DNA of 64,000 nt, taken from contig JACRBQ010000079.1 in assembly GCA_016213135.1 (NCBI GenBank), forward strand, positions 19,058 through 83,057, given 5' to 3'. The notes under the pieces are model-generated. The model was given only the letters and a program-made list of their open reading frames with translations. It was not told the origin of the DNA and did not search any database. The stretch is from Chloroflexota bacterium (lineage in GTDB: Bacteria; Chloroflexota; Anaerolineae; Anaerolineales; VGOW01). The position numbers were made by a program, and so were the translations under genes. How positions within the stretch are numbered: position 1 is the stretch's first letter; each line of letters starts with the position of its first letter. This document shows, one piece after another, positions 1 through 64,000 of this stretch.

Positions 1-3000
1 AAATCAACCGCTCGCCCAGCCGGTCACCCGTGGCCGGGTTGTACCAGCCCACGCCGATGTTGTAGGTTCCGGCGGGCACGCCATCGAGCGACAGGGTGAC
101 GATCTGGCTCACTGCCTCGTCGGCGAACCATTGCGAGGTGGGGATTGCGGGGAAGGCATCGGCCTGGGCCGCGATACTTTCGTCGGCAGGGTTGAATAGG
201 TGGACGAAGTATTTGTAGTCGGCGGCGGTGGGGCCGAGGGCCTGCCAGTGCAGGGTGAGGGTGAGCGCGGCGGGGTCGAGGGCCAGGTCGTACCCGGCGA
301 GGGCAATGGCTTCGGGCGGCGCGCCGAACACCGCGCCCGATTTATATTGCATGGGCGGCGGTTCGGCGGTGCGCGTTGAGGCGGTGATGTTCAGCGCGCC
401 CACGGCCACGGCGGGCGAGAGCAAAGTTGAATCTGAGGCGAGCAGTTGGGCGTTGAGGGTGTAGCGGCCCGGGCCGGCGACCACGGGCAGGGGCAGGGTC
501 ATGCGCCCGGCCACAAATGCTCCGGCGGCCCACTGCGACGAGGGCAGCGCGGCGAGCGCGCCATCGGCAAAGGCGGTCACTTCGCCGTTGGGGCTGATGA
601 GGCTCCAGCGCACGCCGTAGTCGTCGGGCAGCGGGGCCAACACCAACCAGCGCGCGGTGAAGGCGAGCGTGCCGCCAGCGGCCACGTCGGCGGGCAGCAG
701 CACGCTGTGCAGCGCCAAAGCGTCGGTGAACGAATGGGCCGGGGCGGTGCCAGGGGCAGGCGACCACTGGCTCAAATGCACGGGCACGGTGGCGGCTCCC
801 ACCGGGGTGAGGGTGGCCGCGTCGTACAGAGTCAACGTGAGTGGATAGTCGCCCGGAGGCAATCCGCTGGGCAAATCAAATTGATAAGTGTCGGGGATGA
901 TTTCGCCGGCGCGCCACAGGCCGGTGGGGTAGATGCCGCCGGTGGGCTGGGTGTCGAGCGCGGCCAGTTCGCTGTCCGCCGAATCGCGCAAGCGCAGCGC
1001 GAGCAAAAGGTTGGCGGGCACGGGCGCAGTGGCTTGCCAGTGTAGCGTGAGCGCGAGCGCCGATGAGTTGGGCTGCGCGGCGACGGCGTCGAGTAGCGCG
1101 ATGGACGGCGTGAGGACGGCGAGCGGCATTGGGGCAACGGTCTGCGCGCCCGCGCCCTCGATGCGGATGGGGCGCAGGAAAATGCGCCCCCGCGTTTGCC
1201 CGCCGGAGGTGAGGGCCGGAGTGTTGATGCCCGCTTCGGTGAGGCCGAGCCGGATGAGGTAGATGCCGGGCGGCGCATCCTCGGGCACGCGCAGCACGGC
1301 GGCGGCGGCCAGTCCGCGCGCCGCGCCCGTCGCGCCGGCAAAGGTGTGGGGCAGCGTGAGCAGGTGCTCCGCCGGTGAAACGAGCGCGAGGTCGAAGGCG
1401 GCGCGGCCACTGGCTTGCCATTGCAGGGTGACGCCGAGGAAGTCGCCGGGGCGGAGTGTGTCGAGCGAGTAGTTGTAGTTGACGAGGGCGTCGCCGTTGC
1501 CGAAGTGGACGGGCGCTGCGGTGAGGTAGGCCTGTTGATCAAAATCCATGGTGGGCGCGCCGGAGGTGGCGGTCCGGGCGTTGAGCCAGTGGCCGCCGAA
1601 CGCCAGCCCCAGCAGTGTGACCGTTGCCGCGCCCCAGCCGAAGAGGGCGCGACGCGTGATCGCCAACCGGCTCTTCCACGGTGCGGCGATGACGACGGCC
1701 AGCGCCAGCGCGATGAGAGAGACCATGCCGGCAAGTCGGCGTGTCGGTGTGTCCCGCAGCGACAACTCAATTTTGTGGCGGCCCTGGGGCAGGTCGAAGG
1801 CAATCCAGCCGAGGCCGTCGGCGGGACGCACGTCCAGCGGCTTCTCATCGGCGCGGGCCTGCCAGCCGGGCCAGTAGAGCAGCGGCACCGCCACGGCGGC
1901 GCTGGCCGAACTGACGTTGATGTCCCACGTTTGCGAGGCGGCGCGTTTGGCGAGGCGCTGCCCGTCGGCCCGGCCGCTGAGGGCTTTGAGCGAAACGTCG
2001 CCGCCAATGAATTCCTCCGAGGTGTAGGGCCGGGGCAGAGTCCAACGGGGCAGGTATTCGTTGCGAATGGTGGCGCCGATGTTGCCGGTGAAGTATTCGT
2101 ACAGTTGCAACCGGTTGGCGGTCACGTCGGCATCGGCCACAGGCACAAAGTCGGGGCGGAGGCCAATAATACTCAATACAGAATACCCAATACCCAATAA
2201 AGCTATTAGCCCATGACGCATTGTCCATATTTGGTATTTGGTATTGGGTATTGGGTATTCATCCGTTGCCGGCTGCACAATTAACCCAATGAGGGCGCTG
2301 GCGAACAGGCTTTGTACCGAGAGGAAGCGCCACGGAAATTGGACGAACGGCAGCAGCGGCAGATGCGCCCACAGCGGCTGGCTGTAACGGGTGATCATGA
2401 AGGAGGAGAGCAGGAAAGAGAGAAGGATGAAGGATGAAGGATGAAGGATGAATGCGGAATGTTGAATGTTGAGTGTTGAATTGTGACGAGCTTTTACGCT
2501 CTGAACGATCCGAATTGCGGCGACGGCGAGGCCGAGGGCGACGAGGGCGGTTTGGGCGAGGCCCATGGCAAACGGGGTGCCGGTGGCGCTGCCCACGTCG
2601 TAATTGAACAGCAGCGAGAGTTGAACGAGGTTGCGCCCGCGAAAGTGGTTGGCGTAGTTGAAGTAGCCGGTGGTCTGGTTTTGCAGTTGGCCGTAGCCGG
2701 TTTCGCGCAGGGCGGGCAGCCAGAAGAAGGCGGAGAGGGCAAGCCCAAGGGCAATGAACAATGAAGAATGAACAACCTGCACCGCACTGCGTGCGGGTGC
2801 AGTGCGGGTGAACAATGGGGCATGGCTAACCGCTGACCGCTGAAAGCTGAAAGCCAAAAACAGAATGTAGAGCCCTAGAAACGGCGAGAAGATGAGGGCC
2901 GAGATGTTGTGGGTGAGCAATAGCGCGGCGTAGGCCAGGGCCAGCGGCAGGCTGCGCCGCAGGGTGGGCCGTTGCGCGAGGCGGCAGGCGGCCCACAGGC

Positions 3001-3490
3001 ACAGCGGGTACAGGGCAAAGGCCCAAAACTCACCCAGCGAATCGCCGCGCACGTATAGGTTGACGAGATGGAACGGGGCGAAGGTATAGGCGGTTGCCGC
3101 CAGCCACGCCGCGCCCCGGCTCGCCCCGGCACAGCGCAGCCAGCCATAGAGGCCAAAGGCGGCGACGATGAATCCGCCGAGGTGGGTGAGCTTGAGCGCC
3201 AGCACGTACGACGCACCCAGTCCTTTGAAGATGGCGGCGAGGTAGTAGGGCAGCGCGGCGTAATAGTTGTAGAACGGGTAGCCCAGGCCAAAGGCGGCAT
3301 CGGGCATCCAGCGCACGGGGAAAACGCCCTGCCGCAGGGCGGTGTAAAGCTGTTGCAGTCGAAAAAGCAAAAAGGGGCTGTCGCCGCCGCCGCGCGTGTT
3401 AAGGAAGCCGGGGTTGGCTAGCAAAGGCAAAGCGGCCAAAGCCGACACGATGAGGAGCGTGACCAGCTCTGGCCGCCGGAGAACCTTCAT
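1..3490 (-). CDS. Large integral membrane protein (YfhO / 6-pyruvoyl-tetrahydropterin synthase-related type), truncated at window edge
   Basis: Manual translation from ATG at 3490 (MKVLRRPELVTLLIVSALAALPLLANPGFLNTRGGGDSPFLLFRLQQLYTALRQGVFPVRWMPDAAFGLGYPFYNYYAALPYYL...) stays open to base 1. The ORF track shows only out-of-frame ORFs here because no stop lies inside the window. Confidence 0.8.
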   Translation of the reverse strand, partial: MKVLRRPELVTLLIVSALAALPLLANPGFLNTRGGGDSPFLLFRLQQLYTALRQGVFPVRWMPDAAFGLGYPFYNYYAALPYYLAAIFKGLGASYVLALKLTHLGGFIVAAFGLYGWLRCAGASRGAAWLAATAYTFAPFHLVNLYVRGDSLGEFWAFALYPLCLWAACRLAQRPTLRRSLPLALAYAALLLTHNISALIFSPFLGLYILFLAFSFQRSAVSHAPLFTRTAPARSAVQVVHSSLFIALGLALSAFFWLPALRETGYGQLQNQTTGYFNYANHFRGRNLVQLSLLFNYDVGSATGTPFAMGLAQTALVALGLAVAAIRIVQSVKARHNSTLNIQHSAFILHPSSFILLSFLLSSFMITRYSQPLWAHLPLLPFVQFPWRFLSVQSLFASALIGLIVQPATDEYPIPNTKYQIWTMRHGLIALLGIGYSVLSIIGLRPDFVPVADADVTANRLQLYEYFTGNIGATIRNEYLPRWTLPRPYTSEEFIGGDVSLKALSGRADGQRLAKRAASQTWDINVSSASAAVAVPLLYWPGWQARADEKPLDVRPADGLGWIAFDLPQGRHKIELSLRDTPTRRLAGMVSLIALALAVVIAAPWKSRLAITRRALFGWGAATVTLLGLAFGGHWLNARTATSGAPTMDFDQQAYLTAAPVHFGNGDALVNYNYSLDTLRPGDFLGVTLQWQASGRAAFDLALVSPAEHLLTLPHTFAGATGAARGLAAAAVLRVPEDAPPGIYLIRLGLTEAGINTPALTSGGQTRGRIFLRPIRIEGAGAQTVAPMPLAVLTPSIALLDAVAAQPNSSALALTLHWQATAPVPANLLLALRLRDSADSELAALDTQPTGGIYPTGLWRAGEIIPDTYQFDLPSGLPPGDYPLTLTLYDAATLTPVGAATVPVHLSQWSPAPGTAPAHSFTDALALHSVLLPADVAAGGTLAFTARWLVLAPLPDDYGVRWSLISPNGEVTAFADGALAALPSSQWAAGAFVAGRMTLPLPVVAGPGRYTLNAQLLASDSTLLSPAVAVGALNITASTRTAEPPPMQYKSGAVFGAPPEAIALAGYDLALDPAALTLTLHWQALGPTAADYKYFVHLFNPADESIAAQADAFPAIPTSQWFADEAVSQIVTLSLDGVPAGTYNIGVGWYNPATGDRLGERLI
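2181..2260. repeat. In-gene period-7 hairpin (TACCCAA family) with perfect 19-bp arms
   Basis: GAATACCCAATACCCAATA (2181-2199) / TATTGGGTATTGGGTATTC (2242-2260); encodes EYPIPNTKYQIW and IGYSVLSI in the minus-strand ORF. Confidence 0.95.
2424..2487. repeat. In-gene period-7 array (GGATGAA x4, TGTTGAA)
   Basis: ggatgaa x4|tgcggaa|tgttgaa|tgttgag|tgttgaa; codes NSTLNIQHSAFILHPSSFIL. Confidence 0.95.
2752..2820. repeat. In-gene composite repeat: AATGAAC/AGAATGA units + CTGCACCGCAC hairpin
   Basis: aatgaacaatgaagaatgaacaacctgcaccgcactgcgtgcgggtgcagtgcgggtgaacaatgg; hairpin shared with 19380-19414. Confidence 0.85.
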
Positions 3491-3566
3491 AGATTGAACT
3501 GCCGCAAAGTTAGATGGCCGGTTGCACGAGAGAGGCGCAACCGGCCATCGTCAGAGGGGCAGGGGG

Positions 3567-5072
3567 TTACCGCCGTCCGCGGGTGAGGATGAGGAAGCCC
3601 GCCACACCGGCCGCGGCCAACAGCAGGATGACGCCTGCCGCCGCCAGCACGGCGCGGATGAGGGCCGAATTGCCGGTCGAGCTGTCGGACCCTCCCGGCG
3701 TGGCCGTGCCGCCGGTGGACTGCGCGCCGAACTCGAGGTTGGCCGTGCTGCCCGCCGCCAGAGTTAGGTCCCAGTCGGAGCGGGTGGTGGCTTTGTAGCC
3801 GGCGGGGGCAGTGGACGATACGCGGTAGCTGCCACTGGCGAGGCCCTCAAAGCAGTGCGGCTCGCTCGCGCCGTCGGTGGTGTAGGTTTGCACGGTGGTG
3901 CTGGCGTTGATGTCGAGCAGGGCAAACTGCCCGCCGGCCACCAGCCCTTCGCCGGCATCGAGGATGCCGTTGCCGTTGGCGTCGTTATACAGTGTGACGC
4001 AGATGGAACCGGCCCCGCCCCCCGGCGCGGTGGCTGTGGGGGCCGCAGCCGGAATTTCGGTCGGCGCGGCAGTGGGGGCGTTGACGTCGACGGTAGGCGC
4101 CTCTGTGGGCAGAGACTGAGTGGGCGCGGCAGTGGCCGCCGGCGGCGCCCCGCCGGGGTCGGAGATGATCAGTTGCTGCCCCACGGAGATGATCGAGCCG
4201 CTCAGCCCATTCCATTTTTGAATGTCGGTGATACAAGTCGGGTCGCTGCCACGGCCAATCACGCCGCAGATGTCGATGATGGTATTGCCGGGCTGCACGA
4301 CATAGATGATCTTTCCCTCGGCGTTGGGCGTGGGGGTGAGGAACTTGGTGGGGACCACGCGCACGGTGGGCGGCGGGGGCTGGGTGGGGCCGGAGGGTGT
4401 GGCCGTGGCTGCGGCCGCCACGTCTGTCAGCGAGGCCGCATCCCAGAACACCTCGGTATGGCGCGCGCACGTCGAGGGGTTGGCAAAGGTGGCCACCGTG
4501 ACTGAAGTGCCCGAAGCCACAATGTCAATCGTCATTTGAGCATAAACATCTTTGATGTCTACGAACTGCGAGCGGGTGGTGATGGCATCGGGCGCGAGCG
4601 TGCCGTTACCAATGCCAACCTGGAAATTGGTGGGGCCAGTGCCCTCCGATTTGGTGGAATCGTCGGCGGTGCTCGACCAGGCCTGCCCCCAAATGCTGAA
4701 GCGATAGGTGTGGCCGGGGGTTAGTCCGGTGACCGTTTGCAGCAGGCCGCCCAAAAAGCTTGCGCCCGGGTCGGTGCCAGAGGCAAAAAACTGCTGGGCG
4801 CTGCTGCCGTCTTTAACGCGGCGGGCGTCCAGCGTGGTCATGGCCTGCTGATACTTGGGCGCGACGCGGCCGCAGCCATCGCCGGGCAAGTACCATGGCG
4901 CCCAGTTGTTGGCCACGCCGCCGGTGAACGACTCGAAGCCGGGGTTCTGCAACAGGTTGGTGGCCTGCGCCGGCGGCTGTTCAACCGGAGAGGCCAGCGC
5001 AGTGAGCGGCAGGCTGGCCGCCAGCAGGCCGAGGACGGCGAGGAGCAGGCTTGCATTGCGAAGTGAGCGCAT
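3567..5072 (-). CDS. Secreted/anchored protein: signal peptide, CBM-like domain, LysM, SdrD-B-like domain, C-terminal TM
   Basis: IIYVVQPGNTIIDICGVIG...VGQQLIISDP (LysM); ICVTLYNDANGNGILDAGEGLVAGGQFALLD (SdrD-B/Cna-like); C-terminal TM then RGRR. Confidence 0.8.
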   Translation of the reverse strand: MRSLRNASLLLAVLGLLAASLPLTALASPVEQPPAQATNLLQNPGFESFTGGVANNWAPWYLPGDGCGRVAPKYQQAMTTLDARRVKDGSSAQQFFASGTDPGASFLGGLLQTVTGLTPGHTYRFSIWGQAWSSTADDSTKSEGTGPTNFQVGIGNGTLAPDAITTRSQFVDIKDVYAQMTIDIVASGTSVTVATFANPSTCARHTEVFWDAASLTDVAAAATATPSGPTQPPPPTVRVVPTKFLTPTPNAEGKIIYVVQPGNTIIDICGVIGRGSDPTCITDIQKWNGLSGSIISVGQQLIISDPGGAPPAATAAPTQSLPTEAPTVDVNAPTAAPTEIPAAAPTATAPGGGAGSICVTLYNDANGNGILDAGEGLVAGGQFALLDINASTTVQTYTTDGASEPHCFEGLASGSYRVSSTAPAGYKATTRSDWDLTLAAGSTANLEFGAQSTGGTATPGGSDSSTGNSALIRAVLAAAGVILLLAAAGVAGFLILTRGRR

Positions 5073-5111
5073 AGGAATTTACCTTTCTTATCAGCCGAGA
5101 CTCGCCCGGCT

Positions 5112-6632
5112 CTACTTCCCTTTTCGATTGGACAACATCAGCACGGCAAAACCGGCCACGGCCAACAACATGGCCGCAATTCCGCCGAACAGAACAACAT
5201 CACCCGCCCTCGCCAGCAAGTTTACCTTTGGGATAGGCGTGGCACGCGCCAGCGCAAGGCCGAAGACGAGTGTGACGGCTTTGCCCGGTTCGAGTTGCAC
5301 TGAACTTTCCGTGGTGGTTGTGGCAGTGTAACCGCCCGGGGCCGCAACCGACACGGTGTAATTGCCCGGTGGCAATTGGGGGAAGCAGTGCGACTTTTCG
5401 GCGCCTGTGGTCACGTAGCCATCGAGCGGCGCACCGTCGGCCTGCAACGTAACGCGCACGTCTGCGAGGCCGGGTTCTCCGTCGTTGGAGCCACTGCCGT
5501 TCAAGTCATTATACGCGACTACACAAAGTTGACCGTAATCTGGCAACAACTTGACGGGTGCGGGAGTATCCGTGGGCAATTGCACCAGTTCGGGCGTGAG
5601 CGACGGGGTGAACGTCGGCCCGGGCGGGTCGGTAGCCGTAGCCGGCGGCGCAGTATAGCCTATGAGTAACTTCTGCCCCGGAACGATCTTGTTGCTGTTG
5701 AGCGCGTTGAGGCGTTTGATTTCGTCGGACGTGGTTTGGTGATAGTAGGCAATCACTGCCAGCGTGTCGCCGGAGCGCACCTTATACCACACTTCGCCAT
5801 TGGCGAGCGGGGTGCTGGTGGGCGGCCAGGTGGGCGTGGGCGGCTTAACGGTGATGGGCGGAACCGTGGCCGCCACCCCGAAGCCCTCGGTGGGCGGGGG
5901 CGCATTGGCGTCCACCGCCTCCAGCGCGGCATCGTCCACATACACATTGTTGTGCTGCAGCGCCAACTGCGGCGCGCTGCGCGTGAACACGGTAATGGTG
6001 GAGCTTTTGGCTTTGGCGTCGATGCTGAACAAATGCCACGAGTCGAAGGCGCTAAACTGCGCGCTCCACACAATGTTGGCGCTGAACGGGTCGGTGCCGC
6101 CCGAGGGGTCAATGCCCACCTGCATGCCCATGGTGGGCTGGCCCGACGACGCGGCCCCGTTGTCGTTGTTGGACCATGCTTCCATGTACGCCGAAAAGCG
6201 ATACGTCTGCCCGATGATCACGCCCGTCACCTGCTGGTACAACCCGGCCTGATGAATGGCATACAACGTGAGGTATTGCTGCGCGTTCCCGCCGCTGCGA
6301 ATGCGCGCCGGCGTGGCCGACACGTCGCCGTAGTCCGGGCGATGGTAGGGCTGGCAAGTGGGCGGAGCCACCGTGTAATTGCAGTAGCTCGGATAGAGGG
6401 GGCTGGAATCCGGCTGCACCCACCAGCCCGTCCAGCCGGCGGCCACTTGCACCTCGGCATAGGGCGTGTTGGGAGCGTAGCCCGATTCGGTGTGGCAGCA
6501 CTGCTGCAAAAAGGGACTCTCAAAGCCCGGGTTCAGCAGCAAGTTCTGTGGGTCGGCGCGCGCGGCAGTGGGTGGCGCGGCCAGCACGGCGCACACGCAG
6601 CACAGCAGCACAACGCGGAAGAGTCGTTTCAT
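5112..6632 (-). CDS. Paralogue of the 3567-5072 protein: CBM-like + LysM + SdrD-B-like + C-terminal TM
   Basis: GEVWYKVRSGDTLAVIAYYHQTTSDEIKRLNALNSNKIVPGQKLLIGY (LysM); LCVVAYNDLNGSGSNDGEPGLADVRVTL. Confidence 0.8.
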   Translation of the reverse strand: MKRLFRVVLLCCVCAVLAAPPTAARADPQNLLLNPGFESPFLQQCCHTESGYAPNTPYAEVQVAAGWTGWWVQPDSSPLYPSYCNYTVAPPTCQPYHRPDYGDVSATPARIRSGGNAQQYLTLYAIHQAGLYQQVTGVIIGQTYRFSAYMEAWSNNDNGAASSGQPTMGMQVGIDPSGGTDPFSANIVWSAQFSAFDSWHLFSIDAKAKSSTITVFTRSAPQLALQHNNVYVDDAALEAVDANAPPPTEGFGVAATVPPITVKPPTPTWPPTSTPLANGEVWYKVRSGDTLAVIAYYHQTTSDEIKRLNALNSNKIVPGQKLLIGYTAPPATATDPPGPTFTPSLTPELVQLPTDTPAPVKLLPDYGQLCVVAYNDLNGSGSNDGEPGLADVRVTLQADGAPLDGYVTTGAEKSHCFPQLPPGNYTVSVAAPGGYTATTTTESSVQLEPGKAVTLVFGLALARATPIPKVNLLARAGDVVLFGGIAAMLLAVAGFAVLMLSNRKGK

Positions 6633-6658
6633 GGCAGGGAATTATCGCACGGCCTGTG

Positions 6659-8596
6659 CTATTTCAAAGTCAGCGCTTCGCCGAGCGGCGCGCCGTCCGG
6701 CCCGTAAAGGCCCACCACCACGCCATCGCCCGCCGGCAATTCGTACACATCGTCCAACACGTCGCCGGGCCTGAGCCATGAGAAATGATACAACCCTTTT
6801 AACGGTTCGCCATCGGCCTGCGCCGAGAGCGCGCCGTCGCTGAGCACGTGCACGTACACATGATAATCCACCTCCACCGGCGCGGCAGCTAATTGCCATT
6901 GCAGCTGCACGCGCACCACTCCATGATCGCTGCTCAACCTGGCCGAGCGCAGCGCCAACACGCCGCCGAACTCGGCGACAACCGAGCTTGGCGATGCCGG
7001 TTCGGCAAGGTAAATGGTGTACAGGGAAAAGGGCGTTGCCTCAAGGTCGCCCCTGGCCAATGCGCCCCGGTGGGCGCTTATCAACGAGCCGGGGGGCAGG
7101 GCCGCCACGGCGGCTTTGATCGCATTGGCCTCGTAGGGCCACACCGCCAGTTGCACCCGATCGGCGGAGCCGCTGCCGTTGCGATTCGGGACGAGAAAAC
7201 GCAGCGACGCAAAATTGTCCCACAACCGGTCGTCAATGCGCGCTGCAAAATCGGGGCGGCTGTTGATCTCCCCCGCGAGGCCGGTGGCCGCCGATTCAAA
7301 ATAATAGCCGGTCACGGGGTCGTTGGCGTAGCGCCCGAAGTAATCGCGCGCAGTGACGACTGCCGAAAGGCAGAGCAGCGCGCCCACCAGCGCGGCGGTC
7401 CACCGCGCGGGCCGCCACACCCACAGCGCCTCGAAGCCCAGCGCCGGAACGAGCCACAGCACGGGCAGCATGGCAATGGAGCGCAAAAAGTGCGGCGTGT
7501 CTTCGGCCAGCACAGTGGGCGCGATGGCGACGGCGAGCCACACCAGCACAAAGGCCGCGCTCGGTCGTTTGCGGCTGTGAACGGCCAGCCATCCCAGCCC
7601 GGCCACAAAAAACAGGAACGTCCACGCATCGAACACGGGCCGCCCCGGCAGGTTGTGGCGGGCAATGGTGTCGCCGCGCCCGCCGAACATGCCCGCCGCC
7701 AGCGCCGCGTGTTTGGCCAGCGAGGCGACGAGGCTGCCGCCGCGCTCCGTCTCCAAAATGGACACTTGCCCCTCGCGGGCAAACACTTGCGCCCGATGAG
7801 CCAACGCGTAGACGCCGAGCGGCGCGACGACGAGGATGGTTGAGATGAGAAAGGCGATGACTTCCCGCCACTCGATATTCACCGCGGAGAGCGCCGAGAT
7901 CGCAGAGTTAATGAGTCTATTTTCTTGGCGCTCTCCCCCGGCACCGCCGCTGCGCGGTAGCACCGGGGCAGGTGTGCGGCAAAACCATACGGCAATCACT
8001 ACAAATACTGCAAACGCTAATGGCGTGACGCGCGCCGCGGTGTACGTGTTGAACGCCAGCCCATACGCCACCCCGCCGAGGATAGCCAGGGGCAGCTTCC
8101 GGCGCTGGACGCCCAACCAGCCCAGCGCAACCGCCAGCCCGAGAAACAGCGGCAGCGCGCCCGCGCGAAAGCTCACGCGGCTGAGGGCCACCGGCCAAAA
8201 CGTGACGGCGCACACGGCCATGGCCAGCAGGCCCACGCGGCGGTTGAACAGCGCGCGCCCCAGCAAATACGTCGCCGGAATGGTGAGCGTGCCGATGACC
8301 GCCGACGCGAAACGCAAACCAAAGGGCGTGCGGCCAAAGGCGGCAACGCTCAGGCTGAGCAGATAAATGTAGAGCGGCTCGCGCCCGTTGTTGGCGGAAA
8401 AGAAAATGGGATGCGCCCCGCGCAGCACGCTCATGGCGTCGAGGCCGTAAAAGGCCTCGTCGTGATAGATGCCGTAGGGCACGCGGCCCAACGCATAAAA
8501 GCGCAGCGCTGCGCCGATGCCCACAATGCAGAGGCACGCGGCCCATTCCCACGGAAACGGGCGGGGCAGCGACGCGGCCCGAGTGCGAAAGCCCAT
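6659..8596 (-). CDS. ArnT/PMT-like (GT39) membrane glycosyltransferase
   Basis: MGFRTRAASLPRPFPWEW...LGRVPYGIYHDEAFYGLDAMSVLRGAHPIFFSANNGREPLYIYLLSL. Start trimmed from 8791, because the upstream part is antisense-frame translation of the LysR gene. Confidence 0.75.
   Translation of the reverse strand: MGFRTRAASLPRPFPWEWAACLCIVGIGAALRFYALGRVPYGIYHDEAFYGLDAMSVLRGAHPIFFSANNGREPLYIYLLSLSVAAFGRTPFGLRFASAVIGTLTIPATYLLGRALFNRRVGLLAMAVCAVTFWPVALSRVSFRAGALPLFLGLAVALGWLGVQRRKLPLAILGGVAYGLAFNTYTAARVTPLAFAVFVVIAVWFCRTPAPVLPRSGGAGGERQENRLINSAISALSAVNIEWREVIAFLISTILVVAPLGVYALAHRAQVFAREGQVSILETERGGSLVASLAKHAALAAGMFGGRGDTIARHNLPGRPVFDAWTFLFFVAGLGWLAVHSRKRPSAAFVLVWLAVAIAPTVLAEDTPHFLRSIAMLPVLWLVPALGFEALWVWRPARWTAALVGALLCLSAVVTARDYFGRYANDPVTGYYFESAATGLAGEINSRPDFAARIDDRLWDNFASLRFLVPNRNGSGSADRVQLAVWPYEANAIKAAVAALPPGSLISAHRGALARGDLEATPFSLYTIYLAEPASPSSVVAEFGGVLALRSARLSSDHGVVRVQLQWQLAAAPVEVDYHVYVHVLSDGALSAQADGEPLKGLYHFSWLRPGDVLDDVYELPAGDGVVVGLYGPDGAPLGEALTLK
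7875..7975. repeat. Repeat-derived insert inside the GT39 ORF (CGCGGAGAG-CGCCGAGAT-CGCAGAG iterations plus CCCCCGG...CACCGGGGC palindrome)
   Basis: Period ~9 iterations at 7881-7906; encodes APVLPRSGGAGGERQENRLINSAISALSAVNIE in frame. Confidence 0.65.
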
Positions 8597-8609
8597 GGCG
8601 GTGACGCGG

Positions 8610-9479
8610 TTATCCTTCGCGCAAAAAGTCGCGCAGCGCGCCCGCGGCCGGGCTGAGGGCGTGGCCTTTGCGCCACACCAGCCCGAGCGTTCGCCGCAGC
8701 GACTGGTCGGTAAGGCGCAGGGCGTGAATGTTCGCCGTGTCGGTGAGCGCCAGCAGCGGAACCAGCGCCACCCCGAGGCCCGCCGCCACAAATTGCAGGG
8801 CGCTCTGCATGGCCCCGCCGTCCAGCGCCACCCTGGGCCGGAACCCCGCGGCCCTGCACGCCGAAAGGGTCACGTCGCGCAGTTTGTAGCCTTCGGGAAA
8901 CAGGATAAAAGCTTCCTCGGCCAGTTCGGCCAGGGCCACCGATTTCCGTTTCCCCAACTTGTGTTCCGCGCCCACGGCTAACACATAGTCCTCCTCCCAA
9001 AACGGGGCCGACTCCAGCGGGGCGGGCAACGTGTCGGCGGAGGCAATGGCAAGGTCGAGCTGCCCGTCTTCCACCAGCTTGATCAGGGTCTCGGTTCCCG
9101 CCTCTCTCAATGTCACGTCGAGGCCGGGGTATTTTTGTTCAAAGGCGGTGATGCGGGTGGGGAGGATGTGGGCGCTCACTGTGGGCGGCGCGCCCAGGCG
9201 GGCGGTGCCGCGGGTGAGCGCGCCGCGCTCTCGCAAATCGTTGCGGGCAATTTCTACGGTGGAGAGGATGAGGCGCGCGTGCGGAAGCAAAGCCCGCCCG
9301 GCTTCGGTGAGCAGCACCCGTTTGCCCACGCGCTCAAAGAGCCGCACGCCCAACTCGCCTTCCAGCGCGCGTATTTGCTGGCTAACGGCAGGCTGGGCCA
9401 CGTGCAAATGCTCGGCAGCGCGCGAGAAATTGAGTCGTTCGGCAACGGCCACAAAGTAGTTGAGGTGGCGCAGTTCCAT
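8610..9479 (-). CDS. LysR-family transcriptional regulator
   Basis: MELRHLNYFVAVAERLNFSRAAEHLHVAQPAVSQQIRALEGELGVRLFERVGKRVLLTEAG. Confidence 0.93.
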   Translation of the reverse strand: MELRHLNYFVAVAERLNFSRAAEHLHVAQPAVSQQIRALEGELGVRLFERVGKRVLLTEAGRALLPHARLILSTVEIARNDLRERGALTRGTARLGAPPTVSAHILPTRITAFEQKYPGLDVTLREAGTETLIKLVEDGQLDLAIASADTLPAPLESAPFWEEDYVLAVGAEHKLGKRKSVALAELAEEAFILFPEGYKLRDVTLSACRAAGFRPRVALDGGAMQSALQFVAAGLGVALVPLLALTDTANIHALRLTDQSLRRTLGLVWRKGHALSPAAGALRDFLREG

Positions 9480-9551
9480 GGATAAGCCCCCGGCAAATGG
9501 TGGTGGCCTATGGGCGAGGCTATGCGTTGGCCGCTTGTCCGTGCCTCTGTG

Positions 9552-9582
9552 CTATAAGCCCCGCTTATAGTATTTTACTATA
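9552..9582. promoter_or_regulatory. Two overlapping palindromes in the LysR/sigma-factor divergent intergenic region (candidate LTTR operator)
   Basis: CTATAAGC-CCC-GCTTATAG (9552-9570, perfect, contains T-N11-A) overlapping TATAGTA-TTT-TACTATA (9566-9582, perfect). Confidence 0.6.
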
Positions 9583-9672
9583 CTATGTCTTAGACTTGCC
9601 CCTCGGAACCTGCTACCATGTTTGTGTAAATCGGATTATTTCTATCTAGTTTCCCGGAAAGTCGAGGGGCAT

Positions 9673-10578
9673 ATGCTATACACAAAGCCGTTGCAACGCC
9701 TGATGGGAGAGGCCGAGCCGCTGCCGCTGCTGACCTATGATCAGGAAAAATCCCTGGCGCGGCGGGTGGGAGCGGGGCATGTGGCGCGGCGGCAACTGAC
9801 AAAACCTGCGCTGCCAACCGCCAACCGCCGGGCGCTGAGGCGCGAATTGACAGATGGCGAGGCCGCGCGCGAGGCGCTGGTGTTGCATAATCTGCGGCTG
9901 GTGCTGAATATCGCCGGTCGCTTCCGCAACGATTCACTCAACTACGACGACCTTGTACAAGAGGGCATCCTGGGCTTACTCAAAGCAGCGGACCGTTACG
10001 ATCCCCGGCGCGGCACGCGCTTTGCCACCTTTGCGGTATGGTGGATACGGCAGAGCATTGGCCGTGCCATTGCCAACTTTGGCCGCTCGGTGCGCCTGCC
10101 GGTGAACCGGGTACACAAGATCAGCCAACTCCGGCGCATGGCGGCACAGCTTTCGCAGCAAATGGGCGACGAGCCGCAGATTGAGGTGCTGGCGGAATCG
10201 GCTGGGGTAACGGCCAAGGCGGCTACCGAACTGCTGCAAGATGGGCAGGCAATTATTTCGCTGGACGCGCCGCTGGTGGAGGACGATCAGGATTCGCTGG
10301 AGCGATTTGCCGACACCACCGCCAGCGATCCCGAGGCGGCGGTGATCGACAAGAGCCTGAGCCGCATATTGGATGAGTCGCTGGCGCGGTTGGACGAACG
10401 GGATGCGGAAATTTTGCGGATGCGGTTCGGCCTGGGGGGCGGCGAGGCTCGACCGTTGCGGGCCATTGCCGACGATTGGCACATGAGTCCCGAGGGGGTG
10501 CGGCAGATTAGCCAGCGGGCGCTCTTGCGATTGCGCGCCATGCCTAAAGTGCGGGGGCTGGCCGAGTATCTTCGATGA
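9673..10578 (+). CDS. RNA polymerase sigma-70 family factor (RpoD/SigA-like group)
   Basis: NDSLNYDDLVQEGILGLLKAADRYDPRRGTRFATFAVWWIRQSIGRAIANFGRSVRLPVN; C-terminal region 4 helix-turn-helix. Confidence 0.92.
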   Translation: MLYTKPLQRLMGEAEPLPLLTYDQEKSLARRVGAGHVARRQLTKPALPTANRRALRRELTDGEAAREALVLHNLRLVLNIAGRFRNDSLNYDDLVQEGILGLLKAADRYDPRRGTRFATFAVWWIRQSIGRAIANFGRSVRLPVNRVHKISQLRRMAAQLSQQMGDEPQIEVLAESAGVTAKAATELLQDGQAIISLDAPLVEDDQDSLERFADTTASDPEAAVIDKSLSRILDESLARLDERDAEILRMRFGLGGGEARPLRAIADDWHMSPEGVRQISQRALLRLRAMPKVRGLAEYLR

Positions 10579-10638
10579 TACTGCGGCGGTGAAGCAATGG
10601 GCCTGGCGGGAAACGTTGCCTGTCAGGCCCGTTTTGAT

Positions 10639-11118
10639 TCATCCAAAATACCGGAAGCCGGTTTCTTTGAGGGTGAGCGCCACACCCTCGCGCAGCACCC
10701 CGGCCTCGACGACTTCGGCGGTGTAAAGTATGTGGTCGCCGGTGGGCAGCTCCTCCCTCACACGGCATTCCACCCAGCCCAGGGCCACGGTGAGGATGGG
10801 CGAGGCGGTGAGGGGTGAAGGCTTCCACAGGATGTCGCGCATTTTCTCGGGGTGTTTGGCAAAGGTCTTGCCCAGTTGCCCGGCCAGTTCGCGCTGGCCG
10901 CTTTCGAGGACGTTGACGACGAACGCGCCGTGCATGTCGAGGAGGCGGCGCATGTGGCTGTCGCCCTCGACGGCAATGGCCAGCATGGGCGGCTCGAACG
11001 AAACCTGGCTGAGCCAGTTGGCGGCGATGCCGTGGCCGCCCTCGCCATCTTTGGCGGTGACGGCATAGAGGCCGTAGGTGAACATGCGCAGCACTGTCTT
11101 CCTGGCGGTGGCATCCAT
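10639..11118 (-). CDS. Flavin reductase family protein (FMN-binding)
   Basis: MDATARKTVLRMFTYGLYAVTAKDGEGGHGIAANWLSQVSFEPPMLAIAVEGDSHMRRLL...GAFVVNVL. Confidence 0.85.
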   Translation of the reverse strand: MDATARKTVLRMFTYGLYAVTAKDGEGGHGIAANWLSQVSFEPPMLAIAVEGDSHMRRLLDMHGAFVVNVLESGQRELAGQLGKTFAKHPEKMRDILWKPSPLTASPILTVALGWVECRVREELPTGDHILYTAEVVEAGVLREGVALTLKETGFRYFG

Positions 11119-11152
11119 GTGAGTCTCCTTGATTGGCTCCAGCGTACCACGA

Positions 11153-11774
11153 TTATGCAAGAAAGTTCTGGCGGGCCAACACTTTGCGAACCAGCAGCGG
11201 GTGGGGCCGGTAGCGGTCTTCGCCGTAGTCGGCGTGCAGGGCGCGCATCACGGCGAGAACCACGGGCAGGCCAAGGGAGTCGGCCCACTGCAGCGGGCCG
11301 CGAGGGTAATTAGCGCCGAGCTTCATGGCGGTGTCGATGTCGGCGGCGGAAGCGATGCCATCGGCGAGGGCGGAGGCGGCCTCGTTGACGAGGCAGCACA
11401 GCACGCGCATGCGCACCAGGCCGGGGCCGTCGGCCACTTGCATGACGGTGACGCCCAGCGATTGCAGGAAGGCGCGGGCGCGGGCCAGGGTGGCCTCGTC
11501 GGTTTGCAGCGCCGGGGCCAGTTCCACGGTGTCGCCGAAGATCGGCGAGATGCCGGTGACGTGTTCCGGGTGGGCGGCCCACGAGGCGTCTTCGGTGGCC
11601 GAGCAGGGGACGGCGGCGGTGAGGATGAGGGGAGCGGCCGTCTGCTGCAACAAGGTTTGTTTGGCGGCCTTGTCGGTGAGGGTGAGGTCGAGGGAGGCGT
11701 CCAGCGGGAGAGAGGGGTCGGTGGTGTGCCCGGCCCGGCGGCAGAGTTGCTCAAACATTTCGCAGACGAGCGGG

Positions 11775-11797
<23 letters not shown>
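11153..11797 (-). CDS. Short 3-hydroxyacyl-CoA dehydrogenase-like protein with degenerate N-terminus
   Basis: C-terminal DGPGLVRMRVLCCLVNEAASALADGIASAADIDTAMKLGANYPRGPLQWADSLGLPVVLAVMRAL resembles the 3HCDH C-domain; no clear GxGxxG N-terminus. Confidence 0.65.
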
Positions 11798-13889
<2,092 letters not shown>

Positions 13890-13916
13890 ACCCCGATCCT
13901 CGCAACCGGCTCACTT

Positions 13917-14789
13917 TCATGGATATTCGTAGAATCCTTTTCCCGTCTTGCGGCCCAGCAGCCCGGCTTCGACCATTTTTTGCTGGATGGGATGCGGGCG
14001 GTATTTGGGGTCTTCGAAGAAGGCGTGATAAACGGACTGGGTGACGGCGAAGTTGATATCGAGGCCGATGAAGTCCAAGAGTTCAAAAGGCCCCATGCGG
14101 AAGCCGAGGGATTTCATCAGCGCGTCTATCGTATGCGCAGCCTGCCCTGACGCGAAGCGTGCCGAAGGGCTGGCCTTCTCGCCCAGCAGGCGCAGGCTTT
14201 CGCCGTAAAAGGGGCGAGCCACGCGGTTGACGATGAAAGCCGGGGTGTCGTTGCACACCACAGGCGTCTTGCCGAGGGCGCGGGCAAAATCGAGCGCGGC
14301 GGCCAGGGTATCGGGCGCGGTGAGGTCGCCGCGCACCACTTCGACGAGGGCCATGAGGTGCGGCGGGTTGAAGAAGTGCAGGCCCAGCACTTGCGCCGGG
14401 CGGCGGGTGGCGGCGGCGATGGCGGTGATGGACAGCGAGGAGGTATTGGACGCCAGCAGGGCGCGCGGGCCGAGCAGGTCGTCGAGCTGACGGAAGAGAT
14501 CGCGCTTGAGTTCCAGTTTTTCGGGAGCGGCTTCGATGACGAGGTCGGCGGCGGCGAGGTCGGAAAGCTGCGCGGTGGTTTTCAATCGGGCAATGGCCGA
14601 GTCGGCGGCGGCGGGGTCGGTCTTGCCGAGTTGCACCCCTTTGCGGATCGATTCATGAATGCGGTTGAGCGCGGCCTCAACGATCTCGTCGTTGATGTCG
14701 TAGAGGATCGTGTCGAAGCCGCGCAGGGCGCAGACTTGCGCGATGCCCGCGCCCATGGCGCCGCTGCCGAGAACTGCTATGGTTTGCAT
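13917..14789 (-). CDS. 3-hydroxybutyryl-CoA / 3-hydroxyacyl-CoA dehydrogenase
   Basis: [32 protein letters not shown]...[43 protein letters not shown]. Confidence 0.93.
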
Positions 14790-14814
14790 GTTTTGGGGAC
14801 GCAGACGCTTCGCG

Positions 14815-14867
14815 CGCAGATGAACGCAGATTTTATTTGTATCTGCGGAAATCTGCGTTCATCTGCG
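14815..14867. repeat. Intergenic hairpin made of 10-bp iterations (CGCAGATGAACGCAGATTT)
   Basis: Perfect 19-bp inverted repeat 14815-14833 / 14849-14867, 15-nt loop. Confidence 0.9.
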
Positions 14868-14872
14868 GCCGA

Positions 14873-15658
14873 TTATTTGCCGATGAATTTCGGCGCGCGC
14901 TTTTCAAGAAACGCCGCCACGCCTTCTTTGTGATCAGCGGTGCGGCCGGCCGCGTCTTGCAGGTGGGCTTCGTAGTCGAGCGAGTCGCTCAGCGAGGCGC
15001 CGGCAGCGTGGAGCATGGCCCGTTTGGTGAGGCCGTATCCCGTGGTGGGACCCTGCGCCAGGCGGGTCGCCAGGGCGCGGGCTTGCGGCAAAAGGTCGGC
15101 GGCCGGCAGGATCTTGTTCACCAATCCGAGTCGCAGCGCTTCGGCAGAGTCGATCACTTCATTCGTATAGGCCAGTTCGAGCGCGCGCCCCATCCCCACG
15201 AGGCGCGGCAAAAAATAGCTGGCGCCGCTGTCGGGCGCGAGGCCGATGCCGATGAAGGCCATGCGAAACTTGGCGGTCTCGGAGGCGTAGCGAATATCGC
15301 AGGCGAGGGCGATGCCAAAGCCCGCGCCGACTGCGGCGCCGTTGACGGCGGCGATGACCGGCTTCTCGATGGCTTGCAGTTTGGCGACGATGGGGTTGTA
15401 CGTTTTGAGCAAATGCTCGCGGAACGAGTGGCCTTCGGGCCGTTGGCGTATGGCGGCCAAATCCTGCCCGGCGCTGAAGCCTTTGCCCGCGCCAGTGAGC
15501 AGCAACGCGCGCGCGGCGGAGTCGCGCTCGGCGGTTTTGAGCGCGTCTTGCAACTCGGCGGCCATCGCATCGTCGAAAGCGTTGAGGCTGTCGGGACGGT
15601 TGAGGGTGATTTCGGCGACGCCGTCGGTGAGGGTGTAGAGGAGGGTGGTGTAGGACAT
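14873..15658 (-). CDS. Enoyl-CoA hydratase/isomerase family protein
   Basis: MSYTTLLYTLTDGVAEITLNRPDSLNAFDDAMAAELQDAL...LLTGAGKGFSAGQDL...VIAAVNGAAVGAGFGIALACDIRYAS. Confidence 0.93.
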   Translation of the reverse strand: MSYTTLLYTLTDGVAEITLNRPDSLNAFDDAMAAELQDALKTAERDSAARALLLTGAGKGFSAGQDLAAIRQRPEGHSFREHLLKTYNPIVAKLQAIEKPVIAAVNGAAVGAGFGIALACDIRYASETAKFRMAFIGIGLAPDSGASYFLPRLVGMGRALELAYTNEVIDSAEALRLGLVNKILPAADLLPQARALATRLAQGPTTGYGLTKRAMLHAAGASLSDSLDYEAHLQDAAGRTADHKEGVAAFLEKRAPKFIGK

Positions 15659-15724
15659 GGCGGGAATGCGGAATGATGGCCGATGAATAATTATGCGCCA
15701 GGGCGGTGATGAATGCAAACGCAG

Positions 15725-16519
15725 TTACGGCCTCGGCGCATCCTCGCCCTCGCGCAGCACGGCAAGCATTTCGTCGTGGATGAGTCCGTTGGTGGCGAGC
15801 AGGTCGGTGTGGGGAACGGGCACGGGCCGGTCGCCGTGGTCGGTGACGCGGCCTCCCGCCTCGCGCACCAGCAGCACCCCGGCGGCAATGTCCCACGGAC
15901 TTAATCGGAATTCCCAATAGCCGTCGAGTCGACCGGCGGCGATGTATGCCAGATCGATGGCCGCCGATCCCAACCGGCGCACGGCGCGGGCGCGCACGGC
16001 AAAATGGCCGAACTGAGCGAGGTTGTTTTGTGGATTGATGCGGAGGTCGTAGGGGAAGCCGGTGACGAGCAACGACCGGCTGAGGGGGCGCTTGCTCGAC
16101 ACGTGGAGGCGTTGGCTGCCAAGGTAAGCCCCCTCGCCCCGCGCCGCCGAGAAACATTCATCGCGAGTGGGGTCGTACACCACACCCGCCACCGGCTCGC
16201 CGTGATGCAGCAGCGCCATGCTGATGCTGTAGATGGGCAGGCCGTGGGCGAAGTTGGTCGTGCCGTCCAGCGGGTCGATGAGCCATTCGTAGTCGGCGCC
16301 GCTGTTGATCAGCGCGCCCTCCTCGGCGCGAATGGCGTGATCGGGGAAGGCCTCGCGCAGGGCGGCGACGATGAGCGTTTCGGAACGGCGGTCGTATTCG
16401 GTGACGAGGTCGGTCTCGTTGAGTTTGAAGGTGGCGGCGCGGCTGCCGTTGCCGTCGGCCAGCAGCGCGCCGGCGCGGCGGGCGATGGCGATGGCGGTGG
16501 AGAGGATGGGGTTGGGCAT
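15725..16519 (-). CDS. Inositol monophosphatase family protein
   Basis: Start trimmed to MPNPILSTAIAIARRAGALL; DHAIRAEEGA...WLIDPLDGTTNFAHGLP and SPWDIAAGVLLVREAGGRVTD motifs. Confidence 0.92.
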   Translation of the reverse strand: MPNPILSTAIAIARRAGALLADGNGSRAATFKLNETDLVTEYDRRSETLIVAALREAFPDHAIRAEEGALINSGADYEWLIDPLDGTTNFAHGLPIYSISMALLHHGEPVAGVVYDPTRDECFSAARGEGAYLGSQRLHVSSKRPLSRSLLVTGFPYDLRINPQNNLAQFGHFAVRARAVRRLGSAAIDLAYIAAGRLDGYWEFRLSPWDIAAGVLLVREAGGRVTDHGDRPVPVPHTDLLATNGLIHDEMLAVLREGEDAPRP

Positions 16520-16529
16520 GGGGGGATTA

Positions 16530-16650
16530 TAAAGGATGAGGGGTGAAGGATGAAGGGTGAATGGGGAATGGAAAATGACGAATGACGAATGACGAATGAC
16601 GAATGTCAGATGGTCGCTTTGCGTGAGGCGCAAGGCGTGACCGCTGACGG
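16530..16650. repeat. Period-7 repeat array plus hairpin (AGGATGA.. ATGACGA x4.. GGTCGCTTTGCGTGAGGCGCAAGGCGTGACC)
   Basis: aggatga|ggggtga|aggatga|agggtga|atgggga|atggaaa|atgacga x4 read directly. Confidence 0.9.
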
Positions 16651-16665
16651 GCGGGGGCGATATGC

Positions 16666-16671
16666 TATACT
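16666..16671 (+). promoter_or_regulatory. Candidate -10 hexamer TATACT 7 nt before a GTG start (possible leaderless mRNA)
   Basis: gatatgcTATACTttgcgccGTG. Confidence 0.4.
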
Positions 16672-16678
16672 TTGCGCC

Positions 16679-16933
16679 GTGCACACGATAGAGATCACGT
16701 ATTGCGCCGTTTGACACTACACTCCCCGGGCGGCCAGTTTGGCCGGCGAACTGCTCGCGAAGTTCGAGATGAGCCTCGAATCGTTGCGCGTAATCCCCTC
16801 GGATGACGGGCGGTTTGAGGTGACGTTTGACGGCGAGCTGATCTATTCCAAACTTGCCACGCGCCGCCACGCCGAGCCGGGCGAGGTGGCGGGGTTGGTG
16901 GCAGAAAGACTGAAAATGACGAATGAAAAATGA
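16679..16933 (+). CDS. Predicted selenoprotein of the SelT/SelW/SelH (Rdx) family, CxxU motif with in-frame TGA
   Basis: GTG-CAC-ACG-ATA-GAG-ATC-ACG-TAT-TGC-GCC-GTT-TGA-CAC...: (M)HTIEITYCAVUHYTPRAASLAGELLAKFEMSLESLRVIPSDDGRFEVTFDGELIYSKLATRRHAEPGEVAGLVAERLKMTNEK. The ORF track shows only the part after the TGA (16739-16933). Confidence 0.7.
16731..16745 (+). promoter_or_regulatory. Candidate bacterial SECIS hairpin (CGGCC-AGTTT-GGCCG)
   Basis: 5-bp stem, 5-nt loop with G as second base; apical loop 21 nt after the TGA at 16712-16714. Confidence 0.5.
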
Positions 16934-16976
16934 CGAATGACGAAAAACATCGTCGTTCGTCCATCATCGTTCGTCA
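16908..16976. repeat. Period-7 repeat array in imperfect inverted arrangement between the SelW-like gene and trpS
   Basis: aaaatgacgaatgaaaaatgacgaatgacgaaaaacatcgtcgttcgtccatcatcgttcgtca. Confidence 0.85.
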
Positions 16977-16985
16977 CAAAGGGAT

Positions 16986-17969
16986 ATGGCAAAAAAAGGA
17001 CGAGTGTTTTCCGGGGCGCGACCGACGGGCCGCCAGCATTTGGGCAATTATCTGGGGGCCATCAAAAACTACGTGGCCCTGCAGGACGATTACGAGTGCG
17101 TGTATTGCATTGTGGATTTGCACGCGCTGACCACGATGGACGAGTTTGAAGACCTGAAGCAGAACACCGCCGAGATGGCGCTGGACTGGCTGGCGGCAGG
17201 CATTCGCCCCGATGAGACGATCATGTTTGTGCAGAGCCACGTGCCGCAGGTGACGGAGTTGCACACCATCCTGTCGATGTTCACGCAGTTGGGCAAGCTC
17301 ACCGACCTGCCGACGTTCAAGGAAAAGGTGGCCCAGCACCCGCACAACGTGAACTACGGGCTGGTGGGCTACCCGGTGCTGATGACCGCCGACATTGCGC
17401 TGTACAAAACCGACACCGTGCCGGTGGGCATCGATCAGGCCTCGCACATCGAATTTGCCCGCGAGATCGTGCGCACGTTCAACCACCGCACCCAATCGAA
17501 CGTGCTGATCGAGCCGCAGATGAAGAACACCGAATACCCTAAGGTGCTCGGCACCGACGGCGCGCAGAAGATGGGCAAGAGCCTGAATAACCACATTGAA
17601 CTGGCGGCCACCCCCGAAGAAACGTTGGCCAGAGTCATGACGATGGTGACCGACCCGCAGCGGCAGCGGCGCACCGATCCGGGCCGCCCCGAGGTGTGCA
17701 ACGTCTTCACCCTGCACAAAACCTTTTCGCCGAACGAACTGCCGATGATCGACCGCGAGTGCCGCGTGGCCGGCATCGGCTGCGTGGATTGCAAGAAGAT
17801 TCTGGCGAAGAGCCTGAACGCCGACCTTGCGCCGTTCCGCGCGCGGCGGGCCGAGATTGCCAAAGACCCGAACCGGGTATGGGACGTGCTGCACGACGGC
17901 GCGAAGCGGGCGACGGCAATTGCCGAGAAGACGATGGACGAGGTAAAGGCGGCGGTGGGATTGCCGTAA
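16986..17969 (+). CDS. trpS: Tryptophanyl-tRNA synthetase
   Basis: VFSGARPTGRQHLGNYLGAIKNYVALQ...; KMGKS signature. Confidence 0.97.
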   Translation: MAKKGRVFSGARPTGRQHLGNYLGAIKNYVALQDDYECVYCIVDLHALTTMDEFEDLKQNTAEMALDWLAAGIRPDETIMFVQSHVPQVTELHTILSMFTQLGKLTDLPTFKEKVAQHPHNVNYGLVGYPVLMTADIALYKTDTVPVGIDQASHIEFAREIVRTFNHRTQSNVLIEPQMKNTEYPKVLGTDGAQKMGKSLNNHIELAATPEETLARVMTMVTDPQRQRRTDPGRPEVCNVFTLHKTFSPNELPMIDRECRVAGIGCVDCKKILAKSLNADLAPFRARRAEIAKDPNRVWDVLHDGAKRATAIAEKTMDEVKAAVGLP

Positions 17970-17970
17970 G

Positions 17971-18007
17971 TCCCAAATCCCAAACTTCAAACTTCAAATT
18001 TCAAATG
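17971..18007. repeat. Period-7 array (CCCAAAT/TTCAAAC) between trpS and dtd
   Basis: cccaaat|cccaaac|ttcaaac|ttcaaat|ttcaaat. Confidence 0.85.
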
Positions 18008-18057
18008 CTGACGATGTTAGCCTTTGTAGTTTGAAGTGGGGAGTTTGATTCTCGTTT

Positions 18058-18495
18058 ATGCGCATACTACTTCAACGAGTCACCCAAGGTTCGGTCACGA
18101 TAGATGGCAAGCTGGTTTCGGAGATTGGCCCGGGGCTGGTGATTCTGGTGGGGGTGGGCAAGGGCGACACCGCCGAGCAGGCCGACTGGCTGGCGGAGAA
18201 GGTTGCCAACTTGCGGATTTTTGAGGATGACGCAGGGAAGATGAACCGCTCGGTGCTGGAGGCGGGCGCGAGCGCGCTGGTGGTGAGCCAGTTCACGCTG
18301 TATGCCAACATGGACAAAGGCCGCCGCCCCTCGTTCATTGAAGCCGCCTTGCCCGAAGAGGCCGAGCCGTTGGTGGATCGATTTGCCAAAAAGCTACAAT
18401 TCGCCGGTGTGCCGGTGAAGACCGGCATCTTCCGCGCGGTGATGCAGGTGGAGATTCACAACGACGGGCCGGTGACTATCATTCTTGAAAGGTAG
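18058..18495 (+). CDS. dtd: D-aminoacyl-tRNA deacylase
   Basis: [33 protein letters not shown]...[23 protein letters not shown]. Confidence 0.97.
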
Positions 18496-18503
18496 GAAAG
18501 AGT

Positions 18504-18581
18504 TGACAACGGATGTAACGGATGTGAACGGATATAAGCTGGTATGAAATCATCCGTTAAAATCCGTTTCATCCGTTGTCA
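18504..18581. repeat. Hairpin of 9-10 bp iterations (ACGGATGTA / ATCCGTT)
   Basis: TGACAACGGATG (18504-18515) pairs with CATCCGTTGTCA (18570-18581); internal ACGGAT/ATCCGT iterations. Confidence 0.88.
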
Positions 18582-19353
18582 GGGTCTTTGGTTCAACCCA
18601 AACAACACTATCTATCTGCACGGCGGTCGCCCCGGCCTCCAACATCGCATCCATATCCGCTCGTGAGTGAACGCCGCCCGCGCCGATGATCGGCAGGGCG
18701 GTTTGTGTTTTAAGCTCCCGCACGAGGGCTAGGGCGCGCGGCAAAAGGGTGGGGCCATACAGCCGCCCGGTCACCCAGTTGCCCTCGCGCCACAGCGTCC
18801 CACGCGGCGGGGCGGTGACGGTGAGGGCTTGCGCTCCGGCCTTTTCGGCCATGCGGGCAAAGGCGGCGGCGCGGGCGTGGGGCAGGCCGGCGATGACGGG
18901 CTGGCGGGCGGTTTGGGCGGCGGCGCGCAGCAGCGCCTCGGCATTGGTCAGCGGCTCGTCGTCGCGAAAGCCGATTTCGATTCCGGCCACGGAGTCCACC
19001 CGCTCCAGCTTTTCCACACAATTGATCAAATCGGATACGGTGTCGGCGGCGAGGTGAACGATGACCGGGCAGCCCAGCCGCGCCCATTTGCGCTCGTAGT
19101 CGCGCAGGGCGGCGGAGAGGCCGGGGTTGGGCAGGCCGGTGTGCACCAGCACTCCGCCGGGGAAGGGGACGACGCGCGTTCCCCGGGCCGGGGTGCGCGG
19201 GCGCAGGGTGAGCGGGTTGGTGACGAATGCCCCGAGGCGCGAAAAATCCACCAGCGAGGCGTATTCGTCGGCGAAGCCAAACGCGCCGCCCCCGGCGATG
19301 AGGGGCGAGGCCAGCGGCAGGCCGGTTTTGTGGGAGGGGGCGAGGTCAATCAA
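18550..19353 (-). CDS. Dihydroorotate dehydrogenase (class 1B-like)
   Basis: MIDLAPSHKTGLPLASPLIAGGGAFGFADEYASLVDFSRLGAFVTNPLTLRPR...LPIIGAGGVHSRADMDAMLEAGATAVQIDS. Confidence 0.8.
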   Translation of the reverse strand: MIDLAPSHKTGLPLASPLIAGGGAFGFADEYASLVDFSRLGAFVTNPLTLRPRTPARGTRVVPFPGGVLVHTGLPNPGLSAALRDYERKWARLGCPVIVHLAADTVSDLINCVEKLERVDSVAGIEIGFRDDEPLTNAEALLRAAAQTARQPVIAGLPHARAAAFARMAEKAGAQALTVTAPPRGTLWREGNWVTGRLYGPTLLPRALALVRELKTQTALPIIGAGGVHSRADMDAMLEAGATAVQIDSVVWVEPKTLTTDETDFNG

Positions 19354-19450
19354 ACGATGAATGATGAAGGCGGAATGACCTGCACCGCACGGCGCGCGGT
19401 TGCAGTGCGGGTGAATCGTGAAGGCAAAGGTTCATCGTTCCGCGTTCAGC
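19352..19450. repeat. Composite element: period-7 iterations + CTGCACCGCAC hairpin + inverted iterations
   Basis: aaacgatgaatgatgaaggcggaatgacctgcaccgcacggcgcgcggttgcagtgcgggtgaa...ttcatcgttccgcgttcag. Confidence 0.8.
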
Positions 19451-20208
19451 GTTTGGGTTAGCCCATCGTCCGGCGCGCCAAAGAGGCGGTGGAGGCCTTC
19501 GACCGTGAGCAGGGCTTCGCGGACGGTGACGGGGCGGCCCAGTTCCTGCGAACGGCGGCGCACAAAGAGCGGGTTCTGCGTTTTGTGACACAGGGCGGCG
19601 GCTTCCTTTTTGTCTAGCACCGGCGACACGTCCAGCACGAGGTCGGCGGGGTCGTCGGTGTTGGCGAGGCGCGGGCGCGGGTGCTCGGGGAAGTTGGCGG
19701 CGAAGGTGTAGAGGAGGGGTTGGACGTCACCCTCACCCCCGGCCCCTCTCCCTGAGGGCGAGGAGAGTTTACGCAATGAGGCCACTGCTGCTAATGCCAT
19801 TTGGTGCAGCAACACATGCGCCGGGTGGCCGTATTCGCCGTTGGAGCCGTGGGTGAGCACGGCGTCGATTTTGAATTGTTTGATGGCGGTGGCGATCTGC
19901 CCGGCCAGCATGACGGGGTTGTGCGCCGGCGCAAACAACTGCTCGCCGGGGCCAACGGTGGGGTCGGTGTAGCCAAGGAAGGTGAGGCTCTTGCCGCCGA
20001 GTTTGCCCACGGCGCATACCATTTCCTGCTCGCGCACCTCGCCCAGGTGTTCGCGATCGGTAAGGGGCGGTTCGCCGAGGTCGCCGCCTTCGCCACGGGT
20101 GAGGCAGGCCACGTGCACTGCCGCGCCACGGTCGGCCAGCAGGGCCAGCGCGCCGCCGGTGAGAATGGTTTCGTCGTCGGGATGAGCTACGAGGCAAAGG
20201 ATGTTCAT
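19432..20208 (-). CDS. PIG-L / LmbE-family deacetylase
   Basis: MNILCLVAHPDDETILTGGALALLADRGAAVHVACLTRGEGGD... HGSNGEYGHPAHV. Confidence 0.92.
   Translation of the reverse strand: MNILCLVAHPDDETILTGGALALLADRGAAVHVACLTRGEGGDLGEPPLTDREHLGEVREQEMVCAVGKLGGKSLTFLGYTDPTVGPGEQLFAPAHNPVMLAGQIATAIKQFKIDAVLTHGSNGEYGHPAHVLLHQMALAAVASLRKLSSPSGRGAGGEGDVQPLLYTFAANFPEHPRPRLANTDDPADLVLDVSPVLDKKEAAALCHKTQNPLFVRRRSQELGRPVTVREALLTVEGLHRLFGAPDDGLTQTLNAER
19727..19770. repeat. In-gene insert CCCTCACCCCCGGCCCCTCTCCCTGAGGGCGAGGAG coding LSSPSGRGAGGEG
   Basis: Interrupts the PIG-L fold (...ALAAVASLRKLSSPSGRGAGGEGDVQPLLYTF). Confidence 0.7.
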
Positions 20209-20906
20209 GTTTCCAGATCGGCCAAATTAAAGAACGGCCCCTCGGTGCAGGCCGGCTTCCAGCCGCGCGCGGTTCGCACGGCGCATGCGCCGCATGCGCC
20301 AGTGCCGCAGGGCATGGGCGGAGCGAAGAGGGCGCGGGCAAAGCCGGCGGCGACGGTGGGCCGCGCCGAGGCGAGGGCCTGGGCAATGGGTCGGTGCAGG
20401 CTTTGGGCCGTGTGGATGAAAACGAGATCGGCAGTGGGCGCAAAGTCGGCAGCCAGTTCGGGCAGGCTGCCCACGCGGATTTCGAGGCGCGGGTCGAGGG
20501 CATCGAGGGGGTAGGGCTGGGCCAGCAGCAGAGTCACGCTTCCACCGGATTCAATGGCCCGGGCCGCCACCGGCAGCAGCACGGCGGGAGTCTGGTCGGC
20601 GATGAGAAGGAGGCGCGAGGCGGCAGGCGGGCCGCCAACGGGCGATCCGGCCGGGGTCAGCACATCCACATCGGAGCCGGGCGCGATGAAGCGCAGAGCG
20701 GGATCGTCTTCGGCCAGATCGGCGGCGAAGCCGTTGGGGGTGATGACGGAGGGAAAGAGCGACCGGCGCAAATAGGGGTCGAAGGCGGGCGCCACACGCG
20801 CCAGCACGAACTGGCCGGGGGCGAGGGCGGCGACGCATTCAAAATGGAGCCGCACCCGTTGGCCGAGCAGTTCGATGCGTTGGCAGTGGGCGATGGTCTG
20901 GCGCAT
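20205..20906 (-). CDS. Dihydroorotate dehydrogenase electron-transfer subunit-like protein (PyrK-type, 2Fe-2S)
   Basis: MRQTIAHCQRIELLGQRVRLHFECVAALAPGQFVLARV...; C-terminal PCGTGACGACAVRTARGWKPACTEGPFF. Confidence 0.85.
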   Translation of the reverse strand: MRQTIAHCQRIELLGQRVRLHFECVAALAPGQFVLARVAPAFDPYLRRSLFPSVITPNGFAADLAEDDPALRFIAPGSDVDVLTPAGSPVGGPPAASRLLLIADQTPAVLLPVAARAIESGGSVTLLLAQPYPLDALDPRLEIRVGSLPELAADFAPTADLVFIHTAQSLHRPIAQALASARPTVAAGFARALFAPPMPCGTGACGACAVRTARGWKPACTEGPFFNLADLET

Positions 20907-20927
20907 GGCCTGCATCATACAATGCCC

Positions 20928-20950
20928 AATGCCCAATGTGCAATGCGCAG
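20928..20950. repeat. Period-7 array (CAATGCC)
   Basis: caatgcc|caatgcc|caatgtg|caatgcg. Confidence 0.85.
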
Positions 20951-20991
20951 CCGAGGTGCTATAATCGGTTGAGAAAAGGAGGGCTTTCCCC

Positions 20992-22056
20992 ATGAATGTC
21001 GCAAGTGTGGTTCAGTTCTTGGCCGCGTTGTCGTGGCTGGTGGTGGTCGGGTCGGTGGTGTTTGTCGGTATGGCGATTGCGCGCCGGGGCAAGTGGGGCG
21101 GGCTGGTGCCGCTGGTGATCGGCGCGGTGGTGCTGGCGGTGGTGCTGAACGCCGTGGCCGCCGGGATTGTCTTCATTCAGCCGGATGAGCGCGGCGTGGT
21201 GATCAGCGCACTGCAACCGCAGGGGTATCGCGCGGACGTACTCACGCCCGGTTTGCGTTGGGTGGTGCCGTTCTTCGAGACGGTGCAGTTGTACTCCATC
21301 TCGCGGCAGACGTACACCATGTCGGGCGTCTCTGGCGAGGGAGCGGTGGCCGGCAACGACTCGGTGCGGGCGCGGACGAAGGACGGGCAGGAGGTGTTCA
21401 TTGACGCCTCGGTGATTTACGCCGTTGATCCGACGCGGGTGGTCACACTGCACATTCAATGGCAGGGGCGTTTCGAAGATAACGTGGTGCGCCCGCTCTC
21501 GCGCGGCATTATCCGCGACGTGGCCTCGCAGTACGGGGTGGAAGAGATCGTCAGTTCAAAGCGCGTCGAGTTGGAGGCTACGATCACCCAGCAGTTGACC
21601 GACAAGTTGGGGGCAAACGATCTGATTCTGGTGGACTATATTCTGCGCGACATTCACTTCACCGACGAATACGCGGCGGCGGTGGAGCAGAAGCAGATCG
21701 CCGAACAGCAGGCGCAACAGGCCTTTTTTGTGGTGGAGCAGAGAAAGCAAGAGGCCGAGCAGGCGCGGCAGGTGGCACAAGGCACGGCGGACTCGGTGGT
21801 GATCGCGGCTAAAGGCTCGGCAGAGGCGCGGTTGATTCAGGCCCAAGCCGAAGCGACGGCGCTGCGGCAGATCGGTGACGCGTTGAAGGACAACCCTGAT
21901 CTGCTGCAATACACTTACGTGCAAAAGCTGGCGCCGGATGTGCAAGTGATGCTCGTTCCGTCGAACAGCCCCTATCTGTTCCAATTGCCGAGCGTGCCGG
22001 GCACGACCACTGTCTCGCCGACGCCGACGCCCACACTGCCGACAACGCCGCGGTAG
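20992..22056 (+). CDS. SPFH / Band 7 (prohibitin-like) membrane protein
   Basis: FIQPDERGVVISALQPQGYRADVLTPGLRWVVPFFETVQLYSISRQTYTM...; coiled-coil QKQIAEQQAQQAFFVVEQRKQEAEQARQ. Confidence 0.92.
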   Translation: MNVASVVQFLAALSWLVVVGSVVFVGMAIARRGKWGGLVPLVIGAVVLAVVLNAVAAGIVFIQPDERGVVISALQPQGYRADVLTPGLRWVVPFFETVQLYSISRQTYTMSGVSGEGAVAGNDSVRARTKDGQEVFIDASVIYAVDPTRVVTLHIQWQGRFEDNVVRPLSRGIIRDVASQYGVEEIVSSKRVELEATITQQLTDKLGANDLILVDYILRDIHFTDEYAAAVEQKQIAEQQAQQAFFVVEQRKQEAEQARQVAQGTADSVVIAAKGSAEARLIQAQAEATALRQIGDALKDNPDLLQYTYVQKLAPDVQVMLVPSNSPYLFQLPSVPGTTTVSPTPTPTLPTTPR

Positions 22057-22078
22057 CGAGTGCGAACGTGTGGCTTCT

Positions 22079-22121
22079 AACGTGAAGCGCGAGCATCGGC
22101 TTGCGCTTCATGTTTTCGTTT
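22079..22121 (+). terminator. Hairpin AACGTGAAGCGC...GCGCTTCATGTT followed by T-rich tract
   Basis: Arms 22079-22090 / 22103-22114, one mismatch, then TTCGTTT. Confidence 0.65.
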
Positions 22122-22258
22122 AACGGCTTACGCCGCCGGGCCACAATGGCAAAGCCCTCAGGAACGCTAAATTGGGGTTTACACTTCGCCAATTGAACGG
22201 TATGATCGTCCCGTCGTCCGCCGCCGCAGTTTCATTCTCATTCTCCTGCGAGCCTCCT

Positions 22259-22648
22259 ATGTCGTCCGAGCCGGAAAAAATCACCATCGTCGAAGGCCCC
22301 GCCCCGGCGTTTGAATCCACCGTTGAGCCGTGGCTGTATGCGCTGGCCGAGGGGCCGCACCTCAAGCGCATCGTGCGCTGCCTGTTGCGCACGCTCAACG
22401 GCACGGCGCTGCTCGAGCGCTGCACCAACGCCTGGGAAGAGGGCCGCGAAGTGTTTTTGGATTATCGGGATAACAGCGGTCTGCGCCAGCAAGCCCTCAT
22501 CGTGGCCGCGCGCTCCGGCGAGTTGGACGAGGGCCAGGTGCTGCAATTGTGGGTGCGGCTGGACTCGGCGCTGGACACCGAACTGGACGACGACGATTTG
22601 GATTTTGCCGACGACGACGAAGACGGGGACGGAGGCCCGCTCGAATAG
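22259..22648 (+). CDS. Hypothetical protein with acidic C-terminus
   Basis: MSSEPEKITIVEGPAPAFESTVEPWLYALAEGPHLKRIVRCLLRTLNG...LDDDDLDFADDDEDGDGGPLE. Confidence 0.6.
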   Translation: MSSEPEKITIVEGPAPAFESTVEPWLYALAEGPHLKRIVRCLLRTLNGTALLERCTNAWEEGREVFLDYRDNSGLRQQALIVAARSGELDEGQVLQLWVRLDSALDTELDDDDLDFADDDEDGDGGPLE

Positions 22649-22732
22649 CAGGATGCTTCGGGCAACCTCGCCAACTCAAGATGCAATGGCAACGGCGCGA
22701 CTTCCGCGCCGTTTGCTTTTGCGTTAGCCGCC

Positions 22733-23581
22733 ATGCCCACCCTCACTCTGCTGCACACCAACGACCTGCACGGCCAATTCGACCAAATGACCCGGCTGGG
22801 CACGCTCGTTCAACGCCAGCGGGCGCTGGCCGCCGCCGAGGGCCGCGCCGTGCTGCTGCTCGATGCCGGCGACTCCACCGACGAAGCCGCGTGGGAATGC
22901 CGCGTGACCAAAGGCCGCGCCAACTTTGCCATGCTGGAGGCCATGGGCTGCGACGCGGCGGTGCTGGGCAACACTGAAACTCAGTGGGATGCCGCCGCGC
23001 TGGAAAAGCTGGCGGCCTCCGTTCACTTCCCGGTACTGGCCGCCAACCTCCTCGCCGCCCATTCCAACCAGCCGCCTGCGCCCGGCGTGCGCGCATATGC
23101 GATGCTGACTGTGGCTGGGGTGCAAGTGGCCGTGGCCGGCGTGACCGTGGACGACCCCGGACTGCTTCGCCGCGCGGGCTATCGCAGCGAAGCGGGGGCG
23201 GTGGCGCTCGGCGGCCTCGTGCCGCACCTGCGCGCCGAGGGCGCGCAGGTGGTAATTGTGCTTTCACACATGGGGTTGGAACTGGACAAGGGCGCGGCAG
23301 CGGCGGCGCCGGGCATCGACGTGATTGTGGGAGGGCACAGCCACACTGCGCTGCACCGGCCCCATCGCGAAGGAGGCACGGTGATCGTGCAGGCGGGGCA
23401 TGGGGGAAACTACCTGGGACGCATTGACCTCGCGGTGAACGTCGCCGCCCTCCCACCCGTGGTGGCCCACGCCGAACTGATCGCCTGTGACGCCGCCGTG
23501 CCGCCCGATCCCACCCTGTCGGGGGTGCTGGAGTTGGTGCGCTTTGAGGCCGAGGGGGTGAGGAAGAAGGGCGATGGGTGA
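22733..23581 (+). CDS. 5'-nucleotidase/2',3'-cyclic phosphodiesterase-like metallophosphatase
   Basis: MPTLTLLHTNDLHGQFDQMTRLGTL...LLLDAGDSTDE...VLGNTE...VIVGGHSHTALHRPHREGGTVIVQAGHGGNYLGRIDL. Confidence 0.92.
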   Translation: MPTLTLLHTNDLHGQFDQMTRLGTLVQRQRALAAAEGRAVLLLDAGDSTDEAAWECRVTKGRANFAMLEAMGCDAAVLGNTETQWDAAALEKLAASVHFPVLAANLLAAHSNQPPAPGVRAYAMLTVAGVQVAVAGVTVDDPGLLRRAGYRSEAGAVALGGLVPHLRAEGAQVVIVLSHMGLELDKGAAAAAPGIDVIVGGHSHTALHRPHREGGTVIVQAGHGGNYLGRIDLAVNVAALPPVVAHAELIACDAAVPPDPTLSGVLELVRFEAEGVRKKGDG

Positions 23582-23633
23582 AACGTGATGCGTGAAACGC
23601 GAATCCTAAAACGATATCACGCGTCACGTTTCA
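23579..23633. repeat. Hairpin built from period-7 iterations (GTGAAAC), between convergent genes; likely bidirectional terminator
   Basis: TGAAACGTGATGCGTGA (23579-23595) / TCACGCGTCACGTTTCA (23617-23633), one mismatch; gtgaaac|gtgatgc|gtgaaac|gcgaatc; T-run at 23643-23649. Confidence 0.85.
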
Positions 23634-24539
23634 CGGGTTACGTTTTTTTCGCTTCGCCCAGTAGCGGCTAATCCCATCCACGCACTGCGCCACATCGTTG
23701 ATTTTTGCGTAATCGTCCCGCGCGGCGGCATCCAGATTGGCGGCAGCGGCCCGTTCGAAATACCATGCCCCGTATCGCTCGATAATCTGCTCGCGGTTCA
23801 GACCCTCCTCGAGTCGTTGTCGCACAAATCCGGCGCACTCGTCCAGCAGCGGGGCGAAGCGGCGAAAGTGATCGGCCGGGTTGGCGACCCTGCCGAAATG
23901 GGTGGGGTAAATGGCTTTGAGGTCGAGCGCGGAAAGCCGGTTCACGGTCGCGTGCCATGCTTCCAGATCAAACTCCGGAGGCGGCGTGTGCACGGCGAGC
24001 CAGTCGTGTTGTGCCAGCCGGACACCGGCGGCGTCCCCCGTGAAGGCAATGTCTCCAATCTGAAAACAATGGTGATGGCGGGCGTGGCCCGGCGAGTCGA
24101 TGGCGCGGATCGTTGCGCCGCCGGTTTCAATCAAATCCCCATCGCCAATGGCATGAAGCCGCTCCGGCGGAACAGAAAGTATTTCTCCCCATAGCGTATC
24201 CAACGCGTCGCCGTAAATGCGAGCGGCGCTGGCGATGAGCTTTGACGGGTCGAGCAGGTGCGGCGCGCCGACGGTGTGAACGTGCACGGTCGCGCCCTGC
24301 CGCGCCCACCAACCCGCCGCCCCGGCGTGGTCGAGGTGGATGTGAGTCACCAGCACGTCGCGCACATCGGCGGGCTGTACGCCTAGGTCGCGCAGGCCGC
24401 GCAACAGATTGGGGATCGTGGAGCCGGGGCCGGTCTCGATGAGGGCAACACTCGCCAACCCGACGAGGGCGTAGGAGGCAATGAGTTGAGGGGCGCCGAA
24501 AAACTGAAGGTCAATTGTGTGTAGCTGGAAGCCGGGCAT
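23631..24539 (-). CDS. MBL-fold metallo-hydrolase
   Basis: MPGFQLHTIDLQFFGAPQLIASYALVG...DVLVTHIHLDHAGAAGWW...DSPGHARHHHCFQIGDIAFTGDAAG. Confidence 0.92.
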   Translation of the reverse strand: MPGFQLHTIDLQFFGAPQLIASYALVGLASVALIETGPGSTIPNLLRGLRDLGVQPADVRDVLVTHIHLDHAGAAGWWARQGATVHVHTVGAPHLLDPSKLIASAARIYGDALDTLWGEILSVPPERLHAIGDGDLIETGGATIRAIDSPGHARHHHCFQIGDIAFTGDAAGVRLAQHDWLAVHTPPPEFDLEAWHATVNRLSALDLKAIYPTHFGRVANPADHFRRFAPLLDECAGFVRQRLEEGLNREQIIERYGAWYFERAAAANLDAAARDDYAKINDVAQCVDGISRYWAKRKKRNP

Positions 24540-24587
24540 GAGCCATTTATAACACAAAGTTTGACAACGAGAAGCGCTTCGTGTAAA

Positions 24588-24608
24588 ATTGTCGACAATC
24601 GACAACTC
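24588..24608. promoter_or_regulatory. Candidate GntR/FCD operator ATTGTCGACAATCGACAAC
   Basis: Perfect 12-bp palindrome ATTGTCGACAAT (24588-24599) plus half-site CGACAA, ~20 bp upstream of the GntR start. Confidence 0.65.
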
Positions 24609-24619
24609 TAGAATCCCCT

Positions 24620-25300
24620 ATGAATGAAGCGGTTTTCTCTCGCAGCAACCGGGCTGCTCTCCACCAGGACGTTTATCAGACCCTCAAATCGGCCATCCTC
24701 AAGGGGCGGCTGCAATCCGGCACGCGTCTGCGCGAGGCGGAAATCGCCGCGCAAATCGGCACCAGCCGCGCCCCCATCCGCGAGGCACTGCGCCAGCTTG
24801 AGCACGAAGGGCTGGTGGTCAATTCGCCCTACAAAGGCACATTCGTCGCCGTCTTCACCCCTCGCGACAGTCGCGAGTTGTGCTCGGTGCGAAGCCTGCT
24901 GGAGGGTCGCGCAGTGGCGGAGGCCATGAAGCGGATCACGCCCGCCGACCTCGAGCGGCTGGCGAAAATCATGGATGAAATGAGCGCCGTCGCTCGGAAG
25001 GACATAGAACTGTGGGAGTTCGTCGAAAAAGACCTCGCCTTCCACGAAGAAATTTGCCGCCTCTCCGGCAACGAGCGGCTTTTCAGAATCTGGTCCACTC
25101 TCGCTTCTCAAACACTGCTCTACTTGGTGATGGTCACCGAGGCTTATCTCGACCGTGAAGCGGTGGCCCGCACCCACGTTCCGGCGTTCGAGGCCATCCG
25201 CGCCGGAGATACCGGGCGGGCGCAAGCGGCACTGCAATATGCAATCGAGTCGGTGGGCGAAGACATGGCGCGGCGGTTGGAGCAGGCCCATGAGCGGTGA
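24620..25300 (+). CDS. GntR-family (FCD-domain) transcriptional regulator
   Basis: LHQDVYQTLKSAILKGRLQSGTRLREAEIAAQIGTSRAPIREALRQLEHEGLVVNSPYKGTFVAV. Confidence 0.93.
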   Translation: MNEAVFSRSNRAALHQDVYQTLKSAILKGRLQSGTRLREAEIAAQIGTSRAPIREALRQLEHEGLVVNSPYKGTFVAVFTPRDSRELCSVRSLLEGRAVAEAMKRITPADLERLAKIMDEMSAVARKDIELWEFVEKDLAFHEEICRLSGNERLFRIWSTLASQTLLYLVMVTEAYLDREAVARTHVPAFEAIRAGDTGRAQAALQYAIESVGEDMARRLEQAHER

Positions 25301-26282
25301 ACCGAGGCCGCTCCATTCCCGCAGGGATGATCCTCAAGCGCTGGCGGCAGGTGTGCGGCGCGGAGACCTGCGCACGATCGCGCGGCTGATCACGTTTGCC
25401 GAGCGGGACGAGGCCGCCGTGGCCCAAGTCATGCCGCTTCTTCAGCCGCATACGGGCCGCGCTCACATTGTCGGCATCACCGGCGCGCCCGGCTGCGGCA
25501 AAAGCACCCTGGTGGATCAGGTGATCGCCATCGCCCGCGCCGCGACTCTGCGCGTCGGCGTTGTAGCCGTGGATCCCTCCAGCCCGTTCACACGCGGAGC
25601 CATCCTGGCCGACCGCCTGCGAATGCAACGGCACAGCACCGACACGGGAACCTTCATTCGCAGCCTGGCCTCGCGCGACGAGTTGGGCGGACTCTCGGCG
25701 GCCACGTGGGACACAGTGCGCATTCTCGACGCCGCCGGTTATGACGTCATTCTCATCGAGACGGTGGGGGCCGGGCAGTTGGAGACAGATATCGTCGCCG
25801 GAGCGCACACGGTCGTCGTCGTGGCCGTGCCCGGGCTGGGCGATTCGATTCAGGCGATCAAAGCGGGGCTGATGGAGATTGCCGATATCTTCGTCGTCAA
25901 CATGGCCGACCGCCCCGACGCGGCGCAGGTCGTCAACGATTTGCGCGACATGCTGCGATTGAATCCCGATCACCCCACGTGGGAAATTCCCATCTTGACT
26001 ACGGTGGCCACAGTGGGGGCCGGGCTGCCGGAGCTATGGGCGGCCATTGAGCGGCACCGCGCAAATTTGCGCGAGAGCGGAGCATGGGCCGGGCGGTTGA
26101 AGAATCAGGCGCGGGCCGAATTGCTGAAGAGTCTAGATCGCCAGTGGCATCATCACGTGCAAGAACGTGTGGCGGCAAGCGGTAGTCTGGCGCGACTGGC
26201 GGAAGAGGTGGCGTCAAAGCGGTTGGATACGCACTCTGCCGCAACGCTGTTGTGGGAGGAGCTTGGATGGAAACAAAGGTGA
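25290..26282 (+). CDS. MeaB/ArgK-family G-protein chaperone of B12-dependent mutase
   Basis: HIVGITGAPGCGKSTLVDQVI...VGVVAVDPSSPFTRGAILADRLRMQRHSTDTGTFIRSLASR...ILIETVGAGQ. Confidence 0.93.
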   Translation: MSGEPRPLHSRRDDPQALAAGVRRGDLRTIARLITFAERDEAAVAQVMPLLQPHTGRAHIVGITGAPGCGKSTLVDQVIAIARAATLRVGVVAVDPSSPFTRGAILADRLRMQRHSTDTGTFIRSLASRDELGGLSAATWDTVRILDAAGYDVILIETVGAGQLETDIVAGAHTVVVVAVPGLGDSIQAIKAGLMEIADIFVVNMADRPDAAQVVNDLRDMLRLNPDHPTWEIPILTTVATVGAGLPELWAAIERHRANLRESGAWAGRLKNQARAELLKSLDRQWHHHVQERVAASGSLARLAEEVASKRLDTHSAATLLWEELGWKQR

Positions 26283-27994
26283 CAAGCGCAACCGGAAAAG
26301 ATGGGCGCGACACAGACGCTGCCGTGGAGGCCATAGCGCAGGCACACGAGGAATGGAGGCGCGCGGTGCTTCAGGCCAGTCTCCAGCGATTCTCCCGCCG
26401 CAAGCCGGGCTTCGCCACCCTCTCCGGTATCCCGATCAACGATTTATACACGCCCGCCGACCTTGGCCATCAAGATTTCGCGCGCGACATCGGCTTTCCC
26501 GGCCAGTATCCGTACACACGCGGCGTGCATGCCACGATGTACCGTAGCCGGCTGTGGACGATCCGGCAGGTGGCCGGGTTCGGCTCGGCGGAGGACACCA
26601 ACCAGCGCTACAAGTATTTGCTTGCTCACGGCGAGACCGGCCTCTCGACCGATTTTGATCTGCCGACGCTGCTCGGACGCGACTCCGATCACCTGCTGGC
26701 AATGGCCGAGGTCGGCAAGATTGGCGTGGCGATAGACACACTGCGCGACGCGCACATTCTGTGGGACGGCATCCCGCTCGGCGAGGTCAGCACCTCGATG
26801 ACGATCACCTCCCCGGCCTTCGTGTTGACGGCAATGTACGAGGCCACCGCCGCGGCGCAGGGCGTGTCTGCCGACCGCGTGACCGGCACGGCGCAGGCCG
26901 ACATTCTCAAAGAGTACACGGCGCAGAATGAATACATCTATCCACCCGAACCGTCGGTGCGGCTGGTGGTGGATTTGATGGAGTATTGCGCGCGCCGCCT
27001 CCCGCGCTTCAACCCGGTCAGCGTCAGCGGCTACCACATCCGGGAGGCCGGGGCTACCGCCGCACAGGAGTTGGCTTTCACATTGGCAGACGGCTATACC
27101 TATGCTAAAGCCGCCGTGGATCGCGGGTTGGACGTGGACGCCTTGCCGCCGCGCATTTCTTTCTTCTTCGACGTTCACATTGATTTCTTTGAAGAGATCG
27201 CCAAACTGCGGGCTGCCCGGCGCATTTGGGCGCGGATGATGCGCGAGAAACTCGGCGCGCGCGACCCGCGCTCGTGGATGCTGCGCATGCACTGCCAGAC
27301 GGCCGGCGTGTCGTTGACCGCGCAGCAGGTGGAGAACAACATCGTGCGCACGACGGTGGAGGCGCTGGCGGCCGTGCTGGGCGGCACGCAATCACTGCAC
27401 ACGAACTCGATGGACGAAGCCTTTCAAATTCCGTCCGAGAAGGCGATCAAGATCGCCGTCCGCACTCAGCAGATTCTCGCGCACGAAACCGGCGCCGCCG
27501 ACGTGGTAGACCCGCTGGCCGGGTCGTACTACGTCGAGTCGCTCACCAACCGCATCGAAGAGGAGGCCTGGTCGCTGATGAATGAGATCGAGCGCCGAGG
27601 CGGCATGGTGGCCTGCATCGAGGCCGGGTTCATCCAAAAACAAATCGCCAACAGCGCCGCCGATTTCCAGCGCGCGGTCGAGGCCGGGGAGCAGACCATC
27701 GTCGGCATGAACGCCTACGTCGAAGAGGAGAGCGGCGAGTTGAGCGACGACCTGTTCTTTCAGGTTGACCCGGCCACCACCGAGCGGCAGATCGCCCGCC
27801 TGCGGCAAGTGCGCGCCGAGCGGCGTGGCGCGGATGTAAGCCGCGCGCTGTCGGAGTTGAAGCAGGCGGCGAAGAATGGCCGCAACATCATGCCCTCCGT
27901 GACCGACGCCGTGACCGCTTACGCCACCATCGGCGAGATATGCGACGTTCTGCGCGAGGTGTTTGGCGAATATAAGGCGTTGTCCATTTTCTGA
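26267..27994 (+). CDS. B12-dependent acyl-CoA mutase large subunit (ICM/HCM-like)
   Basis: RSRLWTIRQVAGFGSAEDTNQRYKYLLAHGETGLSTDFDLPTLLGRDSDH...[21 protein letters not shown]...[20 protein letters not shown]. Confidence 0.92.
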   Translation: METKVTSATGKDGRDTDAAVEAIAQAHEEWRRAVLQASLQRFSRRKPGFATLSGIPINDLYTPADLGHQDFARDIGFPGQYPYTRGVHATMYRSRLWTIRQVAGFGSAEDTNQRYKYLLAHGETGLSTDFDLPTLLGRDSDHLLAMAEVGKIGVAIDTLRDAHILWDGIPLGEVSTSMTITSPAFVLTAMYEATAAAQGVSADRVTGTAQADILKEYTAQNEYIYPPEPSVRLVVDLMEYCARRLPRFNPVSVSGYHIREAGATAAQELAFTLADGYTYAKAAVDRGLDVDALPPRISFFFDVHIDFFEEIAKLRAARRIWARMMREKLGARDPRSWMLRMHCQTAGVSLTAQQVENNIVRTTVEALAAVLGGTQSLHTNSMDEAFQIPSEKAIKIAVRTQQILAHETGAADVVDPLAGSYYVESLTNRIEEEAWSLMNEIERRGGMVACIEAGFIQKQIANSAADFQRAVEAGEQTIVGMNAYVEEESGELSDDLFFQVDPATTERQIARLRQVRAERRGADVSRALSELKQAAKNGRNIMPSVTDAVTAYATIGEICDVLREVFGEYKALSIF

Positions 27995-28005
27995 GGAGAG
28001 ATCGA

Positions 28006-28416
28006 ATGTCTGATCCAATCATCCGCGTCGTCGTGGCAAAACCGGGTATGGACGGCCACGACCGGGGAGCCAAGATCATCGCCCGCGCTTTCAGAGACGC
28101 CGGGATGGAAGTGATTTACACCGGCATTTTTCAGACGCCGGAGCAGATCGTGAGTGCCGTGATCCAAGAGGATGCCGACGTGTTGGGATTGAGCATCCTC
28201 TCCGGCGCGCACGTTCATTACGCGCAAGAAATCTCGCGTCTATTGCGAGAACAGGGAGCCGACGACGTGCTTTTTGTGATGGGCGGCACCATATCGAAGG
28301 CTGACCGCCCCCGCCTCAACGAATTGGGCGTGGCGGCCGTGTTCGGCCCGGGCGCGCGCACCGGCGACGTAGTGAAGTTCGTCCGCGATTGGGCGGCGGA
28401 GCATAGGGCTGCATAA
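28006..28416 (+). CDS. B12-binding small subunit of acyl-CoA mutase
   Basis: IRVVVAKPGMDGHDRGAKIIARAFRDAGMEVIYTG...LGLSILSGAHVHY...FVMGGTI. Confidence 0.93.
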   Translation: MSDPIIRVVVAKPGMDGHDRGAKIIARAFRDAGMEVIYTGIFQTPEQIVSAVIQEDADVLGLSILSGAHVHYAQEISRLLREQGADDVLFVMGGTISKADRPRLNELGVAAVFGPGARTGDVVKFVRDWAAEHRAA

Positions 28417-28450
28417 TGATATACGTGGCTCTACTGAAAAAGGCTCATTT

Positions 28451-28524
28451 GAACCGCGAAGCCGCCAAGAACGCGAAGAAAAACAAGAGCGAATCCTTTG
28501 CGCTCTTCGCGCCTTCGCGGTGAG
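28451..28524. repeat. Hairpin element of the ACCGCGAAGG family inside the mutase operon
   Basis: gaaccgcgaagccgccaagaacgcgaag...ctttgcgctcttcgcgccttcgcggtgag. Confidence 0.8.
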
Positions 28525-30094
28525 ATCGCAGTTTTATCAGGAGAGCCATATGTGGTTCATTGGCGACATTGCGCGGCGCAACGCTCAGGTCTTCGCCGCC
28601 AAGTGGGGCGTGGTTGAAGGCGACACGCGGCTGACGCACAGGCAGGTCAACGAGCGAGCCAACAGCCTGGCGCATGGTCTCCGCCAGTTGGGGATCGAGA
28701 AGGGAGATCGCGTCGCGCTGTTGAGCCGCAACGATTATCGCTTCGTCGAGATGTATTTCGGGCTTCCGAAGATCGGCGCGATCTTTGTTCCCCTCAATTT
28801 CTGGTCGTCGGACGAAGACCTGGTCTACGTTCTGACCCAGTGCCAGGCGGCGGCGTTGGTGCTGTCCGCCGAATTCCGGGAAACGGTCGAGCGCATCCGG
28901 CCCCGGATACCAACCGCGCGGCTTTTGATCGTGATGGCGGATTCGCCGGTTTCAGAAATGATCTCCTACGAGTCGCTTGCCAGCGGCCACCCCGTTCACG
29001 AGCCGGAAGCCGATCTCCATTCGGACGACGACACCCTCATCTTGTACACCAGCGGCAGCACGGGCCGACCCAAGGGGGCCGTGTACACCCATCGCGGGCT
29101 GTTGCACACGGCGATGATCATGTCCATCGAATTGGGCCTGCGCGATACGGAAATCACCCTGCACTTTCTTCCTCTTTTCTCTTCCAATCTCGAACAACTA
29201 CTGCCGTTGAGCCTGATGGGCGCGACGCACGTCATTCTGCGCAAGTTCGACCCATCACTGGTGTGGGACACGGTGGCGCGCGAAAAGGTCACCCATTTCG
29301 ACGCCGTGCCGACGACGATGCGTTTGCTTCTGCAATACCCCGGCCTCGGACACGTTGACACCGCCTCTCTGCGACTGGTCTCGTATGCCTCCGAGCCGAT
29401 GCCGGCGGTGACGATCACCGCCTGGCTGGAGACGTTCGCGCGCGTCGAGGCGGTTCAGTTTTACGGGATGATCGAGTTTCTGTGCATCGCCGGGCAGAAG
29501 CCGTGGGAACAGCTTTCGCGCATCGGGACAGTGGGCAGGCCGATGCCTGGTACACTCATCCGTGTCGTGGACGAAGAGGGGCAGGATGTTCCGTCGGGGG
29601 AGGCGGGCGAAGTAATCGCGCGGAGCGATTGCGGCATGCGTGGATACTGGGATGCGCCCGAACTGACGGCGCAGGCGATGGGCAATGGCTGGATTGTCAC
29701 CGGCGATCTGGGGCGGCTGGATGCGGACGGTTATCTGACGCTGGTGGGGCGCAAGAAAGAGATCATCATCAGCGGAGGGATGAAAGTAGTGCCAACTGAA
29801 ACGGAAGCGGCTCTGTACCGGCATCCCGCCGTGTCGGAAGCGGCGGTGATTGGCCGGCCGGACGCGACCTGGGGCGAGGCGGTGCACGCGGTGGTGGCGC
29901 TCAAGCCGGGCGCGTCCGTCACCGCCGACGAACTGATCCAATTCTGCGGCCAGCATTTGGCCGGATACAAAAAACCGCGCTCCATCGAATTTCTTCCCTC
30001 GCTGCCCAAAACCGGCATCGGCAAAATCGCCCGCCGGGCGTTGAGGGATCGGTTTCTGACAGACGCGACAACTGCCGACCGCGAAGATATTTGA
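28520..30094 (+). CDS. AMP-dependent acyl-CoA synthetase/ligase
   Basis: DDTLILYTSGSTGRPKGAVYTHRGLLHT...VTGDLGRLDADGYLTLVGRKKEIIISGGMKVVPTETEAAL...PKTGIGKIARRALRD. Translation start may be MWFIGDIARR. Confidence 0.92.
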   Translation: MRSQFYQESHMWFIGDIARRNAQVFAAKWGVVEGDTRLTHRQVNERANSLAHGLRQLGIEKGDRVALLSRNDYRFVEMYFGLPKIGAIFVPLNFWSSDEDLVYVLTQCQAAALVLSAEFRETVERIRPRIPTARLLIVMADSPVSEMISYESLASGHPVHEPEADLHSDDDTLILYTSGSTGRPKGAVYTHRGLLHTAMIMSIELGLRDTEITLHFLPLFSSNLEQLLPLSLMGATHVILRKFDPSLVWDTVAREKVTHFDAVPTTMRLLLQYPGLGHVDTASLRLVSYASEPMPAVTITAWLETFARVEAVQFYGMIEFLCIAGQKPWEQLSRIGTVGRPMPGTLIRVVDEEGQDVPSGEAGEVIARSDCGMRGYWDAPELTAQAMGNGWIVTGDLGRLDADGYLTLVGRKKEIIISGGMKVVPTETEAALYRHPAVSEAAVIGRPDATWGEAVHAVVALKPGASVTADELIQFCGQHLAGYKKPRSIEFLPSLPKTGIGKIARRALRDRFLTDATTADREDI

Positions 30095-30268
30095 ACCGCA
30101 AAGGCGCAAAGAGCGCAAAGGAAGATTAAGAATTGATATTACTCAGTGCCACACGCGAAGCGTTCGACTGCGCGGCGGGCAGCACGCTACGCGTGAAAGG
30201 AGCGAAGCGCAGTTGAAGAAGCCGCCCGCCTGCCCCTGCAAGGGGGTTGCGTCTTTGCGGTGAGGTCT
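30092..30268. repeat. Long composite hairpin element (CCGCAAAGGCGCAAAGAGCGCAAAGG ... GGGGGTTGCGTCTTTGCGGTGAG)
   Basis: Outer arms complementary; the terminal GGGGGTTGCGTCTTTGCGGT is the reverse complement of the unit at 34272-34291. Confidence 0.8.
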
Positions 30269-30294
30269 TGATTGCGGTTGGAGGCCGCGCTATG

Positions 30295-30678
30295 CCATCA
30301 CTGATTCGAGTTCGCATGTCGGCGCACGACGCGCACTATGGCGGCAATCTGGTGGACGGGGCGCGCGTGCTGCAACTTTTCGGCGACGTAGGCACCGAGA
30401 TTTGCATCCGCAACGACGGAGACGAGGGGTTGTTCCGCGCTTACCGCGATATTGAGTTCTTGGCCCCGGTGTACGCCGGTGACTATCTCGAAGTTCGCGG
30501 CGAACTGACGCGCGTGGGACGCACGTCGCGCGACATTCTACTGACCGCGCACAAAGTCATCGCCGCCGAATACGAGAAGGGCGACTCCTGCGCCCGCGTT
30601 CTCGACGAGCCGGTGCTGGTGTGTAAGGCGACGGGGATATGCGTGGTGACGGCGGACAGGCAAAAGCGCTCAGGTTAG
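30295..30678 (+). CDS. Hotdog-fold 3-aminobutyryl-CoA ammonia-lyase (Kal)-like protein
   Basis: [84 protein letters not shown]. Confidence 0.8.
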
Positions 30679-31574
30679 TTCAGCTTTTGCAACTGCGGCT
30701 GAAAGCCCAACTTGTCCAGCAACTCATTCAATTCGTCGAGTGTCAGCTTTCGCCCCTTGCCCGAAATGGCGACGAGGGCGGCTTCGATCATGTTCGTTCC
30801 AAAGGAGCGGTCTTCCATCACCGGCGTGGTCGTCACCAAGTGGCGCACTCCGGCGGCGCGGAAGATTTGCACGTCTTCCAGCGTGGTGGTGTTGGTGCAG
30901 ATCGTTTTGCCGTCCAAACGCGCGGGCATGAAGCGTTTGATGAAGTGACAGTCCCCGGCGATCACCGTTCCCCACTCGTACCATTTGCCAAATTTGGGCG
31001 TGTTCTTTTCCTGCTTCTCGCCGGTGGGGTAAAGCATTTCAAACGGCATGCGCCCCACCACCGGCATAAGGATCGCCGCCAGCCGCTTGAGGGCGGTTTC
31101 GGAGCGGATCGGAATCGGAATGTCGAGGGCAAACATCAGATCGCCAAATACACATTCGTACTTAGCGTCTAAGAACGATTTGGTCATGCCCCAGCGATCC
31201 ACGCCGGCCGTGAACAGCACGCGTTTGGGTTGAATCTCCGCGCCGATGCTATTTTCGATGAAGGCCGCGACGCGGCGCTCCAGCGTGTTCTTCACGCCCG
31301 TGCCATCCACCAGCGGCGTTTGTTTCACGAAGCGCACCATCGGCTGCACTGAAAAAAACGGATACCATTTGGTATCGGCCATCACGCCCAGGTCGGCGCC
31401 CCCCACGCCAAAGGCATCCACTTTGCCGTCCAACTCCTTATACATTTGGGCAGCCCTTTCCATATCGCCATCGGCGCCAATACGCTCGATGCGGATGGGC
31501 TGGCCGAGCAGGGTGGTTTCGATGGTCTTGTCGCGTTTGGACGATCCGAGGCTGATGCTGACAGCGCGTTTCAT
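30675..31574 (-). CDS. Conserved protein often annotated quinate 5-dehydrogenase (function uncertain)
   Basis: [73 protein letters not shown]. Confidence 0.6.
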
Positions 31575-32074
31575 GGGGTGATCCTTTCTCCCAGATAGAT
31601 CACAGAGGCATAGAGGTGGAAGCCGCACGCTTCGGCAGCGCGGCGCGCGGCTCGCTGGTACAAGGGGATGCTGCACATCGGGATGCCGTCGGCCCGGTTG
31701 AGTTCGCTTTCAAATTCCGGCACGACCTCGCCGCAGGGTATCCAATAGAGGCCGTTGCAGCGGCCGCTCGGGGCTTCGGCGACCAGCACGGCTTCGGGGC
31801 CGCGCAGGGGCAGGGCAAAGTCGGCCGTGGCTGCCCTGAGCCGGCTCGGCTCGAAGGCCTGCGCCGGGTTGCGTGTGCCCACCGATTGCCGCAGCGCTTC
31901 GGCGATGGGCGGGGCGGCCGCGATAATACAAGTCTTGTCGAGCAGGCACACCACGGCGCCGGTGCGCGCGGGGTCGGAGATGAAGTGGTTGGTTTGGGAA
32001 TGGAGGTCGCCCGGTTGGCAGCGCAAGAATGCGGCCCAGTGCGCATCGAGTCGGACAAGAAAGTCGGGCGACAT
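31571..32074 (-). CDS. Hypothetical protein, possibly GNAT-related
   Basis: C-terminal DGIPMCSIPLYQRAARRAAEACGFHLYASVIYLGE is GNAT-like; overlaps the next start codon. Confidence 0.45.
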   Translation of the reverse strand: MSPDFLVRLDAHWAAFLRCQPGDLHSQTNHFISDPARTGAVVCLLDKTCIIAAAPPIAEALRQSVGTRNPAQAFEPSRLRAATADFALPLRGPEAVLVAEAPSGRCNGLYWIPCGEVVPEFESELNRADGIPMCSIPLYQRAARRAAEACGFHLYASVIYLGERITP

Positions 32075-32106
32075 CGTGGGCCACTTTACTACGCTTCCGG
32101 CGATTG

Positions 32107-33363
32107 TCAATCAGCGCTTGCCGTCGCGGCAGGCGGAATGGGCTGCTGACTGTAACGCCAAAGCTGGGGCCACCGCCGCGCCACCCATAGCGTAACTGCG
32201 ATGCAGGCCACGCCGCCGGATATGACGGAGAAGGGCGCGCCCAGCCAGGCGGCCACCAGCCCGGCTTCCATTTCGCCCAGTTGCGGCCCGCCCATAAAGA
32301 ACATCATGTTTACCGACACCATGCGCCCGCGCAGGTGGTCGGGCGTGTGGAGCTGGCGCAGGGTGCTGCGGATGACCGTGCTGACGGTGTCGGCGGCGCC
32401 GGTGAGGGCCAGCGCCAAAAATGCCGCGACAAAGACGGTCGAGAATCCAAAGAGCACAGTGGCCGACCCATAGATGAGCACGGCCATGATAAGCACCGGG
32501 CCTTGCTTGTTGATGGTGCGCACAAAGGTGAGGATGAAGGCGGCCACCAACGCGCCCACTGCCGCGGCGGCATACAGCCAGCCGTAGCCGGCCGGGCCGA
32601 CGTGCAGAATGTCTTTGGCGTAAATGGGCAGCAGGGCGTTGGCCGAGGAGAAGAAGGTGGCTATGAAGTCCAGCAACATGGTGGACAGGATGATGGGTGT
32701 GCGCCGCACAAAGCGCAGGCCCTCCAGCGCGGCGCCAACGCTCACCGCCGGGCGATCGGCCCTGGCGATGGTAGGCCGCACATGCATAGCCAGCAAGGCG
32801 ACGATGACGGCGAGGAACGAGGCGGCGTTGAACCAGTAGGCCCACTGCACGCCCGCCTGTGCGATGACGGTGCCGGCCAGGGCCGGGCCGGCGACGGATG
32901 CGGCTTGCATCATGGTGGAGTTGACGCTAAAGGCATTGGGCAGGTCTTCGCGAGGGACGAGGTTGGGGATGAGCGACTGCCGCGCCGGGAGGTCAAACGC
33001 GCCAAAGGCGGAGGAGAGGGCGGCAAGCAGATAGATGGGCCACACGGCTTTGGCGCCGCTCACGGCCAGCAGGCCCAGCAGCGCGGCGCATACGGCCATG
33101 CCCGTTTGGGTGAACATCATCAGCTTGCGGCGATCAAATCGATCGGCGGCGAGGCCGCTGACGAGCGACAAGCCCACTACGGGCACGATGCGCACCAACC
33201 CAACCAGGCCTAACGCCACCGGCTGGTGGGTGACGTCGTACACGTGCCATAGGATGGCGGCGGTTTGCATCATGGAACCGGAGGCCGAGATTAACTGGCC
33301 CAGCCAGAGGAGACGGAAGTCGCGGTGACGCAGGGCGGGAGGGAAGGAGGTGAAAAGGCGCAT
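32107..33363 (-). CDS. MFS transporter (EntS/DHA3-like)
   Basis: MRLFTSFPPALRHRDFRLLWLGQLISASGSMMQTAAILWHVYDVTHQPVALGLVGLVRIVPV...GLAADRFDRRKLM. The ORF-track start at 33567 runs through the repeat hairpin and is not credible. Confidence 0.92.
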   Translation of the reverse strand: MRLFTSFPPALRHRDFRLLWLGQLISASGSMMQTAAILWHVYDVTHQPVALGLVGLVRIVPVVGLSLVSGLAADRFDRRKLMMFTQTGMAVCAALLGLLAVSGAKAVWPIYLLAALSSAFGAFDLPARQSLIPNLVPREDLPNAFSVNSTMMQAASVAGPALAGTVIAQAGVQWAYWFNAASFLAVIVALLAMHVRPTIARADRPAVSVGAALEGLRFVRRTPIILSTMLLDFIATFFSSANALLPIYAKDILHVGPAGYGWLYAAAAVGALVAAFILTFVRTINKQGPVLIMAVLIYGSATVLFGFSTVFVAAFLALALTGAADTVSTVIRSTLRQLHTPDHLRGRMVSVNMMFFMGGPQLGEMEAGLVAAWLGAPFSVISGGVACIAVTLWVARRWPQLWRYSQQPIPPAATASAD

Positions 33364-33369
33364 AAATGG

Positions 33370-33428
33370 AAACGATGAATGATGAACGCGGAACGATGAA
33401 CGGGGTTTTCGTTCATCATTCATCGTTT
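33370..33428. repeat. Period-7 hairpin, perfect 19-bp arms
   Basis: AAACGATGAATGATGAACG (33370-33388) / CGTTCATCATTCATCGTTT (33410-33428). Confidence 0.95.
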
Positions 33429-33430
33429 GC

Positions 33431-34264
33431 CTAGCTTCCCCAATCGCGCAGGTAGAGGAAGTCGTACCCGACGGTGCGATTGCTGAGTTTGGCGATGAGG
33501 GGCGGCATGCGCTTGAACTGGTTGCGGCGGATGGTGGCAATGACGCGATCGACGAAGGCGGGGGCAAAGCCGGCGGCCACGACCTCGTCGCGGCTGTAGC
33601 GCTGGTCTACCAGCAAATACAGTAGTTGATCCACTTCGGCATAGGTGTAGCCCAACTCGCCTTCATCCGTCTGGCCGATCCAGAGATCGGCGGTGGGGGG
33701 TTTGTCGATGACCGGCTGCGGCACGCCGATGGCGGCGGACAATTGCCGCACCTGCGTTTTGTACAGGTCGCCCAGCGGGTTGAGGGCCGAGGCGGCGTCG
33801 CCAAAGATAGTGCTGTAGCCCAGCAGGATTTCGGTTTTGTTGCCGGTGCCGACCACCAACCCGCCCCACGCAGCCGATTGATCGTACAGCACGATCATGC
33901 GGGCGCGGGCCATGGCGTTGCCCCGCCGTTTGGTGTCGGCCTCGGGCACGTGCTCGAATAGCGGGTCCACCATCGAGGTGATCTCGATGACTTTATCCGG
34001 CACGTGATACTGGTCGATGACGAGTTGCGCGTCGGCCATGCTCTGCGGCGACGAGGTTTTGTAGGGCATGCGAACGGCCAGCACGTTTTGCGGGCCGAGG
34101 GCTTCGGCGGCCAGCGCGCAACTCAGCGCCGAGTCGATGCCGCCCGAGAGGCCGATGACTGCCCGCGACAGGCCGGTGCGGGTCGCTTCCTCGCGGAGGA
34201 ACGAGACGAGGATTTTGCGGGCCAGACCAGTGTTGATACGAAGGCGATCTGTAAGGTTGTTCAT
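33431..34264 (-). CDS. nadE: NAD+ synthetase (synthetase domain only)
   Basis: [42 protein letters not shown]...[37 protein letters not shown]. Confidence 0.96.
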
Positions 34265-34267
34265 TTT

Positions 34268-34318
34268 TCTAACCGCAAAGACGCAACCCCCTGAAGGGGG
34301 TCGCGCCTTCGCGGTGAA
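34268..34318. repeat. Hairpin element ACCGCAAAGACGCAA-CCCCCTGAAGGGGG-TCGCGCCTTCGCGGT
   Basis: CCCCC-TGAA-GGGGG core with ACCGC/GCGGT outer arms, between two co-directional NAD-synthesis genes. Confidence 0.85.
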
Positions 34319-35173
34319 TCAATCTCCGTTGACTATGCGAGTTAATTCTCGCATGACAAGCGCAGTGCGCTCGTCGCGCAAAATGGGCAGGCGGGCGCGG
34401 GTGCGGTGCAGTTGGTTGAGGTCCAGCGCCGCCAGGGTGAGGGCTTCGTCGAAGTACGGGCCATGGGCCACCGGCTCGCCGTCGGGGTCGAACACGATGG
34501 AGCCGCCCCAGAAGTTCAGCCCGTCTTCGAATCCGGCGCGGTTGGTGTGGGCCACGAAGTTGGTGAACAGGCTGGCGTAGGCCCGGCCCACATGCTCCAC
34601 CCAGCGGGCCGAACCAAGCTGCTCGCCGTCGTCGAGGCCGCGCCCCGGGCTGGCCGATTGCATGAGCAAAATATCCGCGCCGTCGAGCCACAGCAAATAG
34701 GGCGGGCTGGCGTGCCAGAAGTCTTCGCAGATGAGCATGCCCACGCGGCCCCACGGCGTGTCAAAGGCGCGAATGGAATCGCCCCAGGCAAAGAAGCGGC
34801 CCTCGTCGAACATGCCGTAGGTGGGCAGATATACTTTGTGGTGCACGTGCAGCACCTGTCCCTTGGAAAGGTAGGCGGCGGCGATGTAAAAGCGGTGGCG
34901 CGAGTCTTCGTCCACAAAGCCCACCATCACGTCGAGTTTCCGGCTGGCCTCGAGCAATTGGGCAAACACCGGGTCGTCGGCAGTGGGGCGGTGGGCCACG
35001 GTGGGGGCGAGGTCTTGCAGCACGTAGCCGGTGAGCGACAGTTCGGGGAAGCACAGCAGTTGCGCGCCCTGCGCCGCGGCCTGATCAATGTAGGCCAGAT
35101 GCTTGTCGAGGTTGGCTTGCACGTCGCCGAGTTTGGTTTTGATTTGCGCGAGGCCGAGAGTGAGAAGAGTCAT
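34319..35173 (-). CDS. Nitrilase-superfamily amidase, probable glutaminase subunit partner of NadE
   Basis: LGLAQIKTKLGDVQANLDKHLAYIDQAAAQGAQLLCFPELSLTGY...HHKVYLPTYGMFDEGRFFAWGD...GMLICEDFWH. Confidence 0.9.
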   Translation of the reverse strand: MTLLTLGLAQIKTKLGDVQANLDKHLAYIDQAAAQGAQLLCFPELSLTGYVLQDLAPTVAHRPTADDPVFAQLLEASRKLDVMVGFVDEDSRHRFYIAAAYLSKGQVLHVHHKVYLPTYGMFDEGRFFAWGDSIRAFDTPWGRVGMLICEDFWHASPPYLLWLDGADILLMQSASPGRGLDDGEQLGSARWVEHVGRAYASLFTNFVAHTNRAGFEDGLNFWGGSIVFDPDGEPVAHGPYFDEALTLAALDLNQLHRTRARLPILRDERTALVMRELTRIVNGD

Positions 35174-35175
35174 AG

Positions 35176-35246
35176 TAAGGATGAAGGATGAAGGGTGAAG
35201 GATGAAAGCGGTTTATCTTCCGCCTTCATAATTCAGCCTTCAGCCT
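35176..35246. repeat. Two period-7 families back to back (AGGATGA and TTCAGCC)
   Basis: aggatga|aggatga|agggtga|aggatga ... ttcagcc|ttcagcc|ttctttt. Confidence 0.85.
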
Positions 35247-36015
35247 TCTTTTCTTGCTCCATTGCCCACAGGGCCACCAGCGCCACTACGCCCAGCAGGG
35301 CCATCACCGCGTCGGTCACGGTGTCCAGCCGCAAGCCCAGCATCGGCGGTATGTCGTCGCCGCGCACAAAGCTCACCGCCAGCGACACCACGGCAATGAG
35401 CGCCGCCGCCGCGGCAAAGCGAAACCCGCACGGCCATTGGCGATCTCTCTGCGAAAACAAATACCCGAACGCAATTGCGCTCAGGCCCAGCCCGATGATC
35501 TGCGTGGGCCAGCGCGGCAGCACCACGCCGTACAGGTCGGGCCAGTTCACGGCAAACGGCAGTGTGCCCGGCGGCACGGCGGCCCCGGCGGCGCACCCGG
35601 CGGCGGCGCACCCGCCCCAGCCCAGCGCGGCCAGCGCCAACGCGGGCAGGGCCAATTCGTCCAGCATCAGCAGGGCGGGTTCACGTTTGGGAATGGCATA
35701 CGTCAGCAACCCGGTTGCGCCGCCGAGCAATGCGCCCGGCCAGGCGTAGCCGCCATCCCACAACCGCAAAATCTCGGCCATATGGCTCTGAAAATACACC
35801 CAGTTGCCCAGCGCAAACGCCAGCCGCCCGCCGATGAACGCGCCCGCCGCGGCGCACAACCCGGCATCCAGCCAGCGGCCCGGCTCGCGCCCGTGCGCCG
35901 GAGCGCGCCGCCAAAGCCAGATTAGCGCGGCGACCATCCCTGCATCAATGAGAAGGGTGTACGTATGAATGGTGAGCGGCCCAATCGCCAGCGTAGGGAG
36001 CATGGCCGTAATCAT
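35233..36015 (-). CDS. Prolipoprotein diacylglyceryl transferase-like protein
   Basis: MLPTLAIGPLTIHTYTLLIDAGMVAALIWLWRRAP...AFIGGRLAFALGNWVYF...AWPGALLGGATGLLTYA. Confidence 0.7.
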   Translation of the reverse strand: MITAMLPTLAIGPLTIHTYTLLIDAGMVAALIWLWRRAPAHGREPGRWLDAGLCAAAGAFIGGRLAFALGNWVYFQSHMAEILRLWDGGYAWPGALLGGATGLLTYAIPKREPALLMLDELALPALALAALGWGGCAAAGCAAGAAVPPGTLPFAVNWPDLYGVVLPRWPTQIIGLGLSAIAFGYLFSQRDRQWPCGFRFAAAAALIAVVSLAVSFVRGDDIPPMLGLRLDTVTDAVMALLGVVALVALWAMEQEKKAEG

Positions 36016-36034
36016 ACTATAATCATCGCGGGTT

Positions 36035-36643
36035 ATGAACAAAGTCCATCGCCATCTGCTTGTCCTCCTGCCCGCGCTGCTCGCCGCGTGCCTCCCCGGC
36101 CCGGCGCCGGCCACCGGCGGAGCGCCCACGCCGCCGCCCGTCACGGCTGCTGTGAGTCAACCGGCCACGCCGCTCCCCGGCGGAACGGTGATGCCCACCG
36201 ATACCGCGCTCATCGAACTGGCCCCGCCCACAGCCACCTTTGGCTCGGCGGCGTCACCGCAGGGGCAGGGCACGGCTGCGGCCAGCCCCGCCGGCACGCC
36301 TACCAGCACCCCGCTTCCCGGCGGGCCGATGGTGTTTGGCAAGGTGCAATTCATCTCCGCCGTGCGCGATCCTACTCGCGCTCCCAATGGCTCCATCGCC
36401 ACCCTGACGGTGGAGTTTTCCGGCAGCCGCCCGCCCTACGAAGTGCGGCACGATGGCGTGGTGGTCTTGGCCGCCTCCAACGGCGATGGTACGTTTGAAC
36501 GGGATGGGCTGATATATACTTTCATCCACTTCAACATCAACAAAGCGTGCGGCGGCAACATCGTCGGAACCGTGAGCGTCACCGGCGGCGACAACCAAAC
36601 CGTGACCCACGACTACTACATTGCCGACGCGCCCTGCACGTAA
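36035..36643 (+). CDS. Predicted lipoprotein, unknown function
   Basis: MNKVHRHLLVLLPALLAACLPGPAPATGG (lipobox LLAAC), Pro/Thr linker, C-terminal Ig-like segment. Confidence 0.7.
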   Translation: MNKVHRHLLVLLPALLAACLPGPAPATGGAPTPPPVTAAVSQPATPLPGGTVMPTDTALIELAPPTATFGSAASPQGQGTAAASPAGTPTSTPLPGGPMVFGKVQFISAVRDPTRAPNGSIATLTVEFSGSRPPYEVRHDGVVVLAASNGDGTFERDGLIYTFIHFNINKACGGNIVGTVSVTGGDNQTVTHDYYIADAPCT

Positions 36644-36657
36644 AGCCAACCTGCCCT

Positions 36658-38199
36658 ATGCGAATTGACCGTCGACTCACCAGCGGCCCCCCACCCGTGC
36701 GCCCGCGTCGCCCCCCGGTCCGTTTGCCGCTCGGCGGCTTTGGCCTGTGGCTTGCCCTCTCGGGCGCAAGCCTCGCCGCCGCCCTGTTGGTGCTGACGCT
36801 GCACGTTGTGTTGTTTGCCACGGGCCGCGCCGGCCTGCCTCGCGGGCTGGTGGTGGCCGGCGTGCCCGTGGGCGGCCTCAGCCGCGCCGAGGCCGAGCGC
36901 CGGTTGGATCGCGCTTATGGCTCGCCGGTAACCCTCGACTACGGCGGCAGCCCCATTCAACTCGACCCGGCACAGCTCAATTTTTATTTGGATAAAGACG
37001 GCATGATGGCGGCGGTGACCGACTCGCCGTCCACCGGATCGGCGCTGGCCGCCTTTTGGGATTATCTGTGGGGGCGCGTGCCACTGCCCCCGGCCCCGGT
37101 GCCATTGCAGGCCAATTACGACCAATCGCGGCTGGACGCTTTTGTGGCCGATGTGGCGGCCCGCTACGACGACCCCGGCACGCCCGCCCGCGCCGACCCC
37201 GACACCCTCAGCTTCATCCCCGGCTCCGCCGGATACAAATTGAATCGGGACGCGGCTTACGCGCAGATCAACACCGCCCTGCGCTCGCCCACGCAGCGAT
37301 CGGTGACGCTCACCATCAACCACTTCGAGCAAGCGCCGCCCACCTACGACACACTGGCCGACCTCCTGCGGACCGACGTGCAGTTGTTCCAGTTCGGCGG
37401 CACGGTCAGCATTTTCGTAGCCGACCTGCGCAGCGGCGATACGATCAATATGGCGCTGCGCGACGGCCGGCCCGTGGACGTGGGGCAGGGCATTTCGTAT
37501 TCGGGCATGAGCACCATCAAAATCCCGGTGATGGTCACCTTCTTCCGCTATCAGGATGGCCCGCCCACGCCCGACGAGCAACTGCTGCTCGACGGCATCT
37601 TTGGCGAGTCGGCCAACGCCTACACCGATCTGCTGTTAGGCATTATGGGGCAGGGCAGCGGACTTATCGGCACGAACCTCGTCAGCGACACCATGGCCGA
37701 ACTGGGGTTGCCCAACACTTACCTGGCCGGGCTGCTCGACACGCTGGGAGCCATCACCACCCCGCGCAACACCCCCGGCAACACCCGCGCCGACATTGAC
37801 CTCAGCCCCGACCGCTACAACCAGACTGCCGCGCCCGACATGGGCAAGCTGCTGGTGATGATCTACGATTGCTCGCAAGGCGGCGGCAAGCTCATGGAAA
37901 CCCTCCCCGGCCAATTCACCGCCGAGGAATGCCAGAAGATGATTGACCTGCTGAAAGAAAACGCCGTGGGGCCGATCTTCATCGCCGGCGGCTCGCCGGG
38001 GGCGGTGGTGGCTCACAAGCACGGCTGGGATTTGCTGCCGCTGAACAACGTGGGCGATGCCGCGCTGGTATTCTCGCAGGGCGGCGACTACGCCATGACG
38101 GTGTACATCCACCGCGACGACCCCGTTCCCTTCGACGAGGCCAACCGGCTCATCATCTCACTGGCGACGGGGGTGTTTAACTACTACAATAGGAAGTGA
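36658..38199 (+). CDS. Serine hydrolase / class A beta-lactamase-like protein with N-terminal TM and PG-binding-4-like region
   Basis: GISYSGMSTIKIPVMVTFFRYQ (SxxK: STIK); DLLLGIMGQGSGLIGTNLVSDTMAELGLPNTYLAGLLDT; VVAHKHGWD. Confidence 0.75.
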   Translation: MRIDRRLTSGPPPVRPRRPPVRLPLGGFGLWLALSGASLAAALLVLTLHVVLFATGRAGLPRGLVVAGVPVGGLSRAEAERRLDRAYGSPVTLDYGGSPIQLDPAQLNFYLDKDGMMAAVTDSPSTGSALAAFWDYLWGRVPLPPAPVPLQANYDQSRLDAFVADVAARYDDPGTPARADPDTLSFIPGSAGYKLNRDAAYAQINTALRSPTQRSVTLTINHFEQAPPTYDTLADLLRTDVQLFQFGGTVSIFVADLRSGDTINMALRDGRPVDVGQGISYSGMSTIKIPVMVTFFRYQDGPPTPDEQLLLDGIFGESANAYTDLLLGIMGQGSGLIGTNLVSDTMAELGLPNTYLAGLLDTLGAITTPRNTPGNTRADIDLSPDRYNQTAAPDMGKLLVMIYDCSQGGGKLMETLPGQFTAEECQKMIDLLKENAVGPIFIAGGSPGAVVAHKHGWDLLPLNNVGDAALVFSQGGDYAMTVYIHRDDPVPFDEANRLIISLATGVFNYYNRK

Positions 38200-39146
38200 T
38201 GAAAACAACCATTCTCGAACATCGCCCTCATCTACCCAAACCCTTCTACAAACAGAAGTTTGGCGCTGCTTACCTTGGCGATAGCCTTGCGCTTATGCAA
38301 AAGCTCAAAGCAGACTCGATAAATCTGATCCTGACATCCCCGCCCTTCGCTCTTACACGTAAGAAGGAGTATGGGAATGCGAGCGAGGATGAATATGTTG
38401 AATGGTTCTTGCCATTTGCTAGAGAGTTCCGAAGATTGTTGAAAGCCGACGGTTCATTAGTTATTGACCTGGGGGGAGCTTATCTGCCGGGTGTGCCTGT
38501 TCGCAGCATATACCAATTTGAATTGCTGGTCAGATTGTGCAAGGAACTCGACTTCTTCCTCGCGCAGGAGTTTTATCATTACAACCCCGCCCGCTTGCCT
38601 AGCCCCGCCGAATGGGTAACAGTACGGCGGATCCGCACTAAAGATGCAGTCAATGTTGTGTGGTGGTTATCTAAGACTGAATTTCCTAAAGCAGACAATC
38701 GCAATGTTCTCGTAGAATACAGCGATAGCATGAAGAAGCTTCTGAAAAATGGCTATAAGCCGGCGCTTCGACCGAGTGGTCATGATATCTCGAATAGATT
38801 TAGCAAAGATAATGACGGCGCAATACCGCCCAACCTCCTCTCTTTGGCCAATACGGAGTCTAACAGCGTTTATCTTCGACGATGCAAAGAAGCTAATGTC
38901 AAACCACACCCTGCGCGCTTCCCGCCAGCCTTCGCTAAATTCTTCATAGAGTTTCTTACAGACAAGGACGATCTTGTACTGGATCCTTTTGCAGGCTCTA
39001 ATACAACAGGATATATTGCTGAACGTCTCGGGCGGCAGTGGGTGGCCTTTGAGATTGAGAAGAGCTACCTAGAAGGCAGCCTCTACCGATTTGAAGCAGA
39101 CGACGATCTATTCTCAATCTTGAGGGAAAATGACAAGGTTAAGTAA
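38196..39146 (+). CDS. Site-specific DNA methyltransferase (N4-cytosine/N6-adenine class)
   Basis: INLILTSPPFALTRKKEYGN (motif IV TSPPF); DLVLDPFAGSNTTGYIAERLGRQWVAFEI (FxGxxxT-type motif I region); visibly lower GC than flanks. Confidence 0.92.
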   Translation: MMKTTILEHRPHLPKPFYKQKFGAAYLGDSLALMQKLKADSINLILTSPPFALTRKKEYGNASEDEYVEWFLPFAREFRRLLKADGSLVIDLGGAYLPGVPVRSIYQFELLVRLCKELDFFLAQEFYHYNPARLPSPAEWVTVRRIRTKDAVNVVWWLSKTEFPKADNRNVLVEYSDSMKKLLKNGYKPALRPSGHDISNRFSKDNDGAIPPNLLSLANTESNSVYLRRCKEANVKPHPARFPPAFAKFFIEFLTDKDDLVLDPFAGSNTTGYIAERLGRQWVAFEIEKSYLEGSLYRFEADDDLFSILRENDKVK

Positions 39147-39696
39147 GCCCGATCTGCTACATACCGTTACGTCGGCTATTGCGGAATGCGGCTGGCATGT
39201 GTTGTTTATGGATAACCGGCATCCATTCCGGCTACAGGCTTATAGCGGAGATGCAAGCATACCGGTCCGGATATACATCTGGAATATCACGCACGGCGGA
39301 GGAAGGGCACGCCCTGCTCATGAGTATCGAATTCAAATCACTGGGGTCAGTCGGTTTGAGCCGGAACCCAACGGCAAAACACTCATACTCGGGTGGTGGG
39401 ACGAAGCCGGGGTGTTCGCCGGGTTCGACTTCAATAAGCATAGAGGAATGCTTGGGGCTTCGCCCTCTCTTCAAATTCATAAGGAATGCCTGCAACTGGT
39501 GACTTTCGACAAAACTTACGTGGTAGAAGTCAACGAAGAAGAAATGCGCCGTTTGGCCGATGCGGACCGCATTGGCGGGCTAGACAAATTTCGCAAGGGC
39601 CTCAGGCCGTTGATATTGCTGCCCCCTGCTATTGCCGACAGGCCGCACGTGGAATTCGTAACCTCCGCCAATCAAATTCGGGGCTGGCGGTTGTAA
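39130..39696 (+). CDS. Methylase-associated protein, candidate restriction/recognition partner
   Basis: Overlaps the methyltransferase end by 17 bp; PVRIYIWNITHGGGRARPAHEYRIQITGVSRFEPEPNGKTLILGWWDEAGVFAGFDFNKHRGMLGASPSLQI resembles the N-terminal region of some restriction-endonuclease-associated proteins; no nuclease motif recognised. Confidence 0.5.
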   Translation: MTRLSKPDLLHTVTSAIAECGWHVLFMDNRHPFRLQAYSGDASIPVRIYIWNITHGGGRARPAHEYRIQITGVSRFEPEPNGKTLILGWWDEAGVFAGFDFNKHRGMLGASPSLQIHKECLQLVTFDKTYVVEVNEEEMRRLADADRIGGLDKFRKGLRPLILLPPAIADRPHVEFVTSANQIRGWRL

Positions 39697-39764
39697 ATCG
39701 ACATACGAGCGAAACCTTATCAGTTGCGCTTGGCTCGCAGTGCCTACACTATTGGCTAACCGTT

Positions 39765-40460
39765 TTATGTCGCGGGATCAATCACCTCTCTCATCTGCCA
39801 CGTGACCCACAGTGCATTGGGGTAGGCAAACCCCAGAAAGGCAGCAGCGCCGTAACCCAAAAAGGTGAGCGTAGGCAGGCCAAACGCCAGCGCGGTGAAC
39901 ACGATGCCGAGCGCCAGGTTGACCAGCGTGTACAGCCACAGGCGCGGCAGGTAGTCGGCGCGGGTGTGGGCGCGACGGGCGAGCCAGCCCAGGCTGGCGA
40001 GGTAAGCGGCGCAGGCATAGAAATTCCCGGCCCCCAGCAGTTTACCGGCCACCTCCGGTACATGGACTCCGGCCCACAGGTTCACTTCCCAAATGGGCCA
40101 CAGCATGCCCACGCCGTCGAACCACGTCAACACATCCACTGCCGTATGCAGCAGGGCAACGCCCAGCGCCAGCCCCGCGCCAAAGGTGCGCAGCCCCTCG
40201 CCGCCCCGCACCCACGAGGCGGCATGGCAGGCAGCCCACAGCGCCAGCGCAAAAAACAGCGAATGGGTGAACGTGCGATGGAAGAGGCGGTCGGCAGTGG
40301 CGGGGTCCATGCCACAGGCCACAACGGCAAAGGCCTGCGCGTACAGGTCGGCATCGGGGATGAGACTGCCGAAGGCCAGCCCCAGGGCAAACCAGCGGCG
40401 GGTGGAAAATGTTTTGCGCGTGGCAACGGCCAGCAGAGCGTGCAATCCGGGTTGAGCCAT
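39765..40460 (-). CDS. Membrane-bound metal-dependent hydrolase-like (YdjM/DUF457 type)
   Basis: LGLAFGSLIPDADLYAQAFAVVACGMDPATADRLFHRTFTHSLFFALALW. Confidence 0.75.
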   Translation of the reverse strand: MAQPGLHALLAVATRKTFSTRRWFALGLAFGSLIPDADLYAQAFAVVACGMDPATADRLFHRTFTHSLFFALALWAACHAASWVRGGEGLRTFGAGLALGVALLHTAVDVLTWFDGVGMLWPIWEVNLWAGVHVPEVAGKLLGAGNFYACAAYLASLGWLARRAHTRADYLPRLWLYTLVNLALGIVFTALAFGLPTLTFLGYGAAAFLGFAYPNALWVTWQMREVIDPAT

Positions 40461-40498
40461 GGCGGGAGTCTCCTCGTTGCTCCGAAGGCGAATCGTCG

Positions 40499-41056
40499 AT
40501 GAGCCAGGCTGAATCCCGCTCGCGGCGCATCGCGCCGGTGTGGCGCATCGTCGTCACGGGAGCGGTGGTGCTCTCGGAATACTTCTCGTTGCCCTACAGC
40601 CGGAGCGCGGTGAACTATCTGCAAAGCCGACACTGGCTGGTGTCTGCCGTGCTGCTGACCGACCTGATCGTGGCCGCCGGGCTTGCCTGGCTCACTGTAT
40701 TCTATTTGAAAATCCGCAGCGGCGCAGCTTATGCACTGTTGGGCGCCGTGGCGCTGGTGTTCGGCCTGTTGGCGCGCGGCCTCAAAGCGCCGGAGGAAGT
40801 GACGCATTTCATCCAATGGGGCGTGGTAGCCATGTTGGTGTCGTTTTCAGTGGAGCCTTTCATGAGTGCGCTGCGGCCGCTGGTTGCCTGGGCAACCGTT
40901 GTGTCGTTTGCGTTGGGCGCGCTGGACGAGATCGTCCAACTTTTTTTGCCCAACCGTTATTTTCAGTGGCGGGATGTGGGCATGAATGTGATCGGGGCGG
41001 CGCTGGGGCTGGCGGTGTACTTTACCTTGCGGGCTTATCGTAACAGGGCGAACTAA
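40499..41056 (+). CDS. VanZ-like membrane protein
   Basis: HFIQWGVVAMLVSFSVEP...GALDEIVQLFLPNRYFQWRDVGMNVIGAALGL. Confidence 0.85.
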   Translation: MSQAESRSRRIAPVWRIVVTGAVVLSEYFSLPYSRSAVNYLQSRHWLVSAVLLTDLIVAAGLAWLTVFYLKIRSGAAYALLGAVALVFGLLARGLKAPEEVTHFIQWGVVAMLVSFSVEPFMSALRPLVAWATVVSFALGALDEIVQLFLPNRYFQWRDVGMNVIGAALGLAVYFTLRAYRNRAN

Positions 41057-41060
41057 CGAA

Positions 41061-41093
41061 AACGCGGCCGGGATCTCTGATCCCAGCCGCGTT
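41061..41093. terminator. Bidirectional hairpin between convergent VanZ-like gene and dnaK
   Basis: AACGCGGCCGGGATC-TCT-GATCCCAGCCGCGTT, 15-bp stem with one mismatch. Confidence 0.8.
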
Positions 41094-41115
41094 GTGAGTC
41101 GCGTGTCGCTGCGTC

Positions 41116-43020
41116 TTACGCTTCGGTAAACTCCCCTTCCACCACGTCGCCGTCGCCGTTGCCCGCGCCGCGCTCGGTCGCGCCGCCGTTGCCGCCCGAC
41201 TGTGTTCCACTCGCTCCGCTCGCGTACATCTGCTGGTTGAGCGCATAAGTGGCTTGCTGCAACTGCTCGCTCAGGTTGCGGATGTGTTGCAGGTCCTCGC
41301 CCTTGAGGGCCTCGCGCAGATCGGCGATTTGCTTTTCGATGCGCTGGCGGTCGTGGCCGGGCACTTTGTCGCCCAGGTCGCGCAGCGCCTTCTCGGCGGT
41401 GTAGGCCAGCGTGTCGCCATTGTTGCGGGCCTCCACCAGCTCCCGGCGCCTGCGGTCTTCGGCCTCGTTCTTCTTGGCTTCGTTCACCATCCGCTCGATG
41501 TCGCTCTTGTTCAGGTTGGTGCTGGCGGTGATGGTGATCTTCTGCTCGCGGCCGGTGGCCTTGTCGCGGGCGCTCACGTTCAGGATGCCGTTGGCGTCAA
41601 TGTCGTAAGTCACCTCCACCTGCGGCAAGCCGCGCGGCGCGGGCGGCAGGCCTTCCAGCCGGAACTTGCCCAGGGTCATGTTGTCGGCAGCCATGGGGCG
41701 CTCACCCTGCATAATGTGAATGTCCACCGCCGTCTGGCCGTCTTCGGCGGTCGAGAACGTCTGGCTCTTCTTAACCGGGATGGTGGTATTGCGCTCGATG
41801 AGCGCGGTGGCCACGCCACCCAGCGTTTCGATGCTGAGGGTAAGCGGGGTCACGTCCAACAACAGCACGTCGCGCACTTCGCCGCCCAGCACCCCGGCCT
41901 GAATGGCCGCCCCCACGGCCACCACCTCGTCCGGGTTCACGCCCTTGTGCGGCTCTTTGCCGCTCGAAAGCTGGCGCACCAGTTCCTGCGTCATGGGCAT
42001 GCGCGTCGAGCCGCCCACCAGCACCACGTTATTGATCTGGCCGGCGGTGAGGCCGGCGTCTTTGAGCGCCTGTTCAAACGGCCTGCGGCAGCGGTTCAGC
42101 AAATCCACCGTGAGCTGCTCGAACTTGGCGCGGCTGAGGCGCAAGATGAGATGCTTGGGGCCGTTGGCATCGGCGGTAATGAACGGCAGGTTGACCTCCG
42201 TCTCCATCACCGACGACAGCTCGATCTTGGCCTTCTCTGCCGCCTCGCGCAGGCGTTGCAGGGCCTGCCGATCCTTGCGCAGGTCAATGCCTTCCAGCCT
42301 TTGGAACTCGTCGGCCAGCCACGTCACCACGCACTGATCCCAGTCGTCGCCGCCGAGGTGCGTATCGCCGTTGGTGGATTTCACCTCCACCACGCCGTCG
42401 CCCACTTCCAGCACGCTCACGTCGAACGTGCCGCCGCCCAGATCGAACACGAGAATCGTCTCGTTCTTCTTTTTGTCCAACCCGTAGGCCAGCGCCGCCG
42501 CCGTCGGCTCGTTGATGATGCGCAGGACTTCCAACCCGGCGATACGGCCCGCATCTTTGGTGGCCTGCCGTTGTGAGTCGTTGAAGTACGCCGGCACGGT
42601 AATGACCGCCTGCGTCACCGGCTCGCCCAGATACGCTTCGGCGTCGCTCTTCAGCTTCCCGAGGATCATTGCCGCGATCTCCTGCGGCGTGTAAGTCTTG
42701 CCGGTCTGCGGCAGGCGCACGCGCGCATCGCCGCCGGGGCCGTTCACCACTTCGTAGCTCACCATCTTGCGCTCGGCGGCCACTTCGTCGAAGCGCCGCC
42801 CCACAAAGCGTTTAATGGAATAGACGGTGTTTTCCGAATTGACGACCGCCTGCCGCTTGGCCGTGAAGCCCGTCACGCGCTCGCCGTTCTTGTTGAAGGC
42901 GATCACCGAAGGCAGGAGGCGCTGCCCTTCGCTGGTGCTGATCACGGCGGGGTCGCCGCCTTCCATCACGGCAACAACCGAGTTGGTTGTGCCGAGGTCA
43001 ATGCCGATTATTTTGCTCAT
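41116..43020 (-). CDS. dnaK: Chaperone DnaK (Hsp70)
   Basis: [42 protein letters not shown]...; complete 634 aa. Confidence 0.98.
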
Positions 43021-43344
43021 GGTTTCCTCCGCAATGAGTCATCAAACAGGCGGGTCGTGGCCATAATCGCCATCAGTCTGCTGTTTGAATTATTCTCATG
43101 CTATTGCCATAAGGGTACGCGGAGTCGGTTTGATCGGTGTTAGTGGATTGTTGGAAAAATATAAGCGGCCGCGTGTGGCAGCGCGTTGCACGCGCGATTT
43201 GCGCCAGTTCCACGCCCCGTCGCGGTTGCAAACCGCTCCCACTTTGGCGCGCAGGCGACTTTGGGAAGGCCCTCCCACCGTGGCCGTGTGAGATCGCTGC
43301 CGCGCCGCCCTCCGTTATGATAGAATGTCACGACGGAGTCATTC

Positions 43345-44346
43345 ATGCTTCTCGACACACTCGACCGCCCCCTGCGCGACCTGCGAATTTCGGTCACCGA
43401 CCGCTGCCACTTCCGCTGCGTCTACTGCATGCCCAAGGAGGTCTTCGGCGGCGACTTTCAGTTCCTCGACCGCAAGGAACTGCTCACCTTTGAGGAGATC
43501 ACACGTCTGGCCTGCGTGTTTGTGGCGCAGGGCGTGCAAAAGATTCGCGTCACCGGCGGCGAGCCGCTGGTGCGCCGCGACCTCGAACGCCTCATCGCCA
43601 TGCTTTCGCCAATCCCCGGCGTGGACCTCACTTTGACTACCAACGGTTCACTGCTCGCCAAAAAGGCGCGGGCGCTCAAAGAGGCCGGATTGCAGCGTGT
43701 CACCGTGAGTCTGGACTCGCTGGACGATGCGGTGTTCAAAGCGATGAACGATGTGGACTTTCCGGTGGCGAAGGTATTGGAGGGGATCGAGGCCGCCGCC
43801 TCCGTGGGGCTGGCGCCCGTCAAAATCAACATGGTCGTCAAGCGCGGGATGAACGAGCACAGCATTGTGCCCATGGCCCGTCGCTTCAAAGGCACAGGCC
43901 ACATTCTGCGATTCATCGAATATATGGACGTGGGGCACACCAACGGCTGGCGGCTGGACGACGTGGTTCCGGCGGCGGAGATCATCGCCACGCTCGATGC
44001 CGCATTGCCGCTTGAGCCGCTGGACCCGAACTATCGCGGCGAGGTGGCCAACCGCTGGCGCTATCGCGACGGCTCGGGCGAGGTGGGGGTGATTGCCTCG
44101 GTGACGCAGGCGTTTTGCCGCGACTGCACGCGCGCCCGGTTATCGGCGGAAGGCTCGCTCTATACCTGCCTGTTCGGAATCAAAGGGTTCGATTTGCGGG
44201 CGATGGTGCGCGGCGGGGCCTCGGACGCGGAGATTGCCCAGGCTGTTGGCCGCGTGTGGCGCGTGCGCTCCGACCGCTACTCCGAGATCCGCTCCGAAGC
44301 CACGGTGGGCCTGCCCAAAGTGGAAATGTCGCACATCGGGGGCTGA
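43345..44346 (+). CDS. moaA: GTP 3',8-cyclase (radical SAM)
   Basis: [26 protein letters not shown]...[16 protein letters not shown]...[29 protein letters not shown]. Confidence 0.96.
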
Positions 44347-44349
44347 TGG

Positions 44350-45318
44350 TTAGTTCCCCCGGGCCTTCATCCATTCACGATACCAGGCGACGGTTTGCTT
44401 GATGGCTTCGCTATGCGGCGTGGCGTGATCGCCAAACGCTTTGGCGAACTTGCCGTGATCTACCACGAACGGTTTTTCAAACTCGTACATCATCTCCACC
44501 GTCTCGCGCGCCGCAGGGACGAACAGGCCGCCGATTGACATCATTAGCCGGCCCATGCCGCTCATCTTTGGCGCCTGGCCGATCTCTTCAAAGAACAACG
44601 TCATCAATTCGCGCTGGGTGAGAGTGGGCGGGTTTGGCACATGCCAGATTTGCCCCAGCGCTTCCTCGCGCTCGCCCAAAATGACCAGCGCCTTGCCGAA
44701 ATCGTCAATCACGGTGTGGGTGTGAGGCAGATCGAGGTTGCCCACGAGCGAAGCGGCTTTACCTTCCAGCGCCGGCGCGATGGCGCGTTCGCCCAGAGTT
44801 GATTCCAGCACGCCCGGCCCGTAAAAATTTGAGCCGCGTCCAACAACGGCCCGCACTTTGCCCGCCCGGTGGGCGGCCAGCACGGCATCAGCCATCTCGC
44901 CGCGCACTTTGCCTTTGCGGGTGTGGGCAACGTGCGGTAAACCTTCGTGGATGGGGCCGCTAACTTCGCCGTAGCCGTACAAATTGTCGCCGACAATGAA
45001 CTTTGCGCCCGCGCTCGCCGCGCCTTCGAGGATGCTGGCCTGCAGGGGCGGGAACTTCTCCACCCATTCGTGATATGGAGGCTGGGCGCACTGATAGACG
45101 GCGGTTGCCCCTTTGCACAGTTCGCGGGTGGTCTCCGGGTTGTAGGCATCCCCGGCCACGACGGCGACACCTTGAGGCAGGCTCGCGGGAGCTTTGCCAC
45201 TGCGGTTCACCATCTTTACCGCTTTGCCGCGTTTCGCCAGTTCGCGCATCACCGATTGCCCCAGCGGGCCAGCGCCGAAGATAACGTGTAATTCAGTTGA
45301 GGAAGTTGTTGAAGTCAT
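44350..45318 (-). CDS. NAD-dependent epimerase/dehydratase (SDR)
   Basis: ELHVIFGAGPLGQSVMRELAKRGKAVKMVNRSG...VGDNLYGYGEVSGPIHEGLPHVAHTRKGKVRGEMADAVLAAH. Confidence 0.9.
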   Translation of the reverse strand: MTSTTSSTELHVIFGAGPLGQSVMRELAKRGKAVKMVNRSGKAPASLPQGVAVVAGDAYNPETTRELCKGATAVYQCAQPPYHEWVEKFPPLQASILEGAASAGAKFIVGDNLYGYGEVSGPIHEGLPHVAHTRKGKVRGEMADAVLAAHRAGKVRAVVGRGSNFYGPGVLESTLGERAIAPALEGKAASLVGNLDLPHTHTVIDDFGKALVILGEREEALGQIWHVPNPPTLTQRELMTLFFEEIGQAPKMSGMGRLMMSIGGLFVPAARETVEMMYEFEKPFVVDHGKFAKAFGDHATPHSEAIKQTVAWYREWMKARGN

Positions 45319-45347
45319 GATCGTCTCCGTTTTTGTAATCTGTGGAG

Positions 45348-45378
45348 ACGATACACCCTCACGCAACGTGAGAGTCAA
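45348..45378 (-). promoter_or_regulatory. MerR-type promoter/operator with 19-bp spacer overlapping the merR stop codon
   Basis: Minus strand: cTTGACTCTCACGTTGCGTGAGGGTgTATCGT; palindrome CTCACG-caa-CGTGAG at 45358-45372. Confidence 0.8.
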
Positions 45379-46222
45379 GAGGGGAAACCGGAATCTGCAC
45401 TTCCAGCATGACGTTTTGCTGGGTTGCATCGTCTGTCTCAAATTCGCGCCAGAACAAATGCAGTTCGCGGACGACGCCGCCGGACGTAAAGTTGTTCGCG
45501 CCGATCCAGGCGAACAGGGCGATGATGGCCTGCGGGACTTCCCACAACGCGCCCTTGTGGATGGTGCTCGCCACTTGCTCGGCGGCGGGCAGTTCGCGAA
45601 TGGCAAACGGCGCGGCGGGAGCCAACGCCTTGAGAGCCGCTTTGTCTACCGCTGTTGCCACTTCCATATCAATATCAGTGTCGGTGTATTCGGGGTTGTG
45701 ATAGACGAAGATTTCGGGATCGAACGGCTTCATCCGGTTTTCCTCCAGCCAACCATACAAGTCTTTCAGCATTCGAGCCCGGTACTCTCCCATTTCCTCC
45801 ACGCGCGGCACGATGCCCCGCACCGAGGCAACGATCTGCGGCTCGACTTTCTTCAACACCACTTCATATTTCGGCGCGTCGCCTTCCTGTTCGATCTGCT
45901 TGAGCCGGGCCGCGACCCGGGCCAAGCGGGCCTTATTCTCTTGCATTTCGCGTTCGATTTCGGCCTGCTTTACGCTCAGCATCTCGTAGAGTCGATCCTC
46001 TTTCACCTTGCCGTTCAGCAGGTCGGCAATCTCTTCGAGCGAGAAGCCCAAATCCTTCAACGCTAGAATGCGGTTGAGGCGCGGCAGTTGCTCAATGGTG
46101 TAATAACGGTAATCGGTGAACTGGTCGATCTGGGCCGGTCTAAGCAGGCTCAGCTCATCGTACAGCCTCAGAGTTCGCGCCGTCACCTGGCCGAGTTTGG
46201 AGAAATCGCCGATTCGGAACAT
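45359..46222 (-). CDS. MerR-family regulator with GyrI-like effector domain
   Basis: MFRIGDFSKLGQVTARTLRLYDELSLLRPAQIDQFTDYRYYTIEQLPRLNRILALKDLGFSLEEIADLL. Confidence 0.95.
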   Translation of the reverse strand: MFRIGDFSKLGQVTARTLRLYDELSLLRPAQIDQFTDYRYYTIEQLPRLNRILALKDLGFSLEEIADLLNGKVKEDRLYEMLSVKQAEIEREMQENKARLARVAARLKQIEQEGDAPKYEVVLKKVEPQIVASVRGIVPRVEEMGEYRARMLKDLYGWLEENRMKPFDPEIFVYHNPEYTDTDIDMEVATAVDKAALKALAPAAPFAIRELPAAEQVASTIHKGALWEVPQAIIALFAWIGANNFTSGGVVRELHLFWREFETDDATQQNVMLEVQIPVSPLDSHVA

Positions 46223-46271
46223 AGGCCAATTCTAACCCACCTCTGCCTGAGTCAAGTTACAATTAACCCCG

Positions 46272-46721
46272 ATGAAAAACGGAGATTCTCTTCATGCGAT
46301 CCTCTTCGACCTCGACGGCACGCTCCGTCACAACCACCCTGCTGGCTTTGACACGTTCGTCGGCTACCTGGCCGACCTGGATCACCCACTCAGCCAGAGC
46401 CAACAGCATCGCGGCGAAGTGGCCGAGCGTTGGCAGCACAAAAATGGAAGCGGCGAGATCGGCATGGTGGCCTCGGTGACGCAGGCGTTTTGCCGCGACT
46501 GCACCCGCGCCCGGTTATCGGCGGAAGGCTCGCTCTATACCTGCTTGTTCGGAATCAAAGGGTTCGATTTGCGGGCGATGGTGCACGGCGGGGCCTCGGA
46601 CGCGGAGATTGCCCAGGCTGTTGGCCGCGTGTGGCGCGTGCGCTCCGACCGCTACTCCGAGATCCGCTCCGAAGCCACGGTGGGCCTGCCCAAAGTGGAA
46701 ATGTCGCACATCGGGGGCTGA
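46272..46721 (+). CDS. Chimeric ORF: HAD-like N-terminus fused in frame to MoaA C-terminus
   Basis: MKNGDSLHAILFDLDGTLRHNHPAGFDTFVGYLADLDHPL + [66 protein letters not shown]... Confidence 0.85.
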   Translation: MKNGDSLHAILFDLDGTLRHNHPAGFDTFVGYLADLDHPLSQSQQHRGEVAERWQHKNGSGEIGMVASVTQAFCRDCTRARLSAEGSLYTCLFGIKGFDLRAMVHGGASDAEIAQAVGRVWRVRSDRYSEIRSEATVGLPKVEMSHIGG

Positions 46722-46726
46722 GGCGG

Positions 46727-47962
46727 TTAAAGGGCCGGTGCCCCCAGCGTGTGAGCATCGCCCGGGCGGCCCAATCGCCGGGCGGCCACTTCCACCAATG
46801 GCTCAAGCGCGGCGCACAACGCGAACGTAATCACCACGGCGAGTAGCCGGTCTGTGCCGGTGAAGGCGCGCAGGTCGGGGCGCAATGTCAGCAGCGGCAA
46901 AGCCAATGCGGCATAGCCCATACTGAACGCCGCAGCCTCGGCCAGCCCGCGCCACCTGGCGGGCAGCTTCACTTGCGGCAGCCGGATGAGGTCCATGAAC
47001 ACGGCGCCCAACAAAAACCACAGTGGCAGGTAAGGCACGACATTGCCGGTGAGAGACAACCCGGCCATGGTGAGCAGGCGAAGGGCGTAAAAAGCCAGCG
47101 CCGTGGCGGTGGCGGCCCAGCGAAAAGAGGTCAGCCGCGCGGCGAGGGCCAGGGGAATGAAAGCGGCCACAGCGACGGCCACAGGGTATTCCCAAATGGG
47201 CCGGGCCAATACGTGCGGGTTGCCGGCTCCCGGCAATTCCCATTCAATCACGGCCAGCAGATAACCGAAGCTCAATACCATAGTCAACAGGCCGATAGTC
47301 GTCATGCCATACCACGCGGACCGCTCTCCAGCGGGGCGCGAGGAGCGCAGCAGGCCGAGCGCGCTGATCAGCACGGCGCAACTAGCTACGCCCAGCAGCA
47401 CGTGCGGCGGGCTCCACGCGGTCAGGTCAATGCCATACAATGCGTGCCAGATGGCGTCGCCGGGGATGGTGAAGATGGCATAGATGGAGGCCAGCGCCAC
47501 CGCGCCCAAAAAGGGATTGCCGCGAACCCACAGTCGCGGATCGCGCCGCCCGGCCCGAATCTCGGGCCGGGCCACCAACCCCAAGCTGATGCCGGCCACG
47601 ATGAACGAAAGCATGAACGAGCCGTAAATCATGATGTGCGGCGGCCAGAGAAAATCTGCGCCGGCAGGCACCTCGCCCGTTTGAATGTGCTTGCTGGCAT
47701 CCCACAATGCGCCGGTCACCAGTAGGATCATTGAAAAACCCAGCAGCCCCACCAGCCAGACGGCCAGGCGCGGCGAGGGGCGGCTAAGGTTGCCGATGGG
47801 CGTCTTAACTTTGGAGAGGTACAGCCACCACGCGGATGCCACCACAAACAACATGGCCGCGCCCGAGAAGATCAGCGCGCGCCGGAAATCTTCGCCGACA
47901 GAAAACATATAGGCCCCCAGGGTTCTCCCGATCCATGTGTAAAAATCGGCCACGAATTTCAC
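46727..47962 (-). CDS. Multi-pass membrane protein of unknown function
   Basis: Hydrophobic throughout; GTG start overlaps the TAG stop of the upstream mutase gene (ATA-TAGTG). Confidence 0.65.
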   Translation of the reverse strand: MKFVADFYTWIGRTLGAYMFSVGEDFRRALIFSGAAMLFVVASAWWLYLSKVKTPIGNLSRPSPRLAVWLVGLLGFSMILLVTGALWDASKHIQTGEVPAGADFLWPPHIMIYGSFMLSFIVAGISLGLVARPEIRAGRRDPRLWVRGNPFLGAVALASIYAIFTIPGDAIWHALYGIDLTAWSPPHVLLGVASCAVLISALGLLRSSRPAGERSAWYGMTTIGLLTMVLSFGYLLAVIEWELPGAGNPHVLARPIWEYPVAVAVAAFIPLALAARLTSFRWAATATALAFYALRLLTMAGLSLTGNVVPYLPLWFLLGAVFMDLIRLPQVKLPARWRGLAEAAAFSMGYAALALPLLTLRPDLRAFTGTDRLLAVVITFALCAALEPLVEVAARRLGRPGDAHTLGAPAL

Positions 47963-49641
47963 TATATCCACGTCGGCTCGGCGTATTTGCCGAACACCCC
48001 GCGCATCACATCCACTATCTCGCCCAGCGTGGCATAGGCGTGCACCGCGTCCAGAATGAAGGGCATGGTGTTTTCGGTTCCCTGGCACGCAATCCGCAAG
48101 CGGTCCAGCGTTTGCCCCACGCGCCCGCTGTCGCGCTCCTGCCGCAGCGCTCGCAGCCGGGCCACCTGCCGCTCATACCCGCGCGGGTCCATATGCAGAA
48201 TGGGGATGCCAAAGGGTTTGCTGTCGGTGTAATTGTTCACGCCCACAATGGTGCGCACACCCTCGTCAATTTCGCGCTGGTAGCGGTAGGCCGCCTCGGA
48301 AATCTCGCGCTGGAAGAAGCCCTTGTCAATGGCGGGCAGGGCGCCGCCCAAATCGGCAATGCGGGCAAAGTAATCGCGGGCTTGCGCTTCCATTTTGTCG
48401 GTGAGCGCTTCCATAAAAAACGATCCGCCCAACGGGTCCACGGTGTTGGTCACGCCGGATTCTTCGGCGATGATCTGCTGCGTGCGCAGGGCCACCGTCA
48501 CCGCATGTTCCGAGGGCAGGGCCAGCGCCTCGTCCATCGAATTGGTGTGCAGGCTTTGCGTCCCGCCCAGCACGGCGGCCAGGGCTTGCAGCGCCACGCG
48601 CACCACGTTGTTTTCGGGTTGCTGCGCGGTGAGCGACACCCCGGCGGTCTGGGTGTGAAAGCGCATCAGCCATGAGCGCGGGTCTTTCGCCCCAAAGGTC
48701 TCGCGCAGTTCGCGCGCCCAAATGCGGCGGGCGGCGCGGTATTTGGCAATCTCCTCAAAAAAGTCGTTGTGGGCGTTGAAGAAGAACGACAGGCGCGGCG
48801 CAAACTCGTCCACGTTCAGGCCGCGGGCCACGCCCCAGCGCACGTACTCGAACCCGTCGGCGAGCGTAAAGGCCAGTTCTTGCGCGGCAGTGCTGCCCGC
48901 CTCGCGGATGTGGTAGCCCGAGATGCTGATGGGGTTCCACTGCGGCAACCGGCGCGCCCCGTATTCCACCGTGTCAATCACCAGCCGCATCGACGGCTCC
49001 GGCGGGAAGATGTATTCCTTCTGTGCGATGTACTCTTTGAGAATGTCGTTTTGAGTGGTGCCGCGCAACTGGTCCGGGCGCACGCCCTGCTTTTTGGCGG
49101 CCGCAATATACATGGCCCAGATCACGGCGGCGGGCGAATTGATGGTCATGCTGGACGACACTTGATCCAGCGGGATGCCGTCGAGCAGCAGTTCCATATC
49201 CTTGAGCGAACTCACCGCCACGCCGCACTTGCCGAACTCGCCCAGCGCCTCGGGCGCGTCGGTGTCGTAGCCCATTAGCGTCGCCAAATCGAACGCAATC
49301 GAAAGGCCCGTCTGCCCCTGCTCCAGCAGATATTTGAAGCGGGCGTTGGTTTCCTCCGCCGAGCCAAACCCGGCGAACATGCGCATCGTCCACAACCGGC
49401 TGCGGTGCAGCGTGGGGTGAATGCCCCGCGTGAAGGGATACTCACCCGGCTGGCCCAGATCGCGCTCGTAATCGAGGTCGGCCACGTCCAGCGGCGTGTA
49501 CAGGCGGTTCACCGGCTCCGAGGAGGCGGTGATAAACTGCGGCCGGCGCTCCGGCAGGCGCGAGCGCGACTTGTGCAGCGTGGTTTCCTCCCATTTTTCG
49601 GCGAGTTCGCGCAGTGAGGCAAGTTTGGCTTTATCGTACAT
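47962..49641 (-). CDS. B12-dependent acyl-CoA (methylmalonyl-CoA-type) mutase large subunit
   Basis: [25 protein letters not shown]...[46 protein letters not shown]; no B12-binding domain in the ORF. Confidence 0.93.
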
Positions 49642-49810
49642 GAGTACACTCCGTTTTTGCCCCTCGCCGCCGCCCTCGGCCCATTTCAAGATAGGGCAAC
49701 TACGGCGGGCCAGAGACTGGGGGCGAGATGGGTCGACGATAGCATTGCGGCGATTGGCAGGAGCGTCTAAAATAGGCGGCTGAGCTTACCTATTCAAACG
49801 TGGAGAAGTC

Positions 49811-50281
49811 ATGATTGAAATCGAAATCCCCGGTCGTGGACTGTTGCAATTGGAGCATTTGGTGTTGGACGTGAACGGCACCATCGCCAAAGACGGGCGG
49901 CTGCTGGAAAAAGTCGCCAAGCCGCTGACTGCCCTGAAGGATCGGCTGACTGTGCATCTGGTCACTGCCGACACCTACGGCAAACAAGACAACATCGACA
50001 TCATGCTGGCCGTCAAAGCCGTGCGCCTCAAGCCCGGCAACGAGGCCGAGCAAAAAGCCGAATTCATCCGCAGCCTGGGCGTAGAAAAAGTGGTGGCCAT
50101 CGGCAACGGGGCCAACGACGCCGCCATGCTCAAACAGGCCGCCATCGGCATTGCCGTCCTCGGCGACGAGGGCCTGGCCGTGGAAGCCCTGCAAGCCGCC
50201 GACCTGTTCATTCTCAGCGCCATCGACGCCTTCAGCCTGCTGGAATATCCGTCGCGGCTCATTGCCACGCTGCGCAAATAA
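49811..50281 (+). CDS. HAD-superfamily soluble P-type-ATPase-like phosphatase
   Basis: LEHLVLDVNGTIAKDGRLLEKVAKPL...VVAIGNGANDAAMLKQAAIGIAVLGDEG. Confidence 0.85.
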   Translation: MIEIEIPGRGLLQLEHLVLDVNGTIAKDGRLLEKVAKPLTALKDRLTVHLVTADTYGKQDNIDIMLAVKAVRLKPGNEAEQKAEFIRSLGVEKVVAIGNGANDAAMLKQAAIGIAVLGDEGLAVEALQAADLFILSAIDAFSLLEYPSRLIATLRK

Positions 50282-50293
50282 CCCGCGCCCCGG

Positions 50294-50722
50294 CTAATTG
50301 ACCTTTACCCCCGTTACCCCGCTCACCGCGCCAATCACCTCCGCCGCGGCGGCGGCTTCCGCCGGTGACAAGTTGCCCCGCAGAGCCACGTGCCCATTGT
50401 AAGCAGTCAACTGGTATCCCGGCGCAATCCGGCGCGTGCGCGCATCAGTGGCCAGCGCGTACGCCGCCGCGTATCCCACCGCGTCGTCGTTCATCAACCG
50501 CAGCGTCAGCTCCGGCAAGCCCAACGCCTGCAACGCCGATTCAACCTGCCCCTGAATCATCGGCGAGTTCACCACCCCGCTCACCGTGGCCTGCCCGTTA
50601 TGCACCGTCACCTCCAGCGCAGGATGCGTAATGCGCACCGTGTCTATGGCCCACAACGTTTCTTCAATGGCTGCGTGGATGTCGAGATCGGTGGCAGTTT
50701 GTTGCAGTGGATAATCGGTCAT
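50294..50722 (-). CDS. BON-domain protein
   Basis: ALEVTVHNGQATVSGVVNSPMIQGQVESALQALG ... GYQLTAYNGHVALRGNLSPAEAAAAAEVIGAVSGVTGVKVN. Confidence 0.85.
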   Translation of the reverse strand: MTDYPLQQTATDLDIHAAIEETLWAIDTVRITHPALEVTVHNGQATVSGVVNSPMIQGQVESALQALGLPELTLRLMNDDAVGYAAAYALATDARTRRIAPGYQLTAYNGHVALRGNLSPAEAAAAAEVIGAVSGVTGVKVN

Positions 50723-50787
50723 CAGCGTGAATCCTTCCTGCCCGGTATCTTACCACTTAAGACCGACAGACGACCCAAGCAACCTCG

Positions 50788-51750
50788 ATGAAATCCCTCA
50801 TTCGCCCCGCTTCCCCGCCGGACGCCGCCGACGTGTGCGCCGTTCACTGCTCTGACATTTCGCACTGGCGCGCGTGGGACGCCTCCGGGGACGCCCGCCC
50901 GGCCCGCTACGCCGACCTGACCCCCTGCCAGCGCTGGCTCAACGGCGGCCCGTGGCTGGACCCCGGCCTGTGCCGCCGGCATTTGCAGCGTGTGGCTGAG
51001 GGCGGCGGGTACGCCTGGGTGGCCGAACACAAAGGCCGCGCCCTGGCCGAGGCCGAAGCCTTCCTCGCCGACGAACCGCCTCCCTACGGGCGCAACCTCA
51101 ACCTTTCTGCCCTGTACGTGCATCGCCACTTTCGGGGGCAGGGGCTGGGGAGCGCGCTGCTCGCTGCCGCGCTGGCCTTCGCGCAAGAGCAGGGCTGCCA
51201 CACCTTCACCGTCTCGCGCCCCGACGCCCCGGCCTTTTACGCCGCCCACGGCCTGCGCCCCGGCCCGCGCTGGGGGCACTGGCAATTGCCTGCCCGTCGC
51301 TCGCGTGTGCGTTATACTGTTGACCCGCTGCCCGACACCGGCTATTCCCTCGTGCGCGGTTATGCGTTGCTAGTGGGCCGGTTCCAAAACTCCTGCCACG
51401 ACTGGGAACGGGCACGCCCCGGCGGCGCGCCGGACTTCCCCGAGTGGCGCGGCGTTACGCTCGATAGAAACTGGATGACCGTGCGCGGCCAACGGGCCGC
51501 CGTAGTATTGGAGGAATCACCGCGCGCCCCCGGCACTGCCGAAGCGTTTGTGTTTGCCCCGCCCGATGTGGCCCTTACCGGGCAGTGGGTCTCGGCCATT
51601 GGCGACCACGCCGCCTGGAGCGGCTTTACTCGTGTCAACCTTTTTGTCCCTGCCCCCTTTGCCCACCCGCACGCCCGTCGGCTTGAGGCTACGCAGAGGG
51701 TGATGTGGAAAGTAGTCAGGGGTCAGGAGTCAGTAGTCAGTAGTCAGTAG
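50788..51750 (+). CDS. GNAT-family N-acetyltransferase with C-terminal extension
   Basis: NLSALYVHRHFRGQGLGSALLAAALAFAQEQGCHTFTVSRPDAPAFYAAHGLRPG. Confidence 0.88.
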   Translation: MKSLIRPASPPDAADVCAVHCSDISHWRAWDASGDARPARYADLTPCQRWLNGGPWLDPGLCRRHLQRVAEGGGYAWVAEHKGRALAEAEAFLADEPPPYGRNLNLSALYVHRHFRGQGLGSALLAAALAFAQEQGCHTFTVSRPDAPAFYAAHGLRPGPRWGHWQLPARRSRVRYTVDPLPDTGYSLVRGYALLVGRFQNSCHDWERARPGGAPDFPEWRGVTLDRNWMTVRGQRAAVVLEESPRAPGTAEAFVFAPPDVALTGQWVSAIGDHAAWSGFTRVNLFVPAPFAHPHARRLEATQRVMWKVVRGQESVVSSQ

Positions 51751-51845
51751 TCAGCCTAAAACACTCGTCACGCATCATTCATTATTCATCATTCATCATT
51801 CATCGTTCATCGTTCATCCTTCATCCTTCATCCTTCATCCTTCCC
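51711..51845. repeat. Two long period-7 arrays (AGTCAGT family then TTCATCN family) upstream of peptidase C26 gene
   Basis: ggtcagg|agtcagt|agtcagt|agtcagt|agtcagc ... ttcatta|ttcatca|ttcatca|ttcatcg|ttcatcg|ttcatcc x4. Confidence 0.95.
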
Positions 51846-52565
51846 ATGCCTCCACTCACCGGCATTACCATTCACCCGGCCACCGCTCCCGACCGCGACG
51901 TGCTTGATACGCTGCTCGACTCCATCGTCCAGTGCGTCGAGCGCGCCGGAGGCCTGCCCCTGCTCATCCCCCTCGGCCTGAGCGAACCCACGCTGCGCGC
52001 CCTCTATGCCCGGCTCGACGGCCTGCTGCTCAGCGGCGGCGGCGACCTCGACCCCGCGCGTTACCACGCCGGCCCGCATCCCGCCGTGGGCGGTGTGGAC
52101 GTCGAGCGCGACCGCGTGGAACTCATACTCGCTCAGTGGGCCGCCGCCGATACCGAAGACAAAGCCCTGTTCGGAATCTGCCGGGGCACGCAAGTGCTTA
52201 ATGTGGCCCTCGGCGGCACGCTCTACCGTGACATCGGCGAGCACCCCGGCGCGCAGAAGCACACCTTTTACCCCGGCCTGCCCTTCGACTATCGTTCGCA
52301 CGAAGTCAAAGTGGAAGAGGACACCGTGCTGGCGCACACCCTGGGCCTGCCCGTGCTTACCGTCAACAGCCTGCACCATCAGGCCGTGCGCCACGTGGCC
52401 CCCGGGCTGCGCGTGGCCGCCCGCGCCCCCGATGGCCTCGTCGAGGCGTTGGAAATTCCCGGCCGCCTTTTCGCCGTGGCCGTGCAGTGGCACCCCGAAA
52501 GCCTGCCCGACGCGCCCGAAATGCGGCGGCTGTTCGAGGCCTTTGTGCAAGCGGCCTCGCGCTAA
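51846..52565 (+). CDS. Gamma-glutamyl-gamma-aminobutyrate hydrolase family (peptidase C26)
   Basis: LDGLLLSGGGDLDPARYHAGPHPAVGGVDVERDRVELILAQWA...LFGICRGTQVLNVALGGTLYRDI...VQWHPESL. Confidence 0.93.
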   Translation: MPPLTGITIHPATAPDRDVLDTLLDSIVQCVERAGGLPLLIPLGLSEPTLRALYARLDGLLLSGGGDLDPARYHAGPHPAVGGVDVERDRVELILAQWAAADTEDKALFGICRGTQVLNVALGGTLYRDIGEHPGAQKHTFYPGLPFDYRSHEVKVEEDTVLAHTLGLPVLTVNSLHHQAVRHVAPGLRVAARAPDGLVEALEIPGRLFAVAVQWHPESLPDAPEMRRLFEAFVQAASR

Positions 52566-52628
52566 CGCCCATCGCCACTGTCCCCTACACAAAAACTCCA
52601 ACCCGGATACAATCAGGCCCATTCAACC

Positions 52629-52904
52629 ATGCCCGACGCACCGCGCAAGTACTTCCTCATCAACACCGAACAGATCGGAGCCGCTAAAAAGCATTGGCCG
52701 CAAGTGAGCCAGCGCACGTGGGTGCTGGTGCTCAAACGCGCCGACGAGCCAATGGTGCTCAACAAAGCCCCCCACAAGGGGCTGGGCTTCAGCACCGTCG
52801 AAGTGCCCCCCGCCGATAAAACCGTCGAAGGCATGTTTTACCGCCGCGACATGGACGTGCTTATCCTCATCAGCGGCGAAACCCCGCTGGCCGGAAGACT
52901 ATGA
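52629..52904 (+). CDS. Hypothetical protein
   Basis: 91-aa [48 protein letters not shown]; overlaps the next ORF start. Confidence 0.6.
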
Positions 52905-53659
52905 CAAAACCCTATTTCCCCGAATCCGCCATGGCCATCGTGGCCCACCCCGACGACATCGACTTCGGCTGCGCCGGCACCCTGGCTCGCTGGGCCAAAG
53001 CCGGCGCCCGAATCAGCGAAGTCCTCTGCACCAGCGGCGACGTGGGCATCGCTACCGCAGGCATGACCAAAGCACAGGCTACTGAAATCCGCGAGGCGGA
53101 ACAGCGCGAGGCCGCCCGACTCATCGGCGCCACCGACGTGGTCTTTTTGCGCGAACCCGATGGCATGCTGCAAGCCACCATGGAACTGCGCAAAAAAATC
53201 GTCCGCGAAATCCGCCGCTTCCGCCCCGAAGTGGTGCTGGTGATGGACCCCACGCTGGTGTGGGCGGGCGACGACTACATCAACCACCCCGACCACCGCG
53301 CCGCCGGCCTTGCCGCCGTCGAAGCCGTCTTCCCCGCCGCCGGGCAGCCCAACCTCTTTGAAGAACTCGAAGCCGAGGGCCTCACTGCCCACAAGCCGCG
53401 CAAAGTCTTCAGCGTCAACTGGCGCGACGGCAACTACTGGGTCTCCATCGACGAGACTTTGGACCTCAAAATCGCCGCCCTGCGCGCCCACAAAAGCCAG
53501 ATGAACGATTGGGACCCCGAACCCCGCATCCGCGAGTGGGCCTCGGAGCGCGCCAAAGGCAAAGAGATGCAATACGCCGAAATCTTCCGCGTGGTCACCC
53601 TCGAAAGCGACGACGACTGGGAAAAACACAAAGGCGTCGTCGTCGGGCGCAAAGGCTAG
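52901..53659 (+). CDS. PIG-L / LmbE-family deacetylase
   Basis: [40 protein letters not shown]...[22 protein letters not shown]. Confidence 0.93.
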
Positions 53660-53687
53660 CCATCCACCAACTTTGGATCGCATCGTC

Positions 53688-53736
53688 GTAGCGTAGCCCC
53701 TTGTGGGCGGCGCACGCGCACAAGGCACTACGCTAC
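53688..53736. repeat. Inverted repeat GTAGCGTAGCCCCTTGTG / CACAAGGCACTACGCTAC
   Basis: 18-bp arms (53688-53705, 53719-53736) with two mismatches. Confidence 0.9.
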
Positions 53737-53826
53737 ACAGCGCTCTAACATTGGCGGATTACTCGCCCGGCCCGGGGAACTTTACGGTGTTCGTTCGCAT
53801 CTTAGGATCACGGGCGACCGTTGATC

Positions 53827-54285
53827 ATGCGACGCTTATTGCTCAGTCTCATCACTCTGGCCGCGTTTGCGGCCCTGGCAGGATGCCTCCCCGCCGCGCC
53901 CCCGCCGGACGAGCCAACCCCCACCCTCTCCCCGCGCGCCGTGGGAAGCGTGGTTGCCCTGCCAACCACCGACATCATCCAGGTGACGCCTCCCGCCCCG
54001 CGCCCCACCCATGCTCCTCTCACCGACCCGGTCAAACAACAGTGGGTGCAACTCGCCGTCGACGACCTTGCCCAACGACTCGCCGTCGACCCCGCCCAGA
54101 TCGGCTTTGTGGATTTCCGCGACATCACCTGGCCCGACTCCAGCCTCGGCTGCCCGCAACCCGGCATGGCCTACGCCCAGGTGCTCACCGACGGCTACCT
54201 CATTCAACTGAGCGTCGGCAAACGTCTCTTCGAATATCACGGCGGCGGGCGCGAGCCTCCCTTTTTGTGCGAGAACACTCCTTAA
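53827..54285 (+). CDS. Predicted lipoprotein of unknown function
   Basis: MRRLLLSLITLAAFAALAGCLPAAPPPDEP (lipobox LAGC). Confidence 0.75.
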   Translation: MRRLLLSLITLAAFAALAGCLPAAPPPDEPTPTLSPRAVGSVVALPTTDIIQVTPPAPRPTHAPLTDPVKQQWVQLAVDDLAQRLAVDPAQIGFVDFRDITWPDSSLGCPQPGMAYAQVLTDGYLIQLSVGKRLFEYHGGGREPPFLCENTP

Positions 54286-54287
54286 AG

Positions 54288-54325
54288 CAAAACGGCGGGC
54301 CAGTTTGGTGGCCCGCCGTTTTTTG
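54288..54325 (+). terminator. Strong rho-independent terminator
   Basis: AACGGCGGGCCA-GTTTGG-TGGCCCGCCGTT + TTTT, perfect 12-bp stem. Confidence 0.95.
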
Positions 54326-54403
54326 TTGCCTTCAGCCGGGCGCCGTTGCGCCCGCCGAACCTAACTCACACTGTGCTTGCTACGCATCATCTCAATAACT
54401 TGG

Positions 54404-54458
54404 GGTGGGGGCAGACCTGTGTGTCTGCCCTGGGCGAACACACAGGTTCGCCCCCACC
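54404..54458. repeat. Double-hairpin (cruciform-capable) intergenic repeat
   Basis: GGGCAGAC-ctgtgt-GTCTGCCC and GGGCGAAC-acacag-GTTCGCCC, nested in GGTGGGGGC...GCCCCCACC. Confidence 0.9.
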
Positions 54459-54477
54459 ATTTTGAGAAGATACCTTG

Positions 54478-57400
54478 CTACCTTACCTTGCCGTTGAAGT
54501 TCACTATGTACGTGCCTTCAAAGGCGTCGCTGGTCGTCACCACTGTGTTCGTGAAGTTGCCGCGCGAGACACCCTTGGCGCTGTAGGTGATGGTGTGCAC
54601 CGATGGCGTCCCGGCCACGCCGGTGGCAACCAGTTCCGTGGTGTTGGCTACCGGCAGCGTGCCCGTTCCATCCACGTAGTAGTTGTCGCCTTCATTGCCG
54701 TTCAAGGTCTCAGCGCCCACAGTCAACCAGCCGCCGTCGCCGTCGCCGCCGAGCGCGCCATAAGTGAAGCTGATGTCCTCCACGCCATTCAGGCCAATCC
54801 AGATCTGGAAGGAGTCGGCCTTGGAAGTGCTGTATTCCTTCGCGCCTTCCCAGTCCAGCACCAGCCAGCAGGTGGGGCCGTCGCACAGGACAGCCGCGCG
54901 CAAATCGCCGCCGCCATCGCTGTCGCTCAAGTTCAGGTCAGTCCACCACGGGGCCAGCACGTTGTTCGGTCGGGCAGTGTCGGGGAAGGCCTGATTGATG
55001 TAGTCCACGTCGCTGCCTGTGCCGCCGCCCACCACCGCGTAACCGTTGGAAGTGGCGCCAATGCTGGTGTAGGTCTGACCCGCAAAGATAAACGGATCGA
55101 CGTCGTAGTTGACGATGGTCTCATCACCGATGCCGGCCTCCGGCGGAACGCCGAACCCCGAGAGCGGCAGGTAGCCCGCCGGCGACAAGCCGGGGGCCAC
55201 GGTCACCGTCGGGTCGGCCGAGCCGACCAGCGTGTCGTTGTAGGTCAGCCCGTTGCCGTTCTGGGTGGCGCCCACCAAACTGCCGCCCACCAGCTTGAGC
55301 TGGCTGGGCAGGTCGTCGGCCAGGGCCACGGTTGCCGGGTCGAGCGAAGTGTTGGTCACCGTGATGGTGCAGTCGGTCGTAGCGCCCATGTTTATCTGAG
55401 CGGGATCGCACGTTTTGGTGACCGTCAGGGTGTCGGGCGCGCCGCGCACGATCGTCACTGGCAGGTGAGCCGTGGTCGTGCCCTTGGTCAGCGTGATCAT
55501 GCCAAAGCGCACCGTGCCATCCGCCACGCCGGAGGCGTCAATTTTGATATTGAACGTGACATCGCCATTGGCGGGCACGGTCACGCTCGGCGGCACCGTG
55601 ATCTTCATGCCGGCGCCTGCGGTTGCCTTGATCGTCCACCTCCCGCCCTTGCCGCTCATATCGTGAGCCGTGCGTTGCAGGGTCATGATGCCCGGCATGT
55701 TGGGGATGTAGATGCTTGGGTAGTTGGCGTCCCACAGATCATTTTCATGAGCCACGAATTCGGCCCCTGTGGATTGGAACGCGATGCCGGGGTTGCCGGC
55801 CTTGGTCAGGTCCACGCGGCCAGAGCCGTAATCAAAGGCGTTGGCGGGAGTGATGCCGTCTTCCTTGAATACCTTCTTGGTCTTGGCGGTGGTCATGAGC
55901 GCCGACTTGATCTGACCCGGCGTCCAAGTGTAGTGCAGGGCCTTGAGAAGCGCCGCCGAGCCGGCCATGTGCGGGCTGGACATGGACGTGCCGGCGATAG
56001 CCTGGAACAGTTCACCGTGAGGCCCGGTGAGCGGGTCTGCGCCCAGGGGCGAGTTCCCGGCCAGAATCTGAACGCCGGGGGCGGTGATATCGGGCTTGCT
56101 CATGCCCAACCATTGCCCGGGGCCGCCGCGCGAGCTGAAGCCGGCCATCACGTCACCCTTGGCTGTGCCCTTGGTGGCGGCGGAGATCGTCGCCGTCACG
56201 TTCGGATGGCCCGCAAGGAAGTTGAGCAGCTTGGTGCCGGCATCGGCCTGAATGTGCGAGGCGGGCAGGTAGTGGTTGTCGGTTTCCTGATCCTGCGTTA
56301 CTGCGTTGTAGAGGATCATGCCCACAGCCCCGCCGGCCAACACGTTGATGCCCTTCTGCACGCGGGCGTTGGTGCCGCGCTGGCAGACCACAATCTCGTT
56401 CAGGAAGTCGGTCGCGCCGTAGTCTGTCTTGAGGCATTTCTCGTCGCCCACGGGAATGACCACCGCAACGGCCGCGCCGCTGGCGGCAGTGACCGACACG
56501 CCGGGCAGGTTGAGGGATGCGCCGTCGGTGGAACTCAGGCTAACCCGGTTAACAAAGGCGCGCTTCTGCGAGCTGGCGCCCACGGTCAGAATCCACGGCG
56601 AGCTGTTGTCCACCGTGTCGGGGCCCGGGCCGCTGTTGCCCGCCGAAGCCGACACAAAGATGCCGGCGTTGTAGGCATCGAGCCACGCCAGCCCGTCGTC
56701 GTCGGTGTACGGGTTGTTGGCCCCGCCGCCGATGGAGTAGTTGATCACGTCCACGCCGTCGGCGACGGCCTGCTGAATACCGGCCACGATGTCGCTGGTG
56801 TAGCCGCCCTCCAGGCCCAGCACTTTGTACATGACCACGTACGCGCGCGGGGCAATGCCGGAGACGTTACCGTACGACACGCCGAAGATGCTGGCCGCCA
56901 CACCGGCGTTGCCGGCGGCGGTGCTGGCCGTGTGCGTGCCGTGGCCGCCGTCGTCGCGGGCCGAGTCGAACTCTTCGGGCGTCAGGCCGATCTGGGCCTT
57001 GTAGGTGACAAGTTCATCATAAGCGCCGATGAGTTTGTTGTTGCAGGTGAACGGCACGTCGTTCGCGTTCCAGGCGGTGTTGCCGAAATCGCAATCGTAA
57101 GCGCCGCCCGGAGCGACGTAGGGCTTGCCGGAGGGGTCGGGATCGGAGAACGAGGGGTGCTCCGGCCAAATGCCGGTGTCGAGCACGCCGACCACGATAC
57201 CCTCACCTGCGCTTTCCTGTCCGCCCTGCGCATTCCACGCCGTGGGCGCGCCGATGAACTGCGGGCTGCTGTCGGTGTCAGGCTGATGCAGGGTGTCGGC
57301 GGAAACGCGCGCCACACCCGGCAGCGACGAGAGCCGATTGACCAGCCGCGCCGGCAGGATGACCGATACACCGCCCAGCACCAAATCGTAGCGGTGCATG

Positions 57401-57777
57401 AGGCGGGCCTCGGGCGCCACAGAGGCCATGGCGGCGGCGAAGGCGTCAATGCGCTGGTTCACGTAAGCTTGATAGGCGAGGCTCTCCCCGGACTTGAAGT
57501 CCGGTTTGGCATCGCCCACCTTCACGGCAGCAAAACCATCCACCCCGCCGGTGTAGCTGGCGACGGGCGTAACGTTGAGCTTGACGAGGACGCTGACGAG
57601 CGTATCGGATTTTGTGGCGTCGTACTGCGAGTCGGGAGTCAGGCCGGAGGCCGTGAACCGACTGACGCCTTCCTGTGCCATAGCCGAGGAAGCCAACGCA
57701 AGAATTAGCGACAGGCTTACCAGCACATGGACAAGTTTGAGTGTGCGACCATGTTTCAACATGCCAAATCTCCTCAT
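54478..57777 (-). CDS. S8-family subtilisin-like serine protease with inhibitor-I9-like, PA-like and C-terminal beta-rich domains
   Basis: GVLDTGIWPEHPSF; GGHGTHTASTAAGN; GTSMSSPHMAGSAALLKA; signal peptide. Start may be MLKHGRTLKL. Confidence 0.95.
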   Translation of the reverse strand: MRRFGMLKHGRTLKLVHVLVSLSLILALASSAMAQEGVSRFTASGLTPDSQYDATKSDTLVSVLVKLNVTPVASYTGGVDGFAAVKVGDAKPDFKSGESLAYQAYVNQRIDAFAAAMASVAPEARLMHRYDLVLGGVSVILPARLVNRLSSLPGVARVSADTLHQPDTDSSPQFIGAPTAWNAQGGQESAGEGIVVGVLDTGIWPEHPSFSDPDPSGKPYVAPGGAYDCDFGNTAWNANDVPFTCNNKLIGAYDELVTYKAQIGLTPEEFDSARDDGGHGTHTASTAAGNAGVAASIFGVSYGNVSGIAPRAYVVMYKVLGLEGGYTSDIVAGIQQAVADGVDVINYSIGGGANNPYTDDDGLAWLDAYNAGIFVSASAGNSGPGPDTVDNSSPWILTVGASSQKRAFVNRVSLSSTDGASLNLPGVSVTAASGAAVAVVIPVGDEKCLKTDYGATDFLNEIVVCQRGTNARVQKGINVLAGGAVGMILYNAVTQDQETDNHYLPASHIQADAGTKLLNFLAGHPNVTATISAATKGTAKGDVMAGFSSRGGPGQWLGMSKPDITAPGVQILAGNSPLGADPLTGPHGELFQAIAGTSMSSPHMAGSAALLKALHYTWTPGQIKSALMTTAKTKKVFKEDGITPANAFDYGSGRVDLTKAGNPGIAFQSTGAEFVAHENDLWDANYPSIYIPNMPGIMTLQRTAHDMSGKGGRWTIKATAGAGMKITVPPSVTVPANGDVTFNIKIDASGVADGTVRFGMITLTKGTTTAHLPVTIVRGAPDTLTVTKTCDPAQINMGATTDCTITVTNTSLDPATVALADDLPSQLKLVGGSLVGATQNGNGLTYNDTLVGSADPTVTVAPGLSPAGYLPLSGFGVPPEAGIGDETIVNYDVDPFIFAGQTYTSIGATSNGYAVVGGGTGSDVDYINQAFPDTARPNNVLAPWWTDLNLSDSDGGGDLRAAVLCDGPTCWLVLDWEGAKEYSTSKADSFQIWIGLNGVEDISFTYGALGGDGDGGWLTVGAETLNGNEGDNYYVDGTGTLPVANTTELVATGVAGTPSVHTITYSAKGVSRGNFTNTVVTTSDAFEGTYIVNFNGKVR

Positions 57778-57861
57778 AGTTTGAATGCTTGGATGCAGCT
57801 TGTTTCCGATGGTGGGTGTTACGTCAGCGAGTCGTGAATTTGGTCACCTCCTGTCCGGGGA

Positions 57862-58962
57862 CTAATGCCCCCACGCCCGCAATTCGTAACGGGCCACGCT
57901 CTGGCCCAGCGGGCCGGCGCAGGCCTCGAAATCCAGCGCCTTGCCGCCGGTCACATCCGGCAGGTCGGCGTCGTAGCCGTCGCTCATGTTGATGACTGCG
58001 TTTTGAGCGTCGAACAACACGGCCACGATATACAAGTATTCCGACAGCTCTGCGCCGGGGTTGCGCACCGTGCCCGACAGGCAATAGTCGTCGCCGTCGA
58101 AGTATTGCGTGACATTGTAAATATCGAAGTCCTGCCGGGGCGTCGGTTGCGCCTCTCCGTTTTCGATGGTCAGCGTGTAACTGGCCGCGCTGCGAATGCC
58201 CAGCACCAGAAGACTGAACGGCACGCGCCCGCCCGGCGGCGCGATGTCCATCGGATAGCCGTCGCTGGTTCTACTCTCGTCGGCTATGACGTTGCCGCTT
58301 TCGTCATAAAATGTGCCGTAGATCCGGTTGATCGTTTGCGTGGATGAGGAGTTGTTCACCGCATCGCCAAACACCGTCAGGCTATTAGCAACGGCGTCGG
58401 GCTGCACCCGCAAGCTGGTAAAGGTCCAGCCGGTGAGGTTGCCCATCACGGTGGCCGTGGCGGTCGGCGTTGGTGCGCCGGTGGACGTTTCAGTGGACGT
58501 GGCGGTGGATGACGCCGTGGCCGTTGCCGTGCTCTGCGCAGCAGACGTGGCCGTTGCGGTGGTCGTAGGAGTGCTCGTTGCGACTCCGGCAGCGGTGGCC
58601 GTTGTAGCCACAGCACCGGGCGTGGGCAGCATGCCGCCAGGGACGGCGGCGGTGGCAGTGGTGGCGGAGGCGGGTGTGCCAGTGGCATCCGGCGGCTCAA
58701 GCGGCGCGGCGCTAGGGGTGGCGGTCTGGGTGACCGGAGGAATCAAAGTAGCCGCAAGAGTCTGCGTAGGAGTCGGTGTTTGCGAAAGCTTCACCGCAGA
58801 AATGGCCTGGGGCATAAAAGCAAGGATCGTGACTATTGAGTAAATGAGCGCCGACACGACAAGAGCGCCGGTTGCCCAGGCAACAAACTCCAAGGTGCCG
58901 CCGCGTTTACGTTTGTTGTTACGGGAAACCCCTGGTCGGTTGTGCGATGTGGGAGGCCTCAT
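57862..58962 (-). CDS. Membrane-anchored protein with long Thr/Ala/Pro linker and C-terminal FxLyD-like domain
   Basis: TM near N-terminus (EFVAWATGALVVSALIYSIVTILAFM), ATATSTATSTETSTGAPTPTATATV linker, C-terminal VFGDAVNNSSSTQTINRIYGTFYDESGNVI. Confidence 0.75.
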   Translation of the reverse strand: MRPPTSHNRPGVSRNNKRKRGGTLEFVAWATGALVVSALIYSIVTILAFMPQAISAVKLSQTPTPTQTLAATLIPPVTQTATPSAAPLEPPDATGTPASATTATAAVPGGMLPTPGAVATTATAAGVATSTPTTTATATSAAQSTATATASSTATSTETSTGAPTPTATATVMGNLTGWTFTSLRVQPDAVANSLTVFGDAVNNSSSTQTINRIYGTFYDESGNVIADESRTSDGYPMDIAPPGGRVPFSLLVLGIRSAASYTLTIENGEAQPTPRQDFDIYNVTQYFDGDDYCLSGTVRNPGAELSEYLYIVAVLFDAQNAVINMSDGYDADLPDVTGGKALDFEACAGPLGQSVARYELRAWGH

Positions 58963-59399
58963 TGCGTTGGAACCGGCCTCCGCTCGAAGTGTCTAAATTG
59001 GCAAAGAACCACGGCAGCTCCATTGTTTGCATGGGACAGGCCCACGCATGCCTAGTCATGGTATCCAAGTCCTTCCAAGTTTGTCAAGTGTCAAGCGACA
59101 CGATCTTAGTTTTTCTTATAGTTTATGTCCGACAATCGAAATCGCCACAAGAAAGGCGGCAACAAGAGCGCGAAACCCGCCTTCGCGCACCCAGGCCGCC
59201 GCCGGAGAGCGGGTTTGCGCCTTCAATGGGCGCTTGCGAGGCGCAGACTGCCGCGAAATATGTCACTCGGCGCGTCAAATTGACGGCGCAAGCACAATTG
59301 GCCCATCTCATTTATAATCCGCCTCCGGCGGCCCAGGTGAACTGACGCCGACTACCTCCCCATACTTCGACGGTGAGCAGCAGGAGCCAAACGACCCTT

Positions 59400-60323
59400 A
59401 TGACAAAAACGCCGGTGTTGATGAGCCACGATGGCGGGGTGGACGATTATCTCTCCACCATTTTGCTGATGACGATGGAGCATGTGGAAACGCTAGGTAT
59501 TGTGGTCACGCCCGCCGATTGCTACATTGAACCGGCGGTGAGCGCCACGCGCAAAATCCTTGACCTGATGGGCGTGACGGACATCACGGTGGCCCGCAGC
59601 ACCGTGCGCGGCCTCAACCCCTTCCCGCGCGTGTTCCGCCGCGACTCGTTCACCATCGACCATTTGCCCATCCTCAACGAAAACGATACTATCCGCACGC
59701 CGCTGGCCGCCGAGAGCGGGCAAGCGTTTATGGCTCGTGTGCTGCGCCAGGCCCCCGAGCCGGTGACCATTCTGGAAACCGGCCCCTTTAGTACCCTCGC
59801 CGCCGCGCTGGATGTAGACCCCGGCATCGAAGCCAAGATCAAGCGCATTGTGTGGATGGGCGGCGCGCTCAACGTCCCCGGCAACGTGGACCCGATCATG
59901 GAGGGCGGGCAGGATGTGTCGGCGGAGTGGAACGTGTATTGGGACCCGCTCGCTGCCGCCCGCGTGTGGGAGACTTCCATCCCTATCACCATGTGCCCCC
60001 TCGATATCACCAACCACGTGCCCGTCACTTCCGAATTCGTCCGCCGGCTTGGCCGACAGCGCCGCCATCCCATGTCCGATCTCGCCGGGCAGTGCTATGC
60101 TCTCGTCACCCATCAGGATTACTTCTTTTGGGACGTGCTGACCACGGCCTACCTCGGGCGCCCCGACCTGTTTGAAACCCGCGACTGGGAAACCGTCATC
60201 GTCACCGAAGGCGTGAGCCAGGGGCGCACCAAAGTGCAGCCGGGCGGCCGCCGGGTAACTGCGCTCGACAAAGTGGACACGGCGCAGTTCTACGAATACA
60301 TGCTTACGCAGTGGGCGCGGTAA
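59400..60323 (+). CDS. Nucleoside hydrolase (inosine-uridine preferring family)
   Basis: TPVLMSHDGGVDDYLSTILLMTMEHVETLGIVVTPADCYIEPAVSATRKILDLMG...WMGGALNVPGNVDP. Confidence 0.93.
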   Translation: MTKTPVLMSHDGGVDDYLSTILLMTMEHVETLGIVVTPADCYIEPAVSATRKILDLMGVTDITVARSTVRGLNPFPRVFRRDSFTIDHLPILNENDTIRTPLAAESGQAFMARVLRQAPEPVTILETGPFSTLAAALDVDPGIEAKIKRIVWMGGALNVPGNVDPIMEGGQDVSAEWNVYWDPLAAARVWETSIPITMCPLDITNHVPVTSEFVRRLGRQRRHPMSDLAGQCYALVTHQDYFFWDVLTTAYLGRPDLFETRDWETVIVTEGVSQGRTKVQPGGRRVTALDKVDTAQFYEYMLTQWAR

Positions 60324-60337
60324 ACAAGAAACCCCTT

Positions 60338-61291
60338 ATGCGTGGACCTAAACCCAGGATAACGGTCGTCGGTTCCTTCGCGGTGGGCCTCACCCTGCGC
60401 GCCCCGCGCTTCCCGGTCAAAGGCGAAACCATTATCGGCTCCGACTTTGACATCGGCCCCGGCGGCAAAGGCTCCAATCAGGCCGTGGGCGCGGCGCGGC
60501 TGGGCGCTGAAAGCCACCTCGTGGCCGTCATCGGCGCCGACATTTTTGGCGACGTGGGCGTGAACCTGTATGAGCAGGAAGGCGTAGGCATCGAGCATCT
60601 GCGCCGCACCTCCGAGCGCAACACCGGCGTGGGCTTCATCACCCTCAACGCCGAGGGCGACAACCACATCGTGCTCGATATGGGCGCCAACCACTTGCTC
60701 TCGCCCGCCGACGTGGACGCCGCCGAAGGCCTCATTGCCTCCAGCGACGTGGTGCTGAGCGTGCTGGAGATCAGCCCGGCCACGGCAGCGCGCGGCATGG
60801 CGCTGGCTCGCAAGCACGGCGTCACCTCCATCCTCAACCCGGCCCCCGCGCAACCGCTCGACGATTCGCTGCTGTCGCAGGTGGACGTGCTCACCCCCAA
60901 CGAAAGCGAACTGCGCATCCTGTGCGGCCTGCCGCCCGACGACCCCACCGGCACGCTGGAACTGGCCCATCGCCTGCAGCAGCGCGGCGTGCGGAATCTG
61001 GTGGTCACGCGCGGCGGCGACGGCGCGCTCATCATCACCGCCGACGGCCACACCGAACATGTGCCGGGGAAAAAGGTGAGCGTGGTAGATTCCACCGGCG
61101 CGGGCGACGCCTTTACCTGCGCGCTGGCCGTGGCCCTGGCTGAAGGCAAGCCGTTGAAAGAAGCGGTGGAATTTGCCGTGTGCGCGGGGGCATTGGCCTG
61201 CACGCAGTTGGGGGTGATTCCGGCGTTGGCGGGGAGGGGTGAGGTGGAGGCGATGCTTCTCGACCTTGACTTTCTGCCTCGGCCAGACTAG
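60338..61291 (+). CDS. Ribokinase-like PfkB carbohydrate kinase
   Basis: GSDFDIGPGGKGSNQAVGAARLGAESHLVAVIGADIFGD...VVDSTGAGDAFTCALAVAL. Confidence 0.93.
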   Translation: MRGPKPRITVVGSFAVGLTLRAPRFPVKGETIIGSDFDIGPGGKGSNQAVGAARLGAESHLVAVIGADIFGDVGVNLYEQEGVGIEHLRRTSERNTGVGFITLNAEGDNHIVLDMGANHLLSPADVDAAEGLIASSDVVLSVLEISPATAARGMALARKHGVTSILNPAPAQPLDDSLLSQVDVLTPNESELRILCGLPPDDPTGTLELAHRLQQRGVRNLVVTRGGDGALIITADGHTEHVPGKKVSVVDSTGAGDAFTCALAVALAEGKPLKEAVEFAVCAGALACTQLGVIPALAGRGEVEAMLLDLDFLPRPD

Positions 61292-61333
61292 GCTCCGTTT
61301 AGCCAATCGAATTAGCCAATGGGGAGGTGGAAG

Positions 61334-61630
61334 ATGACAACGAAAAACGGCCGCGCGCTGGCCGCCACCGAAGTGAAGAATCGGTTTGGACAGGTTCTGA
61401 GCGAGGTCCGGCGCACGGGTGGCCCGATCGTTGTCCAGCGTGGCGGCAAACCCGTGGCCGTCATTCTGAGCATTGAGTCGTACGAGCGCCTGCGCCCCAA
61501 AAGGACGCAAGCAAATCGGCGCGATGCGGCGCTGGCCGCATTCGGAATGTGGGCCGAGCGCGCCGACATAGATGACGAGTGGCTGGCCCGTGGGCGCGCG
61601 CGCTGGCGCAGTGAGTGGCAGAATGAGTGA
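61334..61630 (+). CDS. Phd/YefM-family antitoxin
   Basis: ALAATEVKNRFGQVLSEVRRTGGPIVVQRGGKPVAVILSIESYERL. Confidence 0.92.
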   Translation: MTTKNGRALAATEVKNRFGQVLSEVRRTGGPIVVQRGGKPVAVILSIESYERLRPKRTQANRRDAALAAFGMWAERADIDDEWLARGRARWRSEWQNE

Positions 61631-62024
61631 ACCGGACGGCCTGCTTTTCGACACAGGGGCTTTGATTGACATCTACCGAGGGCGGCCCGTGACGCGCCCT
61701 CGGTTTCAGTCTGTTGTGGATGGAAGCCTGATCGGCTATCTGTCCGTCATCAGCGAGGCTGAACTGTGGCGCAGGGTGAAGCCCGTTGAGGTGGATCGCC
61801 ACGAGGCCATCTTGTCGTATTTCACTGTCATGTCGCTGGATTCGTCCGCCGCGCGGCTGGCCGGGGAATGGATGCAGAAATACGAAGCGCACGGACTGGG
61901 ATGGATGGCTGCCCTGATTACCGCCACAGCCAGGCGAGCAGGACTGAGAGTGCTCACCCGTGATGCCAAGTTAGCCCAGGCGTTGGCTGCCGAGAGCCAG
62001 TTTGAGGTATATCCGGTTCAATGA
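61623..62024 (+). CDS. PIN-domain (VapC-like) toxin
   Basis: GLLFDTGALIDIYRGRPVTRPRF...ISEAELWRRVK...ALITATARRAGLRVLTRDAKLAQAL; start overlaps the antitoxin stop. Confidence 0.9.
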   Translation: MSEPDGLLFDTGALIDIYRGRPVTRPRFQSVVDGSLIGYLSVISEAELWRRVKPVEVDRHEAILSYFTVMSLDSSAARLAGEWMQKYEAHGLGWMAALITATARRAGLRVLTRDAKLAQALAAESQFEVYPVQ

Positions 62025-63211
62025 CCCCATCGCCTTCCCTCTCCCCTCGCTCCCGTGTCCAAACCGCCCTCCGGCACCAGCAACCCGACCGGGCGCCGGT
62101 CGACTTTTTGGCGACCACAGAAATATGGGATCGCTCGATTGCCGAAATCAAGCCCGACGCCACGGGCATTGGTCCGGCCGAGTTTTTCGACCCGGCGCGC
62201 GAGGCGCTGCTGCGCCACTTTTCCGTTGACTGCCGGGTGATGTCTTACGACATGTTCTGCACGCCGCCGGAATGGTTGATCCACGAGGGCGCGGCGGTAG
62301 ACTGGTGGGTGTCGATGGCCCGCTCCACGCCCAACCGCATGTGGCGGCAGTGCAACCCCGACGATACCTTCAACGACATTTGGAGCACGCACAGCTACCG
62401 CATGGAAACGGCCGTCGGCTCGTACGAAGGTTTCAAGACCTGGCCCCTCAGCAAAGCCGAAACGATCGAGGACTTGAAAAAGCACCCCTGGCCCCAGCCC
62501 GATTGGTGGGACTTCGGCCCCTTGCCGGGCATCATGAAGCAACTGGATGCGCACGAGGAGTATCACATCCGCTTCCGCATCGGTTCGGTGTTCGAGATCG
62601 GCTGGCAGTTGCGCGGCCTCGAAGAGTTTATGATGGATCTGGCGGTGAACCCGTCCATCCCGCTGTACATCATGGATCGGCTGTGCGAAATTTACCTGGA
62701 GAACCTGCGGCGCGTGCTGGAGGCCGACGCGGCGGCGGGCGGGCGGCTGGACATGGTGTACTTCTACGACGACATTGGCACGCAGAACTCGCTGTTGATT
62801 TCGAGGAAGATGTGGAAGGAGTATGTCCGCCCGTACCACGTCAAGCTGATCGATCTGGCTCACAAGTACGGCAAGCCGGTGATGTATCACACCGACGGCG
62901 CGATCTATCCCCTCATCCCCGACTTCATCGAGATGGGCGTGGACGTGCTCAACCCGCTCCAGCCCGACGCCCAGGGCATGGACATGGACAAAATCAAAGC
63001 CGAGTTCGGCGACAAGCTGACCTTCCACGGCGCGGTGGACATCATGCGCACGCTGCCGCGCGGCAAGCCACAGGAAGTGATGGCCGAAGTGCGCCGGCGG
63101 GTGGCCACATTGGGGAAGAATGGCGGCTACATCATGGCCAGCTCCCACCACATTCAGCCGGATACGCCCGTGGCAAATGTTCGGGCAATGTACGATTTAT
63201 CGTTGCGATAA
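62021..63211 (+). CDS. Uroporphyrinogen decarboxylase (URO-D) superfamily protein
   Basis: RVQTALRHQQPDRAPVDFLATTEIW...YFYDDIGTQNSLLISRKMWKEYVRPYHVKLIDLAHKYGKPVMYHTDGAIYPLIPDFIEMGVDVLNPLQ. Confidence 0.92.
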   Translation: MTPSPSLSPRSRVQTALRHQQPDRAPVDFLATTEIWDRSIAEIKPDATGIGPAEFFDPAREALLRHFSVDCRVMSYDMFCTPPEWLIHEGAAVDWWVSMARSTPNRMWRQCNPDDTFNDIWSTHSYRMETAVGSYEGFKTWPLSKAETIEDLKKHPWPQPDWWDFGPLPGIMKQLDAHEEYHIRFRIGSVFEIGWQLRGLEEFMMDLAVNPSIPLYIMDRLCEIYLENLRRVLEADAAAGGRLDMVYFYDDIGTQNSLLISRKMWKEYVRPYHVKLIDLAHKYGKPVMYHTDGAIYPLIPDFIEMGVDVLNPLQPDAQGMDMDKIKAEFGDKLTFHGAVDIMRTLPRGKPQEVMAEVRRRVATLGKNGGYIMASSHHIQPDTPVANVRAMYDLSLR

Positions 63212-63224
63212 CGCCGCCTTTGTT

Positions 63225-63247
63225 TGAGAGCGGCTTTCCGGTATAAT
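63225..63247 (+). promoter_or_regulatory. Candidate promoter (TTTGTT-N17-TATAAT) upstream of BMP lipoprotein gene
   Basis: TTTGTTTGAGAGCGGCTTTCCGGTATAAT; TATAAT at 63242-63247; ~140-nt 5' UTR with AGGAGGAG Shine-Dalgarno. Confidence 0.55.
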
Positions 63248-63394
63248 TCAACCGTGCAACCGGCGCGAGGGCTGCGCTGAATTCTCGTTACGGCTTCGTG
63301 CCGAAAGGAGGTGGCGCACTTATCACAAGCCACACCATTGCTCCCCGTGGATCCAATTCCTTTCACGATCTTTCTCTTTAGGAGGAGAAATACA

Positions 63395-64000
63395 ATGAAG
63401 AATAATCTGTTCAGATTACTGGCCGGCCTGTTGCTGGTCTCGATGGTGATTACCGCCTGCGGCCCCGCAGCCACCACCGCGGCCCCCACGGCAGTTCCGG
63501 CCACCACGGCCCCCACTGCCGTGCCTGCGGCCAAGGGCAAGGTGTGTGAAGTGACCGACACCGGCGGCGTGGACGACAAGTCGTTCAACGCCACCGCCTG
63601 GGCCGGCGCGGAAGCCGCCGCCGCGACACTCGGCTGGGAAGCCACTTACCTCGAGTCGAAGCAGCAGACCGACTATGAGAAGAACATCAATGAGTTCATC
63701 GGCTCGAAGTGCAATCTGATCGTGACCGTGGGCTTCCTGCTCGGCGATGCCACCCTGGCAGCCGCCAAAGCCAACCCGGATCAGCAGTTCCAGATCCTGG
63801 ACTATGCCTATAGCGAAGAAGTGCCGAACGTGTGGCAGCAGGTGTACGCCACCGAGCAGGGCGCGTTCCTGGCCGGCTACGTAGCAGCCAGCCAGACCAA
63901 AACCGGCAAGGTCGGCACGTTTGGCGGCATCAACATCCCGCCCGTGGCCGACTTCATGGTGGGCTTCCAGGAAGGCATGGAGTATTACAACACCCAACAC
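63395..64000 (+). CDS. BMP/PnrA-family (nucleoside-binding) ABC substrate-binding lipoprotein, truncated at window edge
   Basis: MKNNLFRLLAGLLLVSMVITACGPAATT...KVCEVTDTGGVDDKSFNATAWAGAEAAAATLGWEATYLESKQQTDYEKNINEF. Not in the ORF track because it has no stop in the window. Confidence 0.93.
   Translation, partial: MKNNLFRLLAGLLLVSMVITACGPAATTAAPTAVPATTAPTAVPAAKGKVCEVTDTGGVDDKSFNATAWAGAEAAAATLGWEATYLESKQQTDYEKNINEFIGSKCNLIVTVGFLLGDATLAAAKANPDQQFQILDYAYSEEVPNVWQQVYATEQGAFLAGYVAASQTKTGKVGTFGGINIPPVADFMVGFQEGMEYYNTQH

Follow-up and report, generated by a model that had tools for sequence, protein, structure and literature searches.

The window, that is, the whole stretch of 64,000 nucleotides that was analysed, corresponded to positions 19058-83057 of one contig (C36) of a draft genome of 3.84 Mb in 147 contigs, in which a search for SSU rRNA gave no match. 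At the window edge, a gene on the minus strand started at position 3490 and ended 33 bases past the edge; its ORF comprised 1163 aa inside the window and about 1173 aa on the contig (1174 residues with the stop). A Pfam scan matched the product to PTPS_related (PF10131) with an E value of 3e-10. This host gene, the repeats inside it and a second host gene are listed below.

1..3490, minus strand: host gene, GT-C-like polytopic membrane protein (PTPS_related PF10131; Pfam and AlphaFold2 model, pLDDT 80)
2168..2199, minus strand: site C arm 1, TACCCAA-type heptamer array; coding strand TTGGGTATTGGGTATT; encodes the helix end LLGIGYSVLSII, residues 431-442
2181..2260, no strand: perfect hairpin of two opposed heptamer arrays; 19-bp arms 2181-2199/2242-2260, 100% complementary
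2228..2259, minus strand: site C arm 2, TATTGGG-type heptamer array; encodes the loop EYPIPNTKYQIW, residues 411-422
2422..2481, minus strand: site A, (TTCATCC)n into (TTCAACA)n, found with TRF; GGATGAA/TGTTGAA on the given strand
2752..2775, minus strand: site B first half, (TTCATTG)n, found with TRF; CAATGAA on the given strand
2777..2810, no strand: GC-rich palindrome CTGCACCGCACTGCGTGCGGGTGCAGTGCGGGTG, 34 bp, one of 3 genome copies
2825..2854, minus strand: site B second half, CAGCTTT/CAGCGGT array (CTGAAAG/CTGACCG on the given strand); encodes FSFQRSAVSH
11775..13889, minus strand: second GT-C-like host gene, with seven array sites at low threshold

Four heptamer-array blocks and the GC-rich palindrome lay within the single open frame of the host gene. 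An earlier note on this DNA had described three repeat types here, namely the 19-bp hairpin, the GGATGAA/TGTTGAA array and an AATGAAC-type array with a palindrome, all read through in frame; every coordinate was reproduced, and one ORF spanned every repeat. The count of types held only in part: the GC palindrome was distinct, but everything else, the hairpin arms included, belonged to one class of tandem heptamers. The heptamer make-up of the arms and the array at 2825-2854 had been overlooked. Site A encoded NSTLNIQHSAFILHPSSFILL, which made up the loop 338-350 and the first part of the helix after it. At site C, arm 1 was the second arm in coding order, and its residues 431-442 ended a membrane helix. 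About 1e-4 repeats like the 19-bp-arm hairpin were expected per 64 kb of random bases; as RNA, the hairpin had a fold z of -3.8. No second copy of the loop of this hairpin was found in the genome sample described below.

AlphaFold prediction from the single host sequence gave a pLDDT of 34, and the aligned run with 11 orthologues (pLDDT 80, pTM 0.71) was adopted instead. In this model, helices extended to about residue 442, followed by a beta domain, two helices and a chain of beta domains. The motif RGGGDSP was conserved in the loop following helix 1; a conserved loop motif at this place is expected of GT-C glycosyltransferases. The two features by which GT-C membership is judged, a polytopic domain and a conserved acidic first outer loop, were present as PF10131 and the RGGGDSP loop. 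The GT-C enzyme AftD (6w98) was a full-length structural match, a weak one (TM-score 0.24) in which the beta domains dominated, and a PDB sequence search with the host protein returned 0 matches. The host gene is regarded as a candidate, not a proven, GT-C-like membrane glycosyltransferase.

The modelled array loops (217-230, 338-350 and 404-417) lay between helices on one side, and the conserved long loops (26-79, 263-310 and 443-581) were on the opposite side. The array loops would be cytoplasmic if this single predicted structure follows the usual GT-C topology. The earlier note had written of surface-polysaccharide-type proteins; cytoplasmic array loops would fit a tolerance of variable loops better than a surface role.

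The census of heptamer arrays was made on a genome sample of 1.37 Mb (48 contigs, 36% of the genome), which was non-random because contigs with known matches were taken first. At the same threshold, 235 arrays of period 7 were found, compared with 3-23 at any one of the other periods between 4 and 12; in 766 kb there were 139 period-7 arrays, compared with 0 in a third-order Markov simulation. Many head-to-tail 7-nt arrays in excess over other periods are the mark of STRR or long SSR, and this was the pattern found. After merging, the 243 arrays were divided into 112 intergenic, 72 ORF-internal, 43 at ORF edges and 16 at protein ends. A location mainly outside coding regions is a further mark of STRR or long SSR, which the intergenic and ORF-edge arrays would fit and the 72 internal ones would not. 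There were 91 different units, the commonest being AAGGATG, AATACCC, AACAATG, AATGATG and AACGATG. The triplet TCA/TGA occurred in 166 of 258 array units (64%), compared with 67 (26%) expected from shuffled units, and in 29 array units of the congener G003, where 12 were expected. A better conservation of the TCA core within arrays was also considered and dropped, as TCA was not special with unbiased register and control triplets. Contigs C12, C94 and C140 began with long pure AAGGATG arrays of up to about 19 copies. Because long pure arrays of this unit stand at contig ends, it is probable that heptamer arrays interrupt the assembly and that counts of the longest ones are too low.

A search of 301 genomes of the phylum with the array pattern TTCATNN gave 223 matches here and up to about 200 in another family; the distribution was very patchy, with zero in most other groups. 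Fourteen heptamer arrays were seen at 310000-359000 of the Kovacikia minuta plasmid NZ_CP083583.1, and the units TCAGGAG and TCAAAAT occurred both in this plasmid region and in the own genome.

Genes were called and helices counted with simple custom scripts. At 54475-57777, long ORFs overlapped on opposite strands, one of 1077 aa (+) and one of 1099 aa (-). The commonest array location was the co-directional gap, with arrays in 113 of 958; convergent gaps carried arrays in 3 of 123 cases (p = 5e-4 against co-directional gaps) and divergent gaps in 8 of 116 (p = 0.12). Array density was 0.76 per kb in intergenic DNA and 0.027 per kb in non-polytopic genes.

The earlier note had proposed a preference for large polytopic proteins and, as a check, a genome-wide test for enrichment in YfhO/GT39-like genes. 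Carried out on the 36% sample, the test showed enrichment of both polytopic and GT-C families. Polytopic proteins (at least 6 predicted helices) made up 16 of 38 array hosts, with 6.4 expected by length (p = 2e-4), and 41 of the 72 internal arrays fell in polytopic genes, which made up 16.9% of coding DNA. Among the 17 hosts with at least 5 helices, 10 matched GT-C families (PMT, PMT_2, YfhO, PTPS_related and TMEM260 were counted; E up to 0.001), one was a P-type ATPase, and the others had weak matches or none. The 102 polytopic non-hosts included at least 13 PMT_2 members among the matches listed; even on the assumption that 26 of the 102 were GT-C, the enrichment of GT-C in polytopic hosts gave p = 0.009. 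The GT-C and polytopic preference of intragenic arrays is therefore real, but it is neither exclusive nor specific: co-directional gaps were the commonest place, and soluble housekeeping genes also carried arrays. The soluble hosts included valS (valyl-tRNA synthetase), uvrA, mutS2, aroA (EPSP synthase), aroC (chorismate synthase) and prephenate dehydrogenase. In valS of the congener G001, another repeat type (PPSEPSPMGEGRGEGV) occupied the position of the heptamer array of the own valS; the own valS carried SPGGRGDGGEGE, of the same repeat type, about 60 residues upstream of the array position.

Coding arrays were kept almost always in the stop-free orientation, with TCA on the sense strand in 49 and TGA in 1; in tandem gaps, the TCA and TGA orientations numbered 64 and 38. 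The mean hydropathy of array peptides was +0.26 in membrane hosts and -0.79 in soluble hosts (p = 2.7e-5; per gene, p = 9e-4). Coding arrays had a median of 2.9 and a maximum of 5.6 perfect copies.

A 62%-identical orthologue of the host gene was found in the Chloroflexi MAG contig VGOW01000036.1, and further, more distant orthologues in Anaerolineae and other Chloroflexota. In two congeners (62-65% identity), G001 and G003, the orthologue carried arrays in the three array loops of the host gene, and this comparison with orthologues had likewise been proposed in the earlier note. The site A unit TTCATCC was common to the own gene and both congeners, as was TTCATTG at site B; at site C the three genes had three different units. 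The G001 orthologue had an extra heptamer hairpin in a fourth loop (174-177), on the same side in the model, where the own, G003 and distant orthologues were mostly short-looped. In the G003 orthologue, a stretch of the CCCAACCA type lay in a linker close to residue 790. Heptamer arrays in the three loops were found in 0 of 10 distant orthologues (34-45% identity), whose loops at the array sites were mostly short; 3 of the 10 had one short period-7 stretch in another part of the gene.

For seven genes, arrays lay at the same site in congeners in 36 of 54 comparisons, with a null of 7.1 from circular shifts and p = 5e-4, which is the floor of the test; own arrays were counted once per congener and are not fully independent. 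At the shared sites, the unit was the same within one base in 18 and clearly different in 10. In the second GT-C-like gene (11775-13889), six and four of the seven array sites were common to the congeners.

Inverted array pairs numbered 27 in the genome sample, with 5.4 expected. Intergenic hairpins of opposed arrays lay between co-directional genes in 19 of 21 cases. Examples were seen at 17203-17260 of the contig C36, upstream of the window, and at C140:97057-97143 and C92:2455-2517. A role of the hairpins as terminators was rejected, since they were found between co-directional and not convergent genes. The 34-bp GC-rich palindrome had copies at 2777-2810 and 19380-19413 and on the own contig C14 (3046-3079); each of the three was nested in heptamer DNA, and the copy at 2777-2810 was in frame in the host gene. 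The palindrome was found in none of 120 other genomes of the order, nor in plasmids or viral contigs.

The analysis established the array class and its density, placement and orientation, the match in hydropathy, the sharing of sites and the absence of arrays from distant orthologues. The likely explanation is that the arrays are STRR-like degenerate heptamer expansions that are filtered by tolerance and find a loop refuge in GT-C-like enzymes. Slipped-strand synthesis favouring a 7-nt step would generate the arrays in large numbers, and opposed arrays would pair into hairpins. For the 7-nt step, a polymerase-contact idea is attributed to Mrazek, as cited in PMC4679880 and PMC4692102. Selection would remove arrays that break genes, and the survivors would be those in co-directional gaps and in indel-tolerant loops and linkers; the main intragenic refuge would be in GT-C-like membrane glycosyltransferases, whose cytoplasmic loops would be many, short and variable. 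In genes, where the arrays would be translated as neutral inserts, selection would retain an in-frame total length, a strand without stops and units with a fitting peptide, hydrophobic beside membrane helices and hydrophilic in soluble linkers. A loop that tolerates an array would stay occupied and its unit sequence would turn over with time. The period-7 excess, the stop-free strand, the hydropathy match, the modelled loop side, the distant orthologues without arrays in these loops, the higher array density between genes and the site sharing of congeners are the reasons for preferring this model.

Pure tolerance leaves unexplained the near-empty convergent gaps as compared with tandem gaps, the TCA/TGA bias and the recurrence of the same units genome-wide and in other phyla. 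Since local slippage alone would mean less sharing of units, some units may also have been copied from one site to another. If the arrays or their hairpins were mobile palindromic elements that had inserted in frame, in the manner of Rickettsia palindromic elements or of MITEs, this would agree with the fivefold excess of inverted array pairs, with the whole hairpin in the mostly short fourth loop of G001 and with the dispersal of the GC palindrome in 3 copies within arrays. Such elements have a defined length and sequence and terminal inverted repeats; the arrays had 91 units and no fixed length or ends, the loop of the 2181-2260 hairpin was single-copy in the sample, and the sequence at a shared site varied between species, which makes this origin unlikely. 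A selected function at the RNA or nascent-protein level, for instance to process intercistronic RNA, to make translation pause or to space out membrane helices, would account for the strong bias to co-directional gaps and for the sites common to congeners; it is quite improbable given arrayless distant orthologues, highly variable units and host genes of many kinds. A further reading, held to be just as improbable, is that the arrays are long-lived, position-conserved gene modules in which a TCA-biased 7-nt generator, spread across phyla, rewrites cytoplasmic loops, and that the arrays serve the translation or membrane insertion of GT-C proteins.

Phase variation, in which non-triplet slippage in contingency loci would switch surface-polysaccharide glycosyltransferases on and off, draws on the enrichment of glycosyltransferases among the hosts and on the unit length, since 7 is not divisible by 3 and one unit more or less would put the gene out of frame. 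However, the coding arrays were short and degenerate, not the long pure frame-shifting arrays with on/off variants that define contingency loci; the genes compared across congeners were open, arrays also occurred in essential genes (valS and aroA, for example), and the array loops would be cytoplasmic in the model. This reading is considered very unlikely. An assembly or sequencing artefact could be suspected from the several contig ends of the draft genome that hold long pure arrays; its probability is negligible, as the internal arrays were short and in frame and recurred at matching positions in congeners that had been assembled independently. Sequence error at the repeat junctions of the host gene, which the earlier note had kept in view, is unlikely for the same reason: both congener genes were open, with arrays in the same loops.

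Several known repeat systems come close to these arrays. Heptameric G-rich repeats have been described as GGGAATC in Xanthomonas and GGGGA[T/C]T in Nostoc (Rehm et al. 2015, PMC4692102). Like the arrays here, they have 7-nt units, mostly short arrays, a preference for gaps between aligned ORFs, and positions that are shared by related species with varying length and sequence; the inverted pairs of GGGAATC in Xanthomonas resemble the inverted array pairs (PMC4692102). They differ in having one G-rich unit family per genome, compared with 91 units here, and, in Xanthomonas, in being intragenic in 7-11% of cases (PMC4692102), compared with about 30% of arrays ORF-internal here; the enrichment in GT-C membrane proteins is a further feature of this genome, unlike the Xanthomonas and Nostoc repeats. 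The TAACTGA repeats of Beggiatoaceae, Cyanobacteria and Bacteroidetes (MacGregor 2015, PMC4679880) are also heptamers, stop-free in orientation inside ORFs and patchy across phyla, but they have one unit, lie mostly just upstream of start codons, and have rare related heptamers (PMC4679880). Cyanobacterial STRR (Calothrix), as cited in PMC4692102, likewise comprise several tandem-heptanucleotide families per genome; in what is relayed there, they are known mainly as fingerprinting targets and intragenic loop use is not described. Rickettsia palindromic elements also show repeat DNA tolerated in frame in conserved protein genes, but are 105-146 bp long and of defined sequence (PMC2229807), unlike the short variable period-7 arrays found here.

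Heptanucleotide repeats have so far been known in scattered bacteria and mostly between genes; this genome has them in abundance within genes, where they bear a clear signature of selection in frame, strand, hydropathy and modelled loop side. For annotation, peptides such as FILHPSSFILHP, SLFIVHCSLF and QYPIPNTQYPI should be read as translated repeats and not as domains. Since sites are shared and units turn over, a single genus would be enough to test why the step is 7 nt and by what route repeat DNA turns into protein sequence.
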